Shown here: piece by piece, positions 1-64,000 of the stretch
Numbering within the stretch: the stretch's first letter is position 1
Layout: the number at the start of each line of letters is the position of its first letter
Origin: Mesoflavibacter profundi
GTDB lineage: Bacteria; Bacteroidota; Bacteroidia; Flavobacteriales; Flavobacteriaceae
Direction: 5' to 3'
Length of the DNA stretch: 64,000 nt
Assembly (NCBI RefSeq): GCF_014764305.1
Contig: NZ_CP061703.1
Coordinates: forward strand, 1,828,800 to 1,892,799
Notes under the pieces: generated by a model
Database searches by the model: none
What the model saw: only the letters and a program-made list of their open reading frames with translations
Told to the model about the DNA's origin: nothing
Made by a program: the position numbers and the translations under genes

Positions 1-843
1 TACGTGTCGTATTGTTCTACATTGTCAACATCTCAAATTATTAAAATATACCAAGAGTATTTAGATGCTCAAAGTTTAAATGAAGAGGCTAAAGATAACA
101 TCTTAGAGTTTTTAGATATAGATGAAGATGGTTTATTGCTTAACCGTAACGACCAACGCATCATTTTTGTAGCAAATAACTATCGTAAAGAAGTTACTTC
201 TACAGTATTATGGCTACTACAACACAGTGTAAATATTCAATGTTTTAGAGCAATTCCTTTTGGTAAAGGCGAAGAGTTGTTTTTACAAATAGAACAAATA
301 ATTCCGTTACCAGAAACCAAAGAGTTTATGATAGATGCTATGGAAAAAGAACTTGAAGAGAAATCTAAAAGTAAAAAAGTAGCAGAAACTGAAACAAGGT
401 TAGTAGAGTTTTGGAATAAACTAAAAGCAGAACTTAAAGTTCGTAAAATGGACTTATTAGACAATGTTACAGCTAAGCCATATTTTAATATTAGCACTTT
501 ACGTGGTCGTGGTTCGTTTGGTTTTTGTATTGGTAGAAAAGGATACAGAGTAGAACTTTATATTGGACAAGATGAGACTAAGACCTTAATAGATGCTATG
601 TTTCAATATAAACATGAGATTGACGAAAAATTTACATTAGGTGAAATTATTTGGGAACGTTTAGAAGGTAAAAAAGCTTCAAGAATTAAATTCGAAAAGT
701 CGGCATTAGAGATAACAGGAGATATTGATGGTTGGCGTAATCAAAAAGATGAAGCTTTTATAGATTGGTATTGTCAATCTATGAAGTTGTTTTACGATAT
801 TTTGTTACCATATTGGATAAAAGTTAATAACGCAATAGAATAA
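1..843 (+). CDS. DUF4268 domain protein, 5' end outside window
   Basis: The reading frame is open to the first base, and the first visible residues already lie inside a conserved domain, so the gene probably begins upstream; the GTG at base 4 is only the first possible start seen. The middle part (around residues 45-95, with NDQRIIFVA and EVTSTVLWLL) resembles the N-terminal region usually found ahead of DUF4268. The C-terminal half (around 160-275, with RGRGSFGFCIGRKG and GEIIWERLEGK) is DUF4268 itself. Its stop overlaps the hsdR start by one base (TAATG), so the two are translationally coupled. Such proteins are often found in type I restriction loci. The role is unknown; a part in defence or in controlling the nuclease is inference. 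Confidence 0.82.
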   Translation, partial: YVSYCSTLSTSQIIKIYQEYLDAQSLNEEAKDNILEFLDIDEDGLLLNRNDQRIIFVANNYRKEVTSTVLWLLQHSVNIQCFRAIPFGKGEELFLQIEQIIPLPETKEFMIDAMEKELEEKSKSKKVAETETRLVEFWNKLKAELKVRKMDLLDNVTAKPYFNISTLRGRGSFGFCIGRKGYRVELYIGQDETKTLIDAMFQYKHEIDEKFTLGEIIWERLEGKKASRIKFEKSALEITGDIDGWRNQKDEAFIDWYCQSMKLFYDILLPYWIKVNNAIE

Positions 844-3716
844 TGACCACACAATCTGAAGCTATATTAGAACAAAACTTAATAACTCAACTGGTTGGAT
901 TAGGTTACACGTCTGTAAAAATAACAGATAGTAATGCGTTGTTAGCTAACTTAAAACAGCAGTTACAACGTTTTAATAATCTAGTAATTAGTGATAAAGA
1001 GTTTGAAACCGTTTTAAATCACTTAGCAAAAGGTAATGTGTTTGACAAAGCCAAAACCTTACGAGGCAGGTTTCAGTTTACTAACGATGCTGGTGAGCCT
1101 ACTTACATTCAGTTTTTTAATAGCGAAGATTGGTCTAAAAATCTATTTCAAGTCACTCACCAAATCACCCAAGACGGTGTATATAAAAACCGTTACGATG
1201 TTACGCTTTTAGTAAACGGTTTACCGCTGGTACAAATAGAGTTAAAACGTCGTGGTTTAGAAATCAAAGAAGCATTTAATCAAATTAACCGCTATCAAAA
1301 GCACACGTTTTGGAGTAACAATGGGTTATTTCAATATGTACAATTGTTTGTAATTAGTAATGGTGTAAATACTAAATATTTAGCCAATAACGAGTTGCAA
1401 TCGGTAAAACAAACCTTCTTTTGGAGCGATGTAAATAACAAAAACATTACAGAGCTTACAGATTTTGCGGCTTCGTTTTTAAATCCCGATCATTTGGGTA
1501 AAATGATTGCCAAGTACATAGTACGTAACGAAACCCATAAAATACTTATGGTGTTACGTCCGTATCAATTCTTTGCAGTAGAGCAATTGGTAGAGCAAGT
1601 AAAAACTAGTAACGATAACGGTTATGTATGGCATACCACAGGTAGTGGTAAGACATTAACCTCGTTTAAAGCGAGTCAGATTTTAATGGATTTACCACAG
1701 GTAGATAAGGTTTTGTTTGTAGTAGACCGTAAAGATCTAGACTACCAAACTATGAAAGAGTTTAACAGCTTTAAAAAAGATAGTGTAGATGTTACAAATA
1801 ATACCAGTAGTCTAGTAAAACAACTTACAGACGAATCTAAATTGGTATTAACCACCATACAAAAGTTAAACAACGCCATATCAAAAACACATTACGAAAA
1901 CCAATTATCTACATTAAAAAATCAACGTATTGTTATCATTTTTGATGAGTGTCACCGCAGTCAATTTGGTAAAACACACGAGCTTATTACCAACTATTTT
2001 ACAAACAGTCAGTTATTTGGGTTTACAGGAACACCCATTTTTGCAGATAATGCATCAAAAAATGATTTAGGTAAACGCACTACAAAAGACTTATTTGGCA
2101 AATGCTTACACAAATATGTGATAACAGATGCTATTAAAGATGGAAACGTACTAAAGTTTGGTATAGAATACATTGGTAAATACAAGCAAAAAAGCAATAC
2201 GTTTATCGATATTGAAGTAGAAGATATTGATAAAGCAGAAGTGTTTCAAGATGAGAAACGCTTAGAAAAGATAGCCGATTATATCATTAACTATCATAGT
2301 TCTAAAACCTTTAATAAAGCGTATTCAGCATTATTTGCAGTAAGTAGTATTGATGTTTTGATAAAATACTACGACATATTTAAACGCAAAAAAGAAGCAG
2401 GAGAACATAACTTGCGTATTGCAACTATATTTTCATATGGTGCGAATGAAGACAGTAAAACTGCACAGGATTATTTACCAGATACAGAAGATGAATTTGA
2501 TGCAGCAGCAGAACCAAGTGCAGTGTATGGTAAACATACCAGAGAAAAGTTAGACGATTACATAGCTGATTATAACAGTATGTATAATACTAGTTTTTCA
2601 ACTAAAGACAGTAAACAGTTTGAGAACTATTTTAAAGACATTAGTAAGCGCTTAAAAGAACGAGAGAAAATCACTTTTAAAGACAAAGATCGATTAGATA
2701 TTGTTATTGTGGTGAATATGATGTTGACTGGTTTTGATGCAAAAAAAGTCAATACACTTTATGTCGATAAAAATCTAAAGTATCATGGTTTAATACAAGC
2801 TTTTTCTAGAACCAACCGAATTTTAGGTGAACAAAAATCGCAAGGAAATATTATTTGCTTTAGGAATTTAAAAGGCGCTACAGATGAAGCCATCACGTTG
2901 TTTTCTAATAAAGAAGCCAAAGAAGAAATCATTTTACCACCTTATGAGTCTATCGCATCAAAATTTGATGAAGCCTTAAAAAACTTACTTCAAATTACAC
3001 CAACCTACCAAAGTGTTGACGATTTACGTGACGAAAACCAAGAACTAGAATTTGTTACAGCATTCAGACGCTTATTACGAGCTAAAAACGTATTAGAATC
3101 GTATGTAGATTTCGATTGGGATGATTTAGGTATTGACGAGCAAACTTTTGAGGATTATAAAAGTAAATACTTAGACTTATACGATAAAGTAAAAACCGAC
3201 AAGCAAAAACATAAAACGTCTATTCTTGATGATATTGACTTTGAGTTGGAGTTAATTCATCGTGACGAAATTAATGTTGCTTACATTTTACAGCTATTAG
3301 CTAAATTAAAAGAGTCAAAACCATCAGAAGCTAAAGCACAGAAAAAAGCTATTATCGACTTACTTGGTGGCGAAGTAGAGTTACGTAGCAAACGAGAACT
3401 TATAGAGAAGTTTATTGAAGAAAATCTACCACATATTGAAAATCCTGATGATATACCAGACGAGTTTGAAAAGTTCTGGCAACAAGAAAAAGTCATAGCA
3501 TTATCAAAACTATGTGAAGAGGAAGGATTAGATCAACTACAATTTAACGCATTAATAGATAGCTATGTATATAGCGGTCAAGAACCTATACGAGATGAGG
3601 TTTTTAAATGTTTGGATAACAGACCAAGCATTTTAAAAGCAAGAGAGATAGGCGAACGTATCATTTTAAAAATGAAGGAGTTTGTTCAGGTCTTTTTAGA
3701 AGGGATGACTGGGTAA
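843..3716 (+). CDS. hsdR: Type I restriction endonuclease subunit R (HsdR)
   Basis: HsdR is the ATP-driven translocase and nuclease subunit of a type I restriction-modification complex and works with HsdM and HsdS, which are not in the window and probably lie upstream. At 957 residues it has normal length. The N-terminal nuclease fold shows the PD-(D/E)xK pattern: D119 in NRYDV and E133/K135 in QIELK. The superfamily 2 helicase motor follows, with Walker A TTGSGKT (265-271), DECH box (368-371) and GFTGTP near 395. The C-terminal part is helical and charged, as expected for HsdM contact. It is coupled to the DUF4268 gene by TAATG. No frameshift or missing motif is seen, so the subunit looks functional. 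Confidence 0.95.
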   Translation: MTTQSEAILEQNLITQLVGLGYTSVKITDSNALLANLKQQLQRFNNLVISDKEFETVLNHLAKGNVFDKAKTLRGRFQFTNDAGEPTYIQFFNSEDWSKNLFQVTHQITQDGVYKNRYDVTLLVNGLPLVQIELKRRGLEIKEAFNQINRYQKHTFWSNNGLFQYVQLFVISNGVNTKYLANNELQSVKQTFFWSDVNNKNITELTDFAASFLNPDHLGKMIAKYIVRNETHKILMVLRPYQFFAVEQLVEQVKTSNDNGYVWHTTGSGKTLTSFKASQILMDLPQVDKVLFVVDRKDLDYQTMKEFNSFKKDSVDVTNNTSSLVKQLTDESKLVLTTIQKLNNAISKTHYENQLSTLKNQRIVIIFDECHRSQFGKTHELITNYFTNSQLFGFTGTPIFADNASKNDLGKRTTKDLFGKCLHKYVITDAIKDGNVLKFGIEYIGKYKQKSNTFIDIEVEDIDKAEVFQDEKRLEKIADYIINYHSSKTFNKAYSALFAVSSIDVLIKYYDIFKRKKEAGEHNLRIATIFSYGANEDSKTAQDYLPDTEDEFDAAAEPSAVYGKHTREKLDDYIADYNSMYNTSFSTKDSKQFENYFKDISKRLKEREKITFKDKDRLDIVIVVNMMLTGFDAKKVNTLYVDKNLKYHGLIQAFSRTNRILGEQKSQGNIICFRNLKGATDEAITLFSNKEAKEEIILPPYESIASKFDEALKNLLQITPTYQSVDDLRDENQELEFVTAFRRLLRAKNVLESYVDFDWDDLGIDEQTFEDYKSKYLDLYDKVKTDKQKHKTSILDDIDFELELIHRDEINVAYILQLLAKLKESKPSEAKAQKKAIIDLLGGEVELRSKRELIEKFIEENLPHIENPDDIPDEFEKFWQQEKVIALSKLCEEEGLDQLQFNALIDSYVYSGQEPIRDEVFKCLDNRPSILKAREIGERIILKMKEFVQVFLEGMTG

Positions 3717-3720
3717 TTTT

Positions 3721-3748
3721 TTACAACTATAAAATGTTTTAGTTGTAA
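3721..3748. terminator. Hairpin between hsdR and CHAP lipoprotein gene
   Basis: A 9-bp perfect stem (TTACAACTA / TAGTTGTAA) with a 10-base loop sits just after the hsdR stop, between two convergent genes. The T-run is weak on the plus side, so terminator function is likely but not certain. Confidence 0.5.
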
Positions 3749-3756
3749 AGTAAAAT

Positions 3757-4332
3757 TTAGCCTTTCATTCTCAGCCAACCAACTATTCTGTCATTATCAA
3801 TATACCATTTATTATTGTTGTGTTTAAGTCTAAATTTTTCTCTAGATCGAGTGCCTACGTTTTGTTGTATGACTTCTATTTTATTACTCTTGACTAATGA
3901 GATAATAGAAACATGACCAAAAGAATTTAAAGCAGAACCTTTGTAAACAACTAAATCACCAACCTTTGGTTTTGTTTTACTTGAGTTTGAGAACTGTACT
4001 AGATTACGATCATTATTAATTTTTCCATCAGAAACACCTTGTTTGTAAAAGTCTTTTGCATGTCCCCAACTATTTGGCATCTTGTGATTATAGTGTTTGT
4101 AGTAATACCTTTTAACAAATTCTACACACTGGTACTTTAAACCAAGATTATAGCCATCTGGAGTTGTATTACGACCAGATACATTCCTCATTGATCCATT
4201 GAAATAGACATAAACACCATTTAAACTATCTAATTTGCTTCCAGGACTATAATTATTACTGTTTTTAATTTGATCGCAACTGGTTACAATACTAAAGTTT
4301 ATAAATGAAATTATTAGAAAAAAAATTCTCAT
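3757..4332 (-). CDS. CHAP domain lipoprotein (putative amidase/peptidase)
   Basis: The 191-residue protein begins with a lipoprotein signal ending in the lipobox IVTSC (C19), so it is likely anchored in a membrane facing the periplasm or surface. A CHAP domain follows, with the nucleophile Cys in QCVEFV (about residue 69) and the catalytic His in FGHVSII (about 139). CHAP domains cleave amide bonds in peptidoglycan or glutathionylspermidine-like substrates; the substrate here cannot be told. It points towards hsdR and is followed by the small lipoprotein gene on the same strand upstream. It may act in cell-wall turnover or as a secreted antagonistic enzyme; no immunity partner is obvious. Confidence 0.85.
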   Translation of the reverse strand: MRIFFLIISFINFSIVTSCDQIKNSNNYSPGSKLDSLNGVYVYFNGSMRNVSGRNTTPDGYNLGLKYQCVEFVKRYYYKHYNHKMPNSWGHAKDFYKQGVSDGKINNDRNLVQFSNSSKTKPKVGDLVVYKGSALNSFGHVSIISLVKSNKIEVIQQNVGTRSREKFRLKHNNNKWYIDNDRIVGWLRMKG

Positions 4333-4420
4333 GGTGAATGATTTATTTAATAACTAAAATTACCTAAATATGATGGATTAGTTGTAAGGTATTCCGTAAT
4401 CAAATTGAGATTCAGTTAAA

Positions 4421-4450
4421 AAAACAGAGATAAATATTTATCTCTGTTTT
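4421..4450 (-). terminator. Perfect 15-bp palindrome, intrinsic terminator
   Basis: A perfect 30-base palindrome (AAAACAGAGATAAAT and its complement) lies nine bases past the stop of the small lipoprotein gene on the minus strand. It ends in A/T runs on both strands and can act as an intrinsic terminator. Its placement supports that the small gene is real. Confidence 0.75.
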
Positions 4451-4458
4451 TATAGAAT

Positions 4459-4629
4459 TTAATCTTCTGTTGGTGGTGGCGGAGGTGGAGGTGGTATGTC
4501 TCCATCTTCTCCGCAACAATTTTCCATTTGGTTTAATTCTTTATACTCTTCTTTTAAACTTGTTGGTGTGCAAGAATTTAAAAAAATTATCATTGATAAT
4601 AAAGCGATTGATTTTAATGTTTTTTCCAT
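4459..4629 (-). CDS. Tiny lipoprotein with octaproline tail
   Basis: This 56-codon gene starts with ATG at 4629 and ends with TAA at 4459. The protein has a short basic start (MEKTLK), a hydrophobic stretch and a lipobox FLNSC with the lipidated Cys at position 20. The mature part is only about 36 residues: a charged helix-like stretch, a Cys pair (ENCCGED), then eight consecutive prolines and TED at the end. A strong terminator follows directly. I do not recognise a family. The lipobox, intact frame and terminator argue for a genuine expressed lipoprotein; function is unknown. Confidence 0.65.
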   Translation of the reverse strand: MEKTLKSIALLSMIIFLNSCTPTSLKEEYKELNQMENCCGEDGDIPPPPPPPPTED

Positions 4630-4957
4630 TTTAATGTGTTAAAATTTGACAATAAGGTTCCTGTCCGATGAATTCGGATTTTTAAATTTTACGCCAAGGC
4701 GTATGATGTCGGGAAAGCATTAATACAGAAGAAAAGTGTTGCTTTTTCCCGTGGAAACAATCGCTTTACTTTGTATTACAATTAGAGAATTGATATATTT
4801 CGAAATATTTAAATTGGGATCAATTCTATTTTCATTTCAAAAGAAGTACTATTCTTTTTTTTGTTATGGAAAAAGCATGGAAAAGACATGGAAATGTCTT
4901 GGTAATTAATTTCCTAAATTATAATTCGCTAATAATCAAAAAAATAAACCATATAAA
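4630..4957. other. Intergenic region with three small inverted repeats
   Basis: No gene is seen here. It holds a 5-bp stem TCCGA/TCGGA near 4669-4683, a tight inverted repeat TACGCC-AA-GGCGTA near 4690-4703, and an arm pair CGGGAAAGCA / TGCTTTTTCCCG near 4711-4757. The right side is AT-rich and must carry the promoter of the plus-strand gene at 4958. The hairpins may be a decayed mobile palindrome. Confidence 0.4.
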
Positions 4958-5629
4958 ATGTATAGCCAATTAATATTAGATGCTTTTGAAAAAGTCAAGA
5001 GTGAAGAAGGTATAACTGTGAAAACTAATATTTCAAAATTCTTATCAGATTATATTCAGGAAAATACTAATACAGTTTATGGAGAAAAATCGTTAAGAAA
5101 TAAACACAACAAAGCAGTCGAAGGAGATAGCATAAATTTAAAACTATTTGTAGCGAATGGTCTAAGTATGTATTTAGGCTTTGATAATTATCATGACTAT
5201 TATAGGAGTCACAATAATGGCGATTTTAAATTAACATCTAACACAATTAATAAAAACTCTAAAACTCTTATTATTGGAGGAGTATTAGCAATTTTAATAA
5301 TTGTAGGAGTGGTATTCTTAAATTCAGATAGTAATAGATGGATGGTTTGGGAAAATGACCGCTATGTTGAGGTCAAATTTGATGCTAAGAAATATAACTT
5401 AAATCAGTTAAAAATCTACAAAAGTGATAGAATAGAAAATTTTAGACAAGTAGAATTAAACTGTGATTCAGATTTTTTTAATGAAGATGGATCGGTTAGA
5501 TATTGGTATGGAAAAAATAAAAATAAGGAAATAAATTTTTTTTCTAGTTTAGGGTTACACCCATTAACAGGTAAAACATTAAAACCAATAACTAACTATA
5601 TTATAAATAAATATGTTTGTCCAAATTAA
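4958..5629 (+). CDS. Single-pass membrane protein, unknown function
   Basis: The 223-residue protein has three parts: an N-terminal cytoplasmic-looking domain (about 1-90) with the pattern ISKFLSDYI, YGEKSLRN and LSMYLGFDNYHDYY; one transmembrane segment (about 102-122, LIIGGVLAILIIVGVVFL); and a C-terminal domain containing RWMVWENDRYVEV and ending in ITNYIINKYVC. I recall similar N-terminal domains followed by a membrane helix in other Flavobacteriia, but know no function. The layout suggests a sensor or adaptor that links cytoplasm and periplasm. It is alone between minus-strand genes. Confidence 0.7.
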   Translation: MYSQLILDAFEKVKSEEGITVKTNISKFLSDYIQENTNTVYGEKSLRNKHNKAVEGDSINLKLFVANGLSMYLGFDNYHDYYRSHNNGDFKLTSNTINKNSKTLIIGGVLAILIIVGVVFLNSDSNRWMVWENDRYVEVKFDAKKYNLNQLKIYKSDRIENFRQVELNCDSDFFNEDGSVRYWYGKNKNKEINFFSSLGLHPLTGKTLKPITNYIINKYVCPN

Positions 5630-5645
5630 CAGAAAACAAGTTAAT

Positions 5646-6038
5646 TTAATCCTTATTTTGAGATTTTAAACTGATATAAAAGAGGAACCAAAATATTGAA
5701 AATGATACTAATCCAATTAAGTTAAATTTTAAGTCTATTGGATCAAAGTTGCCATGTATTCTTTTAGTATAAAATGTATTTGAATATTCTTGAGCAAATT
5801 CTACCAAAGCACTGAACAAAAACAATAGACTTAAAACTAAAATGTGATCTTTAATAGTTCTAATTAGGAATAGAATATTGATAAAAGCAGCTGCAGAGAA
5901 ATAAAATAGAGCATGTAATTCTGTATCTACTTTTCTAAAAGGTACAGGTAGTTTTATCATAAAACAATAAATAGCTACAATTAATGCTATTATTAGTATG
6001 ATTATCCTTATATATAAATTTTTATTACTATATGTCAT
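5646..6038 (-). CDS. VanZ-like family membrane protein
   Basis: A 130-residue protein with four predicted membrane helices (about 9-27, 40-58, 63-82 and 105-123). The pattern of the VanZ-like family is visible: a conserved region around DTELHALFYF, then EFAQEY, the R-x-x-D-x-x-D type loop (HGNFDPIDLKFNLIG) between helices 3 and 4. VanZ itself gives low-level teicoplanin resistance; the general role of the family is unknown. Its start overlaps the end of the upstream zinc-ribbon gene by 11 bases, so the two probably form one transcription unit. Confidence 0.8.
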   Translation of the reverse strand: MTYSNKNLYIRIIILIIALIVAIYCFMIKLPVPFRKVDTELHALFYFSAAAFINILFLIRTIKDHILVLSLLFLFSALVEFAQEYSNTFYTKRIHGNFDPIDLKFNLIGLVSFSIFWFLFYISLKSQNKD

Positions 6039-6456
6039 ATGTTTTATAATTTAGATATACAATATTGCCATCTATCAAATCATAGTAGGGTAAAGCACCT
6101 TGCGCATTAGGTTGTAAATTTTTTACTAAATGATAACGACCTCCTAATTTTTGTAAAAGCAAATCTATATCTCCTTTAGTTGCTGGTTTGTTTTTTTCGT
6201 TTGTAAAAAGTTTTACAAGTCCTCCTGCAACCATAGATCCAACAGCAGCATTACCAACACCAGCTAAAGTCATTTTATCATTTTGTTCTGTAACAGGTTT
6301 TGTATTATTTGCTACAGGTAAATTATTTTTATTACCCTTTCTTAATTGATATGCAGAAGACCTGCAAGAATTACTACAGTATTTTTGTACACGACGTCGT
6401 TTTGGAATAAAATCCTGTTGGCAATAGTTACATGTATAGTGTTTTGGATCTAACAT
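6028..6456 (-). CDS. N-terminal zinc-finger protein, unknown function
   Basis: The 142-residue protein opens with a treble-clef-like zinc site: C9, C12, C27 and C31 (CNYC ... KYCSNSC) followed by a basic stretch. The rest contains a small-residue hydrophobic stretch (about 64-82, LAGVGNAAVGSMVAGGLVKLF) and a C-terminal part without recognised motifs. The finger resembles those of short Bacteroidota proteins annotated only as hypothetical. It overlaps the VanZ-like gene downstream by 11 bases. The finger suggests nucleic acid or protein binding; this is inference. Confidence 0.65.
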   Translation of the reverse strand: MLDPKHYTCNYCQQDFIPKRRRVQKYCSNSCRSSAYQLRKGNKNNLPVANNTKPVTEQNDKMTLAGVGNAAVGSMVAGGLVKLFTNEKNKPATKGDIDLLLQKLGGRYHLVKNLQPNAQGALPYYDLIDGNIVYLNYKTYDI

Positions 6457-6531
6457 AGATATTTAGCGTAAATTAAACGTATAATTTACGCTAAACTAAG
6501 AATTATATTTATAATACTGATTTTTAAGGAT

Positions 6532-6570
6532 TAGGCGAGAACAAGCAATTACTTATAGATATTGTTGTAA
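6532..6570. repeat. Cassette-boundary repeat A (right half only)
   Basis: Only the right arm of the cassette repeat family is seen here. Bases 6532-6558 are identical over 27 positions to bases 8991-9017 in repeat D, followed by the shared ATTGTTGTA end. It lies directly beyond the stop of the gene at 6587-6964, the same place the full repeats hold for the next genes. It marks the left edge of the array. Confidence 0.75.
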
Positions 6571-6586
6571 GTAAAATTTTTAATCT

Positions 6587-6964
6587 TTAATTACAGAAAT
6601 TATATAAAATCATTTCTCCAAGTGTATCAGGAATAACATGTTTTAAATCTGCAAGTTTTCCATAATCAGATGAGGTTATAATATCACCATTTTCATCGTA
6701 GCTTATTTCAGCTAAAGTTCCAATCATTTTATTTTCACAATCAAACTCATGAAGCGTAAGAATTTTTTTTATTTTCTGTTTATCACCAAAAATAGTTTCG
6801 TTAATTTTTATCTTTTTATATTCAATCATATACCAGGCTGATTTTTTAGAATGATCTTTAATAAAGATTTTAAGTTCTTCATTTTCATTAAGCAATTTCC
6901 ACCCTGTAGTTTGTGAATAAGCATTTAAGTTAAATGCAAAAAATAGAATTATTAAATATTTCAT
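6587..6964 (-). CDS. Secreted protein, possibly adhesin-E-like
   Basis: The 125-residue product has a signal peptide (about 1-18, ending NLNAYSQ) and a small mature domain beginning TTGWKLLN. The spacing of a tryptophan near the mature N-terminus, the IFIKDHSKKSAWYMIEY stretch, one Cys in HEFDCENK and a final Cys near the C-terminus (LYNFCN) resembles surface-adhesin protein E type domains, but this match is from memory and weak. It sits alone between repeat A and repeat B and is the first unit of the cassette-like array. Confidence 0.6.
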   Translation of the reverse strand: MKYLIILFFAFNLNAYSQTTGWKLLNENEELKIFIKDHSKKSAWYMIEYKKIKINETIFGDKQKIKKILTLHEFDCENKMIGTLAEISYDENGDIITSSDYGKLADLKHVIPDTLGEMILYNFCN

Positions 6965-7021
6965 AGTAGTGCTTTAGTCTTGTTTATTTTACCTGTAAAC
7001 AACTCTCATTCTATTAGATAG

Positions 7022-7150
7022 AACGGTTTTGTATGACAAATAGTTGCGAATTGGTTAAAACTAAGATAGCTAAAATTCCCGACTTTTATGCTTGCGCGGT
7101 TGTGTCCGCAGGACACGAAGCCTCAATTGTTGTTTTACGTTGTTGTAAAT
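7022..7150. repeat. Cassette-boundary repeat B
   Basis: An imperfect palindrome of about 130 bases between two minus-strand genes. The left arm starts AACGGTTTTGTATGAC and TAGTTGCG, the right arm ends CAATTGTTGTTTTACGTTGT, and the centre has a perfect hairpin GTGTCC-GCA-GGACAC (7102-7116). Layout, arm wording and position match repeats C and D. It ends 11 bases before the stop of the phospholipase D-like gene. Confidence 0.8.
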
Positions 7151-7160
7151 AGTACTTTTT

Positions 7161-8021
7161 TCATAATATTGGTTTTCTCATCGATGTTTTTCCATTCGAT
7201 TTCTTGCCTGTTTTATGACAATAGTTTTCAGGAAAATCTTCATTTCCATATTCATTCCAAATTTTCCACGAATTTCTGCTCATAGGTTGTTTTGGATTAA
7301 ATTTAATTTTTTCGCCAGAACGAATGCAATAACCAAAATCATTTTGTTTTCTTTTCTCTGATTCTCTCGCAGGTCTTTCTGAAAAGACTGAACCTAATTC
7401 AAGCTCGTCTGGAAAATCAGAAAGTCTTTTATCTTCTTCATTTCTTTTACGTCTATATCCGTAAAATTTATCGGTTGAGTCAAACAAAATATCAGATTTC
7501 ACATAGCTTTTTCCAAGGTTGATAATCATCTTTTTGTTTTCAAACACAGGTCTTTTTATAAAGACAACATCATTAGTTTCTGCAATGTCGATGCATTTGT
7601 CCCAAGCATCTTTGTCCGCAGATTTAGTGAAATTATCCATTATGCTTTGTTCTCTGAAAACACCAAATTCTATGTTGTTTATAAAAGAGTAATCATATAA
7701 ATTAATTGATGTAATTACTCCTTTCTTCTCATTTCCATAATATTTGGCGTGTAAGTTAGGAACGTAAATTATACTAACATTTAAAAATTTTTTGAAATAG
7801 TCAAAATCAGCTTTACTTAAACTTTTTTTAACTGCTCTTTCATTTTTACCGAATACTAAAATCAAATGAATCTTTGGATTGTTTTCATGTTTATCAAACA
7901 GTTTTTTAAAGTAATCGTCAAGCTTAATATATGGTGAAACAATTAATAAAGTTCGTTCCGTATCCCAAATTATATCACAAATTGCATCGTCTAGATCTTT
8001 GCCAGTTAAAAATTTACTCAT
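7161..8021 (-). CDS. Phospholipase D-like protein with C-terminal zinc-ribbon-like end
   Basis: The 286-residue product has one PLD-type domain at its N-terminus: a strand TLLIVSPYI (about 24-32), then the HxK motif at H91/K93 (NLHAKYYGNEKK), followed by SINLYDYSF where the family has its conserved Ser/Asn. With one motif per chain it would work as a dimer, as in Nuc-type nucleases. The C-terminal 60 residues carry two paired sequences (FGYCIRSGEKI and NYCHKTGKK) that look like a small metal-binding end. PLD-family proteins of this kind act as nucleases or lipases, often in defence; the target here is unknown. It is a stand-alone unit between repeats B and C. Confidence 0.78.
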   Translation of the reverse strand: MSKFLTGKDLDDAICDIIWDTERTLLIVSPYIKLDDYFKKLFDKHENNPKIHLILVFGKNERAVKKSLSKADFDYFKKFLNVSIIYVPNLHAKYYGNEKKGVITSINLYDYSFINNIEFGVFREQSIMDNFTKSADKDAWDKCIDIAETNDVVFIKRPVFENKKMIINLGKSYVKSDILFDSTDKFYGYRRKRNEEDKRLSDFPDELELGSVFSERPARESEKRKQNDFGYCIRSGEKIKFNPKQPMSRNSWKIWNEYGNEDFPENYCHKTGKKSNGKTSMRKPIL

Positions 8022-8052
8022 TTATTCGTAATGTTTGTTTTGCATTATTTAC

Positions 8053-8175
8053 AACGGTCTTGTATAAGAATAGTTGCGTGTTTGCGTGCGAGGAATTTCC
8101 GAAGGAAATTCAGATGTAGCAAATACGCAACTACCTTTATTTAAGCACAAAATAGCAATTATTTTTATACGTTGT
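8053..8175. repeat. Cassette-boundary repeat C
   Basis: An imperfect palindrome of about 125 bases. The outer arms TATAAGAATAGTTGC and GCAATTATTTTTATA pair over 13 of 15 positions, an inner pair TAGTTGCGT/ACGCAACTA is perfect, and the centre has a perfect 8-bp hairpin GAATTTCC-GAA-GGAAATTC (8093-8111). It starts with AACGGTCT and ends with ACGTTGT, shared with repeats B and D. Confidence 0.85.
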
Positions 8176-8186
8176 TAGCCACAGTA

Positions 8187-8879
8187 TTATTCACTAATTA
8201 ATTCGTAAATATTATAATCGTCAATTGCAGAAATTGGCTTTAAATCCTTATCCACTTTCGTAGTTTTCTTTCCGTCGATTGTCGAAATTCTTTTTCCAGC
8301 AAGAAAGTTCGAACTAATATTTCCAGCTCCATCTTGCATAGCGTTTCCGTAATTATTGTATTCAGAACCAATAAGCATATAGTTTTTATATTTGCTTTCG
8401 TATCTGAATTTCAATTCATAATCGTGTCTCATTGATTGATGTTTAAGGCTGATAACGTTTTTATTGGCAACTTTTATTCTTTTGTTAGGATTCTTGTGTA
8501 AAAATGATGAAGTTAAGTTACCTGATTGACTCTTTAATTTATATGAACCATTATTTTGTCCCTCGAAAATCGCAAGTCGAACATTTTTTGAATTAGAATA
8601 ATCTTTGTTGTTTTTTCCACTTGCTAATAAAACTACATAATCAGAAATTCCATCTTTATTTAAATCAGACATTATTTTATTCAACTCATTTCCAGATTCG
8701 ACAATTTCAAATCCGCTCGGAATAAAGTCATTAATATTCTGCATTTTTATTTCCGTTTTTTCTTTTTGTTCTAATTTCTGTTTAAGAATTTCATTTTCCT
8801 TCGCAAGTTGATTCTCTTTTTCAGAGTTATTGCAAGAAATCAATAAGATTGAAATTAGTAGTAGTTTTAATTTGTTCAT
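8187..8879 (-). CDS. Lipoprotein with coiled coil and FG-GAP-like motif
   Basis: The 230-residue product has a lipobox LLISC (C16), a heptad-rich charged stretch (about 20-48) that could form a coiled coil, and a calcium-binding-like motif DLNKDGISDYVVLL (about 72-85) as seen in FG-GAP/VCBS repeats. A C-terminal beta-rich part has several aromatic residues (YELKFRYESKYKNYMLIGSEYNNYG). No enzyme motif is seen. It is a single-gene unit between repeats C and D, whose ends GTTAGCC and GGCTAAC match each other. Function unknown; surface location likely. Confidence 0.7.
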   Translation of the reverse strand: MNKLKLLLISILLISCNNSEKENQLAKENEILKQKLEQKEKTEIKMQNINDFIPSGFEIVESGNELNKIMSDLNKDGISDYVVLLASGKNNKDYSNSKNVRLAIFEGQNNGSYKLKSQSGNLTSSFLHKNPNKRIKVANKNVISLKHQSMRHDYELKFRYESKYKNYMLIGSEYNNYGNAMQDGAGNISSNFLAGKRISTIDGKKTTKVDKDLKPISAIDDYNIYELISE

Positions 8880-8902
8880 TATCGTTGGTTTTTATTGCGG
8901 CT

Positions 8903-9027
8903 AACGGTCTCGGCTATGAGTAGTTGCGTGGTTTAGCACGAAACTTAGCAAGTACACACCAAACTGAAAATCCACGAGGATTTTCAGAAGTAGGCGAGAA
9001 CAAGCAATTACTTATAGCCATTGTTGT
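8903..9027. repeat. Cassette-boundary repeat D
   Basis: An imperfect palindrome of 125 bases. Outer arms GGCTATGAGTAGTTGC and GCAATTACTTATAGCC pair over 14 of 16 positions, both mismatches being G-T type. The centre is a perfect 10-bp hairpin CTGAAAATCC-ACGA-GGATTTTCAG (8964-8987). It starts AACGGTCT and ends ATTGTTGT, six bases before the stop of the next minus-strand gene. Confidence 0.87.
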
Positions 9028-9033
9028 ATGCAG

Positions 9034-9528
9034 TTATTTTTTATCGTTTATTTCTATAATCAGTTTGTTAAATTTAGAATTGTTATTCTGTTGAAACTGA
9101 AGTATTTCTTTTAAAGAACTTTCTTTTAGAGGAAAACATTTATTTTCTTTAAAGTTTTCATTGAATTCCTCTTGTTCTGTAACAATATTCCTTAATTCAA
9201 TTTGATAGTTTCTCAAAACATCTTTATCAAGACCATATTTTTGGTTAACTATTTCCATAACATCTTGAGTTTTTATATTCATTAATTTAAACCATGGAAG
9301 AATTTGTTTTGGTCTTAATTTACCTTGGTAAAGTTCATTCAAAAACTTTTTGTATTCACTACGTAAGTCTTTGACTTCTTGAATTAAATGGTCTTTTAAG
9401 TATCTTTTGTTAGCAAGATTGTTTTGTAAGGTTTTCACAATCCAAATAGCAAGAAATGAATTTATTATGACTCCAATTATAGCAATTATATCACTTGCTT
9501 CTAGAGAAATTGAACTAGGACAACACAT
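9034..9528 (-). CDS. Membrane-anchored helical protein of the ATPase/DUF4325 unit
   Basis: The 164-residue product has one membrane helix near its N-terminus (about 13-33, IIAIIGVIINSFLAIWIV), preceded by two Cys, and a long charged helical cytoplasmic part. I recognise no family. It is the last of three genes read as one unit: its start is two bases beyond the stop of the DUF4325 gene. The shared unit suggests that it anchors the STAS-like protein and the ATPase to the membrane, or is the effector they control. This is inference from position only. Confidence 0.65.
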   Translation of the reverse strand: MCCPSSISLEASDIIAIIGVIINSFLAIWIVKTLQNNLANKRYLKDHLIQEVKDLRSEYKKFLNELYQGKLRPKQILPWFKLMNIKTQDVMEIVNQKYGLDKDVLRNYQIELRNIVTEQEEFNENFKENKCFPLKESSLKEILQFQQNNNSKFNKLIIEINDKK

Positions 9529-9530
9529 AA

Positions 9531-9944
9531 TTAACTGTTTTTAATTGATAACTTACCATCAACTAATCTAAACCATTCTTTGTGTTCTTTAGTTTTTTTC
9601 GGTTCGTCATTATTGTTTCTTCTTTCTTCCCATTGTGGAAATGTTTCAGATATTATCATTTCTTTAAGGTCAGGCTCTTGCTCAGAGATTATTTCTAAAT
9701 GATTATTGACTGTATCAATTCCAAAATCGTAGATTAAATTTCCAAAAGCTTCATCCAAAAAAGAAGGTGCGTATCCAGCTGTAAAATCCAGATTTAAAAC
9801 TAATTTTTCTTTTTTTTCATAAGAGTTTTTAAATGCTTGATTTAGTATTGAATGATAATATTCTTCTCCGGAATCATCACTTATAGAACAGTGACGTAAA
9901 CCTGGATATTCAGTAAAATCTTTTATGTATATTGTATTTTCCAT
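9531..9944 (-). CDS. STAS-like DUF4325 protein
   Basis: The 137-residue protein contains the signature region of DUF4325 at about residues 47-75 (LVLNLDFTAGYAPSFLDEAFG), the STAS-like fold related to anti-sigma factor antagonists. Its start overlaps the stop of the GHKL ATPase gene by one base (TAATG), so both are made together. In the SpoIIAB/SpoIIAA paradigm the ATPase phosphorylates or binds its STAS partner; whether this pair works the same way is inference. The C-terminal tail (about 108-137) is charged and likely flexible. Confidence 0.82.
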   Translation of the reverse strand: MENTIYIKDFTEYPGLRHCSISDDSGEEYYHSILNQAFKNSYEKKEKLVLNLDFTAGYAPSFLDEAFGNLIYDFGIDTVNNHLEIISEQEPDLKEMIISETFPQWEERRNNNDEPKKTKEHKEWFRLVDGKLSIKNS

Positions 9945-10987
9945 TAGCTAGCTTTTAATATTGTATTTGCAGTTACCTCCCATCTATATAAAGTTCCACG
10001 AAATTCGTGTTTATCTAAAAGTTCCGATTTAAATTCATTGTCATAATGTAAGATTACGTTATTAGTAACTACTTTAAGATTTTGTATTATTCCGATATCA
10101 CTTCCATTTTTAATTGAAGGTAGTCCTTTATTTCTATTTACTTTTCTTGAACTAGAACCATATTTTTTTATAAACGCACCTTGCAAAATTTCATCATCTT
10201 GTTTCATTAAAAATGTATCTCGTAGTTTATGCTTAAATTTTTTATTTAAGGTTTTTAAAATCCCTTTACCAACATCTGTAATTGTAAAAATAGCTTTATC
10301 ATCATCATATTTTACGCCAAATAGCCATTGTTTATTATATGTCTCTGCCCATTCAATTGAATTACCACATATTTCTAAAAGTATAGTTCTTAATTTTGGT
10401 AAATGACTTTCATTACCAGTTAAATGTTTTACAACTTTTGTTACAGTTTTACTGATACGAATATTGTCTTCTCTAGACAACATTTTTGAACCTTTTTCAA
10501 TAAATAGTAAATCTGATTTTTCGGATTTTTTAAATGGTTTACCATTATTGTCAAACATAAAAGTTAATATTCCTGATTCAATAATCTTATTTTTACATTC
10601 AAGATTATCTGGATAATTACCTCTTAATGATATTCCTTTTGACTTTAAATCTCTAATTATTGCAATTAAAACACAAATAGAGCTATAGTCAAATTCTTCA
10701 ACTTTAGAAATGTCCATTTGTACAAAGCAATTTCTACCCATTTTAGAAATATTTCTCTCTCTTCTTAGTTCTCTGTAGAATTCCAATGATTTATGTGTTT
10801 CTGAAAGTAAGCAGATATTTTTTGGTGCAATTACTGGTTCTGCTTTTATAAATTCAATTCTAGAATTTTTATAAATCGGTAATTTGTTTGGGTCATAAGG
10901 TTTATTCCTTTTGGGTTTTTTTCCAATTTTTTGGCTTCTTTTATCGTGCCATTTTTTGTATTTAATTTTCTTGTAATTTTTTTTCAT
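9944..10987 (-). CDS. GHKL-type ATPase with N-terminal STAS-like region
   Basis: The 347-residue protein begins with a strongly basic tail (about 1-40), then a region that looks STAS-like (about 86-170, with FVQMDISKVEEFDYSSICVL), then a histidine-kinase-type ATPase domain: N box with E205 and N209 (LLEICGNSIEWA), G1 box TDVGKGI (237-243), and GLPSIKNGSDIGI (288-300) near the G2 position. No phospho-acceptor His domain or membrane helix is seen, so it is not a classical sensor kinase. It heads a three-gene unit with DUF4325 and membrane proteins. Function is unknown; regulated switch or defence module is inference. Confidence 0.78.
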   Translation of the reverse strand: MKKNYKKIKYKKWHDKRSQKIGKKPKRNKPYDPNKLPIYKNSRIEFIKAEPVIAPKNICLLSETHKSLEFYRELRRERNISKMGRNCFVQMDISKVEEFDYSSICVLIAIIRDLKSKGISLRGNYPDNLECKNKIIESGILTFMFDNNGKPFKKSEKSDLLFIEKGSKMLSREDNIRISKTVTKVVKHLTGNESHLPKLRTILLEICGNSIEWAETYNKQWLFGVKYDDDKAIFTITDVGKGILKTLNKKFKHKLRDTFLMKQDDEILQGAFIKKYGSSSRKVNRNKGLPSIKNGSDIGIIQNLKVVTNNVILHYDNEFKSELLDKHEFRGTLYRWEVTANTILKAS

Positions 10988-11000
10988 TTAGTTTGGTTAG

Positions 11001-11014
11001 TAATTGCATACAAC
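11001..11014. repeat. Right terminal end of the three-gene cassette unit
   Basis: TAATTGCATACAAC here is the inverted complement, at 13 of 14 positions, of GTTGTATGCAGTTA at 9023-9036, at the other edge of the same unit. No full palindrome follows, so this marks the right edge of the array. Confidence 0.75.
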
Positions 11015-11252
11015 TCATATTATCAATCAAATAATTCCTAATATCTAATAATTACAACAAGATATTATATATTCTCAAAAATAATACAAGCAATAGTTTT
11101 TATTTTACGGTAATCCGTATTAGGGTTATTGTTAATAGCTGAGATAAATATAGAAAAACAAATGTAATTAATATACAACGATCATAAATTAATCGATGTA
11201 ATTAATATAACTAGGTACAATATGAATTTTAATCACGAGAAAAAAAACAATA
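11015..11252. other. AT-rich spacer between cassette array and T9SS gene
   Basis: I see no gene or clear signal in this very AT-rich stretch apart from the array end at its left and the terminator at its right. Confidence 0.4.
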
Positions 11253-11286
11253 TAAAAAAAGCGGGTCATTGATCCGCTTTTTTGTT
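11253..11286 (-). terminator. Intrinsic terminator of the T9SS cargo gene
   Basis: A-run, stem GCGGGTC/GATCCGC (one G-T mismatch) with a three-base loop, and a T-run. It lies about 15 bases past the stop of the minus-strand gene at 11300. Its A and T runs would let it work in both directions. Confidence 0.85.
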
Positions 11287-11299
11287 AATGTATTAAAAC

Positions 11300-12193
11300 T
11301 TAATTTTTAATAAGTTTCATAGTTTTGCTTTTCTCTTTAGATTCTATTTGTAATAAATAAATTCCAGCTGGCTGGTTAAAATCAAACTTAAAAGTAGAAC
11401 TGTTAATATTTTCTTTTTTATAAACAACTTGACCTAAAGTATTAATCACTTTTATTTTAACGTTTTTAGAATTTCCTAATTTTAAGTTCACAAGTCCATT
11501 AGTTGGATTAGGGTAAACTGAAAAATCAGTGTCAATATTTTGTTTAGCTACACTTAAAGTTGGTGAAGAAAAATCTAAAACATCAATCATTAAAAGCGAA
11601 ATTGAACTTGAATTTCCGCCAGTAAATCTAATTTCGTCAATGTTGCTCCATGCTGCGTTAAAAGTTAATACACCGCCATTTGCAGCAGGATTTGCATCTT
11701 TTGTATAGGTTACAGAACCATTAGTGTCACTTACCGTAAAATCTATATTGTCTGTTGTAATTGCTGCACCATCTCTATAACCAGTGATAGTTGCTGTAAA
11801 AGCATAACCATTGGCAGAACTTTTAGCAGACATATCGGCTTCCATAGTTTCAATTTTAAATTCAGATCCATCTGCGCTTCCTATTCTGTAATCAAATGCG
11901 CCAATATTTGGTCCGTTAATAGTACCAGAGTTATCGATGTTAAATAACATTCCAAGATCTGTAGGTGTTGGAGTAATTATAAAATCAGAAGGTTCAGATA
12001 AAGAAGCCATTTGACTAATAGAGTTTGGAGAAATTTGCTGAAATCTAATTCCGTTTGTCGTATAATCCAAACCTCTAAGCGCAGGAGTTAAGGCATCAAA
12101 ATTTTCGTCATTTACTTGAGCGAAAATAGCTGTAGTTGATAATAATGCTACAGTTAAATACGTAGCAATGTTTTTAAAGTAATTTTTTTTCAT
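11300..12193 (-). CDS. T9SS type A sorting domain protein
   Basis: The 297-residue product has an N-terminal signal peptide (about 1-25, ending STTAIFAQ), a beta-rich mature region without a recognised enzyme domain, and a C-terminal type IX secretion sorting domain (about 222-297) with the typical FSVYPNPTNG, LGQVVYKKE and AGIYLLQIE pattern and a basic end. It should be exported across the outer membrane by the T9SS and attached or released. The middle region resembles the beta-sandwich modules common in such proteins, with unknown ligand. A terminator follows it. It stands alone. Confidence 0.88.
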   Translation of the reverse strand: MKKNYFKNIATYLTVALLSTTAIFAQVNDENFDALTPALRGLDYTTNGIRFQQISPNSISQMASLSEPSDFIITPTPTDLGMLFNIDNSGTINGPNIGAFDYRIGSADGSEFKIETMEADMSAKSSANGYAFTATITGYRDGAAITTDNIDFTVSDTNGSVTYTKDANPAANGGVLTFNAAWSNIDEIRFTGGNSSSISLLMIDVLDFSSPTLSVAKQNIDTDFSVYPNPTNGLVNLKLGNSKNVKIKVINTLGQVVYKKENINSSTFKFDFNQPAGIYLLQIESKEKSKTMKLIKN

Positions 12194-12829
12194 AAATAGT
12201 TTTAAAGTAGATTAATTTCGATTTGTTTTTTGCTAACGTAAAGGTATATAAAAGCTTCAATTTTTAGTGATAATTTTTAAATTTTAAAAAAAGTTTAATA
12301 TTTCCCGATTTTTAAACCGTTTTTGTATTCAATTTAGATTGTAATTTTTTTCAAATTTTTAATTCTAATTAATGAAAAATTAATTTTAGAATTAGATTTT
12401 TATAAATTTTTAAACTACTGATATTTAAGCGATTAGGTGTTTTGAAAAAACTGCTAAAAAGCATCAAAATTAATCGAAAAAAATGTGTAGATTTGAGTAA
12501 TTATTTATTGTAAAACAGAAGCGCAAATACGTTAAAAAAGTGCATACGATTATGCATACGATTTAGAATACGGTAGCTCTGGGAAGCCTTGTAAACAGGC
12601 GTTTTTCGGCTTTAGAGGTCAAACTCATAACCCGAAGCCATTTTTCTCCCCTTTTGTTAAGTCAATAATAACAATTTCTGTATAAATTATTCCTCAGTTT
12701 TCTTATTATAATTTATGGTTAATCAACACGTTTTTTCTATAAATTCATTAAAAAAATAGAAAATTCATCAATCATAATTTACTAATTAGTTCACTTTAGA
12801 TCTTGTCGTTAAAAATGTATTTTTGCAAC
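12194..12829. other. Long intergenic region with possible integration remnant
   Basis: The left part is very AT-rich and must hold the promoter of the minus-strand T9SS gene. At 12541-12563 the 11-mer TGCATACGATT occurs twice, one base apart. The stretch 12570-12650 is richer in GC and holds AAGCC/GGCTT arms (12584-12612) and the 14-mer CTCATAACCCGAAG (12624-12637), which matches, as I recall it, the anticodon arm of initiator tRNA-Met. No complete tRNA and no coding frame is seen. This could be an attachment-site scar of a tyrosine-recombinase element. Confidence 0.35.
12818..12825 (+). promoter_or_regulatory. Bacteroidetes -7 element for the trmH-like gene
   Basis: TATTTTTG fits the TAnnTTTG consensus and lies five bases before the chosen ATG at 12830, so the transcript would have almost no leader. 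Confidence 0.6.
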
Positions 12830-13288
12830 ATGATTGATAATTTTGAAAACGAATATTTTGGAATAGGTATTCAAAACGGAAAAACACCAGAAAATCTTGG
12901 TGTTTTGTGGCGATCTGCTCAAAATTTAGGCGCAAGTTTTATATTCACGATAGGTAATAGGTATGCAAAGCAAGCTTGCGATACACATAATGCTGTAAAG
13001 GCTATGCCTTATTTTCATTATGAAAATTTTGAAGAATTTTATAAACATCTTCCTAAAGGCGCAAGATTGGTTGGTGTAGAACTTACAGAAAACGCTCAAC
13101 CGTTAGAAACCTTTAATCATCCAAGACGTTGCGTATATCTGTTAGGTGCAGAAGATCATGGATTGTCAAATGCGGCTATAGAGAAAAGTCATTTTTTAGT
13201 TAAATTTAAGTCTGAATTAAGCTTAAATGTATCTGTCGCAGGAAGTATTGTGATGTATGATAGAGGAATTAACAAACCAAGGTCGTAA
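12830..13288 (+). CDS. TrmH/SpoU family RNA methyltransferase
   Basis: A SPOUT-fold enzyme that transfers methyl from S-adenosylmethionine to tRNA or rRNA. The 152-residue product shows the three SpoU motifs: PENLGVLWRSAQNLG at the start, LLGAEDHGLS in the middle and LNVSVAGSIVMYDRG at the end, which form the knotted cofactor site. It lacks an extra RNA-binding domain and so is a minimal form. I chose ATG 12830 (MIDNFENEYFG) because the upstream TTG at 12803 would place the start before the -7 promoter. The exact nucleotide modified is not known. era follows at once. Confidence 0.85.
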   Translation: MIDNFENEYFGIGIQNGKTPENLGVLWRSAQNLGASFIFTIGNRYAKQACDTHNAVKAMPYFHYENFEEFYKHLPKGARLVGVELTENAQPLETFNHPRRCVYLLGAEDHGLSNAAIEKSHFLVKFKSELSLNVSVAGSIVMYDRGINKPRS

Positions 13289-13293
13289 CTTTG
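13286..13293 (+). promoter_or_regulatory. Bacteroidetes -7 element for era
   Basis: TAACTTTG matches TAnnTTTG exactly. It overlaps the stop of the preceding gene and lies 21 bases before the ATG of era, so era can be transcribed on its own. Confidence 0.6.
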
Positions 13294-13314
13294 CAACCAA
13301 ATAAAAATATAAAA

Positions 13315-14199
13315 ATGAATCACAAAGCAGGTTTTGTAAATATTATAGGAAATCCAAACGTTGGTAAATCTACCTTAATGAATGCGTTTGTAGGAGAAAA
13401 ATTATCTATAATAACATCTAAGGCGCAAACAACACGACACCGTATTTTAGGTATTGTTAACGGAGATGATTTTCAGGTAGTTTTGAGTGACACACCAGGA
13501 ATTATCAAACCTGCTTACGAGCTGCAATCTTCGATGATGGATTTTGTTAAATCTGCTTTTGAAGATGCAGATGTGCTAATCTACATGGTAGAAATTGGCG
13601 AAAAAGAATTAAAAGACGAAGCCTTTTTTAAAAAAATAACTAATTCTAAAATACCTGTTTTATTGCTTATCAATAAAATTGATATTTCAAATCAAGAACA
13701 ACTTGAAGAGCAAGTAAAACTTTGGGCAGAAAAAGTACCAAATGCGATGTTATATCCAATTTCTGCTTTAGAAGGATTTAATGTCAAAGAAGTTTTTGAG
13801 AAAATTATCGAATTACTTCCTCAAAGTCCGCCATTTTATCCAAAAGATCAATTAACAGATAAGCCAGAACGTTTTTTTGTAAACGAAAAAATTAGAGAAA
13901 AAATACTTCTTAATTACAAAAAAGAAATTCCGTATGCTGTAGAAGTAGATACAGAAGAGTTTTTTGAAGAAGAAGAAATTATAAGAATTCGATCTGTAAT
14001 TATGGTCGAACGCGATACACAAAAAGGAATTATAATTGGGCATAAAGGCGCAGCGATAAAAAAAGTTGGTGTAGAGGCAAGGAAAGATTTAGAAATCTTT
14101 TTTGGTAAACAAATTCATTTAGAATTGTATGTAAAAGTGAACAAAAACTGGAGAAGCGACCAAAGACAATTAAAACGATTTGGTTACAATCAAAAGTAA
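13315..14199 (+). CDS. era: GTPase Era
   Basis: Era binds the 3' end of 16S rRNA and helps assemble the 30S subunit. The 294-residue protein has G1 GNPNVGKST, G3 DTPG and G4 NKID in the N-terminal GTPase domain, and a C-terminal KH domain with the GIIIGHKGAAIKKVG loop and ending KVNKNWRSDQRQL, as in the family. The start ATG at 13315 (MNHKAGFVN) is chosen over an in-frame TTG at 13291 because that TTG lies in the promoter element. The second Era-like GTPase gene, der, is 5 kb away. Confidence 0.97.
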   Translation: MNHKAGFVNIIGNPNVGKSTLMNAFVGEKLSIITSKAQTTRHRILGIVNGDDFQVVLSDTPGIIKPAYELQSSMMDFVKSAFEDADVLIYMVEIGEKELKDEAFFKKITNSKIPVLLLINKIDISNQEQLEEQVKLWAEKVPNAMLYPISALEGFNVKEVFEKIIELLPQSPPFYPKDQLTDKPERFFVNEKIREKILLNYKKEIPYAVEVDTEEFFEEEEIIRIRSVIMVERDTQKGIIIGHKGAAIKKVGVEARKDLEIFFGKQIHLELYVKVNKNWRSDQRQLKRFGYNQK

Positions 14200-14286
14200 A
14201 TAGTAAACTTTAAATAGGTTTTAGGTAACTTTAAGTTAATGTAAGTGTTTCAATTTTGGAATTTAATAATTAATCCAACCAAACTA

Positions 14287-15843
14287 ATGAAACACACTAA
14301 ACACAATCTATTATTTTCTTCAACATTACTCTTAACACTTGCTTTAAATTTATGCTTATTTAATTGTGCAGACGATGATACTTCGGTAGAGGTTGATCAG
14401 CCAGAAGTAAACACAACAGTTAATTTTCAATATAAAACTACAATTCAAGTAGGCGGAGAAGCATCTGCCGAAATTTCAGCTTTTGATCCAATTACAAAAA
14501 AACTATTTGTAACAAATGCTCAAGCAAACGAAATTTCAATATTTGATATTTCAGAAATAAATAATCCTATACAACAATCGTCTATAGCGTTATCTGCACA
14601 AGGTGCTCCAAATAGTGTGTCTGTTTTAAACGGAAAATTAGCAATTGCTTTAGAAGCACCAGTAAAACAAAATCCTGGTTTTGTATTACTTTATGACACG
14701 CAAACAATGTATTTATTACAAACATTTACAGTTGGTGCATTACCAGATATGGTTACGTTTTCTAAAGATGGAAATTTTATTTTAACAGCAAATGAAGGCG
14801 AACCTAATGCAGATTATACGGTAGATCCAAATGGAACAATAAGTATTATAGATGTTAATAGTAATACGGTAACAACATTAGATTTTTCAAATTTTAATTC
14901 TGAAGAATTAGCGCTAGAATCTAATCATTTTAGAGTTTTTGGACCAAATGCTAGCTTAGCGCAAGATGTAGAGCCGGAATATATTGCAGTGTCAGAAGAT
15001 TCTCAAACCGCTTGGGTTTCTTTACAAGAAAACAACGGAATTGCTAAGATTAATCTACTGTCTAAAACCATAGAAGCCATTTATCCTTTAGGTTATAAAG
15101 ATCACTTATTAGCTCAAAATAGCCTTGATGCTAGTAATGAAGATAATGAAACTGTACTTAAAAATTGGCCAATTAGAGGATTGTATCAGCCAGATGCAAT
15201 AGTATCTGTTAATATTAATGGTGTTGATTATGTAATTTCTGCTAACGAAGGTGATGCAAGAGAATACGAAGGTACGCCAGGTTATATAGGAATAGATAGA
15301 GTTAAAGACATAAATTTAGATCCTTCGGCGTTTCCGTTATCAGAAGATTATCAAAACGAAGCTAATTTAGGTAGATTAAACGTGATGTTATCTGAAGGTG
15401 ATATAGATAACGACGGTGATTATGATTACTTATACTCTTATGGAGCAAGATCTTTTACAATTTGGAGTGCAAACGGAACTTTAGTTTACGATAGTGGTAA
15501 TAGTATTGCTGCAGAAACACTAGCTACTTCACCATCTACTTTTAATGATGAAGACAAACGAAGTGATGACAAAGGTGCAGAGCCAGAAAGTGTAGAAGTG
15601 TTAAACATAGCTAATCAACGTTATATTTTATTTGTAGGATTAGAACGTACAGACCAAATCATGGTATACGATATTACTAATCCAAATTCGCCAACATTTT
15701 TAACTATTTTATCTCATGAAGGTGACGAAGCTCCTGAAGGATTAATGATTATTCCTGCAGAAGATAGTCCAACAGGTAAAGATATATTAGTAGTCTCTAA
15801 CGAAGATAGTGGAACTGTTAGTTTTTATGAAAATCTACAATAA
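14287..15843 (+). CDS. Choice-of-anchor I domain lipoprotein
   Basis: A 518-residue surface or periplasmic lipoprotein with lipobox LFNC followed by ADDD. The rest is a seven-bladed-propeller-like choice-of-anchor I domain: an LVIVD-type start (KKLFVTNAQANEISIFDIS), then FSKDGNFILTANEGEP, VDYVISANEGDAREY, GDIDNDGDYDYLYSYG and KGAEPESVEVL. The many Asp-rich loops suggest calcium binding. Some relatives carry alkaline phosphatase-like partners, none of which is here. I start at ATG 14287 (MKHTKHNLL) because an ATG-less 14-residue extension upstream would spoil the signal peptide. A strong terminator follows. Confidence 0.85.
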   Translation: MKHTKHNLLFSSTLLLTLALNLCLFNCADDDTSVEVDQPEVNTTVNFQYKTTIQVGGEASAEISAFDPITKKLFVTNAQANEISIFDISEINNPIQQSSIALSAQGAPNSVSVLNGKLAIALEAPVKQNPGFVLLYDTQTMYLLQTFTVGALPDMVTFSKDGNFILTANEGEPNADYTVDPNGTISIIDVNSNTVTTLDFSNFNSEELALESNHFRVFGPNASLAQDVEPEYIAVSEDSQTAWVSLQENNGIAKINLLSKTIEAIYPLGYKDHLLAQNSLDASNEDNETVLKNWPIRGLYQPDAIVSVNINGVDYVISANEGDAREYEGTPGYIGIDRVKDINLDPSAFPLSEDYQNEANLGRLNVMLSEGDIDNDGDYDYLYSYGARSFTIWSANGTLVYDSGNSIAAETLATSPSTFNDEDKRSDDKGAEPESVEVLNIANQRYILFVGLERTDQIMVYDITNPNSPTFLTILSHEGDEAPEGLMIIPAEDSPTGKDILVVSNEDSGTVSFYENLQ

Positions 15844-15850
15844 CAGAATA

Positions 15851-15882
15851 AAAAAAGCTTCAGTATTTACTGAAGCTTTTTT
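15851..15882 (+). terminator. Intrinsic terminator, bidirectional
   Basis: A 15-bp perfect stem (AAAAAAGCTTCAGTA and complement) with a two-base loop, A-run and T-run, between the convergent stops at 15843 and 15889. It can stop transcription from both sides. Confidence 0.93.
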
Positions 15883-15888
15883 GTTGTT

Positions 15889-16575
15889 TTAAATTTTAAA
15901 CGTAAATCCTTCTTCTACTTTTTTCTTATACTTGGTTTCATCAAACATATATAAAAAAGAACCTTTTCTAGAAGAATTCATATCTTTTTCTTCCAACTTA
16001 ACTAAGATATCAAGACCATTAATTTTGCTTGTAAAATTTCTTTTATCAAGTTTAGTATTTAAAATAGACTCATAAAGTTTTTGTAGTTGTTTCATGGTAA
16101 ATTTCTCCGGAAGCAACTCAAAGCCTATTGGTTTATGTGTTGCTCTATAACGTAGTCTGTTTAACGCATGTTTAACCATAATGTCATGGTCAAAAATTAA
16201 TTTTGGTATATCGTCTATAGCAAACCATTGCGCCGCATATTGTTCTTCAAGAGCGCTATGTGTTTCAATATTAATTAAAGCATAATAACTAACAGAAATT
16301 GTTCTATCTACAGGATCACGATCTACTTCACTATAGGCATTAAACTGTTCCATGTAAATATTATCATAACCAGTTAAGTGTTTTAAAACTCTATTACCAG
16401 CTTGGTCTAATGTTTCATTTTTTTTCAAAAAACCACCAATTAAAGACCATTTTCCTTTTTCGGGTTCAAAATCTCTTTTAATAAGTAATATTTTTAGTTG
16501 GTCTTTTTCAAAGCCAAAGATTATGCAGTCTACTGCAAGTAATACTTTGTCTTCATTAGAATAGTTATTTAACAT
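15889..16575 (-). CDS. Nudix-HTH transcription regulator (NrtR/AraR-type)
   Basis: A 228-residue regulator with a Nudix fold (about 10-150) and a C-terminal winged-helix domain (about 155-225, FTMKQLQKLYESIL and KRNFTSKI). The Nudix box is degenerate: after GGFLKKNETLDQAGNRVL the catalytic REXXEE residues are absent, so it should bind a ligand rather than hydrolyse one. In Bacteroidetes this family includes sugar-responsive regulators of utilisation loci. It is divergent from the SusC fragment and close to two copies of one palindrome (16757-16779 and 18650-18672), the probable operator. Start ATG 16575 gives the family-typical N-terminus. Confidence 0.85.
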   Translation of the reverse strand: MLNNYSNEDKVLLAVDCIIFGFEKDQLKILLIKRDFEPEKGKWSLIGGFLKKNETLDQAGNRVLKHLTGYDNIYMEQFNAYSEVDRDPVDRTISVSYYALINIETHSALEEQYAAQWFAIDDIPKLIFDHDIMVKHALNRLRYRATHKPIGFELLPEKFTMKQLQKLYESILNTKLDKRNFTSKINGLDILVKLEEKDMNSSRKGSFLYMFDETKYKKKVEEGFTFKI

Positions 16576-16756
16576 AAATTGGTTTTTGTTCAAAATTTGA
16601 AGTTTAGTTGTTACAAAACAACACAAACTTAATGGTTTTACAAACTTAAATGTAAAAAATACAATTATCAATAATAGAATTTTTCAGCTATTTAATGTTA
16701 AATTAATAAAAATAAGTGTTAAAATTTGGTTAATTAAAAAAAATATGCTTCTTTTG

Positions 16757-16779
16757 ATAAGTGTAAAATAAACACTTAT
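16757..16779. promoter_or_regulatory. Operator palindrome before the SusC fragment
   Basis: ATAAGTGT, seven bases (AAAATAA), ACACTTAT: perfect 8-bp arms. It lies 28 bases before the ATG of the SusC fragment and between a possible -33 TTTG (16753-16756) and a weak -7-like TAATTTTT (16779-16786), where a repressor would block the promoter. The same palindrome stands before the GH97 gene. Binding by the adjacent Nudix-HTH regulator is inference. Confidence 0.72.
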
Positions 16780-16807
16780 AATTTTTTTCAACTAAAAACT
16801 AACAAAT

Positions 16808-17188
16808 ATGATAACAACTAAAAGTGGTTATGGTAGTCAATTAAAAGGTAAGCTAAAACAGGGATTACTTTTATTGGTTGCTGTTATTTTTTCTTCTAGC
16901 ATTTATGCTCAAGAAAAAACAGTTACAGGAAAAGTAACGTCTTCTACCGATGGTATTGGATTACCTAGTGTAAATGTGGTTATAAAAGGAACAGATAAAG
17001 GTGTTTCTTCAGATTTTGATGGTAACTTTTCTATTCAAGCATCATCTTCAGATGTTTTAGTATTTAAATTTCTTGGATTTAAAGAACAAGAAATTGCAGT
17101 AGGTAATCAAACATATATCGAAGCTCAACTAGTAGAAGATGTTTCTAATCAGGAAGAAGTAGTTGTAGTAGGATATGGGACAATCTAG
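16808..17188 (+). pseudogene. 5' fragment of a SusC/RagA TonB-dependent receptor gene
   Basis: Only the first 126 codons of a gene that is normally near 1000 codons remain. They encode a signal peptide (about 1-35, ending SSSIYAQE), a carboxypeptidase-regulatory-like beta domain (about 39-113, VTGKVTSSTDGIGLPSVNVVIKG), and the start of the receptor proper, EEVVVVGYGT, where the conserved plug should begin. The frame then stops (TAG 17186) because the DNA switches at about 17183/17184 to the antisense of a GH97 gene. The whole plug and barrel are missing, so no transporter can be made. SusD is also gone. Confidence 0.9.
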
Positions 17189-18647
17189 TAAATGGTAATG
17201 TAGCACAATGACTAGGCTGTAAATCTGCTATATCTTGAAAGAATGTGATAAATTCTTGACCTTTTATAGCTTCTACAGTCATTAAATGCGGATAAGTACG
17301 ATGCCAACCTCGAGGTAAAGTAGCACCATGAAAATTAACTAGTAATTTATAATCTGCAGCATCTTTTAAAATATCGTGATAGTAGGCTATCATAGATTGA
17401 CCATCGCCTCCAAAAAAGTCAATTTTCACACCAGAAATTCCTAATTTGTTCATGCGTTTAAACTCTCTAACTCGATCTTCGTGAGTCAATAATTTACTTT
17501 TTGGGTGATAAGGTGTTGTGTTCCAATCTCCAGAAGAATTGTACCAAACAATAAGCTTTACGTCTTTAGTTCTTGCATAATCTGCAAGTGCTTTCATCTT
17601 TTCATCGCCAATGGTTGTGTCCCAATTAACGTCTATTAAGCAATAGCTCCATTGCATGGTAGAGGCATAATCAATAAACTGTTTTGTGGTGTCGTAATTA
17701 ACAGAATCGTCTTTAAGTAAAGCCCAACTCCAAGATGCTAATCCACTTTTTATAAAAGACGTATCCATGTTAATAGCTTTATCTGCTAAATCTGTTCCTA
17801 AAGTGCTTTCGGTGATAGTTTTTAGATCGCCAATAGCAATGACACGCCAAGGTGTTAACCAAGGTGTTTTTGATTCTGGAAGTAGTGCGCCATCTGTAAA
17901 AACTTCCTCTTTTTGAGGAAATGTTATCTTCAACGCTTCATCTGTATTGTTGTATTGTAATCTACTTCCACAGTAATTAGAATTTAAACCAGTTTCGGTA
18001 ATCGCAATCCAAGTTTGGTTAGTATTAAATAGCGCAGGAAAAACCCAACCTTCTTTTATAGATGAAGGTTTATTAACTGGAATTTCCATATCGTAATGTT
18101 CTTCATAAGACGGATTAGTATGTTCCCAACCTGTTTTTGCTTTAGACATAGGTTGTAAAAAACTTTTGGTGTTTTTATTTAAGTTGAAGGTGGTTTTTTC
18201 GTCTTTAATTTGATAACTATTGTCTGAAGTTTTAGGAAATTCATATCTAAAAGCAACACCATCTTCAGATACATTAAAAACGATATTTAGTTGTTTATCA
18301 TCTTCATTTTTTAACGATACGGTATATTGTTTTGCTTCGTAGGTGATTTCTTTTTGCTTACCATGAAATAAAGTGTATTGATCTTTGATAGTTTTTGCTT
18401 CAGAAACATTTAAAACAGATAAGTTACTGTAAAAATTACTGTCGCTTCGGTCTATGCCTAAATAAGATGTATCTAAAACAATAGAGTTTTTATGGCTAAT
18501 TGTATAAAAAGGACGTTGGTTTTTGTCTAAATTAAAGGTTAAGGCAATCGTTTTTTCTTTGTTTTCAAAAACATGATTTTGTTTAGTTTGCTTGCATCCA
18601 AATATTGTAAATGCTAGTAGTGTAGTAGTTAGTAGTAAGTTTTTCAT
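17145..18647 (-). pseudogene. GH97 glycoside hydrolase gene, 3' end deleted
   Basis: The product would be a lipoprotein (lipobox TIFGC, C18) with the N-terminal beta-sandwich and most of the (beta/alpha)8 barrel of family GH97, known for alpha-glucosidases such as SusB and alpha-galactosidases. Recognisable segments include WSWALLKDDS, YCLIDVNWDTT, GISGVKIDFFGGDGQ, LLVNFHGATLPRGW and LMTVEAIKGQEF. At the conserved TLPFTR the sequence breaks and continues for a few residues as the antisense of a SusC gene. About 150 C-terminal residues found in the family are missing. It may still be transcribed from its operator-bearing promoter, but is unlikely to be active. Confidence 0.88.
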
Positions 18648-18649
18648 TT

Positions 18650-18672
18650 ATAAGTGTTTGTTTTACACTTTT
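18650..18672. promoter_or_regulatory. Operator palindrome before the GH97 gene
   Basis: ATAAGTGT, seven bases (TTGTTTT), ACACTTTT: arms pair over 7 of 8 positions. Read on the other strand it differs from the copy before the SusC fragment at only two of 23 positions. It starts two bases from the ATG of the GH97 gene, so a bound regulator would block initiation or early elongation. Confidence 0.7.
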
Positions 18673-18720
18673 AAAATAAATAAAAAAAGGATACAGAATA
18701 AATTTTTAAAAGAATTTATT

Positions 18721-19212
18721 TTATAGATCTAAAATAGTACTCATGTAATTGTACAATTGTGTCATTTCTTTCTGGTTAGAAGTTTTGCTTAATCGACCAG
18801 CAAAATATAATACAAACCAACAGATTAGCATAGCTATCATGCCCCAAACTTGAAGGTGAATATCTGTTTTTAAAGCATAATTGGAATAAGCCCAAATAGC
18901 AAAAGCGATAAAAAATCCAGCTACAACAAAGTGCAAAAACATAAACATTGTCCATACGGTAGGACTAGGACCAAATAAACCGTAAACATAACACTTATGG
19001 TGTTCTGTATTATTAATTTCTAGATGAAGTTGAGGCGTAAAAAAACGTTGTTTAGATTTAGGAAATTTAATAAACACGTGATCATCTACTCTATTAACAA
19101 TAAAATCACTGCTAGTATCTGTTTCAAAAGCGTTTAAAATAGGTTCTTTTTTAGAGTTAAGCTCTATCTTAAACCTAGGTCTTAGTACAACATCATTTAA
19201 ATTTTCGTTCAT
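18721..19212 (-). CDS. Two-helix membrane protein, unknown function
   Basis: The 163-residue protein has a soluble N-terminal part (about 1-78) that is beta-rich (FIVNRVDDHVFIKFP), then two membrane helices (about 88-110 and 122-142) and a short C-terminal helix. I recall relatives next to der in other Flavobacteriaceae, but no function is known. It is divergent from der, with about 100 bases between the starts. Confidence 0.65.
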   Translation of the reverse strand: MNENLNDVVLRPRFKIELNSKKEPILNAFETDTSSDFIVNRVDDHVFIKFPKSKQRFFTPQLHLEINNTEHHKCYVYGLFGPSPTVWTMFMFLHFVVAGFFIAFAIWAYSNYALKTDIHLQVWGMIAMLICWFVLYFAGRLSKTSNQKEMTQLYNYMSTILDL

Positions 19213-19260
19213 AATTAATTCATTCTAGCCTAAAATACTATTTTTTCTCCAACTAAACAC

Positions 19261-19268
19261 TACCTTTG
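19261..19268 (+). promoter_or_regulatory. Bacteroidetes -7 element for der
   Basis: TACCTTTG matches TAnnTTTG and lies 43 bases before the der ATG. Confidence 0.55.
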
Positions 19269-19311
19269 CAATCGCTTACAGGATATGTAATGCAAATTAA
19301 AACAAAAAGTT

Positions 19312-20619
19312 ATGAGTAGTATTGTTGCTATTGTAGGAAGACCAAATGTTGGTAAATCTACCTTTTTTAATCGATTAATTCAACGTCGCGAAGCAATCGT
19401 AGATGCTGTTAGTGGTGTAACTAGAGATAGACACTACGGTAAAACAGACTGGAATGGTCGTGAGTTTTCTTTAATAGATACTGGTGGATATGTTGTTGGA
19501 AGTGATGATATTTTTGAAGCTGAAATTGATAAACAAGTAGAATTAGCTATAGACGAAGCAGATGCTATAATTTTTATGGTAGATGTAGAATCTGGTGTTA
19601 CTGGAATGGACGAAGATGTAGCACAATTACTACGTAAAGTGAAAAAGCCCGTTTTTTTAGTTGTTAATAAAGTTGATAATGGAAAACGTGCTGAAGATGC
19701 TGTAGAGTTTTATAGCTTAGGACTTGGTGATTATTACACAATTGCTAGTATAAATGGTAGCGGAACAGGTGATTTATTAGACGCTTTAGTTGAAGCTTTA
19801 CCAGAACCAAAAGAAGATGAAAGAGAAGAAATCCTGCCAAGATTTGCTGTAGTTGGTCGTCCAAACGCAGGTAAATCTTCTTTTATAAATGCGTTAATTG
19901 GAGAAGATAGATATATCGTAACCGATATTGCTGGAACAACAAGAGATGCTATTGATACAAAATATAATCGTTTTGGATTTGAATTTAACTTAGTAGATAC
20001 TGCAGGAATCCGTAAAAAATCTAAAGTAAAAGAAGACTTAGAGTTTTACTCGGTAATGCGAAGTGTAAGAGCTATAGAACATGCAGATGTATGTTTATTA
20101 GTGGTAGATGCAAACAGAGGATTTGATGGACAAGTTCAAAACATTTTTTGGTTGGCTGAACGTAACCGAAAAGGTATAGTAATACTTGTTAATAAATGGG
20201 ATTTGGTAGAAAAGGATCATAAATCTACAGTAAAATTCGAAAAATACATTAGAGAACAAATTGCACCTTTTACAGATGTACCAATCGTGTTTATTTCGGC
20301 ATTAACAAAACAACGTATCTATAAAGCTATAGAAACTGCTGTTGAGGTATATAATAACCGTACAAAACGTATTAAAACAAGTGAACTTAACGAGACGTTA
20401 TTACCAATAATAGAAAGTTATCCGCCACCAGCATACAAAGGTAAATTTGTAAAGATTAAGTACATTATGCAATTACCTACACCACAACCACAATTTGCAT
20501 TTTTCTGTAATTTACCGCAGTATGTACGCGAACCTTACAAAAGATACTTAGAGAATAAACTTAGAGAAATCTATGATTTTAAAGGTGTTCCTGTAAGCGT
20601 TTACATGCGTAAAAAGTAA
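19312..20619 (+). CDS. der: Ribosome biogenesis GTPase Der (EngA)
   Basis: Der has two GTPase domains in tandem and is needed to mature the 50S subunit. The first shows [13 protein letters not shown] and NKVD; the second [13 protein letters not shown] and NKWD. A C-terminal KH-like domain (about 350-435, [21 protein letters not shown]) completes the family layout. At 435 residues it has normal length. Start ATG 19312 is preceded by its own promoter. All G motifs are intact. Confidence 0.98.
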
Positions 20620-20732
20620 CTTTAATATAAATTTAAGTTTATTTTAAGATAATAAGTACTACAACTAATATATTTTCGTTTTGGTTTTAAAGCATTCCTA
20701 ACTATGCTATTCTATCAATCAAAAAACAACCA

Positions 20733-23516
20733 ATGCGTAAATTATTATTTGTGTTAACTACGTTATGTAGTTTATCTTCGTTTAGTCAGTCTAAAGACTT
20801 TAAAATTTCAGGAACTATATTAGCCGAAGAGGATAATTCACCTTTAGAAGCTGCAACGGTGTACTTAGAGAAAGTAAAAGATAGTAGTCTTGTTACCTAT
20901 ACAATCTCTGATAAAAATGGAAGTTTTCAGCTAGAAGACCAAACGTCTGAAGGATCTTTAAACCTATTAGTGTCTTATGTAGGATATCAATCTATTAAGC
21001 AAAATATTCAGTTAGATAAAAAAGTCATAGACTTAGGCGATATAAAATTAAAGGTAAGTAGTAATGCTTTAGAAGAAGTGTTAATAAAAACTTCGGCACC
21101 AGTAACTATTAAAAAAGATACCTTAGAATTTAATGTGAAATCTTTTAAGACTAAAAAAGATGCTACAGTAGAGGATTTATTAAAGCAATTACCAGGTGTA
21201 GAAATTGACGAAGAAGGAAAAATAAAAGTAAATGGTAAAGAGGTAAATCAAATATTAGTAAACGGTAAACCATTTTTTGGGAACGATCCTTCTATTACTA
21301 CAAAAAACTTGACTAAAGAAATAATAGAAAAAATACAAGTAGTAGATACAAAAACTAAAAGTGAAGCATTTACAGGCGAAGAAGGTAGTAACGAAAACAA
21401 AACCATAAACTTAACTATTAAAGAAGAAAACAATAAAGGTGTCTTTGGTCGTGTAGCAGCAGGAGCAGGAACCGATAAAAGGTACGAGTTTGCAGGAATG
21501 TTTAATAGGTTTGATAATGACCAAAGGTTTAGTGTATTATTAGGTGGTAATAACATAAATTCGCCAGGATTTAGTTTTGGTGAGATAGAAAAAATGTTTG
21601 GTGGTAATGGTAGTCGTAGTTGGAATAGTAATGGTTCTTTTAGTATTAATGGAAGGCAATTTGGTGGCGGACAAGGGATTACTACTTCTAGATTAGCAGG
21701 TGCAAATTTTGCAGATAATTATGGCGAAACTCTAGAAGCATCGGCAGATTATTTTTATTCTGGTAGCAAGTCTGAAAATGAAACGTCTTCTCAAAGAGAA
21801 ACTATACTATCAGATTCTAGATTTTTCTCAAATTCTAATTCTAGATCAGAAAATAATACAGATAGTCATACTGCAAATGCAGAATTCGAAATTGAAATTG
21901 ACACCACATTTATGATCAATGTAAGACCAAGATTTTCGTTTTCTAATAGCAATACAGATTATGTAAGTTATGACGAAACTTTAGATCAAGAATTAAACTT
22001 AACTAACCAATCTAATTTAAGTTCGTTTGTAGAATCTAAAGCAAATACATTTGCTAACGAGATTAGTGCAACTAAAAAATTTGGTGATAAAGGTGCATTT
22101 TTAAGATTAAATATAGACAATAGTTTTAATAGGAATTTAAGTGATGATTTTATTAATTCTATCACAGAAGTATATGGTGATTCGCCGCAAACAATTATAA
22201 GAGATCAATTTACAGATGGCGACAACAAAAGTTCTAACATCGCTACAGACTTAGAGTATAGATTACCTATCAAAGCAAAAGAATTCTTTTTAAGATTTGG
22301 TTACGAGTTTGAATATAATAAAGATAAAAACAGACAAAGTACGTTCGATTTTAACAACACAACCAATAATTACGATGCTTTTAATCAAGCATTAAGTACA
22401 GATTTTGAATATACAGATTTAAGAAATGCGCCAGGATTAGAATTAAGTTATCGTAAAGAAAAGTGGTCGGCAAGAATTGGTGCAGATTATGTGTTAAGAA
22501 CTTTAAAAAATCAAGATGGATTAAGACCACAATTTAATGTAGAACGAGATTTTAAAGCATTAGAATTAAACTCTAGTTTTAGATATAGTTTTAGTAAAAA
22601 ATCATCTGCATTTATAGGCTATAATTTAAGAAATAGACCGCCATCTTTAAGACAATTACAAGCTTTTGAAGATGTTTCTAATCCATTAAATACAGTAGTT
22701 GGTAACCCAAATCTAGAGCCAACAAACCAACATAGTATTTACGCTAATTTTAATTCATACAATTGGCAAGAAAAGTCTGGTTTTTTCATGTATTCTAGTA
22801 TATCTGTAGATAGAAATGCAGTAGTTTCTAGAACAACAATAGATCCAGAAACATTAACAAGAACAACAACTTACGATAATGTAAATGGTAATAAAAGCGG
22901 ATATTTTGGATTTAGTTTTAGAAAACGCGTCAAATTAGATTCCTTACAATCTATTAGATTAAGAGTAGGAAGTTGGGGTAATTTTTCAGAAAATGTAAAC
23001 TATAATAATAATGTGCAATACTCCAGTAAAGTATTAGGTGTAACTCCAGAATTAGGTGTAGATTATGTTTACAATAATATTTTTGAAATTAAACCACGCT
23101 ATCGTGTATCTTTTACCAACAACAAGTTTGATATAGATGCTTTTGAAGATAGAAACTTTACATCGCATAATTTAGCTATAAACACTGCGTTTTTCTTACC
23201 CAAAGGTTTAGAGTATAGAAATGATATTAACTATAATTACAATCCAAATGTAGCAGATGGATTTCAAAAAGATGCATGGTTTTGGAATGCAAGTATATCA
23301 TATTCAGTATTAAAAGATCAAGGATTACTAACTTTAAAGGTTTACGATTTACTTAATCAAAATACCAATGCAAGACGTACAGCAACCTTAGATTACATTC
23401 AAGATACGCAAAGTACAGTTTTAAAACAGTATTTTATGCTTAACTTTAGTTGGAAGTTTAATAGCTTAGGAGCTAAAGGTGAAAGTGGTGATGGCGGAAT
23501 GTATTTTCTAGATTAA
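20733..23516 (+). CDS. Outer-membrane beta-barrel receptor, TonB-dependent-like
   Basis: A 927-residue outer-membrane protein with signal peptide (1-19, ending LSSFSQS), a carboxypeptidase-regulatory-like domain (about 24-108), a plug region (about 120-230, VEDLLKQLPGVEIDEEGKI, VNGKPFFGNDP), and a long barrel with a C-terminal LNFSWKF strand. A Gly/Ser/Asn-rich stretch (about 265-310) lies near the start of the barrel. It belongs with the OMP_b-brl_3 type rather than the SusC type and has no SusD partner. The ligand is unknown. Its stop overlaps the convergent TPM lipoprotein gene by four bases. Confidence 0.87.
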   Translation: MRKLLFVLTTLCSLSSFSQSKDFKISGTILAEEDNSPLEAATVYLEKVKDSSLVTYTISDKNGSFQLEDQTSEGSLNLLVSYVGYQSIKQNIQLDKKVIDLGDIKLKVSSNALEEVLIKTSAPVTIKKDTLEFNVKSFKTKKDATVEDLLKQLPGVEIDEEGKIKVNGKEVNQILVNGKPFFGNDPSITTKNLTKEIIEKIQVVDTKTKSEAFTGEEGSNENKTINLTIKEENNKGVFGRVAAGAGTDKRYEFAGMFNRFDNDQRFSVLLGGNNINSPGFSFGEIEKMFGGNGSRSWNSNGSFSINGRQFGGGQGITTSRLAGANFADNYGETLEASADYFYSGSKSENETSSQRETILSDSRFFSNSNSRSENNTDSHTANAEFEIEIDTTFMINVRPRFSFSNSNTDYVSYDETLDQELNLTNQSNLSSFVESKANTFANEISATKKFGDKGAFLRLNIDNSFNRNLSDDFINSITEVYGDSPQTIIRDQFTDGDNKSSNIATDLEYRLPIKAKEFFLRFGYEFEYNKDKNRQSTFDFNNTTNNYDAFNQALSTDFEYTDLRNAPGLELSYRKEKWSARIGADYVLRTLKNQDGLRPQFNVERDFKALELNSSFRYSFSKKSSAFIGYNLRNRPPSLRQLQAFEDVSNPLNTVVGNPNLEPTNQHSIYANFNSYNWQEKSGFFMYSSISVDRNAVVSRTTIDPETLTRTTTYDNVNGNKSGYFGFSFRKRVKLDSLQSIRLRVGSWGNFSENVNYNNNVQYSSKVLGVTPELGVDYVYNNIFEIKPRYRVSFTNNKFDIDAFEDRNFTSHNLAINTAFFLPKGLEYRNDINYNYNPNVADGFQKDAWFWNASISYSVLKDQGLLTLKVYDLLNQNTNARRTATLDYIQDTQSTVLKQYFMLNFSWKFNSLGAKGESGDGGMYFLD

Positions 23517-23992
23517 TACCATTTACTTTTAACTGAATCTAAAGCGTGTATAACGCCTTTATAATACATCTGATTTTTAAAATTTGGAATAAGTGTAGAT
23601 TCAATTAAATGATAACAAATACTATCGGTCAAAATAGTTTCAGTACCATATCCTGTAGCAAAAGCAACTTGTCTGTTATGTATAGCTATTAAAAGTAATA
23701 ATCCATTGTTTTTATCTGCTTTTCCAACACCTAAGTTTTGCGCAATATTTGTCGCATGTCTTAAAACTTTTGTGTTTTTTGGTAAAGAATCAATGGTCAT
23801 TACACAAATTTCATTAGTAGTTAGTTTTTCATAATTTAAAATGAAATTAGTAAGCGAATCCTGTTCAATTTTAGTGAAAATATTAGCGTAATCTTGAACA
23901 ACTGCTTGGTTATATGTTGAGGTTTGCTTAGGTTTTGTTTTACAAGAAATACAAAAAATGAAAGCTAAAACAAAAATGAAATGTTTCATCAA
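23513..23992 (-). CDS. TPM domain lipoprotein
   Basis: The 159-residue product has a lipobox CISC (C17) and one TPM domain (about 30-155): VQDYANIFTKIEQDSL, LTTNEICVMTIDSLP, ADKNNGLLLLIAIHNRQVAFATGYGTE and IPNFKNQMYYKGV. TPM domains occur in TLP18.3/Psb32 and YgcG proteins and have acid phosphatase-like folds. It is the last and shortest of three TPM genes in a row on this strand, separated from the next by about 90 bases of simple repeat. Role unknown; envelope maintenance is likely. Confidence 0.83.
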   Translation of the reverse strand: MMKHFIFVLAFIFCISCKTKPKQTSTYNQAVVQDYANIFTKIEQDSLTNFILNYEKLTTNEICVMTIDSLPKNTKVLRHATNIAQNLGVGKADKNNGLLLLIAIHNRQVAFATGYGTETILTDSICYHLIESTLIPNFKNQMYYKGVIHALDSVKSKWY

Positions 23993-24001
23993 AAGAATTT
24001 A

Positions 24002-24080
24002 TATTGAAATTTAGAACTAATTGCAATTAAGACTATTAACTGCAACTGAGACTAAGATAAGACTACGACTGTAAAGAGAA
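24002..24080. repeat. ACTRAGACT-type simple repeat between TPM genes
   Basis: A degenerate run of units like ACTGAGACTAAGA and ACTGCAACT fills the gap between two TPM genes. Such low-complexity intergenic runs are common in Flavobacteriaceae. It may be a decayed tandem repeat. Confidence 0.4.
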
Positions 24081-24944
24081 CTACCAACCACCAGAAGCGC
24101 CGCCACCGCCAAATCCGCCGCCACCAAAACCGCCGCCAAAGCCACCAGAACCAAATCCGCCACCAGAAGATCCACCAAAACCGCCACCAAAACCGCCAGA
24201 ACTTCTTCTATAGCCGCCACGACCAGAATTACTTAAAATAATAGCTTCTAAGATGTCTCTTGTATCATTTCTACCGCCACCAAAGTTGTCGCCATTACCG
24301 CCATTTCGTTTGTGTTTAGATATGGATATAAGAATAATAATAAAGATGATAATCAAAAAGAAAATAACTCCAACAGGAAAATCACCACCAGAACTTTGTC
24401 TTGTGCCTTTATATTCGCCCTTTAAGACTTCAAAAATAGCATCCGATCCACGGTTTAAGCCGCCATAATAATCGTTTCGTTTAAAATAAGGGATAATGTC
24501 TCGCTCAATAATTCTGCGTGACATCGCATCGGTTAATAAATGTTCCACACCGTAACCCGTTGCAATCATTATTTTACGGTCATCTCTGGCTAATAAAATA
24601 AAGACACCATTATCTTCTTTTGCTTGACCAATTCCCCATTCATGAGCCCATTCTGTCGCTAAATAATTGATATATTCACCTTTAGTAGATGCAATGACAG
24701 CAACAACAATTTGTGTAGAAGTGCTATCAGAATATTTAACTAATTTGTTTTCTAAAGTGCTTTTTTCTGAAGCAGATAATAAATTAACGTAATCGTATAC
24801 ACTAGTTTGAAAATCTGGTTTTTTAGGAATTTCAAATTGAGCAGAAACTTTAACAAACGATAAGAAAGTGAATAAAAGAAAAAGTTTCAATACTCCTTTT
24901 TTAAGTAAGCGTAAAGATTGACTACTGACTACTGAATATTGCAT
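24081..24944 (-). CDS. YgcG-type TPM domain protein with glycine-rich tail
   Basis: A 287-residue membrane protein: N-terminal signal (about 15-36, LKLFLLFTFLSFVKVSAQ), TPM domain (about 45-180, VYDYVNLLSASEKSTLE, KEDNGVFILLARDDRKIMIATGYGVE), one membrane helix (about 191-208), and a C-terminal tail of Gly/Ser/Phe repeats (about 218-287) typical of YgcG. The first ten codons derive from a simple repeat (GTCAGTAGTC), so the true start may be further in, at an in-frame TTG after a GGAG at about 24894. It forms an operon with TPM, LemA, MerR and M23 genes. Confidence 0.88.
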   Translation of the reverse strand: MQYSVVSSQSLRLLKKGVLKLFLLFTFLSFVKVSAQFEIPKKPDFQTSVYDYVNLLSASEKSTLENKLVKYSDSTSTQIVVAVIASTKGEYINYLATEWAHEWGIGQAKEDNGVFILLARDDRKIMIATGYGVEHLLTDAMSRRIIERDIIPYFKRNDYYGGLNRGSDAIFEVLKGEYKGTRQSSGGDFPVGVIFFLIIIFIIILISISKHKRNGGNGDNFGGGRNDTRDILEAIILSNSGRGGYRRSSGGFGGGFGGSSGGGFGSGGFGGGFGGGGFGGGGASGGW

Positions 24945-24952
24945 ACTTAATT

Positions 24953-25393
24953 TTATCCTTTAGAAATCGTATTAGAAAGTTGATTTGGATTATCGCTTTG
25001 GGAAGGAAAATGAACTTTTAATTCCTGACCAGCTTGTAAAATACCGTCTACTAATCCTTGTTTAAAATATCCTTTCTTAAAGTGGTTTTGTATGGTGTTT
25101 TTTGTGTTGTCCCAAAAGTTATTAGGTACAACTTTATTAATGCCTAAATCACCATAAATACAAAATTTATGATCCATAACAGCGACGTAAATTAACACAC
25201 CGTTGCGCTGTTTAGTGTTATTCATCTTTAATAAAGAAAACACTTCTAATGCACGAAGTTCTATTGGTGTATTACAAGTGTTTTCTAGATGAACTCGTAT
25301 TTCTCCAGACGTGTTTTTTTCAGCTATTCTTATAGCTTCAACAATTTCTTGTTCTTCAATTGTGGTTAAAAATGCTTCTACGTCTTGAGACAT
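24953..25393 (-). CDS. TPM domain protein, cytoplasmic form
   Basis: The 146-residue product is a TPM domain without signal peptide or lipobox: EIVEAIRIAEKNTSGEIRVH, NGVLIYVAVMDHKFCIYGD, then a C-terminal helix GYFKQGLVDGILQAGQEL. It is the form often paired with LemA and the YgcG-type protein. It starts two bases after the LemA stop and ends eight bases before the YgcG gene, so all three are co-transcribed. Function unknown. Confidence 0.88.
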   Translation of the reverse strand: MSQDVEAFLTTIEEQEIVEAIRIAEKNTSGEIRVHLENTCNTPIELRALEVFSLLKMNNTKQRNGVLIYVAVMDHKFCIYGDLGINKVVPNNFWDNTKNTIQNHFKKGYFKQGLVDGILQAGQELKVHFPSQSDNPNQLSNTISKG

Positions 25394-25395
25394 TA

Positions 25396-25983
25396 TTATT
25401 TAAAATCAAATTCTACATCTGGTGCTTTATCGCTGCCTTCTTCAGCTTCAAAATAAGCTTTCTTTTCAAAACCAAATACGCCAGCTAACAAATTGTTAGG
25501 AAATGTTCTAATGTGTTTATTGTAAGGTTTTACAGTTTCATTAAATCTATCTCTTGCTACATTAATTCTGTTTTCTGTACCTTCTAATTGGCTTTGTAAT
25601 TCTAAAAAGTTTTGATTTGCTTTTAGATCTGGATAACGCTCTACAGTTACTAATAATCTAGATAGTGCACTGCTTAATCCACTTTGCGCTTGGTTAAATT
25701 GTTGTAACTGTTCTGGAGTAATGTTAGTAGGATCTATGTTTACTGCAGTAGCTTTTGCTCTAGCGTTAATTACAGATTCTAGAGTGCTTTTTTCAAAATC
25801 TGCAGCGCCTTGTACTGTTTTTACAAGATTACCAATAAGATCACTACGTCTTTGGTAAGAGCTTTCTACTTTTCCCCATGCTTCTTCTACATTTTCTTCT
25901 AATCCGATGGTCGAGTTATATACTCTTACACCAAATAGTATTGCTAAAGCGATTAATATTATTGGAACAAGCCATTTTTTCAT
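25396..25983 (-). CDS. LemA family protein
   Basis: The 195-residue product has an N-terminal membrane helix (about 4-21) and the long helical LemA domain (VEEAWGKVESSYQRRSDLIG, LVTVERYPDLKANQNFLELQ, EGTENRINVARDRFNETV, FGFEKKAYFEAEEG). LemA proteins sit in the inner membrane with the helical domain outside. Together with the TPM proteins downstream it forms a conserved but unexplained envelope module. Confidence 0.95.
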   Translation of the reverse strand: MKKWLVPIILIALAILFGVRVYNSTIGLEENVEEAWGKVESSYQRRSDLIGNLVKTVQGAADFEKSTLESVINARAKATAVNIDPTNITPEQLQQFNQAQSGLSSALSRLLVTVERYPDLKANQNFLELQSQLEGTENRINVARDRFNETVKPYNKHIRTFPNNLLAGVFGFEKKAYFEAEEGSDKAPDVEFDFK

Positions 25984-25995
25984 GATACGTTGGTT

Positions 25996-26325
25996 TTAAA
26001 GTTGTTCTTTTAGTTTTATAAGTTGTTGTTTTACACCTTCTAATTTAGATATTATTTCAAAATTATCTAGTGTTTTTTTCTTTTCTTCTTTTAAATGAAT
26101 TTTTGCACCGTCCAAAGTAAATCCTCGTTCTTTTACCAAATGGTAGATTAACTTTAAGTTTTTTACATCTTCTGGAGTAAATTTACGATTTCCTTTAGCG
26201 TTTTTTTTTGGTTTTAAAACGTCAAATTCTTTTTCCCAAAACCGTATTAAAGATGTGTTTACATCAAATGCTTTGGCAACTTCACCAATAGAGTAATACC
26301 TTTTTTCTGGTAAATCAATTATCAT
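25996..26325 (-). CDS. MerR family transcription regulator
   Basis: The 109-residue product has the N-terminal MerR helix-turn-helix (YYSIGEVAKAFDVNTSLIRFWEKEFDVLKP) and a C-terminal coiled coil, but no metal- or drug-binding C-terminal domain. This short form is common in Bacteroidota. Its start overlaps the M23 peptidase stop by one base (TAATG) and LemA follows 12 bases later, so it may control the envelope operon it lies in. The ligand is not known. Confidence 0.92.
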   Translation of the reverse strand: MIIDLPEKRYYSIGEVAKAFDVNTSLIRFWEKEFDVLKPKKNAKGNRKFTPEDVKNLKLIYHLVKERGFTLDGAKIHLKEEKKKTLDNFEIISKLEGVKQQLIKLKEQL

Positions 26326-27296
26326 TAGTCTAAAGATTGGTTTTCTAAAGAAGCGCGTTCTAATAATTTGCTAAATTCTTCTGGTGTTAAACTTCCGTAA
26401 TAGAAGTTTATTGGGTTAATACGTTGGTCGTCTTTAAAAATCTCGTAATGTAAATGTGGCGCTTCACTACGTCCAGTGCTACCAACAAAACCAATTAAAT
26501 CACCACGTTTTACTTTTTGGTTTTTCTTGACATTGTATTTGTAAAGATGCGCATATAAACTTACGTAGCCATAGCCATGATCTATTCGTATATGTTTACC
26601 GTATCCAGAACTATTACTGTCTGCTCTTACAATTACGCCATCACCAGCTGCATAAATTGGTGTACCTCTTGGAGCAGTAAAATCCATTCCCCAATGCATT
26701 TTACGTTGTTTGGTAAATGGGTCTGATCGCATACCGTAACCAGAAGCCATTCGGGTTAAATCTTTATTATTTACAGGTTGTATCGCAGGAATAGAAGCTA
26801 ATAATTTTTCTTTTTCTTCTGCTAAAACAGCAATTTCATCTAAAGATTTAGATTGTACCACAATACGTTTTAAAAGCTTGTCTATACGTTTGTTGCTGTT
26901 AATTATTAATTCAGAGTTATCAAAACCTTCTAGTTTTTTATAACGGTTTACACCACCAAAACCTGCTTTACGTTGTTCTTCGGGTATTGGATTGGCTTCA
27001 AAATATAATCTGTAAATGGTGTTGTCGCGTTCTTCAATATTTGCAAGTACAGTTTCGGCTTGACTCATTTTTTTATTTAATAAGTCATATTGAAATTCTA
27101 AGTTAGTCAACTCACGTTTTAACGCTTTTTCTTTAGGCGATTCTATGTAATGACCAGCAATGCTAACAAATAAAAAACCAAATAAAGCACTAGCAATAAG
27201 AAATAAAGTAATGTACTTAATAGTACGTCTTTTTTTACGCTCTATTTTCTTGTAAGAAAGCGTTTCGGAATCATAATAATATTTTACCTTACTCAT
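26325..27296 (-). CDS. M23 family metallopeptidase (LytM-type)
   Basis: The 323-residue protein has a cytoplasmic basic end, one membrane helix (about 26-47), a coiled coil (about 52-90) and a C-terminal LytM domain (about 195-300) with zinc ligands in HWGMDF (His and Asp) and HLHYE. It should cut peptide cross-links in the periplasm or activate another hydrolase. All zinc ligands are present, so it is likely active. It heads the operon M23-MerR-LemA-TPM-TPM. Its start is divergent from alaS. Confidence 0.93.
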   Translation of the reverse strand: MSKVKYYYDSETLSYKKIERKKRRTIKYITLFLIASALFGFLFVSIAGHYIESPKEKALKRELTNLEFQYDLLNKKMSQAETVLANIEERDNTIYRLYFEANPIPEEQRKAGFGGVNRYKKLEGFDNSELIINSNKRIDKLLKRIVVQSKSLDEIAVLAEEKEKLLASIPAIQPVNNKDLTRMASGYGMRSDPFTKQRKMHWGMDFTAPRGTPIYAAGDGVIVRADSNSSGYGKHIRIDHGYGYVSLYAHLYKYNVKKNQKVKRGDLIGFVGSTGRSEAPHLHYEIFKDDQRINPINFYYGSLTPEEFSKLLERASLENQSLD

Positions 27297-27310
27297 TACT
27301 TAATTTATAC

Positions 27311-27318
27311 TATTTTTG
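27311..27318 (+). promoter_or_regulatory. Bacteroidetes -7 element upstream of alaS
   Basis: TATTTTTG matches TAnnTTTG. It is about 150 bases before the alaS ATG, which would give alaS a long leader that could carry regulation. No alternative strong -7 is seen closer. Confidence 0.4.
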
Positions 27319-27467
27319 CGTTCTAAAATATGATTAAGTTGTTGTTTAAAACAAAATTGTTAACGAACAAACTTACAAAAATATTTCAGTTTAAAATTAA
27401 GTAAATAAAACTAAAGTCTTTAATTTACATATAAATAGTTGTTATAAAGACCTTTTAAAATAATAAT

Positions 27468-30083
27468 ATGAATTCTCAAGACATTCGCTCTACCTTTTTA
27501 GATTTTTTTAAAAACAAAAAGCATAGCATTGTGCCTTCTGCACCAATGGTTTTAAAAGACGATCCAACCTTAATGTTTGTTAACTCTGGTATGGCACCTT
27601 TTAAAGAGTATTTTTTAGGCAATGCACAGCCAAAAAACAATCGTATTGCAGATACACAAAAATGCTTAAGAGTATCGGGTAAACATAATGATCTTGAAGA
27701 AGTTGGTTACGATACCTATCACCATACATTGTTTGAAATGTTAGGTAACTGGTCGTTTGGCGATTACTTTAAAAAAGAAGCAATTGCTTGGGCTTGGGAA
27801 TTATTAACCGAAGTCTACAAAATAGACAAAGACATACTTTACGTCACTGTTTTTGAAGGTAGCGATGATGCAGATAACCTAAATATGGATACCGAAGCTT
27901 ATGATATTTGGAAAGAATTTATAAGCGAAGACCGAATTTTAAAAGGAAATAAAAAAGATAACTTTTGGGAAATGGGAGATCAAGGACCATGCGGACCTTG
28001 TAGCGAGATTCATGTAGATATTCGTTCTGCAGAAGAAAAAGCAAAAGTAGACGGTAAATCTTTGGTAAACGAAGATCATCCTCAAGTGGTAGAAATATGG
28101 AATCTTGTCTTTATGCAATACAACCGTAAAGCAGATGGAAGTTTAGAAGAATTACCAAACAAGCATATCGATACAGGTATGGGATTTGAGCGTTTATGCA
28201 TGGTGCTGCAAAACAAAACTTCAAATTATGATACAGACGTATTTACACCATTAATTAGAGAAATTGAAACCATAACTAATAAAGATTATGGTAAAGAAGA
28301 TAAAGTAGATGTAGCAATTCGCGTTATTTCAGATCACGTCCGTGCTGTAGCATTTTCAATCGCAGATGGACAATTACCAAGCAATAATGGAGCAGGTTAT
28401 GTGATACGTCGTATTTTACGTCGTGCGGTACGTTACGGCTTTACTTTTTTAGATAAAAACGAACCATTTATTTACAGGTTAGTTAATGTTTTAGTTGAAA
28501 AAATGGGGCAAGCTTTTCCAGAACTAAAAGCACAAAAACAACTAATAGAAAACGTAATTAAGGAAGAAGAAACATCATTTTTACGTACGTTAGAGCAAGG
28601 ATTAACCATTTTAGATCGTATTGTAGAAACAGCAAAAACTAAAGAAATTTCAGGTTCTAAAGTTTTTGAACTTAAAGATACTTACGGTTTTCCTGAAGAT
28701 TTAACTGATTTAATTTTACGTGAAAAAGGATTTACGTACAATAAAGAAGATTATAAAAAACGTCTTGAAGAGCAACAATCTAGAGGAAGAAAAGCATCAG
28801 AATTAAAATCTGACGATTGGACCATTTTAATTGAAGATGAAGAACAAGAGTTTGTTGGTTATGATACTCTAGAAACTAACGTAAAAATTACCAAATACCG
28901 TAAAGTTACCTCTAAAAAAGATGGCGAGATGTACCAATTGGTATTTAACTTAACACCATTTTACGCAGAAGGTGGCGGACAAGTTGGTGATAAAGGTTAT
29001 TTAGAAGATCAGCATGGCGATGTAGTATATATTTTAGATACTAAAAAAGAAAACAATATCGCTATACATTTAACTAAAAATTTACCTGCTAATATCACAG
29101 AGAAATTTAAAGCAACTGTAGATGCTAAACAACGTTATAGAACCGAGTGTAATCATACAGCTACACACTTATTACATCAAGCACTTCGCGAAATTTTAGG
29201 TGATCATGTAGAGCAAAAAGGAAGTGCAGTGCATAGTAAGTATTTGCGTTTTGATTTTTCTCATTTTTCTAAAATGACTGTTGAAGAATTACGTGACGTA
29301 GAAAACTTTGTAAACGCAAGGATAGAAAGTAAATTACCATTACAAGAGCAACGCAACGTACCAATGGAAAAAGCTATAGAAGAAGGTGCTATGGCGTTAT
29401 TTGGTGAAAAATATGGTGATGCTGTTCGTACCATTAGATTTGGACAATCTATAGAATTATGTGGTGGAACTCACGTAAATAATACAGCAGATATTTGGCA
29501 TTTTAAAATCGTGTCAGAAAGTGCTGTTGCTTCTGGGATAAGACGTATAGAAGCAATTACTAACGATGCGGTAAAATCTTATTACCACGATAATAATCGT
29601 GCATTTTTTGAAATGAAAGATTTACTAAACAACGCAAAAGAACCAGTAAAAGCACTGCAAAATTTACAAGAAGAAAATACAGCCTTAAAAAAACAAATAG
29701 AACAGTTGTTAAAGGATAAAGCACAAAATATAAAGGGACAATTAAAATCTGAAATTAAAGAAATTAATGGCGTTAATTTCTTAGCCAAAAAATTAGATTT
29801 AGATGCATCTGGTATTAAAGATTTATGTTTTGAATTAGGAAATCAATTTGAAAATCTGTTCTTAATTTTTGGTGCTGAAAATAACGGTAAAGCTTTGTTA
29901 ACATGTTATATTTCTAAAGATTTAGTAGAAAATAAGTCTTTAAATGCAGGAAAAGTTGTTAGAGAATTAGGACCTTTAATAAGAGGTGGCGGCGGCGGAC
30001 AACCGTTTTTTGCTACTGCAGGTGGACCACATGTAGAAGGTATAGAAAAAGCATTACAAGAAGCTTTTAGATATATACAATAG
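27468..30083 (+). CDS. alaS: Alanine-tRNA ligase
   Basis: AlaRS charges tRNA-Ala. The 871-residue product has the class II catalytic core ([27 protein letters not shown]), the editing domain with zinc motifs HTATHLLH and CGGTH, and the C-terminal coiled coil and DHHA1 domain ending [15 protein letters not shown]. Length and motifs are normal. It is followed by the GSCFA gene with a 22-base gap. Confidence 0.98.
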
Positions 30084-30105
30084 CTAATCGCTGTTTTTAT
30101 TTTAA

Positions 30106-31074
30106 ATGAATTTTTACACTAAAATACCACTTAGTCCTATACCAAATAATCAAATAGATTATAAGTCTAAAGTGGTATTATTAGGTTCTTGTTTTGCAGA
30201 AAATATCGCAAAAAAGTTTGAGTATTATAAGTTTAATCATGTGGTTAATCCTTTTGGTATTTTGTTTCATCCAATTGCGATAGAAACCTTAATTAAAAAA
30301 GCATTAACAGATCAAAGTTATACCGAAAAAGATTTGGTGTTTAACAACGATAAATACCATTGTTTAAATGCACATTCGTCTTTAAGTAATACTTCCAAAT
30401 CAGAATTAATACTTAGCCTAAATTCAATATTACAAACAACTAAGCAAGATGTAAAAGAGGCTTCGCATATTGTAATAACTTTAGGTACTGCTTGGGTTTA
30501 TCGATTTTTAAATACACAACAAGTAGTCGCTAATTGTCATAAAATATCACAAAAACAGTTTAAAAAAGAATTACTTTCTACTGTTCAAATAGAACGAAGT
30601 TTACAAAGTTTAGTCTCTTTAATTAGTTTAGTAAATAAAAATGCGCGTATTATTTTTACAGTTTCGCCTGTAAGACATATTAAAGATGGTTTTGTAGAAA
30701 ATGCGCGTAGTAAAGCCAATCTGTTAACAGCAATTCATGATTTTTTAGATAAAAGTATTGTCTTAAAAAAAGAACAACTGCATTATTTTCCTTCGTATGA
30801 AATAATGATGGACGAGCTAAGAGATTATAGGTTTTATAATCAAGACATGCTTCATCCTAGTGATTTAGCCATAGATTATATATGGCAAAAGTTTTTAAAT
30901 GTTTGGGTAGATCCTAAAACACAATCAACATTACAATTGGTAGAAGATGTGCAAAAAGGCATTGCACATAAGCCTTTTGATCCTAGCTCTTCAGCACATG
31001 TAAACTTTTTGAAGCAATTAGAATTAAAAAAAAATCAACTAACAACACTTTATCCTCACATCACTTTTAGTTAA
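30106..31074 (+). CDS. GSCFA domain protein
   Basis: The 322-residue protein belongs to the GSCFA family, named from LLGSCFAENI at about residues 26-35. Further family segments are VNPFGILFHP, VITLGTAWVYR and FTVSPVRHIKDG, and FYNQDMLHPSDLAIDYIW, which resemble an SGNH-hydrolase fold (Ser in GSCF, Asp/His in DMLHPS). The substrate is unknown. It often follows alaS in Flavobacteriia; here they are 22 bases apart and probably co-transcribed. Confidence 0.93.
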   Translation: MNFYTKIPLSPIPNNQIDYKSKVVLLGSCFAENIAKKFEYYKFNHVVNPFGILFHPIAIETLIKKALTDQSYTEKDLVFNNDKYHCLNAHSSLSNTSKSELILSLNSILQTTKQDVKEASHIVITLGTAWVYRFLNTQQVVANCHKISQKQFKKELLSTVQIERSLQSLVSLISLVNKNARIIFTVSPVRHIKDGFVENARSKANLLTAIHDFLDKSIVLKKEQLHYFPSYEIMMDELRDYRFYNQDMLHPSDLAIDYIWQKFLNVWVDPKTQSTLQLVEDVQKGIAHKPFDPSSSAHVNFLKQLELKKNQLTTLYPHITFS

Positions 31075-31150
31075 AATACGCCAAATGACGTATTTATAAT
31101 CTTCCAGTTTTATTTCAATTTTGGACCATAATTTTTAATCTAATTTTGAA

Positions 31151-31624
31151 ATGAAAACTTTACAAAAATTACTTTTTCTATTATTATTTAGTATTACAAC
31201 TCAATCTTTCGCACAAGATAAGTTAATGTCTCCAGAAGATGTGACTTCTAGTAGTCTTGAACAATTGTTTAAATCTGCATATATAAAAGTTTCAGAAGTA
31301 AAAGACTCTTATTTAAAAATAGAAGATGCTAGAACAGTCTATCTAGATATAGATAACAAAAAAAGATTTATAGGATTAAATACGGTTTATAATCTTCAAG
31401 ACAATGTTTCAAAATCCGAAATCTTAGACATTTTTAATACCATAAATAAAGAAGTATTAATGGTCAAATGTTATTATAATGAATCTTCAAATACAGTTTC
31501 TTTTTTCTATCATTTTTGGATGGATGGAGGATATTCAACAAAAACATTAGTTAGTACAGTAAAATTGTTTCAGCAAGCAGTTAGCCTAGCATTAACAAAA
31601 GATGTTGAAAATAAAATATTTTAA
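31151..31624 (+). CDS. Secreted small protein, unknown function
   Basis: The 157-residue product has a signal peptide (about 1-21, SITTQSFAQD) and a mature alpha/beta region with a type III chaperone-like or YbjN-like layout (YIKVSEVKDSYLKIED, KSEILDIFNTINKEVLMVKCYYNESSNTVSFFYHFWMDGGYSTKTL). The resemblance to YbjN-like domains is by fold pattern only. It ends 13 bases before the next gene and is probably co-transcribed with it. Confidence 0.65.
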   Translation: MKTLQKLLFLLLFSITTQSFAQDKLMSPEDVTSSSLEQLFKSAYIKVSEVKDSYLKIEDARTVYLDIDNKKRFIGLNTVYNLQDNVSKSEILDIFNTINKEVLMVKCYYNESSNTVSFFYHFWMDGGYSTKTLVSTVKLFQQAVSLALTKDVENKIF

Positions 31625-31637
31625 TACGTACAAGATC

Positions 31638-33527
31638 ATGAATAATTTAAAATTACTTTTAATCCTTTTTTGCACGCAAATAGTATTTGCTCAAAGGGCA
31701 GAACAACCAGATCAAACTTATAATCTTGGTGCTTCAATAAACGAAATGACATTAACCGTTGGTGGCGTTTTAGTGGTTGCTACAAACGATGGGTTAGTAG
31801 GTATAAATCCAGAGACAAATTCGCCTGTTTTTACATTTAATAATTTTGGTAAGTTAACACCAGAAGAAACGTTGTTTGTAGAAGATTCTCCTTACATAAT
31901 AGTTTCTCAAGGTGCAAACTCTAAATTAGCAGGGATAACAAAAACCAAAAGAGCGGTAATTAATTATGTGTCTGGTAAGGTTATCTTTAATTCTGAAGAC
32001 GATAACTGGAACCAAATTTATACCTGTAACATCATTTTACCAGACAATAAGTTAGTAGTAAGTGGTATACAAAAAACTGGTACAAAAGCCGAAAAGATGA
32101 CACCTAAAGTAGCTGTTTATAATTTAAGTAATCAGCAATTAGATTTTAGTTTTTTCTTAGATAAACCAGGTAGAGTTGGCGTAGCAAAAGATTTTAGTGT
32201 TACAGGTGTACCTTTGTTGTTAAAAGATTTTTTAATCGTGCCAACAGCACAAGGTTTAATAGCAAAATCACATTCAGGACAAGATTTATGGACTACTAAA
32301 ATTAAAGGCATAAATTGGATGGTGTCTGATAAAACTGAAAAAGAAATTTACGGTTTTGAGACTACAGTAAATGGAAAAAATACAAGAATTCATAAAATAG
32401 GAGCCGATGGTAAAGCGCTTTGGCAAGACGATAGAAAAGTAAAAGGTATTGTTTCTAATTTTGAAATTTTACCACAAGGTATTGCTGTAGTAAGTAATAA
32501 AAGTGATGGTGGAGACAAAAGTGTGTTTTCTCAAAAAAACGAATCTGAAATCGCTTTTTTAAGTGCTAGTACAGGAGAAGATCTTTGGGAAAAAGCACCA
32601 AAGACCAAAGGTTATGTTCAGCATTTTTATGTTCAGGAAGATGGAATTTTATTTGGGATACAACAAGGCGGAATAAACAAGATTTCTTTTAATGGCGAAA
32701 CATTATTTAAAAAACCATTAAAAACAGGAGAAAATATAATGGTTATGGCAAATTCGCCGCAAGGATTAATATACATTACTAGCGAAGATGCAAATATTGT
32801 AAACTTAAAAACAGGAGATCAAGTTTGGGATAAACCTTTAAAATATAAAAATTCATTATCTGTAGCATCAACTTTTGATTCGGCAAATAATAGATATTTA
32901 ATTGCAGCAGATGGTACAATTTTTAGTATAGATGCTAACTCTGGTGATGCTCAAGAATTTTCAAAAGTAAAATTTGAAGAAAAAGAAGAGCCTAATGAAA
33001 TGGAAATGAGAAACGGAAATATTTATTTAGCGTCTTCACAAAATATGATGGTTTTAGATAAAGATGGTAATCAAGTGTATCATCAATACTATAAGTCACC
33101 ATCAAAAAGTGGTTTCATGAAGGTTTTATCTGGTGTAGTTGCTGTGGCATCTACAGCTATGACTATGGCACATTCATATCAAGCAGGATTAAATAAAACA
33201 AGATATGGAAGCGCAAATAATTTAGATAATTACAACGATTTTGGTAAAGAAAATAAAAGAGCTGCAGATATGTTTGCATCTATCGCAGATCAATCTTTTA
33301 AGATCATGTCACAACGTTTTAAAGCAACAGCAGCAACCGAAAATTCTCAATTTATCCTAACTAAATTAGACGATGGTGTTGGATTAGTAAAAGTAAATAA
33401 AGATACAGGTAAAGTTGATAAAGAAATTGTGTTAAAAGATAAAAAACCAGAATATCATGTAGATGAAATTGCTGGCGTACTTTTCTACAAAGCCAATAAG
33501 GATACCATTTATGCCTACAAATTATAA
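31638..33527 (+). CDS. Secreted beta-propeller protein (PQQ/BamB-like)
   Basis: A 629-residue protein with signal peptide (LILFCTQIVFAQ) and repeated propeller blades of the PQQ type, seen as recurring tryptophan-rich turns SGQDLWTTKIKG, GKALWQDDRKVKG, GEDLWEKAPKTKG and GDQVWDKPLKYKN. A Gly-poor insert (about 490-565) with MTMAHSYQAGLNK separates the last blades. It may be a scaffold or sensor rather than an enzyme; no PQQ-binding residues can be claimed. I start at ATG 31638 (MNNLKLLLIL) because the longer frame from 31602 puts a charged stretch before the signal peptide. Confidence 0.75.
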   Translation: MNNLKLLLILFCTQIVFAQRAEQPDQTYNLGASINEMTLTVGGVLVVATNDGLVGINPETNSPVFTFNNFGKLTPEETLFVEDSPYIIVSQGANSKLAGITKTKRAVINYVSGKVIFNSEDDNWNQIYTCNIILPDNKLVVSGIQKTGTKAEKMTPKVAVYNLSNQQLDFSFFLDKPGRVGVAKDFSVTGVPLLLKDFLIVPTAQGLIAKSHSGQDLWTTKIKGINWMVSDKTEKEIYGFETTVNGKNTRIHKIGADGKALWQDDRKVKGIVSNFEILPQGIAVVSNKSDGGDKSVFSQKNESEIAFLSASTGEDLWEKAPKTKGYVQHFYVQEDGILFGIQQGGINKISFNGETLFKKPLKTGENIMVMANSPQGLIYITSEDANIVNLKTGDQVWDKPLKYKNSLSVASTFDSANNRYLIAADGTIFSIDANSGDAQEFSKVKFEEKEEPNEMEMRNGNIYLASSQNMMVLDKDGNQVYHQYYKSPSKSGFMKVLSGVVAVASTAMTMAHSYQAGLNKTRYGSANNLDNYNDFGKENKRAADMFASIADQSFKIMSQRFKATAATENSQFILTKLDDGVGLVKVNKDTGKVDKEIVLKDKKPEYHVDEIAGVLFYKANKDTIYAYKL

Positions 33528-33566
33528 GCTGTAAATGTAAACATATAAAAACGCGCTATTAATCGG

Positions 33567-33617
33567 TAAACACCAACAAAAAAGTAAGTTAATCTTACAA
33601 GTTGGTGTTTATTTTTT
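33567..33617 (+). terminator. Intrinsic terminator after propeller gene
   Basis: An 11-bp stem TAAACACCAAC/GTTGGTGTTTA (33567-33577 and 33601-33611) with an inner GTAAG/CTTAC stem, followed by TTTTTT. Confidence 0.88.
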
Positions 33618-33677
33618 AGTTTTTTTTGAAATCTAAATTTATTAAACTTTCTTTATAAGCCTTTAAACTAACTATTT

Positions 33678-35489
33678 ATGCATCGCTTTACAGTAATTTT
33701 TTTCATTTTATGTCATTTTTTAAATGCGCAAACTAATTCAACTACAATAGATAGTTTATATACTTCTTTAGATACGCAACAACCTAAACAGGTAATACAA
33801 CAAATAATAGATTTACCTTATGGTACTTTTGTATCTCAAATAGATAAATCTGAAGTTCTTTTTAAAAGAGGAATTGAATTAGCAACAACAACTGGCGATA
33901 GTGTTGCTTTGGGTGAAATATTATTTAAATACGGTCAATTAAAAGCATATCAAAATAAATTTGATCAAAGTTTAAACTTAACACTAGATGCTATTCGTAT
34001 TCTAGAACAACAAAACAGCTTAACAAAAGCAGGTATTGCTTATGGCGGTTTAGGTTACAATCTTAAAACTAGAGATATGCAAAAAGGGTTGTATTATATG
34101 CGTAAAGGCATAAAATATTTAGAAGAAGAAAACAACCTGGAAGCTATTAATCCTGTGTATGATAATTATGGTGTTTTATTAAGTATGTCTAAAAAAGTGG
34201 ATAGTGCTTTGTACTATCAAAAAAAGTCTTTAGCAATTAAAAAGACGCTAAAAGATAGTATTGGTTTGGGTTACGGTTATGCCAATATTGCAAATACTTA
34301 TGCCGAAAAAAGTAACTATCAATTAGCAAAAGTTTATGTAGATAGTTCTTCTTTAATAAGAACTAAAATCGCAGATAATTATGGAATTACTGTTAATTAT
34401 GTTCATAAAGCTGAAATATTTCAACAAGAAAAAAACTATAAAAAAGCTATAGAATATTACAAAAAGTGTGCAGCATTAGCTAACAAGTATAACTACAAAC
34501 ACTTAGAACAATATTGTTACCAATACATTGCTTATTGCTATAAGCAGATGGATAATTTTAAAGATGCTTTGCAATATAAAGAGCAATATCAAGCATTAAA
34601 AGATAGTACAGATAATGTGCAGACAGAAAACAAAATACAAGAGCTGCAAATTCAATTTGAAACCGAAAAAAAAGAAAAGCAATTAGCGCAAGCCAAGTCG
34701 GATATTCTAGTTAAGGAAGCAAAAATTAAAAAGAGAACAACATTAATTTATTACGCTTTAGGATTAGCCTTGTTTTTAGGGTTAATAGGATATTTGGTCT
34801 ATACACAGCAACGCTTAAAAAACAAACAGATAATAAAAGAAAACCAATTAAAACAAGCCTTAATAAAAATTGAAAATCAAAACAATTTACAAGAACAACG
34901 CTTAGCAATTTCTAAAGATTTACACGATAATATTGGTTCGCAATTAACTTTTATTATTTCGTCTTTAGATAATTTAAAATACTTCGATTTTACTAAAGAA
35001 AAATTGTATTCTAAATTCGATTCAATTAGCACATTTACAAGAAGTACAATTACCGATTTGCGCGATACAATTTGGGCAATGAATAAAGAAGAAATTACTT
35101 TTGAAGACCTAAAATCCAGAACAACCAACTTTATAGAAGCAGCAAAAACCTCTTTATTAGGTATTGATTTTGAATTTAATTATCCAAAAAATACCGATAA
35201 CGTTAAACTTAATTCGCTACAAGGAATAGATGTGTATCGCATTATTCAAGAGGCAATAAACAATGCGGTAAAACACGCAAAAGCAACCAAAATAGTAGTC
35301 AATTTTGAGATTGAAGGTAATGATTTAAAAATCTCGATAATAGACAATGGAAAAGGGTTTGATCAATCAACAATAGAAGCAGGAAATGGTTTATCATCAA
35401 TGAAAAAAAGAGCCAACGAAATTGATGCAGAATTTGAAATGAAATCATCCAATCAAGGAACACAAATTACTATAAAATTTGAAATGTAA
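33678..35489 (+). CDS. TPR-containing sensor histidine kinase (HisKA_3 type)
   Basis: The 603-residue kinase has a signal peptide (about 1-18), periplasmic tetratricopeptide repeats (about 65-320), one membrane helix (about 354-373, YYALGLALFLGLIGYLVY), a coiled coil, a HisKA_3 dimerisation site with the phospho-acceptor His in SKDLHDNIGSQLT, and a GHKL ATPase with N box QEAINNAVKHAKA and G1 DNGKGFD. It is the NarX-like kinase type that pairs with LuxR-family regulators; such a regulator is encoded 350 bases downstream. The signal is unknown and probably sensed through the TPR domain. Confidence 0.93.
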   Translation: MHRFTVIFFILCHFLNAQTNSTTIDSLYTSLDTQQPKQVIQQIIDLPYGTFVSQIDKSEVLFKRGIELATTTGDSVALGEILFKYGQLKAYQNKFDQSLNLTLDAIRILEQQNSLTKAGIAYGGLGYNLKTRDMQKGLYYMRKGIKYLEEENNLEAINPVYDNYGVLLSMSKKVDSALYYQKKSLAIKKTLKDSIGLGYGYANIANTYAEKSNYQLAKVYVDSSSLIRTKIADNYGITVNYVHKAEIFQQEKNYKKAIEYYKKCAALANKYNYKHLEQYCYQYIAYCYKQMDNFKDALQYKEQYQALKDSTDNVQTENKIQELQIQFETEKKEKQLAQAKSDILVKEAKIKKRTTLIYYALGLALFLGLIGYLVYTQQRLKNKQIIKENQLKQALIKIENQNNLQEQRLAISKDLHDNIGSQLTFIISSLDNLKYFDFTKEKLYSKFDSISTFTRSTITDLRDTIWAMNKEEITFEDLKSRTTNFIEAAKTSLLGIDFEFNYPKNTDNVKLNSLQGIDVYRIIQEAINNAVKHAKATKIVVNFEIEGNDLKISIIDNGKGFDQSTIEAGNGLSSMKKRANEIDAEFEMKSSNQGTQITIKFEM

Positions 35490-35573
35490 ACTATTAAATA
35501 GGGCAATTGCCTTATTTTATTTTTATGTTTTCAATTTTAATTTTGAGAGTAATATTTTTTAATCCTCTACAAA

Positions 35574-35828
35574 ATGATCACTCTGTATGTTTTTTCTCTT
35601 GTACTAACAATTACACTAGTTTGTTGGCACAGTTTAATTTTAAAAGCAGCTCAGAACAAACATGAAATTTTAGTGTTGAGGTTATCAGAACAAATTAAAA
35701 GTCAACAAGAAAAAAAAGCATATTTAGATAAACAAAACTCTAACTACCATTTAAAAAATATTAATTTTAAATTGTCAGTTATCTTAAATCAACTAAGAGT
35801 ATTGGAGGAAATATCTAACGCTAAATAA
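35574..35828 (+). CDS. Small membrane coiled-coil protein between kinase and regulator
   Basis: This 84-residue product has one membrane helix (about 2-22) and a C-terminal charged helix (about 27-82, ILVLRLSEQIKSQQEKKAYLD) likely to form a coiled coil. It lies between the histidine kinase and its response regulator, nine bases from the latter, in the same direction. I do not recognise it. A small adaptor that modulates the kinase is possible, but this rests on position only. Confidence 0.65.
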   Translation: MITLYVFSLVLTITLVCWHSLILKAAQNKHEILVLRLSEQIKSQQEKKAYLDKQNSNYHLKNINFKLSVILNQLRVLEEISNAK

Positions 35829-35837
35829 TTTTAAAAA

Positions 35838-36479
35838 ATGAAAATTGCTATAATAGACGATAACAGTTTTTTAATTTCTTCTATAAAAGAAAAGCTGTCT
35901 TTTTTTGAAGAAATAGATATCAAATTTACTGCCTTAAATGGAGCCGAGTTGTTAGAAAAGTTAGAGAAAAACCATAACCTTGATGCCTTATTAATGGATA
36001 TAGAAATGCCTGTTTTAAATGGAATTGAAACTACTTTGGCAGTTAAAAAAAAGTATCCTCAAATAAAAATTATCATGCTAACCGTTTTTGATAACGACGA
36101 GAATATCTTTAATGCCATTAAAGCTGGAGCAGATGGTTACTTACTAAAAGATGTAAATCCTCATGAACTTTTTAATGGAATTGTTGATACATTAAATGGT
36201 GGCGCAGCAATGAATCCATCCATAGCTTTAAAAACATTAAAGCTTTTGCGTAATCCGGTAGATTTTGATCAAATACCAAAAGAAGATATACACTTAACAA
36301 ATCGTGAAGTAGAAGTTTTAGAACAATTATCTAAAGGCTTAAGTTATAAGGTGATTGCAGATAATTTATTTTTGTCCCCATCTACAGTTAGAAAACACAT
36401 AGAGAATATCTATTCTAAACTACAAGTCCATTCTAAATTAGAAGCCGTACAAAAAGCAAAGCGTAATAATTTGATTTAG
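35838..36479 (+). CDS. NarL/FixJ family response regulator
   Basis: A 213-residue regulator with a receiver domain (Asp acceptor in LLMDIEMPVL, about residue 54; T in MLTVFDND; K in GYLLKDV) and a LuxR-type DNA-binding domain (about 150-210, LTNREVEVLEQLSKGLSYKVIADNL then SPSTVRKHIENIYSKL). It should be phosphorylated by the TPR kinase upstream. Target genes are not evident from the window. Confidence 0.96.
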   Translation: MKIAIIDDNSFLISSIKEKLSFFEEIDIKFTALNGAELLEKLEKNHNLDALLMDIEMPVLNGIETTLAVKKKYPQIKIIMLTVFDNDENIFNAIKAGADGYLLKDVNPHELFNGIVDTLNGGAAMNPSIALKTLKLLRNPVDFDQIPKEDIHLTNREVEVLEQLSKGLSYKVIADNLFLSPSTVRKHIENIYSKLQVHSKLEAVQKAKRNNLI

Positions 36480-36622
36480 AGGTAACTATTAAAACCGTAA
36501 ATAATTGTAAGGCATTATTTACATTTTGTTAATTAAACTAATTAATACTCATTTTATCGAAAAAAAGCATAATCAATAAAAGATAATAGTAAATTTATAA
36601 TGCTATTAATCAATTTTCATAC

Positions 36623-36677
36623 AGCACCAATAAGACTAATTTTCAATCGGTTATGCTTGTTTTGGTGCTTTTTTTTA
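36623..36677 (+). terminator. Intrinsic terminator after the two-component locus
   Basis: An 8-bp stem AGCACCAA/TTGGTGCT (36623-36630, 36662-36669) closing a larger loop, followed by a run of eight T. The 36480-36743 gap holds nothing else that I can identify. Confidence 0.72.
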
Positions 36678-36743
36678 TTTCGATTTTAAATCGAATATTT
36701 CTTCTTTAATCAAAGCTATACTTATTTTGTTTACTTTTAAATT

Positions 36744-37352
36744 ATGAAAAAAGTTATACTTGGTATTTGTCTTACTTTGGTCGTTTTATTTGTGTTTAAC
36801 AAATGTAAAAATGACCAAAAAACAGAAGTTATAGAACATTCTGCATTAATCGAAAAACAACTTAAAAATGTTAGTAAGTTGGTAGTGACAGAAGGTAACT
36901 TTAGTGAAGTATTTAGCTATAAAAAATCTAAAGCAATTTTTGGAGACTTGATAGAAGTAGAAAAAAAAGCTCTTGTCGTTGTTAATGCTGAAGTAACAAT
37001 TGCTTACGATTTAAGTAAAATTGAATTTGATTTAGATGAAGAAAATAAGGTATTGACCATTACAAAAATACCAGAACCAGAACTTAAAATATATCCAGAA
37101 TTAGAGTATTACGATGTACAAGCAGATTTTTTAGATCCTTTTCAAGCCGAAGATTATAACGCTATTAACAAAACGGTTAAACAGCAAATAGCAAAAAAAA
37201 TAGAAGCGTCTAACCTTAAAAATAACGCTAAGGATAGATTAATTAGCGAACTTTCAAAATTTTATATTCTAACAAATAGTTTAGGTTGGACTTTACAATT
37301 TAACCAATCACCAATTAATAATCCTGAAGATTTTAATACGCTTAAATTATAA
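36744..37352 (+). CDS. DUF4230 domain protein
   Basis: The 202-residue product has a signal anchor (about 3-19, ILGICLTLVVLFVFNKC) that may be a lipoprotein signal, and a DUF4230 domain (about 35-195) with QLKNVSKLVVTEGNFSEVFSYKK, TIAYDLSKIEFDLDE and LGWTLQFN. The domain is widespread and of unknown function, probably periplasmic. Its end overlaps the convergent rhodanese gene by six bases. Confidence 0.88.
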   Translation: MKKVILGICLTLVVLFVFNKCKNDQKTEVIEHSALIEKQLKNVSKLVVTEGNFSEVFSYKKSKAIFGDLIEVEKKALVVVNAEVTIAYDLSKIEFDLDEENKVLTITKIPEPELKIYPELEYYDVQADFLDPFQAEDYNAINKTVKQQIAKKIEASNLKNNAKDRLISELSKFYILTNSLGWTLQFNQSPINNPEDFNTLKL

Positions 37353-37658
37353 ATCTAATTTTTTAGCAAGGTTAAGCCAGCCGCCACCATTAATAGCTTC
37401 AATTCCGTTTTTACTTAAAATTGCAGCAGCACTTCCAGATCGCATTCCGCTTGCGCAACAGGTAATTACCGGTTTGTTCCACTTCTTTATATCTGTTATT
37501 TTGGTAGGTATAGATTGTAAAGGAATATGCTTAGAACCAGGAATTGCACCAGAATCATATTCAGCTTTAGATCTCACGTCTAAAATAATAGCATTTCTAT
37601 TTTTAAAATCGTTTAACTTTTCGTTTTTATTACCAAATAAGAAACCAAATAATCCCAT
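37347..37658 (-). CDS. Rhodanese-like domain protein
   Basis: The 103-residue protein is a single rhodanese domain with IILDVRSKAEYDSGAIPGSKHIPL and an active-site loop VITCCASGMRSG, where the second Cys is the usual persulfide carrier (CxxGxRS). It should move sulfur from thiosulfate or a persulfide to an acceptor. It has its own -7 element (37680-37687). Confidence 0.93.
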   Translation of the reverse strand: MGLFGFLFGNKNEKLNDFKNRNAIILDVRSKAEYDSGAIPGSKHIPLQSIPTKITDIKKWNKPVITCCASGMRSGSAAAILSKNGIEAINGGGWLNLAKKLDL

Positions 37659-37679
37659 AATTGCAGTTTAAATTTGTTA

Positions 37680-37687
37680 CAAAAATA
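37680..37687 (-). promoter_or_regulatory. Bacteroidetes -7 element for the rhodanese gene
   Basis: TATTTTTG on the minus strand, 22 bases before the ATG at 37658. Confidence 0.5.
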
Positions 37688-37738
37688 CAAATTACAAATA
37701 CTAATACTGTAACAATTGTTACTTGTATTTTAAACCCT

Positions 37739-37746
37739 TAAATTTG
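37739..37746 (+). promoter_or_regulatory. Bacteroidetes -7 element for the enoyl-CoA hydratase gene
   Basis: TAAATTTG fits TAnnTTTG and lies 25 bases before the ATG. Confidence 0.5.
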
Positions 37747-37771
37747 TAATTAAATAACTAAATTTAAAATT

Positions 37772-38524
37772 ATGGCTCAAGCTTACGTCAAGCAATCACT
37801 TGTAAATCAAATAGCATTTATCGAATTTTTCACACCAGAACACAATGCTATGCCAAGTCCGATTTTAAAAGAATTAGCACAAGTAATCACTAACGCAGGA
37901 CAAGATAAAAACGTTAAGCTAATTGTATTAAAAAGTGGCGGTGACCGTACGTTTTGTGCTGGAGCAAGTTTTAAAGAGTTAATTGCGATAGATAATCTGG
38001 AAGCAGGAGATTTATTTTTCTCTGGTTTTGCTAACGTTATAAATGCTATGCGTACCTGTGGTAAAATTATTATTGGTCGTGTGCAAGGTAAAGCTGTTGG
38101 TGGCGGCGTTGGTCTGGCTTGTGCAACAGATTATTGTCTAGCAACAAAATATGCAGCTATTAAATTAAGCGAAATTAGTATTGGTATTGGACCATTTGTG
38201 ATTGAGCCAGCTGTTTCTAAAAAAATAGGAGCAACCGCATTTTCGCAAATGACTATTGATGCCGAAAACTTTTATTCGGCAGAATACGCTAAAGACAAAG
38301 GACTTTATGCAAATGTTTTTGAAACCATAGAAGAATTAGACCAAGCAGTAATCGAACTCGCAAATAAATTAGCCAATTATAATCCAGAAGCGTTATCAGA
38401 ACTTAAAAACGTACTTTGGCAAAACACCGAAAATTGGGAGACGTTACTTAAAGAACGCGCCAAAATTAGCGGTAAATTAGTGCTAAGTAGTTTTACAAAA
38501 GAAAAGCTAGCTAGTTATAAGTAA
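37772..38524 (+). CDS. Enoyl-CoA hydratase/isomerase family protein
   Basis: The 250-residue crotonase-fold protein has an oxyanion-hole segment TFCAGASFKEL and a second at GRVQGKAVGGGVGLACATDYCLAT; the hydratase Glu that usually follows is not obvious (SEISIGIGPF follows). It may act on an acyl-CoA in a degradation pathway. It stands head to head with rhodanese and tail to tail with phhA, one base between the stops. A link with aromatic amino acid catabolism next door is possible but unproven. Confidence 0.85.
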   Translation: MAQAYVKQSLVNQIAFIEFFTPEHNAMPSPILKELAQVITNAGQDKNVKLIVLKSGGDRTFCAGASFKELIAIDNLEAGDLFFSGFANVINAMRTCGKIIIGRVQGKAVGGGVGLACATDYCLATKYAAIKLSEISIGIGPFVIEPAVSKKIGATAFSQMTIDAENFYSAEYAKDKGLYANVFETIEELDQAVIELANKLANYNPEALSELKNVLWQNTENWETLLKERAKISGKLVLSSFTKEKLASYK

Positions 38525-38525
38525 T

Positions 38526-40289
38526 TTAACTTAAAACAACTTCTTCATTTACAATTTTAATACCGTCATCTATTAAATGACCAATTTTAGGTCGGTTTTG
38601 TTTAATAGTTTCTAGATGGTTTAAAATAGAAGTACATAATTCTTTTTCATTGCCTTTAAAAGCTAATTCATACAACTCGACAGGTAAAAGCCAATCGTTA
38701 GGAAATTTATCTTGTAACTGCTCTAAAACTTTAGTTCTAGAAATGGTCTTATTTGTACCTTCTCTGTAATCTCTAACTTGTTTGTAAAGTGAAATAAGTT
38801 CAAGCTTTTCTGGCGATTTTTCTTCGTGAATGGTATTGCTACTAATTTTATGAGAAATCAGATCAAAACTATGCAAATCTGCAGGTCCAGAATATCCAGA
38901 AATAACCTCTTTTCCTACAGCCATATCATATTGTCCCCATTCAGGTTTAAATAAAACCGTATCGTTGTGTTTTACGGTACAGTTTTTAAAGCTTATTAAT
39001 ATAATTTTTCCTTGTAGGTTTCTAGTTCCCGTAATAATTTCTCCAGTTACGGTAATATTACCTTCAAATTCAAGCGTTACCGTTTCACCTTCATAAATGT
39101 CATATGCACGTAAATCTCTTGGCGACATATCTTCAATAGCAAGATTAATACCTTTTAATTTTCCTATTGGAGATCCAAAACCTTCTGGATGTTCTAAAGT
39201 ACTATGTCCTACTAATTCTTTATCACGATTAGCCAATGCAGTTTTACCAGTGGTTTGTATGTAATGTACTTTTCCGTTAGTTTCTATAACATTAGTAAAA
39301 ACTCCTGAAATTTGTAAACCTGTACTTAATTCTATTGTACCTAAAGCGTTACTTTCTATTAATTTATTTACTGCGCTTGCGCCACCAGTACGTAATGCCA
39401 TAGTATTTGCAAACTCTTCTAAAACTAAGCTTAAGTGCGCAAAGTCAGGAGTGACAAATAGTTGTGGTTGCGGTTTTGTAATATCAAAATCTTGAAAAGT
39501 TGCCTCTATAGAATAAGGTAATTTTTTTACCTTATCGGTCATGCACCAAGCACTTTCACCAATAGAAGATAATAATCCAGCGCCGTAAATTTTAGGTTGT
39601 TCAATTGTACCAATTAAACCGTATTCTACAGTCCACCAATGTAAATTTCTTATTAAAGCCATTTCGCTTGGTTTGCCCATATTATGTTGTAAGTCTTCAA
39701 CTTTTTTTTCGGCTTTATCAATCTCGTCTTTTGGCGTATTTGGCGCTTCTTTTATTATAGAAAGATGTCTTACAGCATCATATAATTCGTAATCTTTGGC
39801 GCTACTTATAGCTTTGCAACCAATTTCACCAAAACGTCTTAAATATTCTGCATATTCTGGATTTGCAATAATTGGTGCATGTCCTGCACCTTCATGAATA
39901 ATATCTGGAGCAGGCGTATATTCAATATGTTCTAATTGTCTAATATCACTAGCAATAACTAAAACATTATAAGCTTGAAATTCCATAAAAGCATTAGGTG
40001 GAATAAATCCATCTACTGCAACTGCAGCCCAACCAATTTCTTTTAAAATACGATTCATCCCATACATATTTGGTATAGCATCAATACTAATTCCTGTTTG
40101 TTTTAAACCGTCTAAATAAGAATGATGAGCAACTTGGCTTAAGTAATCTACATTTTTTCGCATAGCATATCTCCAAACAGCTTGGTCTATTGCACTATAA
40201 TCCTCATAATCTTGAGGTTTTATAAATTGCGTAAGATGTTTTGGTAATCGCTCTAAAATAGGATTTGTTTCGATATTTTTTAATGTCAT
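38526..40289 (-). CDS. phhA: Aromatic amino acid (phenylalanine) hydroxylase, long form
   Basis: A pterin- and iron-dependent monooxygenase that turns phenylalanine into tyrosine. The N-terminal catalytic domain shows the iron ligands in IIHEGAGHAPII and a Glu in RRFGEIG, and the family's VEYGLIG and GAGLLSSIGES segments. At 587 residues it is far longer than typical bacterial enzymes of about 260-300; the extra 250 C-terminal residues (from about 310) contain beta-rich segments of unknown role, as in other Bacteroidota. It is transcribed towards the enoyl-CoA hydratase and lies 12 kb from the kynurenine cluster start. Confidence 0.9.
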   Translation of the reverse strand: MTLKNIETNPILERLPKHLTQFIKPQDYEDYSAIDQAVWRYAMRKNVDYLSQVAHHSYLDGLKQTGISIDAIPNMYGMNRILKEIGWAAVAVDGFIPPNAFMEFQAYNVLVIASDIRQLEHIEYTPAPDIIHEGAGHAPIIANPEYAEYLRRFGEIGCKAISSAKDYELYDAVRHLSIIKEAPNTPKDEIDKAEKKVEDLQHNMGKPSEMALIRNLHWWTVEYGLIGTIEQPKIYGAGLLSSIGESAWCMTDKVKKLPYSIEATFQDFDITKPQPQLFVTPDFAHLSLVLEEFANTMALRTGGASAVNKLIESNALGTIELSTGLQISGVFTNVIETNGKVHYIQTTGKTALANRDKELVGHSTLEHPEGFGSPIGKLKGINLAIEDMSPRDLRAYDIYEGETVTLEFEGNITVTGEIITGTRNLQGKIILISFKNCTVKHNDTVLFKPEWGQYDMAVGKEVISGYSGPADLHSFDLISHKISSNTIHEEKSPEKLELISLYKQVRDYREGTNKTISRTKVLEQLQDKFPNDWLLPVELYELAFKGNEKELCTSILNHLETIKQNRPKIGHLIDDGIKIVNEEVVLS

Positions 40290-40378
40290 TACTATAGGCT
40301 TTGTAATAGGTAAAAATACTAAAATTTACATAAATAGTGACCAACAAATAAAACTATAGTAAACTAAATAATTAATTT

Positions 40379-40386
40379 TATTTTTG
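40379..40386 (+). promoter_or_regulatory. Bacteroidetes -7 element for manA
   Basis: TATTTTTG fits TAnnTTTG, 19 bases before the manA ATG. Confidence 0.55.
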
Positions 40387-40405
40387 TATTCTAAACACTT
40401 ATAAT

Positions 40406-41374
40406 ATGTTAGTTCCATTAAAGTTTGTTCCGTTATTTAAATATAGAATTTGGGGCGGAGAAAAATTGAAATCTGTTTTAAATAAAGATTATGATAGTGA
40501 TGCTATTGGCGAATCTTGGGAAATTTCAGATGTACCTAATGATGAAACTATCGTCGCAGACGGACAATTTAAAGGATATACTTTAAAGCAGTTAATACAA
40601 GAGTTTAAAGGAGAATTTCTTGGTGAAAGTGTTTATAAACAGTTTGGTGAAGCTTTTCCGTTGCTAATTAAATTTATAGATGCAAAAACACCGTTATCTA
40701 TTCAAGTTCATCCAAATAACGAGTATGCAAAAACTCACCATAATTCTTTTGGAAAAAACGAAATGTGGTATATCATGCAAGCAGATCAAGACGCTAATAT
40801 TATTGTAGGTTTTGAAAAAGAAATTGATAAAACACAATTTAAACAGCATTTAGAAGATAAAACTGTTTTAGATGTAATGCATCACGAAAATGTTACAAAA
40901 GGTGATGCGTTTTATATTCCAACTGGTCGTATACATGCAATTGGAGCAGGAGTTATGTTGGCAGAAATACAACAAACGTCAGATGTCACTTATCGCGTTT
41001 ACGATTACGATCGTGTAGATAAAACCACCGGAAAAACAAGAGATTTACATACAGATCAAGCTTTAGAAGTACTAGATTTTAATGTAGAGAATAGCTATAA
41101 AACACTATATGATAAAGAATTAAATAGATCAAATACGCTAATTCATTCGCCTTATTTCAAAACTAATTTTTTACCTGTTAAGGGTGAAGTAACAAAAGAC
41201 TATACAAACACAGATTCATTTGTAATATATATGTGTGTTTCTGGAGCGTTAAGTATTACACATGCTGAAAAAGAGTATGTATTACAAACAGGAGAAACCA
41301 TGCTTTTTCCAGCGTCTATTAATCAAGTTTTGTTAAAGTCTAATAATGCAGAAATTTTAGAGGTATATTTTTAA
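40406..41374 (+). CDS. manA: Mannose-6-phosphate isomerase, class I
   Basis: ManA interconverts mannose 6-phosphate and fructose 6-phosphate with a zinc ion. The 322-residue cupin protein shows the zinc site in SIQVHPNNEYA (Gln, His) and NEMWYIM (Glu), then GDAFYIPTGRIHAIGAG with the further His, and a C-terminal cupin. Length fits the short bacterial class. It has its own promoter and is followed by tatA. Confidence 0.95.
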   Translation: MLVPLKFVPLFKYRIWGGEKLKSVLNKDYDSDAIGESWEISDVPNDETIVADGQFKGYTLKQLIQEFKGEFLGESVYKQFGEAFPLLIKFIDAKTPLSIQVHPNNEYAKTHHNSFGKNEMWYIMQADQDANIIVGFEKEIDKTQFKQHLEDKTVLDVMHHENVTKGDAFYIPTGRIHAIGAGVMLAEIQQTSDVTYRVYDYDRVDKTTGKTRDLHTDQALEVLDFNVENSYKTLYDKELNRSNTLIHSPYFKTNFLPVKGEVTKDYTNTDSFVIYMCVSGALSITHAEKEYVLQTGETMLFPASINQVLLKSNNAEILEVYF

Positions 41375-41394
41375 GGACTAAACAAACAACTTAG

Positions 41395-41402
41395 TATATT
41401 TG
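41395..41402 (+). promoter_or_regulatory. Bacteroidetes -7 element for tatA
   Basis: TATATTTG matches TAnnTTTG. It ends four bases before the tatA ATG, so the message would be nearly leaderless. Confidence 0.6.
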
Positions 41403-41406
41403 TAGC

Positions 41407-41694
41407 ATGATAAAGGCAACAACATTTTTATTTATAAGTACTCCAGAAGTGTTTTTTATTCTTGTGGTTGTAGTCATGTTATTTGGTGCTAAAAACATTC
41501 CTGAAATCGCTAGAGGATTAGGTAAAGGAATGCGTACACTTAAAGATGCGACTAACGATATTAAACAAGAAATTACCAAATCTGCCGAAAATCATGGCAT
41601 CGATACCAGTATCACTAAAGATGTAAACGAAGAACTTAATAAAGTTAAAGACGATTTAGAACAATTTACTGGTTCTATAAAACGTAATAAGTAA
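41407..41694 (+). CDS. tatA: Twin-arginine translocase subunit TatA/TatE
   Basis: The 95-residue protein has one N-terminal membrane helix (about 13-30), the FGAKNIPEIARGLGKGM hinge and amphipathic helix typical of TatA, and a charged C-terminal tail. TatA oligomers form the passage for folded proteins with twin-arginine signals. TatC is not in the window. Confidence 0.95.
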   Translation: MIKATTFLFISTPEVFFILVVVVMLFGAKNIPEIARGLGKGMRTLKDATNDIKQEITKSAENHGIDTSITKDVNEELNKVKDDLEQFTGSIKRNK

Positions 41695-41805
41695 TTTTGT
41701 TTTTCGTATAAAAACTTCAGTTAAATTAATTAATTCTTAATTTTAATCAATTATAATTATTAAATATTCATATATTTAGGTAATTAACCATTTAAACCTA
41801 TATGT

Positions 41806-43329
41806 ATGAAAACCTTTTCCCTTAAACTTTTTACTTTACTTTTTGTATTCCTTACAATTCAATCTTGTCAAGACGAACCCATTCTTAATGATCAAGAAGA
41901 ATCATTATCAGAAGAAGCAAAAGAGCCATTATCTGTTCAAGAAATAAATACTATTATAACAAATAGTTTAGAAACTACTGGTGATTTTGATTGGAGCCAA
42001 GTAGATGCACATACACTTTGGAGTGCAGTTACACACGGTAATAATATTTTAACAATAGGTTATGGTCAAGAAGACGAATATTTTAGTGAAGTAAAATCTG
42101 AAAGACTAAAACAAAACCTAGAAAATATTCTTCAAATTGTAGAAGCTACAGAAGGATATAAACGAAGCGAAAAAACATTAGTAGAGCACGATATTATTAA
42201 TGTTATCGATGTTCAAGTTGAAAATTTTGAAACAATAAAACGCTTAAAATCAATCAATGGTGTTAGGTATTTAGAGCCTAATGGATATAACCAATATTAT
42301 TCTACTAACACTAGTAGTCAACGATCTTTGTCAGATTCTGGCTGTTCTAAAAATGGAGAAACTATAAATTCTGCACATTATTCTACAGTAGCGCCAAATA
42401 ATGCGCAAGTGTCTTGGCACTTCTATCAGCACAATATTCCACAAGCATGGAACTATTCAACAGGATCAGGTATTACTGTAGGATTAATAGATACAGGTGT
42501 ATCTCAATCTCAAACATTATTAAATAGTTCTGGATTTAACGACGGATATTCAAACGGTCGTTTTGTTCAAAAATATGGAACATTTATAGATTCTTCTTGG
42601 TGGTGGAGTAGCAATTATGATGGTCCACATGATAAATGTGGTCATGGTACACAAATGGGATCGACTATTGCAGCGCCACGTAACGATAACGGAATGCCAG
42701 TTGGTGTTGCTTATAATGCAAACCTTGTGGCTTACAGAGCTACGGAAGATGTAGTTTTAAATGATTATCACGAGCGTAAAGGTGTAAGTGATGCATTAAC
42801 TCAATTAGGAAACAGAAGTGATGTTAAAATAATCTCGATGTCAATAGGTTATCCGTGGTCAATTGGTAATATAAAAGATGCAGTTAAATACGCATACAGT
42901 AAAGGAAAATTAATTTTTGCTGCTGGAGGAACATCAACTAGTTTTACCAATTGGTATGGTGTTATTTTTCCGGCAACTATGAGCGAAACAGTTGCAGTAA
43001 CTGGAATTACAGATGGCGCTTATTATGAAACTTGCGATGTTTGTCACGAAGGTGATAAAATAGATTTTACTATCGTAATGGAAGGCGATAACAATACAAG
43101 TAAACATCCGCCAGTTTTAGGATTTTATAACGGACAAAGACAATATACAGGCGGATCTTCTGTAGCTACTGCAACAACAGCTGGTATTGCTGCATTAGTT
43201 TGGTCTAAATATCCAAGTTGGAGTAGAAGCCAAGTCTTAAATAAACTAAAACAATCTGCACATCTATATCCAAATAAACATTCTAGTTTTGGTTACGGAA
43301 CAATAGATGCTTTACAAGCTGTACAATAA
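41806..43329 (+). CDS. S8 family serine peptidase (subtilase) lipoprotein
   Basis: The 507-residue protein has a lipobox IQSC (C21) followed by acidic residues, a propeptide-like region (about 40-165) and a subtilisin domain with Asp in VGLIDTGV, His in KCGHGTQMGS and Ser in TGGSSVATATTAG. The triad is complete. It lacks a T9SS sorting domain and should be tethered to a membrane. A strong terminator follows. Confidence 0.93.
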   Translation: MKTFSLKLFTLLFVFLTIQSCQDEPILNDQEESLSEEAKEPLSVQEINTIITNSLETTGDFDWSQVDAHTLWSAVTHGNNILTIGYGQEDEYFSEVKSERLKQNLENILQIVEATEGYKRSEKTLVEHDIINVIDVQVENFETIKRLKSINGVRYLEPNGYNQYYSTNTSSQRSLSDSGCSKNGETINSAHYSTVAPNNAQVSWHFYQHNIPQAWNYSTGSGITVGLIDTGVSQSQTLLNSSGFNDGYSNGRFVQKYGTFIDSSWWWSSNYDGPHDKCGHGTQMGSTIAAPRNDNGMPVGVAYNANLVAYRATEDVVLNDYHERKGVSDALTQLGNRSDVKIISMSIGYPWSIGNIKDAVKYAYSKGKLIFAAGGTSTSFTNWYGVIFPATMSETVAVTGITDGAYYETCDVCHEGDKIDFTIVMEGDNNTSKHPPVLGFYNGQRQYTGGSSVATATTAGIAALVWSKYPSWSRSQVLNKLKQSAHLYPNKHSSFGYGTIDALQAVQ

Positions 43330-43348
43330 TTAAATTGAAATAAGTCAC

Positions 43349-43381
43349 AAAAAAACCTCTTCAAGTTGAAGAGGTTTTTTT
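43349..43381 (+). terminator. Intrinsic terminator between convergent genes
   Basis: A-run, stem AACCTCTTCA/TGAAGAGGTT with loop AGT, and T-run; it follows the subtilase stop and also faces the end of the kynurenine cluster. Confidence 0.93.
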
Positions 43382-43410
43382 GCTTTTAAAGAGAGTAATT
43401 ACTCTTAGTT

Positions 43411-43758
43411 TTAATTGAATTGTTTAGGATTTCTTATATAGCAAGCAAAAATGGTTGAAATCACAATTAATGCTGCGACCTCAAAAGGTTTATCCTTATA
43501 GATATGTATAAATACTATAAGAGTCATGTAAAGAGATAGTAAAAAAGTTCCTATAAACATCGTCTTGTTATAAAAAAATAATATCACTGAAACAAGTAAG
43601 AAAATCCCAGTAGAAATCATAACACTTGAATTAGAAATCACCTTTTCGGTCTGATTTGAATCAATAATTTTATCTACAGCATTTAATATATAAAAAATAG
43701 AGATTGCTACTGTTGGTAGCCATTTCAAAATTAATATTATGATATCTCTTAACTTCAT
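43411..43758 (-). CDS. Four-helix membrane protein, DoxX-like
   Basis: The 115-residue product has four predicted membrane helices (about 6-28, 44-64, 67-84 and 89-107) and the VDKIIDSNQ and IGTFLLSLYMT segments that resemble small DoxX-like proteins of Bacteroidota. The role is not known. It starts six bases after the stop of the O-methyltransferase gene and is probably the last gene of the cluster's transcript. Confidence 0.65.
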   Translation of the reverse strand: MKLRDIIILILKWLPTVAISIFYILNAVDKIIDSNQTEKVISNSSVMISTGIFLLVSVILFFYNKTMFIGTFLLSLYMTLIVFIHIYKDKPFEVAALIVISTIFACYIRNPKQFN

Positions 43759-43763
43759 AAAAC

Positions 43764-44405
43764 CTATTTTTTTCTACTAATAGTCAATCCATCACGTATT
43801 GGTAGTAAGACAGTTTCTATGCGATGGTCGTCTTTTAAAAGTGTATTAAACTCTAAAACAGCTTTTGTAGATGTGTCTTTTTCGTTTAAAGGCTCAACCA
43901 CTTTACCGTGCCATAAGACGTTATCCGATAGAATAATTCCGCCAGGATTTAGCTTTTCAATAATTAAATGAAAGTAATTTACGTAATTAGGTTTATCGGC
44001 ATCAATAAATACTAAATCAAATGTCATATCTAAAGCAGGAATAATATCTAAAGCACTTCCTGTATGCTGAATGATTTGATCTCCATAAGCCGATTTGTCA
44101 AAATATTTACGCTGAAAATCATGCAATTCTTCATTAATATCTATAGTATGGATTTGACCATTTTTATCTAAACCTTCAGCTAAACAAAGTGTAGCGTAAC
44201 CTGTAAAAGTACCTAATTCTAAAATAGTTTTTGGACGCACTAATTTAGAAATCATGCTTAACACACGACCTTGATACGGTCCAGAAAGCATAATTGGTTG
44301 TAAAATTTTTTGGTAGGTTTCTCTAGTTAGTTGTTGTAGTAATTCAGGCTCTTCTTCAGAATGTGCAACAACATAATCGTCTAATTTTTCTGGTAAAAAA
44401 TACAT
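43764..44405 (-). CDS. O-methyltransferase (catechol-type)
   Basis: The 213-residue enzyme has the SAM-binding loop ILELGTFTGYATLCLAEGL, an acidic motif TIDINEE and the metal site FIDADKPNY with SDNVLW, as in the caffeoyl-CoA/catechol O-methyltransferase family. It should methylate a phenolic hydroxyl using magnesium. Its start overlaps the ACMSD stop by one base (TAATG), so it is part of the kynurenine transcript. 3-Hydroxykynurenine or 3-hydroxyanthranilate could be substrates; this is inference. Confidence 0.9.
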   Translation of the reverse strand: MYFLPEKLDDYVVAHSEEEPELLQQLTRETYQKILQPIMLSGPYQGRVLSMISKLVRPKTILELGTFTGYATLCLAEGLDKNGQIHTIDINEELHDFQRKYFDKSAYGDQIIQHTGSALDIIPALDMTFDLVFIDADKPNYVNYFHLIIEKLNPGGIILSDNVLWHGKVVEPLNEKDTSTKAVLEFNTLLKDDHRIETVLLPIRDGLTISRKK

Positions 44406-45490
44406 TATCCTAAAATTCGCTTATATAATTTATCTTTTTCAGCTTCATCATTTCCGCAAAGCCAACGTATTACATTGTCTTCCCATATTGCATCACGTTC
44501 GGTTTCATTAATAATATCTCTTTCTATAGCTAGATCTAGTATTTTACCAGGATAAGAACTTTGTTTTACGCTTTCCATTTCACCTAAAGGATATGGATCG
44601 TCTAATCCCATTAAGACTTGTTTAGATGTTTGATTTTTAATCAATAATTGAAGTCCGCCAGTATCATGTACCAATGTATCAAAGAAAATATTAGGATGCG
44701 CTACAGCTTTTCTTGGGTGATGTTTACCTTCAAATAAATCTGGTCTCCCATCAAAACCTTGTATGCGTCGTCCTAAATTAATCTGTGCCAATTGTCCGCC
44801 ATGCGCAAAACAAGTTCGCATGTTTGGATATTTATCTTGATAGCCATTTAAGGTTAAAAAGTGATACGCATCTGCACATTGTGCTAACATCCAAATCAAA
44901 TGAAATCGCCACGAGGTATTTTCTAATTTAATAAATTTTTCACCATCGTACGGGTGAATTTCAACAGCTAAATTATATTTATTGGCCAATTCAAAAATAG
45001 GTTCGTTTTCTTCATCAAAAATACAACGCCAAGTCCCAATCGTATCCATGTAATGCGTTGGTAGACACAATAAACGCATACCTAATTCTTCCACACAACG
45101 TTCAATTTCCCAACAAGCACCACGTACAAATCCTGGATGCACTACAAATCCTGTCGTAAATTTACTTGGATTTTCATGCTGAATTTTAGCATTAAAATCA
45201 TTTTGAAAACGTAAGGCTTGCTTCATTTCTTCAACACGCAAACCATTACCATATAACTGAGATAAGTTTAGCACAACTGCATGGTCTATTTTGTTGCGCT
45301 CCATCCATTCTAATTTTTCGTTTAAGAAAAAACTAGAATCTGTAATAGGTCTATTCCAATCTTTTTGAAGCATGTATTTACGGTCTTTATCTACCCAAAA
45401 AATACCTTTATCCTTCATAAATTGCGGAATTTCTTCCGGATAAGGCAGTAAGTGTGAATGACCGTTAATTCTTAGTTTGCGTTTGCTCAT
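44405..45490 (-). CDS. Aminocarboxymuconate-semialdehyde decarboxylase-type amidohydrolase
   Basis: A metal-dependent decarboxylase of the ACMSD family, which converts 2-amino-3-carboxymuconate semialdehyde to 2-aminomuconate semialdehyde. The 361-residue chain shows the HxH of the metal site (NGHSHLL), a His in VEIHPYDG, AHGG and the Asp in MGLDDPYPLG. It lies directly after the dioxygenase that makes its substrate. Family members also act on related aromatic acids, but the neighbours make ACMSD the best call. Confidence 0.9.
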   Translation of the reverse strand: MSKRKLRINGHSHLLPYPEEIPQFMKDKGIFWVDKDRKYMLQKDWNRPITDSSFFLNEKLEWMERNKIDHAVVLNLSQLYGNGLRVEEMKQALRFQNDFNAKIQHENPSKFTTGFVVHPGFVRGACWEIERCVEELGMRLLCLPTHYMDTIGTWRCIFDEENEPIFELANKYNLAVEIHPYDGEKFIKLENTSWRFHLIWMLAQCADAYHFLTLNGYQDKYPNMRTCFAHGGQLAQINLGRRIQGFDGRPDLFEGKHHPRKAVAHPNIFFDTLVHDTGGLQLLIKNQTSKQVLMGLDDPYPLGEMESVKQSSYPGKILDLAIERDIINETERDAIWEDNVIRWLCGNDEAEKDKLYKRILG

Positions 45491-45557
45491 TTGTTTAAGG
45501 GATTACCAAATCTTAAATTTTAGTAACTGTTTTTGTGTTGATTAGATGTAATTTGAT

Positions 45558-46049
45558 TTATTTTTTAAAAGCACCTTTTTTAACCATATCGTTATAACGG
45601 TCAAAAATAGCAGGCATATCAGTTTCTATATTATCAAGCATAAATTCTTCTTCATAAATCAAACTTGTATCTTCATCCGAGTACCATTGTAACTTATCCA
45701 TAACACCTTCTGGTCTTGGATATTCGATCACCAAACCAACAGTGTTTGCACTACGTTGAGGTGAATGTGGTACTTTTGGCGGTAACACAAAAATTTCACC
45801 TTCTTTAATATGAATATCTTTTGGTTTACCATCTTCAATCACTTTTAAGACCATATCACCTTCAATTTGATGGAAAAATTCAGGTGTTTCATTATAGTGA
45901 TAATCTTGTCTATCGTTTGGTCCACCAACAACCATAACAATAACATCGGCATCTTTCCAAACCACTTTATTACCAACAGGTGGTTTTAGTAAATGACGAT
46001 TTTCTTCAATCCATGCTTTAAAATTAATAGGCGGAAATAATTTGCTCAT
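45558..46049 (-). CDS. 3-Hydroxyanthranilate 3,4-dioxygenase
   Basis: An iron-dependent ring-cleaving cupin that opens 3-hydroxyanthranilate. The 163-residue product shows iron ligands in [15 protein letters not shown] (His, Glu) and VPHSPQR (His). It lacks the C-terminal rubredoxin-like Cys pairs that some bacterial enzymes carry. It lies between the SDR and ACMSD genes, 68 bases from the latter. Confidence 0.93.
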
Positions 46050-46072
46050 AATATAATATTTTGGGCGTTACC

Positions 46073-46140
46073 CTATCGGGTCAGGCTTTCAAGGCTCGCT
46101 CTCTGCGAGGAGCTCAAACAAACCTTTCAATCCTTAACGC
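46073..46140. repeat. Flavobacterial GGGCGTT...TAACGC mobile-type repeat
   Basis: GGGCGTTACCCTATCGGG at the left and TCCTTAACGC at the right enclose a hairpin CTCGC-TCTCT-GCGAG (46095-46109). I recall the same outer sequences from intergenic repeats in many Bacteroidota genomes. It stands between the SDR and dioxygenase genes. Confidence 0.65.
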
Positions 46141-46190
46141 AGATTCATCAATTCAATAAAATTAAGAATAATATTTTTGAAATATTAGGC

Positions 46191-46973
46191 TTATAAACTT
46201 TTTGTTCTACCACCATCAACCGGAAGGTTAATTCCGTTAATGTAACTCGCTTTATCACTTGCTAAAAAGGTGATTGCTGCAGCTAATTCTTCTGGTTTTG
46301 CAAAACGTTTTGCTGGTACAGCGCTTTTCATAGCATTAGCAGATTCTTCTTCTGTTTTACCAGTTTTAGCGCTTTTGTTTTTAATAATTTCAGTTAAACG
46401 TTCTGTTCCTGTTGCTCCAGGTAACACATTGTTTACAGTAATACTAAACTGTCCAAGCTCGTTAGCCAAGGTTTTGCTCCAGTTGGCTACAGCACCACGA
46501 ATGGTATTACTTACACCAAGTCCATCTAATGGCTGTTTTACAGAGGTAGAAATTACGTTAACAATACGTCCATATTCTTCATCTTTCATAAACGGAACAA
46601 CAGCTTGTGCCAATACATGATTACATTTTAAATGTTGTGTAAAAGCGCTTTCAAATTCTTCAATTTTTGCATCAAAAACTGGTCCGCCAGCTGGTCCACC
46701 AGTATTGTTTACCAAGACATGAAATCCGTGATTATTCTTAATATAGCTTTCAACTTTTTCTTTTAATTCCATCGGATTAGAAAAATCGGCTACGATATAA
46801 TCGTGGTTTCTGTGTTTTGGTAATTCGTCTAAAACAGCTTTTAGCTTGTCTTCGTTTCTTGCTACTAGTGTAATATTTGCACCTTCTTCAGCTAAAGCTA
46901 AAGCAGTTGCTTTACCAATACCTGCTGTGCTACCACAAACTAGTGCGTATTTGTTGTTTAGTTTTAAGTCCAT
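46191..46973 (-). CDS. Atypical short-chain dehydrogenase/reductase-like protein
   Basis: The 260-residue protein has the Rossmann cofactor loop (CGSTAGIGKATAL), NNTGG and the C-terminal INGINLPVDGG of the SDR family. The usual YxxxK catalytic pair is absent: the matching place reads GVSNTIRGAV, so Tyr and Lys are replaced by Ser/Asn and Arg. The Ser of the triad (VISTSV) is kept. Such variants form their own clade, with unknown reaction. It lies inside the kynurenine cluster, between the dioxygenase and aldehyde dehydrogenase genes, and so probably acts in or on that pathway. Confidence 0.88.
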   Translation of the reverse strand: MDLKLNNKYALVCGSTAGIGKATALALAEEGANITLVARNEDKLKAVLDELPKHRNHDYIVADFSNPMELKEKVESYIKNNHGFHVLVNNTGGPAGGPVFDAKIEEFESAFTQHLKCNHVLAQAVVPFMKDEEYGRIVNVISTSVKQPLDGLGVSNTIRGAVANWSKTLANELGQFSITVNNVLPGATGTERLTEIIKNKSAKTGKTEEESANAMKSAVPAKRFAKPEELAAAITFLASDKASYINGINLPVDGGRTKSL

Positions 46974-46979
46974 AATAAC

Positions 46980-46997
46980 TTCCTGCGTAGGCAGGAA
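46980..46997. repeat. TTCCTGC-GCAGGAA palindrome
   Basis: Seven-bp perfect arms with a GTAG loop, just upstream of the SDR start. It is of the same kind as the palindromes at 47382 and 49439. Confidence 0.7.
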
Positions 46998-47026
46998 TCT
47001 TTTTTAATGTTAATTGGAAGTTATAT

Positions 47027-47323
47027 TTAATTGACTTCCAACTGTAATAATAAATACTTTTTATATCCAAAGGTTGTCCTATATAGAGTTGACCCTTTAC
47101 CTTTCATTAACTTTATATCGATATCTTCTATAAGTTCTACTTCTAAGATATTTGAAGTACACCAATCAATTTTTGCTTGAAAATAATGTTTACCATAAGG
47201 TAACTCTAGTTTTTTTATTTCGCCATTATTTATTTTTGTGAATAATTTACCATTCACTTCTAACCGAATTTTCCTAAATCTATTTTCGTATTCACTTATT
47301 CTATTAAACGTAACAGTAGGCAT
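47027..47323 (-). CDS. Small protein, unknown function
   Basis: The 98-residue product has no signal peptide and a predicted beta-sandwich-like pattern (KIRLEVNGKLFTKI, LELPYGKHYFQAKIDWCTS), reminiscent of small DUF2846-type or PEGA-like domains. It lies between the SDR and aldehyde dehydrogenase genes, with AT-rich flanks, and looks like a later insertion into the kynurenine cluster. Confidence 0.6.
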   Translation of the reverse strand: MPTVTFNRISEYENRFRKIRLEVNGKLFTKINNGEIKKLELPYGKHYFQAKIDWCTSNILEVELIEDIDIKLMKGKGSTLYRTTFGYKKYLLLQLEVN

Positions 47324-47381
47324 TAAAATAGAGTTTCAAGTTGAAATTTAGTTAAACAATTTTTAATAATTAAAAATTTAG

Positions 47382-47401
47382 ATTCCTGCTTTCGCAGGAA
47401 T
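47382..47401. repeat. ATTCCTGC-TTTC-GCAGGAAT palindrome
   Basis: A perfect 8-bp stem with TTTC loop just beyond the aldehyde dehydrogenase stop. It is identical to the copy at 49439-49458. Confidence 0.85.
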
Positions 47402-47405
47402 GACA

Positions 47406-48854
47406 TTAATACTTTATACATACATTTTTAGCCTCAGTAAAAAAGCGTAAAGCTTCAAAACCACCTTCGCGACCAACACCGCTTGCTTTAACGCCACCAA
47501 AAGGTGTGCGTAAATCGCGCATCATCCAAGTGTTTACCCAAACTATTCCAGCTTGTAGTTGGTTGCTCATTCTCATCGTGCGTTTTAGGTTATTCGTCCA
47601 TAGCGTTGCTGATAATCCATATTTCACCTTATTAGCCATTTCTAACACGTCGTCTTCAGTTTTAAATGGCATAATGGTCACTACTGGACCAAAAATTTCT
47701 TCTTGGTTTACACGACAATCGTCTGTTTTAACTTCAATAATTGTTGGTTGTAAATAGTAGCCGTTTTCATAACCTTTAACAGTAACTTCGTTTCCGCCAC
47801 ATAAAATAGTTGCACCTTCTTCTTTAGCAATTTCGATGTAGCTTTTCACTTTTTCAAGGTGCGGTTTTGAAACTAAAGCACCTATATTCGTGTCTTTTTC
47901 TGAAGGATGACCAACTTTCAAGCTTTTAACTTTTTCGACAAAGTCGGCTTTGAATTTCTCATAAATAGTTTCCTCTACAAAAATTCGGCTTCCACATAAA
48001 CAAATCTGGCCTTGATTAGCAAACGACGAGCGTAACGTTGTGTTCAGCATATCGTCATAATCGCAATCGGCAAAGATGATATTTGGGTTTTTACCTCCTA
48101 ATTCTAAAGACAATTTTTTAAACATTGGTGCGGCAACTTTGGCAATATGTGTGCCAGTTGCTGTTCCACCAGTAAAACTAATAGCTTTGATATTTGGATG
48201 CTCTACTATAGCTTGACCTGTCGTAGTGCCTAAACCATGAACAATATTTAAAACGCCTTTTGGTAAACCAGCTTCGTTACAAATTTCTCCCAACAAATAA
48301 GCAGTCATTGGTGTAACTTCGCTTGGTTTGGCTACAACGCAATTACCTGCAGCGATTGCTGGTGCGATTTTCCAAGTGAACAGGTACAAAGGTAAATTCC
48401 AAGGACTGATGCAACCAACAACACCAATAGGTTGGCGTAGAGTATAATTTACAGCATTTTGACCAACGCTTTCGTGGCTTTCACTTGCAAATTGGGTAAT
48501 GGCATTTCCAAAAAATCTGAAATTACTTGCAGCTCTAGGTATATCGACCATTTTGGCGAGACTTACTGGTTTTCCGTTGTCCTTACTTTCGGCTTCTGCA
48601 AAACGGTCTAAATTGGCTTCTAATAATTCTGAAATCTTAATTAGAATTCTGCTACGTTCTTCTAAAGTAGTTTGACTCCAACTAGGAAAAGCAGATTTAG
48701 CACTTTGATAAGCTTGTTCTACGTCTTCTTTTGATGAGTTTGGGATTTGTCCATAGACTTCTCCATTTGAAGGGTTGTAGTTGTCAATCCACCCATTAGC
48801 AATGGGAAGAGAGAAATCTCCGTTTATGTAGTTTTTGATGTTCATTTTATTCAC
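47406..48854 (-). CDS. Aldehyde dehydrogenase, probable 2-aminomuconate semialdehyde dehydrogenase
   Basis: An NAD-dependent aldehyde dehydrogenase of 482 residues with catalytic Glu in LELGGKNPNIIF, Cys in FANQGQICLCGS, the SFTGGTATG cofactor loop and EEIFGPVV. Closest in type to 2-hydroxymuconate/2-aminomuconate semialdehyde dehydrogenases. It would oxidise 2-aminomuconate semialdehyde to 2-aminomuconate. The RidA-like gene that would deaminate that product lies upstream. Confidence 0.92.
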   Translation of the reverse strand: MNKMNIKNYINGDFSLPIANGWIDNYNPSNGEVYGQIPNSSKEDVEQAYQSAKSAFPSWSQTTLEERSRILIKISELLEANLDRFAEAESKDNGKPVSLAKMVDIPRAASNFRFFGNAITQFASESHESVGQNAVNYTLRQPIGVVGCISPWNLPLYLFTWKIAPAIAAGNCVVAKPSEVTPMTAYLLGEICNEAGLPKGVLNIVHGLGTTTGQAIVEHPNIKAISFTGGTATGTHIAKVAAPMFKKLSLELGGKNPNIIFADCDYDDMLNTTLRSSFANQGQICLCGSRIFVEETIYEKFKADFVEKVKSLKVGHPSEKDTNIGALVSKPHLEKVKSYIEIAKEEGATILCGGNEVTVKGYENGYYLQPTIIEVKTDDCRVNQEEIFGPVVTIMPFKTEDDVLEMANKVKYGLSATLWTNNLKRTMRMSNQLQAGIVWVNTWMMRDLRTPFGGVKASGVGREGGFEALRFFTEAKNVCIKY

Positions 48855-48916
48855 AGATAATAGAGAAAAGAATATAGAAAATAGAGTTTTTGTCTTTTCT
48901 CTCTGTTCTCTTCTCT

Positions 48917-49345
48917 TTACTCTTTTCTTTTGTACGCCATCACCTTAATCTCAACCAACAAATCTGGATGCGGTAATTGGTGTACAGCAACGGTTGTTCT
49001 TGTTGGTCCTGTTGCTTTTTCAAAAAACTCGGCGTAGGCTTTGTTGTAACCTGCAAAATCGTTCATATTTACTAAAAAGGTAGTTACATCAACCACGTCT
49101 TTCAAGCTTGCACCAACGGTTTGTAAATTTTTATCGATGTTTTTTAAAACTTCTCTAGTTTGAACTTCGATATCTAATTTTTTGGTGTTCATTTCGTCAA
49201 TAAGTTCTACACCAGCAATCGTATTGTCAGCGCGTCTTGAACTGGTTCCTGATACGAAAATGAAATCGCCGACCATTTTCACGTGAGGATATGCGCCTCT
49301 TGGTGTTACTTTAGTTCCTTCGTTTGTGTTCATATTGATTGTCAT
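48917..49345 (-). CDS. RidA family protein, probable 2-aminomuconate deaminase
   Basis: The 142-residue protein belongs to the RidA/YjgF family ([40 protein letters not shown], and a C-terminal [14 protein letters not shown] with the strand near a conserved Glu). Members of this family in kynurenine or aminophenol clusters deaminate 2-aminomuconate. Position between aldehyde dehydrogenase and kmo supports this role. A generic enamine deaminase remains possible. Confidence 0.9.
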
Positions 49346-49364
49346 TCTGAACTTGATTCAGAAT
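49344..49364. repeat. ATTCTGAA-CTTGA-TTCAGAAT palindrome
   Basis: A perfect 8-bp stem at the start of the RidA-like gene, overlapping its first codon. It is of the mobile-type palindromes often seen in Flavobacteriia. Confidence 0.75.
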
Positions 49365-49393
49365 CTATTTTTTGATTATTTTATCTTCCTGAG

Positions 49394-49415
49394 ACTTCTC
49401 GACTGCGCTCGAAGT
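49394..49415. repeat. ACTTC...GAAGT GACTGCGCTC-type palindrome
   Basis: ACTTCTCGACTGCGCTCGAA is a variant of the CTTCGACTGCGCTCGAAG palindromes common in Flavobacteriia. Here the left arm has one extra base pair step. It lies in the kmo-ridA gap. Confidence 0.6.
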
Positions 49416-49438
49416 GACAGTTTATTCTTTTTTATGAG

Positions 49439-49458
49439 ATTCCTGCTTTCGCAGGAAT
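49439..49458. repeat. ATTCCTGC-TTTC-GCAGGAAT palindrome
   Basis: Second, identical copy of the 20-base palindrome at 47382-47401. It ends one base before the kmo stop codon at 49459. Confidence 0.85.
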
Positions 49459-50877
49459 TTAGTGATGCATCGTTTTTGCAACGTTGTCATCGTCTATAAT
49501 ATCGTTAGTTTTTTCTTGTACTTTTTGTAAAGCCTTTTCTAATTGCTCATAAGTCATATCTGCTGATATCGATATCTCGTTATCTGCAATCATATTTAAA
49601 ATGGCTTTGTCTTGCGCACGACCTTTGGTCATGGCTTCGTGATAACCAATATTTTCATTGAATGTTACCATCGAATATTTTGAAAAATAATGTTCTGGGA
49701 AATGCTTTTCTAATTGCATTTCTAATTGGCGCTTTGTCTTAAACATTGGGGTAGCAACATGATCGCGCATTTCGTAATAATTCTCTTCGGCTAATTCGCC
49801 AATAGCGTCTGCATCTGCTTTTCTTACCGATTGATAGGTTTTAAAAATGGTTTCCCAATCGCCTTCATGTTTATCGATAATGCTATCTAACACCGCTACA
49901 TCTTCAAAAGAAGCATTCATTCCTTGTCCGTAAAACGGAACAACAGCATGCGCTGCATCACCTAAAATTAAAGTTTTACCTTGATAATGCCAAGGTGAAC
50001 ATTTTATAGTCCCTAACGCACCTGTTGGATTGTTTGCAAATTCATCAGCAATATTTGGAATTAGCGCTAAAGCATCAGGAAATTGCGCTTTGAAAAAGGC
50101 TTTTATGTTGTCTTCTGTATCTAAATCTTTGAAATTATACTCGCCTTCTTCATGTCCTAAAAACAACGTCACAGTAAAACTTCCATCTAAATTGGGTAAA
50201 GCGATAAGCATATATTCACCTCTTGGCCAAATGTGTAAATAGTCTTTACTGATTTGATGACTTCCGTCTACAGCTGCAGGAATTTCTAATTCTTTATAAC
50301 CGTGTGTTAAGAAATTTTGAGAAAAACTAAACAAGAATTTACGCTGTAAAAAGTAGCTTTTTCTTAATTCTGAACCTGCGCCATCAGTACCAAAAATAAC
50401 GTCTGCATTCACGTTAAAAGCTTCATTTGTATTACGATTTTTAAAATGAACGGTATTGGTGTCTAGATCTACCGTTTCGCATTCTGTATTAAAATGAATG
50501 GTTAGATTGTCGTATGTATCGGCTTCGGTTAGTAGCATTCCGTTTAAATCACCTCTTGAAATAGAGTTGATGTATTCGTTGTCACGACCAGAATAGTTGG
50601 ATGCAAAGGTATTACCTTTGGTATCGTGCATTAATCTACCTTTCATTGGGATACAAATCTCACGCGCTTTATCTTCAACATTAGCTAAACGTAAGGCTTT
50701 AAAACCGCGATCTGATAAGGCAAGGTTGATAGAACGACCTGCAGAAATATCTGTTGTACGTAGATCTGGTCTGCTTTCGTAAACATTAACGTTATAGCCA
50801 CGTTGTGCTAAACGTAGTGCTAAAAGTGAACCGCATAAACCTGCACCAATGATTAATATATTTTCTTTTTGTTTCAT
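49459..50877 (-). CDS. kmo: Kynurenine 3-monooxygenase
   Basis: An FAD enzyme that hydroxylates kynurenine to 3-hydroxykynurenine with NADPH. The 472-residue chain has the FAD loop IIGAGLCGSLLALRL, the DG-type motif IFGTDGAGSE and the GDAAHAVVPFYGQGMNASFED motif. The C-terminal part (about 380-472) is the region which in eukaryotes anchors to membranes; here it is helical without a clear membrane helix. It sits between kynU and the RidA-like gene. Confidence 0.95.
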   Translation of the reverse strand: MKQKENILIIGAGLCGSLLALRLAQRGYNVNVYESRPDLRTTDISAGRSINLALSDRGFKALRLANVEDKAREICIPMKGRLMHDTKGNTFASNYSGRDNEYINSISRGDLNGMLLTEADTYDNLTIHFNTECETVDLDTNTVHFKNRNTNEAFNVNADVIFGTDGAGSELRKSYFLQRKFLFSFSQNFLTHGYKELEIPAAVDGSHQISKDYLHIWPRGEYMLIALPNLDGSFTVTLFLGHEEGEYNFKDLDTEDNIKAFFKAQFPDALALIPNIADEFANNPTGALGTIKCSPWHYQGKTLILGDAAHAVVPFYGQGMNASFEDVAVLDSIIDKHEGDWETIFKTYQSVRKADADAIGELAEENYYEMRDHVATPMFKTKRQLEMQLEKHFPEHYFSKYSMVTFNENIGYHEAMTKGRAQDKAILNMIADNEISISADMTYEQLEKALQKVQEKTNDIIDDDNVAKTMHH

Positions 50878-50903
50878 TATTTTATCCTTGTTTAATCAAG
50901 TGT

Positions 50904-51254
50904 CTAAATATTATGATTCAATACTTTCTTTATTTTTTGAATTTCTTCATATGATAATCTAAGTCTATTTAAATTTAATTTTTGTTCTTGATTATCAATG
51001 TTTTTATAAGAAAAAATATCGTTTTTAGAATTAAATTCTAAGGTTGAAAAATCACTGTATTCAGCAATTTTTATTAATTTATCTTTTATTACATAAACTA
51101 TTTTTTTGTCAGTTATTATAAAATAGTCAAAGCTTAAATTAAAAAGATAATAGAACAGACCTAAAATTTGATATTCCCAAAAACTTGCTTCAGATTTCTT
51201 CTTGATTTTGAGTAAAATATTTTCATCCTTTATTAGTGAAAAAAAATTTTTCAT
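50904..51254 (-). CDS. Small PH-like protein, unknown function
   Basis: The 116-residue product has the strand pattern of a bacterial PH-like domain (YFIITDKKIVYVIKDKLIKIAEYSDFSTLEF) and a helical C-terminus. It has one hydrophobic patch (FWEYQILGLFYYLFNLSF). It starts one base after the kynU stop and so is read with the kynurenine genes, but is very AT-rich and Lys/Asn-rich and does not look like a pathway enzyme. Confidence 0.6.
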   Translation of the reverse strand: MKNFFSLIKDENILLKIKKKSEASFWEYQILGLFYYLFNLSFDYFIITDKKIVYVIKDKLIKIAEYSDFSTLEFNSKNDIFSYKNIDNQEQKLNLNRLRLSYEEIQKIKKVLNHNI

Positions 51255-52520
51255 CTACAAAATTTCTTTCAACTTTTCTACCATTTTAAATACATCTTCA
51301 AAACTGTTGTAAAGTGGTACTGGTGCGCAACGTATTACATCAGGTTCGCGCCAATCTGTAATAATATTAGCTTCGGTTAATTTGTGATGTAAGCTTTTAT
51401 CGGCATCTTTAACTTGAATCGATAATTGGCAACCACGTTGTTTTGGATCTGTTGGTGTGATTATTTTTATTTTATCGTTGTTTAATTCATTAATTAAAAA
51501 TTCAAAATAACCAGTTAGTTGTTCAGATTTTTTGCGTAACGCTTTCATACCAACCTCATTAAACATATCTAATGACGCTTTTATGGCAGCCATAGATAAA
51601 ATTGGCGGATTACTGAGTTGCCAACCTTCGGCGCCAGGTGTAACGTCTAATGGCTGACGCATGTTAAAACGCGTGTCTTTATTGTGACTCCACCAACCTG
51701 CAAAACGTTTTAACTCTTTATTGTGCGCATGTTTTTCGTGAACAAAAAGTCCGCCTAAACTACCTGGTCCTGAATTTAAATATTTATAAGTACACCAAGC
51801 TGCAAAATCGACTCCTGAGTTGTGTAATTCTGGTTGAATATTTCCTGCGCCATGAGCTAAATCGATACCAACCATACAGTTTTTGGCGTGACCTAATTCG
51901 GCAATTCGTTTTAAATCTAAATATTGACCTGTGTAATAATTAACGCCACCAATTAGAAGCAAAGCGATTTCATCACCTTGTTCATCTAAAATGGTTTCTA
52001 AATCTTCAATGTTTAGTAATTCTTCGCCTTCGCGTGGTTGCCATTCAATTAAACCTTCATTAGCATCAAAACCATGAAAATCTAGTTGTGTTTGTACAGC
52101 ATATCGATCTGACGGAAACGCATCACTTTCAATTACAATTTTGTATTTGGTCTTTGTTGGTTGATAAAAACTAACCATTAGCAAGTGTAGGTTAGTGGTT
52201 AGCGTGTTCATCACCACAACTTCAATAGGTTTTGCACCTACAATTTTTGCCATACTTTCAGTTAAGAATTCGTGGTATGGCATCCAAGGGTTTTTGGCTT
52301 CAAAATGACCTTCTACACCAAGATTTGCCCAATCGTTTAACTCTTGTTGAATGTACTTTTCCGTGCTTTTTGGTTGTAGTCCAAGCGAGTTTCCTGTAAA
52401 ATATAACCAATCATTTCCCTCTTTGTCTTTAGGAATATGAAATTGATTGCGGTACTGCGCTAATGTATCGTTTTGATCTTGTGTTTTTGCGTAATCAAGA
52501 CCGGTTTTATAGTCAGACAA
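51255..52520 (-). CDS. kynU: Kynureninase
   Basis: A PLP enzyme that cleaves kynurenine or 3-hydroxykynurenine to anthranilate or 3-hydroxyanthranilate and alanine. The PLP lysine is in AAWCTYKYLNSGPG; other family segments are FTGNSLGLQP and GIDLAHGAGN. I choose the TTG at 52520 (SDYKTGLDYAKTQ) as start because it gives the usual N-terminus and the only upstream ATG (52595) lies inside a terminator hairpin. The product is 421 residues, the family's usual length. It heads the cluster. Confidence 0.92.
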   Translation of the reverse strand: MSDYKTGLDYAKTQDQNDTLAQYRNQFHIPKDKEGNDWLYFTGNSLGLQPKSTEKYIQQELNDWANLGVEGHFEAKNPWMPYHEFLTESMAKIVGAKPIEVVVMNTLTTNLHLLMVSFYQPTKTKYKIVIESDAFPSDRYAVQTQLDFHGFDANEGLIEWQPREGEELLNIEDLETILDEQGDEIALLLIGGVNYYTGQYLDLKRIAELGHAKNCMVGIDLAHGAGNIQPELHNSGVDFAAWCTYKYLNSGPGSLGGLFVHEKHAHNKELKRFAGWWSHNKDTRFNMRQPLDVTPGAEGWQLSNPPILSMAAIKASLDMFNEVGMKALRKKSEQLTGYFEFLINELNNDKIKIITPTDPKQRGCQLSIQVKDADKSLHHKLTEANIITDWREPDVIRCAPVPLYNSFEDVFKMVEKLKEIL

Positions 52521-52586
52521 TGTGTTTGGTTTTAGTTGATTTTTGTAATCTGAGTATAAAAATAAGGATAATAAATCAAAAAAAGA

Positions 52587-52611
52587 GCGCTTCATTTTTT
52601 AAATGAAGCGC
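52587..52611 (-). terminator. Intrinsic terminator between the DUF-type lipoprotein gene and kynU
   Basis: An 11-bp stem GCGCTTCATTT/AAATGAAGCGC with a TTT loop; on the minus strand it is followed by TCTTTTTTTG. It ends the transcript of the lipoprotein gene at 52713. Confidence 0.88.
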
Positions 52612-52712
52612 TTTGAATATATAGAGACGCATAACGCGGAATTTTAACTTTGTTATGCTTTATATACGTGGTACTTTTTTATGTTGGATGTTAGTTAGTT
52701 TGGGTTTAATAT

Positions 52713-53384
52713 TTATTTAACAACCTTAATATTTGTAAAGTAAAGTTTAAAATTTCCTTCTTTGTTTTTATGTGTTAAACTAAGGTTTAATCCATTAAAA
52801 TTTTGATAATCTTCCCAAGTATTAATCATAGAAGGTTCATTGCTGTTACCTTGTCTAAAAACCCATTCTGTGATTTGGTAATTATCGTCAAAATAAAAGT
52901 CGTAAGCATCACCAGGTGTGTAACCACCTTTATCTGGATAGGTTAACGTTATTTTGTTGGATTCAACATTGCTAATTGGTGTATTTTCTTTTGAAAATTC
53001 ACTAATTGTAGCGCTTTTATCCCAGATTAACTGAAAAGGTGCCAGCAACCAAAATTTATCATTTATAAATCCTTGATCGGCTTTTATGTTTGTGCTATCA
53101 ACAGATTTACGATTATAGGTAATTGTGTCTTTTGTGGTAATTAAGGTGACTTCGTTAGATTTTGGTTTCCAAATCCAAGAACGTTCAAAATGCGAACTAT
53201 CTCTATCTACATTAAAGGTGAAACCGATTTCGGTAATGTCTTTAAAGTGTTTAAAACCGTAATTGTTTGCAATTTTTTCAGCAGTTGTAAGCGGTTTTGT
53301 TTCTTCTTTTTGGGCTGGTTTAGTTTCGTTTTTACAACTAAAAAGTAAAAAAGAAAGGATAGAAATTGTGTAAAGTAATCTCAT
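52713..53384 (-). CDS. Lipoprotein, DUF6503-like, unknown function
   Basis: The 223-residue product has a lipobox LFSC (C17) and a beta-rich mature domain (ERSWIWKPKSNEVTLI, DAYDFYFDDNYQITEWVFR, WEDYQNFNGLNLSLTH). These resemble lipid-binding LolA/LolB-like folds. The family name is from memory. It precedes kynU but a terminator separates them. Confidence 0.7.
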   Translation of the reverse strand: MRLLYTISILSFLLFSCKNETKPAQKEETKPLTTAEKIANNYGFKHFKDITEIGFTFNVDRDSSHFERSWIWKPKSNEVTLITTKDTITYNRKSVDSTNIKADQGFINDKFWLLAPFQLIWDKSATISEFSKENTPISNVESNKITLTYPDKGGYTPGDAYDFYFDDNYQITEWVFRQGNSNEPSMINTWEDYQNFNGLNLSLTHKNKEGNFKLYFTNIKVVK

Positions 53385-53472
53385 AAGTTTTTGTGTAAAG
53401 TTACGTAATTGAAATTTTGAATCACTTTTTTAGTTTAATTTAGATGAAATTTATCATCAATAATTTACAATA

Positions 53473-54273
53473 ATGAAAGACCTAAACGACGCCTTTAGTA
53501 CAAACAAAGCCACTTGGAATGAAAAAGTAAAAGCGCATGCCAATAGTGATTTTTACAAATTAGACGCATTTATAAATGGTGAAAACTCGCTTAATGCATA
53601 CGAGTTAAACGCTCTGCCAGACGTAAAAGGTAAGTCGTTATTACATTTGCAATGTCATTTTGGTCAAGATACTTTAAGCTGGAGTAGGTTAGGCGCAAAG
53701 TGTACTGGAGTAGATTTAAGTGACGAAGGTGTTAAACTAGCACAGCAATTAAATAACCAGTTAAAATTAGATGCCAACTTTGTATGTTGTAATGTTTTAG
53801 ACACATCGCAACATGTAAAAGAACAGTTTGATATTGTTTTTACCAGTTATGGCGTAATAGGTTGGTTGCCCGATTTAAAACCTTGGGGAAAAATGATTGC
53901 AGAGCGTTTAAAAGATGGAGGTACATTTTATATGGTCGAGTTTCATCCAATAGTTTGGATGTTTGATTATTTAGACGGACAACCAAAAATGAAATATGGT
54001 TATATGCAAGATGAAGCCATTTATGAAGAATATGAAGGAACTTACGGAGATACTAACGCTAAAATGATAAGTAAAGAATACGGTTGGAATCATGGTTTAA
54101 GCGAAGTTATTAACGCCTTAACCGAAGCTGGTTTACGTATTGATTATTTAAACGAGTATGATGAAAGTCCGTATAATGTATTGCCGAATTTAGAAGCAAC
54201 TAAATCGGGAACATACGTTACTAAAGACAAATTGTATCCTTTAATTTTTGAGATAAAAGCTAATAAGTTTTAA
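53473..54273 (+). CDS. Class I SAM-dependent methyltransferase
   Basis: The 266-residue enzyme has motif I LLHLQCHFGQDTLSW, an acidic GVDLSDEGVKLA and FDIVFTSYGVIGWLPD. The target is unknown; the type is shared with small-molecule methyltransferases. It is divergent from the lipoprotein gene at 53384. Confidence 0.9.
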   Translation: MKDLNDAFSTNKATWNEKVKAHANSDFYKLDAFINGENSLNAYELNALPDVKGKSLLHLQCHFGQDTLSWSRLGAKCTGVDLSDEGVKLAQQLNNQLKLDANFVCCNVLDTSQHVKEQFDIVFTSYGVIGWLPDLKPWGKMIAERLKDGGTFYMVEFHPIVWMFDYLDGQPKMKYGYMQDEAIYEEYEGTYGDTNAKMISKEYGWNHGLSEVINALTEAGLRIDYLNEYDESPYNVLPNLEATKSGTYVTKDKLYPLIFEIKANKF

Positions 54274-54278
54274 ATAAA

Positions 54279-54698
54279 TTATAAACCACATTTGAATAAT
54301 TCATCTTTATTTTCTTTTTTGATGAATTGTTTTAGCTCCTCTTCAGGAGATATGATAGAATGACCTCTAATTAAAAATGAATCGAAAAGATTATCATCTG
54401 AAATAACTATGTAGATACTTGCGTTAGAATTACTCTCATAATTTTTAAAACTGTAAAGAATTATTTTAGTCGGATTTTGGTTACAGTCACTTATAATTTT
54501 ACTTGCTGTAAAATAATTTTTAATATCAAATTGCTCTTGAAATTTTTCTTTAATGTTAGAAACATAATAATATTCTTTAATTCCAGTAATTGCATATTCT
54601 AAATATAATTCTTCATTGTATTCAAAGTCATTTATTTGACCAAATGAATTTATGCTTGTTAAAAATGTTATAGTAATTAGAAATAATATTTTTTTCAT
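54279..54698 (-). CDS. Secreted small protein, unknown function
   Basis: The 139-residue product has a signal peptide (about 1-20, SINSFGQ) and no recognised domain; two Cys (ISDCN and FKCGL) could form a disulfide. It is Lys/Asn/Glu-rich. It lies between methyltransferase and msrA. Confidence 0.6.
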   Translation of the reverse strand: MKKILFLITITFLTSINSFGQINDFEYNEELYLEYAITGIKEYYYVSNIKEKFQEQFDIKNYFTASKIISDCNQNPTKIILYSFKNYESNSNASIYIVISDDNLFDSFLIRGHSIISPEEELKQFIKKENKDELFKCGL

Positions 54699-54744
54699 AA
54701 AATACGGACTAGGTTTATTTGGGTTGTGCTTAACTTAATACAAT

Positions 54745-55401
54745 TTAATGCTTTTCCTTTAAAACTTCTGGCATTTTAGCTTGAAATTTTTTTAAACGCG
54801 GTATAGAAACGTTTTGTATATACGGATTTTCAGGATGTAACTTCTCATAATTTTGGTGATAGTCTTCTGCTATCCAAAATTTTTGAAACGGATAGACTTC
54901 AGCAGCAATTGTAGCGTTTAATTGTTTTGCTAAAGCAGATTTTTTCTGTTCTATTATGTTCTTTTGGGCTTCATTTTGATAAAAAATAATAGAACGGTAT
55001 TGAGATCCACGATCTGGTCCTTGTCCATTAACTTGTGTTGGATTTTGTGATGCGAAATACACATCTACTAAGGTAGAAAAGCTAACTACTTTAGGATTAT
55101 AAATAACTTCTACAGCTTCGGCATGACCTGTTAATCCAGTGTTGCTTTTTTCGTAAGTTGGATTTTGTGTATGTCCACCAGAATAACCGCTAATAGCTTC
55201 TTCTACACCTTTAACGCTTTCGTAAATAGCTTCTACGCACCAAAAACAGCCACTAGCAAAATACGCTTTTGCTAATCCGTTTTCTAAAGGTACTTCTTTG
55301 GGTTTAGCGTTTTTTACAGCATCTTGTTTTGGATTGGTTTGTGCTTGATTATTACAGCTAAAAAATAATGTTAGTAATAGGATTGGAATTAATCGTTTCA
55401 T
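54745..55401 (-). CDS. msrA: Peptide-methionine (S)-S-oxide reductase MsrA, lipoprotein form
   Basis: MsrA repairs oxidised methionine. The catalytic GCFWC motif is at about residues 52-56, after a lipobox FFSC (C16), so this copy is exported and lipid-anchored. Other segments are EAISGYSGGHTQNPTYE and PTQVNGQGPDRGSQYRS. There is no fused MsrB domain. The 218-residue length fits an MsrA plus leader. Confidence 0.95.
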   Translation of the reverse strand: MKRLIPILLLTLFFSCNNQAQTNPKQDAVKNAKPKEVPLENGLAKAYFASGCFWCVEAIYESVKGVEEAISGYSGGHTQNPTYEKSNTGLTGHAEAVEVIYNPKVVSFSTLVDVYFASQNPTQVNGQGPDRGSQYRSIIFYQNEAQKNIIEQKKSALAKQLNATIAAEVYPFQKFWIAEDYHQNYEKLHPENPYIQNVSIPRLKKFQAKMPEVLKEKH

Positions 55402-55478
55402 TTGAGAATTTCTTTTTCATGTTTAGACGTATAAATTACTAAACCCTTAATTTATTTTTAATAAAATTGTCTTAAAAT

Positions 55479-55510
55479 AAAAAAGCCTTCAAATTATTGA
55501 AGGCTTTTTT
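55479..55510 (-). terminator. Intrinsic terminator after the coiled-coil gene
   Basis: A 14-bp perfect stem AAAAAAGCCTTCAA/TTGAAGGCTTTTTT with an ATTA loop. It lies 22 bases beyond the stop of the gene at 55533. Confidence 0.93.
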
Positions 55511-55532
55511 TGTATTAAAGAGATTATTAGAC

Positions 55533-56315
55533 TTAAGATAACTTAGCAAATAATTTTTCCATTTTTTCTTTTTGTTCTTCGGCAAGAGTTGGATCTACAA
55601 GTATACGTCCACTATGCTCATCTGTAATAATTTTTTTACGAGAAGCAATTTCCATTTGTACTTGTGGAGGAATTGTAAAATAAGATCCACCAGATGCACC
55701 TCTTTCAACAGGAACAACTGCTAATCCATTTTTTACATTAGCTCTTATTCTTTCGTAAGCTTTTACTAAACGCTCTTCGATTTTCTTTTTAGAAGCTTCA
55801 GATTTTTCTAATAATGCTTGTTCTTCTTTTTCAGTTTCTTTTAAGATAGCATCTAATTCACCTTTTTTATGTTTTAGGTGAGTTTCACGATCTTTAGCGT
55901 GTTCTTTAGTTTTAGCAATTACTTCTTTCTTTTGCTCGATTTGAGCTTTAAATTCTCTAATGTGCTTTTCAGCTAATTGAATTTCTAATTCTTGATATTC
56001 AATTTCTTTGCTTAAAGAGTTAAATTCTCTGTTATTTCTAACATTTTTTTGTTGCTCTGTATATTTTTTAATTAAAGCTTTAGATTCTTCAATTAAATTT
56101 TTTCTTGCGCTAATTTCAGAGTCAATATTAGCAAGACTGTCATCTAGTTTTTCTAGTCTTGTTTTTAAACCAGCAACTTCATCTTCTAAATCACTAACTT
56201 CTAGAGGTAATTCTCCACGAACGTTTCTTATCTCGTCTATTCTAGAGTCGATTAATTGTAAGTCGTATAATGCTCTTAAACGCTCTTCTACTGTTGCTTC
56301 TTTTGTCTTTGCCAT
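55533..56315 (-). CDS. Coiled-coil protein of the C4 zinc-ribbon family with lost cysteines
   Basis: The 260-residue protein is a long antiparallel coiled coil (about 8-190) ending in the place of the zinc ribbon found in this family (CT398/DUF164 type). The ribbon fold is kept in outline (GGSYFTIPPQVQMEIASRKK and SGRILVDP) but the four metal Cys are replaced by Ala, Ser, Asp and Ser. Relatives are thought to link flagellar or envelope processes to RNA metabolism in other phyla; its role here is unknown. It is three bases from the Nif3-like gene, so they are co-transcribed. Confidence 0.88.
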   Translation of the reverse strand: MAKTKEATVEERLRALYDLQLIDSRIDEIRNVRGELPLEVSDLEDEVAGLKTRLEKLDDSLANIDSEISARKNLIEESKALIKKYTEQQKNVRNNREFNSLSKEIEYQELEIQLAEKHIREFKAQIEQKKEVIAKTKEHAKDRETHLKHKKGELDAILKETEKEEQALLEKSEASKKKIEERLVKAYERIRANVKNGLAVVPVERGASGGSYFTIPPQVQMEIASRKKIITDEHSGRILVDPTLAEEQKEKMEKLFAKLS

Positions 56316-56318
56316 ATT

Positions 56319-57413
56319 TTAAAAATACTTAACAGGATTGGTATTTGTGTTTGATAAAACGAATGCAAAATTAGGAATTTTTTTTGTAAGTATTGCTACT
56401 AAACCGTTTTTTGTGTACTGTTCACTTTCGTAATGGCCAATATCTACTAAAAGAATGTTGTTTTCGGCTTGAAAAAAGTCGTGATATTTTAAGTCTGCAG
56501 TTACAAAAGCATCTGCGCCAGAAGCTTTTGCAGCGCCAATTGCAAAGCTGCCAGAGCCACCTAAAACAGCAACTTTTTTAATTTTTTTATTTAGTAATTG
56601 CGTATGTCTTACGTAAGGTGCTTTCATTTTATCTTTAAGATAATTTAAAAAGTCTTTTTCTTCCATTTCTTGCTCAAATTGAGCTATCATACCCATTCCT
56701 ATAGATTGGTTTGTGTTTTCTAATGTAGAAATTTCATAAGCAACTTCTTCATAAGAATGTGTTTTAAATAACGTGCTTAAAATTTTAGTTTCTAAATGTT
56801 TAGGAAAGGTGATGTTTATTTGAGTTTCGTTTTCGTAATGTGTTTCGCCTTTTTTACCAATTGTAGGATTAGCATCTTGGTTGGCATTAAATGTCCCAAT
56901 ACCATCTACATTAAAACTACAATTACTGTAATTGCCAATACTACCTGCTCCAGCATCAAATAAGGCATTACGTAATTGTTCTGCTTCTGCTTTAGGAACA
57001 AAAGTTGTTAGTTTTTTTATGGTTTGCTTTTGCGGAATTAATATACGCTGATTAATTAAGTTTAATTGATCGCATAGCATAGCGTTAACGCCTTTTTTGT
57101 AGTTGTCTAAAGCGGTATGAATTGCATAAATTGCGATATCGTTTTTTATAGCTTTTAATACAGCACGTTCTACATAGTTTTTACCTGTTAAGCTTTTTAA
57201 ACCTTTAAAAATGATAGGATGAAAACTTATTATTAAGTTGCAGTTTTTTGCAATAGCTTCGTCTACCACAGCTTCAGTTGTGTCTAGCGTGATTAAAGCC
57301 GATGTTGCTTTAGTATTTTTATCGCCAACCAAAAGACCAACATTATCAAAATCTTCTGCGTATTGTAATGGTGCATCTTTTTCTAATGCTTCAATAATGT
57401 CTTTTATTAGCAT
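56319..57413 (-). CDS. Nif3-like dinuclear metal centre protein
   Basis: The 364-residue protein belongs to the NIF3/YbgI family (DNVGLLVGD, NLIISFHPIIFKGLK, AIHTALDN, and near the end VDIGHYESEQY), with the metal ligands His, Asp and Glu spread over both halves. It has the extra YqfO-like middle domain (about 120-230). Family members are implicated in GTP cyclohydrolase-like reactions but the role is not settled. Operon with the coiled-coil gene. Confidence 0.93.
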   Translation of the reverse strand: MLIKDIIEALEKDAPLQYAEDFDNVGLLVGDKNTKATSALITLDTTEAVVDEAIAKNCNLIISFHPIIFKGLKSLTGKNYVERAVLKAIKNDIAIYAIHTALDNYKKGVNAMLCDQLNLINQRILIPQKQTIKKLTTFVPKAEAEQLRNALFDAGAGSIGNYSNCSFNVDGIGTFNANQDANPTIGKKGETHYENETQINITFPKHLETKILSTLFKTHSYEEVAYEISTLENTNQSIGMGMIAQFEQEMEEKDFLNYLKDKMKAPYVRHTQLLNKKIKKVAVLGGSGSFAIGAAKASGADAFVTADLKYHDFFQAENNILLVDIGHYESEQYTKNGLVAILTKKIPNFAFVLSNTNTNPVKYF

Positions 57414-57503
57414 ACTTTTTTATGTTTAATAATTTAAAACAAATATAAAATATTTACTTTCGTTACTGTAATCTGTTAAAATAAAACAGAAATTTTATCC
57501 TGA

Positions 57504-58508
57504 ATGAAGTTAATAAGACGCTTACTTTTTCCTGTTGTACCTATTTACTATTTGGTAACTTGGTTTAGAAACTTAGCTTATGATAAAGGTTGGAAATCTT
57601 CAAAATCTTACGATTTTCCTGTAATTTGTGTAGGTAATTTAAGTGCTGGCGGAACAGGAAAAACGCCAATGGTTGAGTATTTAATCAGACTGTTAAAAGA
57701 TAAAACTAACTTAGCTACTTTAAGTCGTGGTTATGGTAGGAAAACAAAAGGATTTTTATTAGCAGAAGACAATATTACAGCGACTGAATTAGGTGACGAG
57801 CCATTTCAATTTTACCATAAATTTAAAGATGAAATACAAGTTGCAGTAGATGAAAATAGACAACATGGAATTGCACAATTAACTAAAATTTGTAATTCGC
57901 CTTTAACTATAATTTTAGATGATGCCTACCAACATAGAAAAGTAACCGCTGGATTTAATATATTGCTAACGACTTTCCATAATTTATTTGTAGACGATAT
58001 TGTTTTACCAACAGGAAATTTAAGAGAACCAAGATCTGGTTATAAAAGAGCAAATGTTATAGTTGTAACAAAGTGTCCAGAAACTATTAGTCAAGAACAA
58101 CAGGAAGCAATTGTTTTAAAATTAAACGCAAAATCTTATCAAAATGTGTTTTTTAGCTATATAAGTTATGCCGATTTTGTACTTAATAACTCTAGCAAAA
58201 TAGCATTAAAAGATTTACCGGATTTTACTTTAGTTACTGGAATTGCAAATGCTACACCTTTTGTTGATTTTTTAAATAAAAATACACTTAAGTTTAACCA
58301 CTTAGCCTATAAAGATCATTATAATTTTACTGCAAATGATATTAAAAAGTTATCTGAATTAGATCTGATTGTAACCACTGAAAAAGATTACATGAGATTA
58401 AAAGATGAATCTTTATTAAAAGATAAACTGTATTATTTACCAATACAAACAGAGATTATTAATTCTGAAGCTTTTGATAGTTTAATCAATAAGTATATAA
58501 CAGCTTAA
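57504..58508 (+). CDS. lpxK: Tetraacyldisaccharide 4'-kinase
   Basis: LpxK adds the 4'-phosphate to lipid A precursor in the inner membrane. The 334-residue chain has an N-terminal membrane-associated helix (about 8-24), the P-loop VGNLSAGGTGKTPM and the Walker-B-like ILDDAYQHRKV. All motifs are intact. Its stop overlaps the convergent kinase gene by four bases. Confidence 0.96.
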   Translation: MKLIRRLLFPVVPIYYLVTWFRNLAYDKGWKSSKSYDFPVICVGNLSAGGTGKTPMVEYLIRLLKDKTNLATLSRGYGRKTKGFLLAEDNITATELGDEPFQFYHKFKDEIQVAVDENRQHGIAQLTKICNSPLTIILDDAYQHRKVTAGFNILLTTFHNLFVDDIVLPTGNLREPRSGYKRANVIVVTKCPETISQEQQEAIVLKLNAKSYQNVFFSYISYADFVLNNSSKIALKDLPDFTLVTGIANATPFVDFLNKNTLKFNHLAYKDHYNFTANDIKKLSELDLIVTTEKDYMRLKDESLLKDKLYYLPIQTEIINSEAFDSLINKYITA

Positions 58509-60739
58509 GACGATTTTTTATCTGTAATCATAAGCGCATTAAATAATTTACGCTCAAAATCTTCTTGTTTAAATGGTTTAGGGATAATGTCTGTAAAACC
58601 AGCATCTTCAAATTCTTGCATTTTATCCTCGATTGTTACAGCAGTTAATGCAAAAATGGTAAGTTCTTTATCAAAAGTTCTAATAATTCTAGTAGCTTCC
58701 ATACCACTAATGCCTGGCATATGAATATCCATTAGTACAACATCGTAGTTGTTGATTTTTACCATGTCTACAGCTTCTTCACCATTGTCTACAACATCGC
58801 AATACAATTTCATTTTGTTCAGGATTTTTTTAGTAATCATTTGATTAATTTTATTATCCTCTACAACTAGTATTTTTATATTGCTTAATTCGATTTCGTC
58901 TACGTCTTTAAAGAAGTTTGTTTTAGATACTTTAATTTCTTGGTGGCTCTTTTTCATAGGTAATTCAAAGAAAAAGGTTGTGCCTTTACCAAGCTCACTT
59001 TTTAGATAGATTTTTCCTTTTAAGATATCAATTAAACCTTTTACGATAGATAATCCTAATCCGGTACCACCATATTTTCTGTTAATTTGAATTGAGCCTT
59101 GAGAAAAACTTTCGAACATATTTTGTTGTTTTTCTTTGCTAATTCCTATACCGTTATCTTCAACTTCAAATCTAACTTCTAGATTATCTCCAGCTTCCTT
59201 TTGTTTAATTATTCTTATCCAGATGTCGCCATCTTTTGTAAATTTAATCGAATTACCTATTAAGTTGATTAGTATTTGAGAAATTTTTAACTGATCGGCA
59301 TCAAAATTTTCTGGTAATTCTCTATCGTATTCAAAATGAATCGTGATGTTATTGTCTAAAGCCGAATTATTTAATGCTGATATGACATTTTCTACCTTCT
59401 TTTTTAGATTGAAAACTTCCGGTTCGATATCTACTTTATTGGCTTCAATTTTATTTATTTGAAGAATATCGTTAATGAAGGTTAGTAAATAATCTCCAGA
59501 AAATTTTAAAGATTTTAAATGCTGTACTTGTTCAGGTTTTGGGTTTTCTTCAAGTAACATATTTGTTAATCCAGTTACAGCGTACAAAGGTGTTCTTAGC
59601 TCGTGCGTTACGGTAGATAAAAAGTTAGCTTTTGTTTTTGTAGCTAATTCTGCTTTTTCCATTGCAATGGTAAGCTCGGCATTTTTTTTATGTAATATAT
59701 TATTAGATTTTAATCTAATATTATTGTTTTTGTACAACGATAATGTTAAAAGTGATAGTATTGTAATTAAAGCTATACTTAATATGGTAGTAAGCTTTTC
59801 TAACCAAGAACTGCTAACTTCTTTTTCTAGATTAGCTTCTCGTTCTTTTTGATAATCTATGTGATTATCAAACATAAAAGTTAAACGCTTTTCTGGCGCT
59901 AGATAAGAGCGTTTTGCCTTTAGTAAAGAGTCGTTTAAGGCTAGATGTTGTTTTAGTAGGTAATTAGCCGATTGAAATTCTCCAGCTTCTTCTTTAATCT
60001 GACTTTTTATTTTAAATCCTAGATTTAAAATGTGTTTAAAATTATTTTTTTCGGCAATTTGAAAACCTAAATTAGCAAGACTATCGGCTTCTTCTAATTT
60101 GTCTAAAGCAGCTTTTACATTAGCTAGTTTGATGTAAGTGCTACTAAGTACTTTGTTGTTTTGGTATCTTTTAGAAATACTAATAACTTCTTCGTATAAT
60201 TCTTCTGCAATGGTATAACTTTTTAAAGCTGTATACGCATCTGCTTTATACATTATAGTTTCGGCTTCGTATGCATGTAAATCTTTATCGTCAAAAATGG
60301 TAATAGCAGAATTGAAATAGTCTATAGCCGAATTGTATTCCTTTTTATAGTTTAAATAAACTAGACCTAAAGTTTTGTAAGTCTCGGCAATATTAATATT
60401 GTCTTTAGAAAAACGTTGTTTTTCTATAGCTTTTACAAGTACTTTAATAGCTTCTTCTGGATCTTCTAAAATGTAGTTAAGTTTACCAATTTTAGAATAT
60501 ATTAATCCAATGCTTTTATTATCGTTAATTTGTTTGGCTAATTCTAACGCTTGGTCAAGATCGTCTTGCGCTTTGTAATATTCATTGTTATTGATATTTT
60601 TTTGAGCAAAATTAATATCAAAAGCAATTTTGTTTTTAATCGCATCAATTTCCTTTTGACTTAAGTCTTGTGAATACGCAAAACTAAAGTGCAAAACTAC
60701 TAAAAACGGAATAATGTATGTTTTGAAAAGGCTAGTCAT
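58505..60739 (-). CDS. Hybrid TPR sensor kinase/response regulator
   Basis: A 744-residue signalling protein: signal peptide (about 1-24, SFAYSQ), tetratricopeptide repeats (about 40-260), a membrane helix (about 312-334), HisKA with the acceptor His in STVTHELRTPLYAV, a GHKL ATPase (NLIGNSIKFT, DNGIGI, GGTGLGLSI), and a C-terminal receiver with the acceptor Asp in VVLMDIHMPG. Start ATG 60739 (MTSLFKTYI) is chosen over 60757 because it gives a better signal peptide. No separate DNA-binding partner is nearby. Confidence 0.93.
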   Translation of the reverse strand: MTSLFKTYIIPFLVVLHFSFAYSQDLSQKEIDAIKNKIAFDINFAQKNINNNEYYKAQDDLDQALELAKQINDNKSIGLIYSKIGKLNYILEDPEEAIKVLVKAIEKQRFSKDNINIAETYKTLGLVYLNYKKEYNSAIDYFNSAITIFDDKDLHAYEAETIMYKADAYTALKSYTIAEELYEEVISISKRYQNNKVLSSTYIKLANVKAALDKLEEADSLANLGFQIAEKNNFKHILNLGFKIKSQIKEEAGEFQSANYLLKQHLALNDSLLKAKRSYLAPEKRLTFMFDNHIDYQKEREANLEKEVSSSWLEKLTTILSIALITILSLLTLSLYKNNNIRLKSNNILHKKNAELTIAMEKAELATKTKANFLSTVTHELRTPLYAVTGLTNMLLEENPKPEQVQHLKSLKFSGDYLLTFINDILQINKIEANKVDIEPEVFNLKKKVENVISALNNSALDNNITIHFEYDRELPENFDADQLKISQILINLIGNSIKFTKDGDIWIRIIKQKEAGDNLEVRFEVEDNGIGISKEKQQNMFESFSQGSIQINRKYGGTGLGLSIVKGLIDILKGKIYLKSELGKGTTFFFELPMKKSHQEIKVSKTNFFKDVDEIELSNIKILVVEDNKINQMITKKILNKMKLYCDVVDNGEEAVDMVKINNYDVVLMDIHMPGISGMEATRIIRTFDKELTIFALTAVTIEDKMQEFEDAGFTDIIPKPFKQEDFERKLFNALMITDKKSS

Positions 60740-60783
60740 GTTATCTTTAAAACACACAAATATAATTATTTATCCGAAAAATC

Positions 60784-61782
60784 TTAACTTTCGTCCGATA
60801 AATTGATAATCAAGTCAATTAGTCTACTGGAATATCCAGTTTCATTATCATACCAACCAATAATTTTTACCATATTACCAATTACAGACGTCATTTGTGC
60901 ATCAAAAATGCAAGAATGTGTATTACCTACAATATCTATAGACACAATCGGATCTTCTGTATATTCAAGTATACCTTTATAAGTTGTTTGAGCAGCTACT
61001 TTAAATGCGTTATTTACTTGATCTATGGTCACAGTATTTTTTACATTAAATGTAACATCTGTTAAAGATCCATTTGCAACAGGAACTCTAATACCGCAAC
61101 CACCAATTACATTAGATAAATCAGGAAATATTTTGGTTAATGCTTTAGCAGCACCAGTTGTGGTAGGAACTATACTTTGTCCTGCAGCTCTAGCACGACG
61201 TAAATCACGATGTGGTTGATCATGTAAACTTTGATCTGTAGTGTAGGAGTGTACTGTAGTTATATAAGCTTGGTCTATACCACATAAATCGTTAATAATT
61301 TTAAACATTGGTGCAGCGTTATTTGTCGTGCAAGATGCATTAGAAATTATCTTTTCGCTACCATCCAAACTATTTTGATTGACGCCTAAAACAATTGTTT
61401 TTATCGTATCGTCAATTGGCGGAACACTTAAAATTACTTTTTTAGATCCGTTTTTAAGATGAAATTCTAAATCTTCGGAAGTTTTAAATTTACCAGTAGA
61501 TTCAATGACAAAATCTGGTTGTAGTGTAGACCAATCAATGTCTTTAGGATGTTTTTTATTATCTAATGGAATTTTTTTATTGTTTACTACTATGGAATTT
61601 TCAGTAGAAAAAATTTCAGCAGGAAAAACACCATGAATACTATCGTATTTTAATAAATGTGCTAATGTTTTAGCATCAGCCAAATCATTAATAGCAATTA
61701 CCTTTATAGATGGATGATTGTGTAGTAATCTAAAAACACGCCTACCAATACGACCGAAACCGTTAATAGCAACCGTTATCAT
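60784..61782 (-). CDS. gap: Glyceraldehyde-3-phosphate dehydrogenase, type I
   Basis: GAPDH makes 1,3-bisphosphoglycerate from glyceraldehyde 3-phosphate. The 332-residue chain has the NAD loop NGFGRIGRRV, active-site Cys in SNASCTTNNAAP and TTTGAAKAL. Its start overlaps the lipA stop by one base (TAATG), so gap is read with lipA. Flavobacteria often have more than one copy; which this is cannot be told. Confidence 0.96.
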   Translation of the reverse strand: MITVAINGFGRIGRRVFRLLHNHPSIKVIAINDLADAKTLAHLLKYDSIHGVFPAEIFSTENSIVVNNKKIPLDNKKHPKDIDWSTLQPDFVIESTGKFKTSEDLEFHLKNGSKKVILSVPPIDDTIKTIVLGVNQNSLDGSEKIISNASCTTNNAAPMFKIINDLCGIDQAYITTVHSYTTDQSLHDQPHRDLRRARAAGQSIVPTTTGAAKALTKIFPDLSNVIGGCGIRVPVANGSLTDVTFNVKNTVTIDQVNNAFKVAAQTTYKGILEYTEDPIVSIDIVGNTHSCIFDAQMTSVIGNMVKIIGWYDNETGYSSRLIDLIINLSDES

Positions 61783-62660
61783 TAATTTATATGTTTTTGA
61801 GCTTTATATGAAGATCTAACTAAGGCGCTACTTTCTACATGTCTAAAACCAAGTTTAAGACCAATTTCTTCGTATTCTTTAAATTCGTCAGGCATCACAA
61901 AACGTTTTACAGGTAAATGTTTTTTACTTGGTTGTAAATACTGTCCAATAGTAACAACATCTACGTTGTTTTCTTTTAAATCGTGTAAAGTTTCAATTAC
62001 CTCTTCTTTAGTTTCGCCTAAACCTAACATTATTCCAGATTTAGTACGACGTTGTCCTTGCTGTTTTAAATAATTTAAAACTTGCATACTACGGTCGTAT
62101 TTTGCTTGAATACGTACTTCTCTAGTTAATCTCCTAACGGTTTCTATATTATGCGAAACAACTTCTGGAGCAACATTAATAATTCTATCAAGGTGCATTT
62201 CTATACCTTGAAAATCAGGGATTAAAGTTTCCATAGTAGTTTCAGGATTCATACGTCTTACAGCCTTAACGGTTTCTGCCCACATGATACTTCCCATGTC
62301 TTTAAGATCATCTCTATCTACACTGGTAAGAACAGCGTGTTTGATTTTCATTATTTTTATAGATCTAGCAACCTTTTCTGGTTCGTCCCAATCTACAGTT
62401 TCAGGTCTACCAGTTTTAACACCGCAAAAGCCACATGATCTAGTGCAAATGTTACCAAGAATCATGAAGGTTGCAGTACCTTCGCCCCAACATTCGCCCA
62501 TATTTGGACAGCTTCCAGAAGTACAAATTGTATTAAGTTTGTATTTGTCTACTAAGCCTCTTAACTCGGTATACTTTTTACCTGTAGGTAATTTTACACG
62601 AAGCCATTTTGGTTTAGGTTTTCTTTCTGGTAATATATTTGAAGTATTCTCTGTGTTCAT
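61782..62660 (-). CDS. lipA: Lipoyl synthase
   Basis: LipA inserts two sulfurs into protein-bound octanoate to make lipoate. The 292-residue radical-SAM enzyme has both iron-sulfur clusters: the auxiliary set [12 protein letters not shown] and the radical-SAM CTRSCGFC. Both are intact. It lies between the Nramp-family transporter gene and gap, 49 bases from the former. Confidence 0.97.
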
Positions 62661-62709
62661 ATCTAAATAATCAAGTCACAAAGATACGAGTAAATAATGT
62701 GAATAAAAA

Positions 62710-63924
62710 CTATAGTGTTGTTAAGTACCAAAAGCTAAATCCAATTAAAAATAATATACCAAACCAACTTGTTAGTTTAAGTTTTAAACTTGGATGCCAA
62801 TTTAACGGAGTATGTTTACTTGTGATTAGTTTATAGTTAGCTATAGCATAAAAAGGCGCAGTTATAAAAGATAAAATGGTTGCAATTTTAATTAGTAAAC
62901 CCATTTCTGATTGTAAGCAGAAAAACACTAATACAGTACCTAAAACTAATAGTATTAACCAAAATAAAAATCCGTTTTTAAAACTGGTGTTAAAAATAAG
63001 TTCTGCAGTTTTTGTCATCGCTCTAGGAGATGCATCTAATGTAGTTAGTGTAGTGCTAAACATAGTTGTAAATGCTGCTATACCAATAATCACATACGAC
63101 CAATTACCAAGCTGTTTTGTGTATAATTCTATTAATTGATTGGCAAAAACAGAAGCTAGCGGACTTATGGTTTGGCCAGAATTAAACATTACCAAAGCGC
63201 CTAAAGCTATAAATCCTAAGCCAACAAAAATAGCTGCGATAAATCCAATATTAAAATCGAATAATCCAGTTTTTACATCATAATTTGGATTGTTTTTTTG
63301 TTTCTCTATAGCCCAAAGGGATTGCCAAATAGAGACATCTAAAGGTGCTGGCATCCAACCCATAAACGCAATCAAAAAGGCAATACTTTTGGCGTTTTCT
63401 GGTATGATTTGCGTTATTGTTATGGGTTGCGTATTTCCTTTAAGAGCTAAAATTACAGCAATTATAGTACTTATGGTTAAAGTAATTACAATAACCTTCA
63501 TTAGTTTGTCAAGTACTGTATATTTTCCTCTTAAAATAATTAATGCGCAAATTATTAGGATAATTACTGTCCAGATTTCTACAGAAAAAATGCTACCAAA
63601 TAATGAACTTGCTAATCCTGCTGTGACAATGGTGACTGCAGTTTGAATGGTAAACATGGTTAGAAAGGTTAAAATAAAATAGGTGAATAAAATACCTTTA
63701 CCTAATTTTTTGTAGCCTTCTAGTAAACTTTCTCCTGTTGCCAAAGCATATCTTGGTCCAAACTGAAAAAAAGGATATTTTATAAGATTGATTAGTAATA
63801 AAGCCCAAATAAATCCAAAACCAAACTCTGCTCCAGCACGTGTAGATTGTACTAAATGCGAAACACCTATTGCTGCTCCAGCAAATAATAAACCAGGACC
63901 AAGTTTTTTTAAGTTGAAATTCAT
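62710..63924 (-). CDS. Nramp-family transporter with unusual metal site
   Basis: The 404-residue protein has about 11 membrane helices and clear overall similarity to the Nramp family (start KLGPGLLFAGAA, GAEFGFGF, and MGWMPAPLDVSIWQSL in the sixth helix region). The DPGN motif of helix 1 that holds the metal in standard transporters is replaced by GVSH, and the MPH motif of helix 6 by MPAP. It is therefore not a standard manganese/iron transporter. Its start overlaps the sigma factor stop by one base. The substrate is open. Confidence 0.85.
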   Translation of the reverse strand: MNFNLKKLGPGLLFAGAAIGVSHLVQSTRAGAEFGFGFIWALLLINLIKYPFFQFGPRYALATGESLLEGYKKLGKGILFTYFILTFLTMFTIQTAVTIVTAGLASSLFGSIFSVEIWTVIILIICALIILRGKYTVLDKLMKVIVITLTISTIIAVILALKGNTQPITITQIIPENAKSIAFLIAFMGWMPAPLDVSIWQSLWAIEKQKNNPNYDVKTGLFDFNIGFIAAIFVGLGFIALGALVMFNSGQTISPLASVFANQLIELYTKQLGNWSYVIIGIAAFTTMFSTTLTTLDASPRAMTKTAELIFNTSFKNGFLFWLILLVLGTVLVFFCLQSEMGLLIKIATILSFITAPFYAIANYKLITSKHTPLNWHPSLKLKLTSWFGILFLIGFSFWYLTTL

Positions 63925-64000
63925 TATTGTTTTTGAATAATCTCGGCAAGCAGTTTTTTAGCTCTTAATAACTTAACTTTTACGTTGTTAATTGGCTCGT
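63924..64000 (-). CDS. RNA polymerase sigma-70 family factor, C-terminal end
   Basis: Only the last 25 codons are in the window, reading EPINNVKVKLLRAKKLLAEI and then four more residues and a stop. This fits the end of region 4.2 of an ECF-type sigma factor (NVKVKLxRAKKxL). The stop overlaps the start of the transporter gene by one base (TAATG). The rest lies outside the window. Confidence 0.7.
   Translation of the reverse strand, partial: EPINNVKVKLLRAKKLLAEIIQKQ

Follow-up and report, generated by a model that had tools for sequence, protein, structure and literature searches.

The Bacteroides AraR regulon (BtAraR/BT0354) is a described arabinose system, and in the published account (PMC4666351) the BtAraR site is given as 21-bp and semipalindromic with GTGT contacts, the targets include SusCD, GH43, GH51 and GH97, and the DNA contacts K184, K204 and R205 are named as absolutely conserved in Bacteroidetes AraR. 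The window analyzed here (64,000 nucleotides of Mesoflavibacter profundi contig NZ_CP061703.1) holds the start of a susC gene running head-on into the start of a GH97 gene. The initial annotation read this as a collapsed polysaccharide utilization locus (PUL) with both genes cut at one point, a reading which the analysis supported and extended. By gene content and comparison with relatives, the locus is predicted to be the remnant of an AraR-controlled arabinan/L-arabinose PUL, its intact neighbor on the minus strand is the putative AraR regulator of that same locus, and the loss would include the arabinose catabolic operon besides susC/susD, about 22-24 kb by comparison. Coordinates are collected in Table 1.

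Table 1. Features of the collapsed locus, in window positions.
Feature	Position	Strand	Basis
araR, predicted Nudix-fold L-arabinose regulator (NrtR family), intact	15889..16575	-	Pfam NrtR_WHD and AraR_C; 5bs6; alignment of six relatives
Perfect predicted operator AAGTGT-N7-ACACTT, upstream of susC stump	16759..16777	.	
susC stump, codons 1 to ~125	16808..17183	+	ORF, TIGR04056, relatives' alignment; 17183 assignable to either side
Deletion junction	17183..17184 (17182/17183 or 17183/17184)	.	Comparison with relatives
GH97 stump, codons 1-488, cut after LPFTR	17184..18647	-	ORF, Pfam, relatives; GH97 C-domain absent from genome
Perfect predicted operator AAGTGT-N7-ACACTT, upstream of GH97 stump	18652..18670	.	

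The plus-strand ORF 16808-17188 (126 aa) is a SusC start that matches the SusC/RagA model TIGR04056 at model positions 1-88 of 981; it carries a carboxypeptidase-regulatory-like domain, then VVVGYGT at its end, plus one chimeric codon. The minus-strand ORF 17145-18647 (500 aa) is a GH97 start, in which Pfam matched GH97_N at 6-227 of 229 and Glyco_hydro_97 at just 1-205 of 275, and gave no match to GH97_C. With the barrel reaching only 205 of 275 and the C-domain missing, this is not a complete enzyme of N-domain, barrel and C-domain. The two ORFs overlap, the GH97 ORF extending by chance 12 codons into antisense susC. In relatives, SusC continues with K or Q next after GYG[TAS] (6/6 read) and GH97 with N next after LPFTR (4/4 read). 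By this comparison, the last susC-like base is 17182 (17183, should the lost codon have had A in first place), and the GH97-like sequence runs from 17184 on. The passage from susC into antisense GH97 had been placed at 17183/17184, which proved right to within one base on the relatives' continuation, the ORFs and the Pfam and TIGR04056 matches; the breaks reported for SusC at codon ~125 and for GH97 at TLPFTR likewise stand. A complete adjacent susC-susD pair is lacking, as antisense GH97 directly follows the cut susC, and the only carbohydrate-active enzyme alongside is the truncated GH97. Both stumps should be dead: the most they could yield is a short SusC N-domain that is exported, and a GH97 without barrel end and C-domain.

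No shared base at the cut was evident from the relatives, and 0 and 1 base of microhomology are indistinguishable with the ancestral bases missing. None of the repeats detected in the window touches the cut. Recombination at a repeat is not evident as the cause from the relatives' bases. Among 19 window proteins scanned (5 of them without any Pfam family) there were 0 matches to transposase or recombinase families, and no tRNA or Rfam match was found in the window.

For the relatives, the GH97 stump was searched against genome contigs, giving 24 loci, and the SusC stump was then searched in the genomes of 11 of the 24. The best SusC match lay within 25 kb of GH97 on the same contig in 8 of the 11 genomes. 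In seven of these (G061-G065, G069, G070) it was on the opposite strand and pointed to GH97, and in one (G067) it shared the strand of GH97; in the remaining three of the 11 (G060, G066, G068) it lay on another contig than GH97. Seven loci were mapped, namely six of the seven convergent ones and that of the Winogradskyella MAG (G060). Five of these are intact (Mangrovimonas ST2L15, M. xylaniphaga, Mangrovimonas TPBH4, Tamlana I1 and Bacteroidia MAG 6_bin.45), with the gene order AraR (-), susC (+), susD, arabinan-type hydrolases, araB-araD-araA, epimerase and symporter (+), then GH97 (-). As susC and GH97 already face each other in these relatives (5/7 mapped), one plain deletion yields the junction without an inversion. 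The initial annotation had allowed one deletion or an inversion with deletion; the single deletion fits, and inversion plus deletion was dismissed as needless given this convergence. In three genomes the distance between the cut points is 21,790, 21,920 and 23,878 bases, and by match ends the spacing is about 21,950 (Tamlana) and about 23,310 (ST2L15).

Ten genes of the ST2L15 run were named by Pfam (SusD, two with an alpha-L-arabinofuranosidase C-terminal domain, four GH43, GH127, an MFS transporter and the FGGY kinase araB). ORFs after araB match araA, the aldose epimerase and the SSF symporter of the Winogradskyella locus, and one gene of araD size was labelled by size alone. The two remaining mapped loci are arranged otherwise. 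Flavobacterium akiainvivens (G070) has AraR-susC and an opposed GH97, yet araB/araD-sized ORFs beyond GH97. The Winogradskyella MAG has AraR, arabinofuranosidase, GH127, araB-araD-araA, epimerase, symporter and GH97, and no susC or susD match was found in the 40 kb that hold its locus; its GH97 is the closest to the stump (69%). A second transaldolase-family copy stands tail to tail with the AraR gene of this MAG (L206/L207; G060:C11:20001-60000). Both edges of the window locus are orthologous to the intact-locus edges and in the same relative orientation (five relatives), and the regulator and its predicted operators are present at both edges.

The genome of the strain is one contig of 3,088,198 bases, 99.97% complete. 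It contains one GH97 catalytic match, the stump itself, and no GH97 C-domain, arabinose isomerase (AraA) or orphan SusC remainder was found in it; absence of the middle from the genome thus applies to these three parts only. For the last part, the remainder of ST2L15 SusC served as query; its 12 matches fall in six ORFs, all of which have an N-terminal match of their own to the SusC stump, and identity is 32% in the best match and up to 43% in short pieces. Of the parts that had been described as missing, the SusC remainder and the GH97 end are indeed absent from the genome, and susD is presumed lost by comparison with intact relatives.

The best solved match of the regulator was AraR 5bs6 (E 8.5e-65). 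It combines a Nudix-like domain with an AraR/NrtR winged helix, and the arabinose-bonding residues R34, R86 and H131 of BtAraR are kept. The araR ORF listed to 16671 starts with TTG and relatives start at an internal ATG, and the longer ORF is probably over-long. V92 and the DNA contacts K184, K204 and R205 of BtAraR differ here, the contacts reading S, R and K. T at the V92 position is common to all six aligned relatives and the other changes to most; because most of the six read the same, the altered contacts are a feature of the clade and not decay. AraR differs at 3/118 sites invariant among the other six sequences, against 0 to 12 for the six relatives. AraR and its predicted operators are proposed to remain as leftovers of the collapsed locus.

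The perfect palindrome occurs twice in the window against 0.01 expected, and 0/100 shuffles reached 2. With 2 mismatches allowed the window count was at chance (7 vs 6), so only near-perfect sites are meaningful. A predicted operator stands upstream of susC in the same place in 6/6 mapped relatives and directly upstream of GH97 in 6/7, the exception being F. akiainvivens, with 0-1 mismatch in both cases; the five intact loci have a further operator-like site just before araB (up to 1 mismatch). Together the two stump operators make up an inverted repeat of 29 nt with 90% complementarity (16753-16781 / 18648-18676), which brackets both stumps. A weak second operator-like site (16648-16666, 2 mismatches) lies near the araR start and is possibly autoregulatory; similar sites lie near araR in three Mangrovimonas loci.

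The whole genome holds three perfect sites and 13 at up to 1 mismatch, versus 6 for the reversed pattern. The third perfect site (G000:C1:3027039-3027057; L218:7040-7058) lies 88 bases upstream of a gene that scores over the cut-off of TIGR00875, the fructose-6-phosphate aldolase/transaldolase family. Allowing up to 2 mismatches within 400 bases, a site upstream of the transaldolase-family gene was found in 4/15 AraR-bearing genomes vs 0/14 without AraR (one-sided Fisher 0.057), where G007 (42% AraR-like match) was put among genomes without AraR and the AraR-bearing G061, without a match to the gene, was left out; on these counts the case for a conserved regulon member is weak. The genus-mate G001, without AraR, is also without an operator upstream of this gene. 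It is unlikely that a live, shrunken regulon persists, in which AraR would be kept since it still acts, with the stump operators as an AraR sink and the third site at the transaldolase-family gene. Were it so, an arabinose repressor would now be in charge of a central pentose metabolism step; the prediction is that AraR today acts, if at all, on the transaldolase-family gene.

The age of the cut was bounded from the reading frames. Random single-base changes in the stumps give a stop in 5.0-5.7% of cases, and with neither stump yet interrupted, the upper limit on neutral change after the deletion is about 2.9-3.1% (95%), a bound which assumes stumps free of selection and counts substitutions only. 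At fourfold sites, 43% differ from the genus-mate G001 (406/940; 11 neighboring genes). Because both frames are open at a bound of about 3% against this 43%, a recent deletion is supported as the probable reading, in line with the recent loss claimed before. The GH97 stump differs at 1/104 positions invariant in 23 relatives; other GH97 copies differ at 0-2, with the outlier L073 at 7/110 (L075, a partial match, was left out of this count and of the tree). An old pseudogene was ruled out by the stop-codon bound together with the invariant-site difference. In the tree the tip branch of the stump (0.317) is longer than that of its sister L052 (0.220), which was read as rate variation or slight relaxation.

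The collapsed locus sits between a choice-anchor-I gene (14245-15843) and a 163-aa gene (18721-19212) that adjoins der. None of the era-der intervals examined in 15 relatives holds the locus. In six genomes (G125, G106, G071, G003, G012, G002) the choice-anchor-I gene sits between era and der, an interval without any match to the stumps, AraR or the ST2L15 PUL proteins. Nine further der regions, that of G001 among them, also have era close to der; searched with AraR, the stumps and the choice-anchor gene, they gave no match between the two. In all six of G060-G065, der lies on another contig than the arabinose locus. Because the relatives' intervals hold no match to it and der is apart from the arabinose locus in those six, it is probable that the locus came into this site within this lineage and collapsed afterwards. 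The alternative to a lineage-specific entry is that G001 lost everything, its choice-anchor gene included. In G001, AraR gave no match at 1e-40 and the choice-anchor gene none at 1e-100, and the only GH97 there is a distant one (28%). The choice-anchor-I gene itself is kept in several relatives and was not found in G001, whose era gene is next to that for the 163-aa protein. A search of sister strains for an intact locus between these genes had been suggested as a check; five relatives have an intact locus, on a contig other than that of der, and the genus-mate has none.

The explanation is very probably that an arabinan PUL was truly lost, recently and in a single deletion. An ancestor would have carried the complete AraR-regulated arabinan/L-arabinose PUL between the choice-anchor-I and 163-aa genes, and a single illegitimate (non-homologous) deletion, some 22-24 kb long, would have joined susC codon ~125 to codon 488 of the convergent GH97 and taken out the remainder of SusC together with SusD, the arabinan-type hydrolases and the genes of arabinose catabolism. 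The anatomy, the absence of the searched parts, the relatives' intact arrangement, the predicted operators and the open frames were observed; block size and content in this lineage and the mechanism are presumed, as are a loss of growth on arabinan and the enzyme's substrate. Against the single deletion count the lack of an intact sister-strain locus at this site among the genomes seen (with G001 lacking such a locus), the differing arrangement in 2/7 mapped relatives (F. akiainvivens and the Winogradskyella MAG) and the longer tip branch of the GH97 stump.

The same junction would appear if the strain had an intact PUL whose middle was removed by a chimeric read or the assembler, and no repeat at the junction supplies a biological cause; such an artefact is very unlikely, since the assembly is a single, nearly complete contig with no leftover piece bearing AraA or GH97_C, and there is no shared sequence at the cut able to mislead an assembler. 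Just as improbable is the import of a neighbor's already shortened AraR locus between the choice-anchor-I and 163-aa genes. The era-der intervals without a match in 15 relatives fit such an import, as does the placement of the PUL, or of its susCD-less form, on a contig other than that of der in G060-G065, but two events would be needed in a short time, the stumps are without decay, and the same junction was seen in 0/24 GH97 loci (from a search that may omit records very close to the window). Least probable of all is that the missing parts were moved by inversion or transposition and not lost: a head-on junction can come from inversion, but susC and GH97 are convergent in intact relatives, and AraA, GH97_C and an orphan SusC part are all absent from the genome.

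The loss of sugar-use loci in Bacteroidota is mostly seen only as absence, and here the junction, edges, regulator and predicted operators survive, so that one sequence may tell how large and how old such a one-step loss of a nutritional niche is and how it likely came about. The locus is also a natural example in which a regulator has outlived most of its targets. Among the papers listed by a literature search, no title dealt with such a junction, which is not proof of absence. Most likely this is gene loss of an ordinary kind, caught unusually early and with unusually clear traces.

The closest solved relative of the GH97 stump is structure 5xfm (E 1e-104 over residues 26-488), which is full length (642 aa), unlike the cut stump. 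Compared with the Bacteroides AraR regulon, the AraR here is 46% identical (100/219 aligned residues) to BtAraR and shares its arabinose-bonding residues, whereas the three DNA contacts are changed and the targets present there are deleted here. The intact loci of Mangrovimonas, Tamlana and Bacteroidia MAG 6_bin.45 have, as here, AraR on the opposite strand, the susC start, a convergent GH97 and predicted operators at both ends; unlike here, they keep 22-24 kb between and lie on another contig than der.
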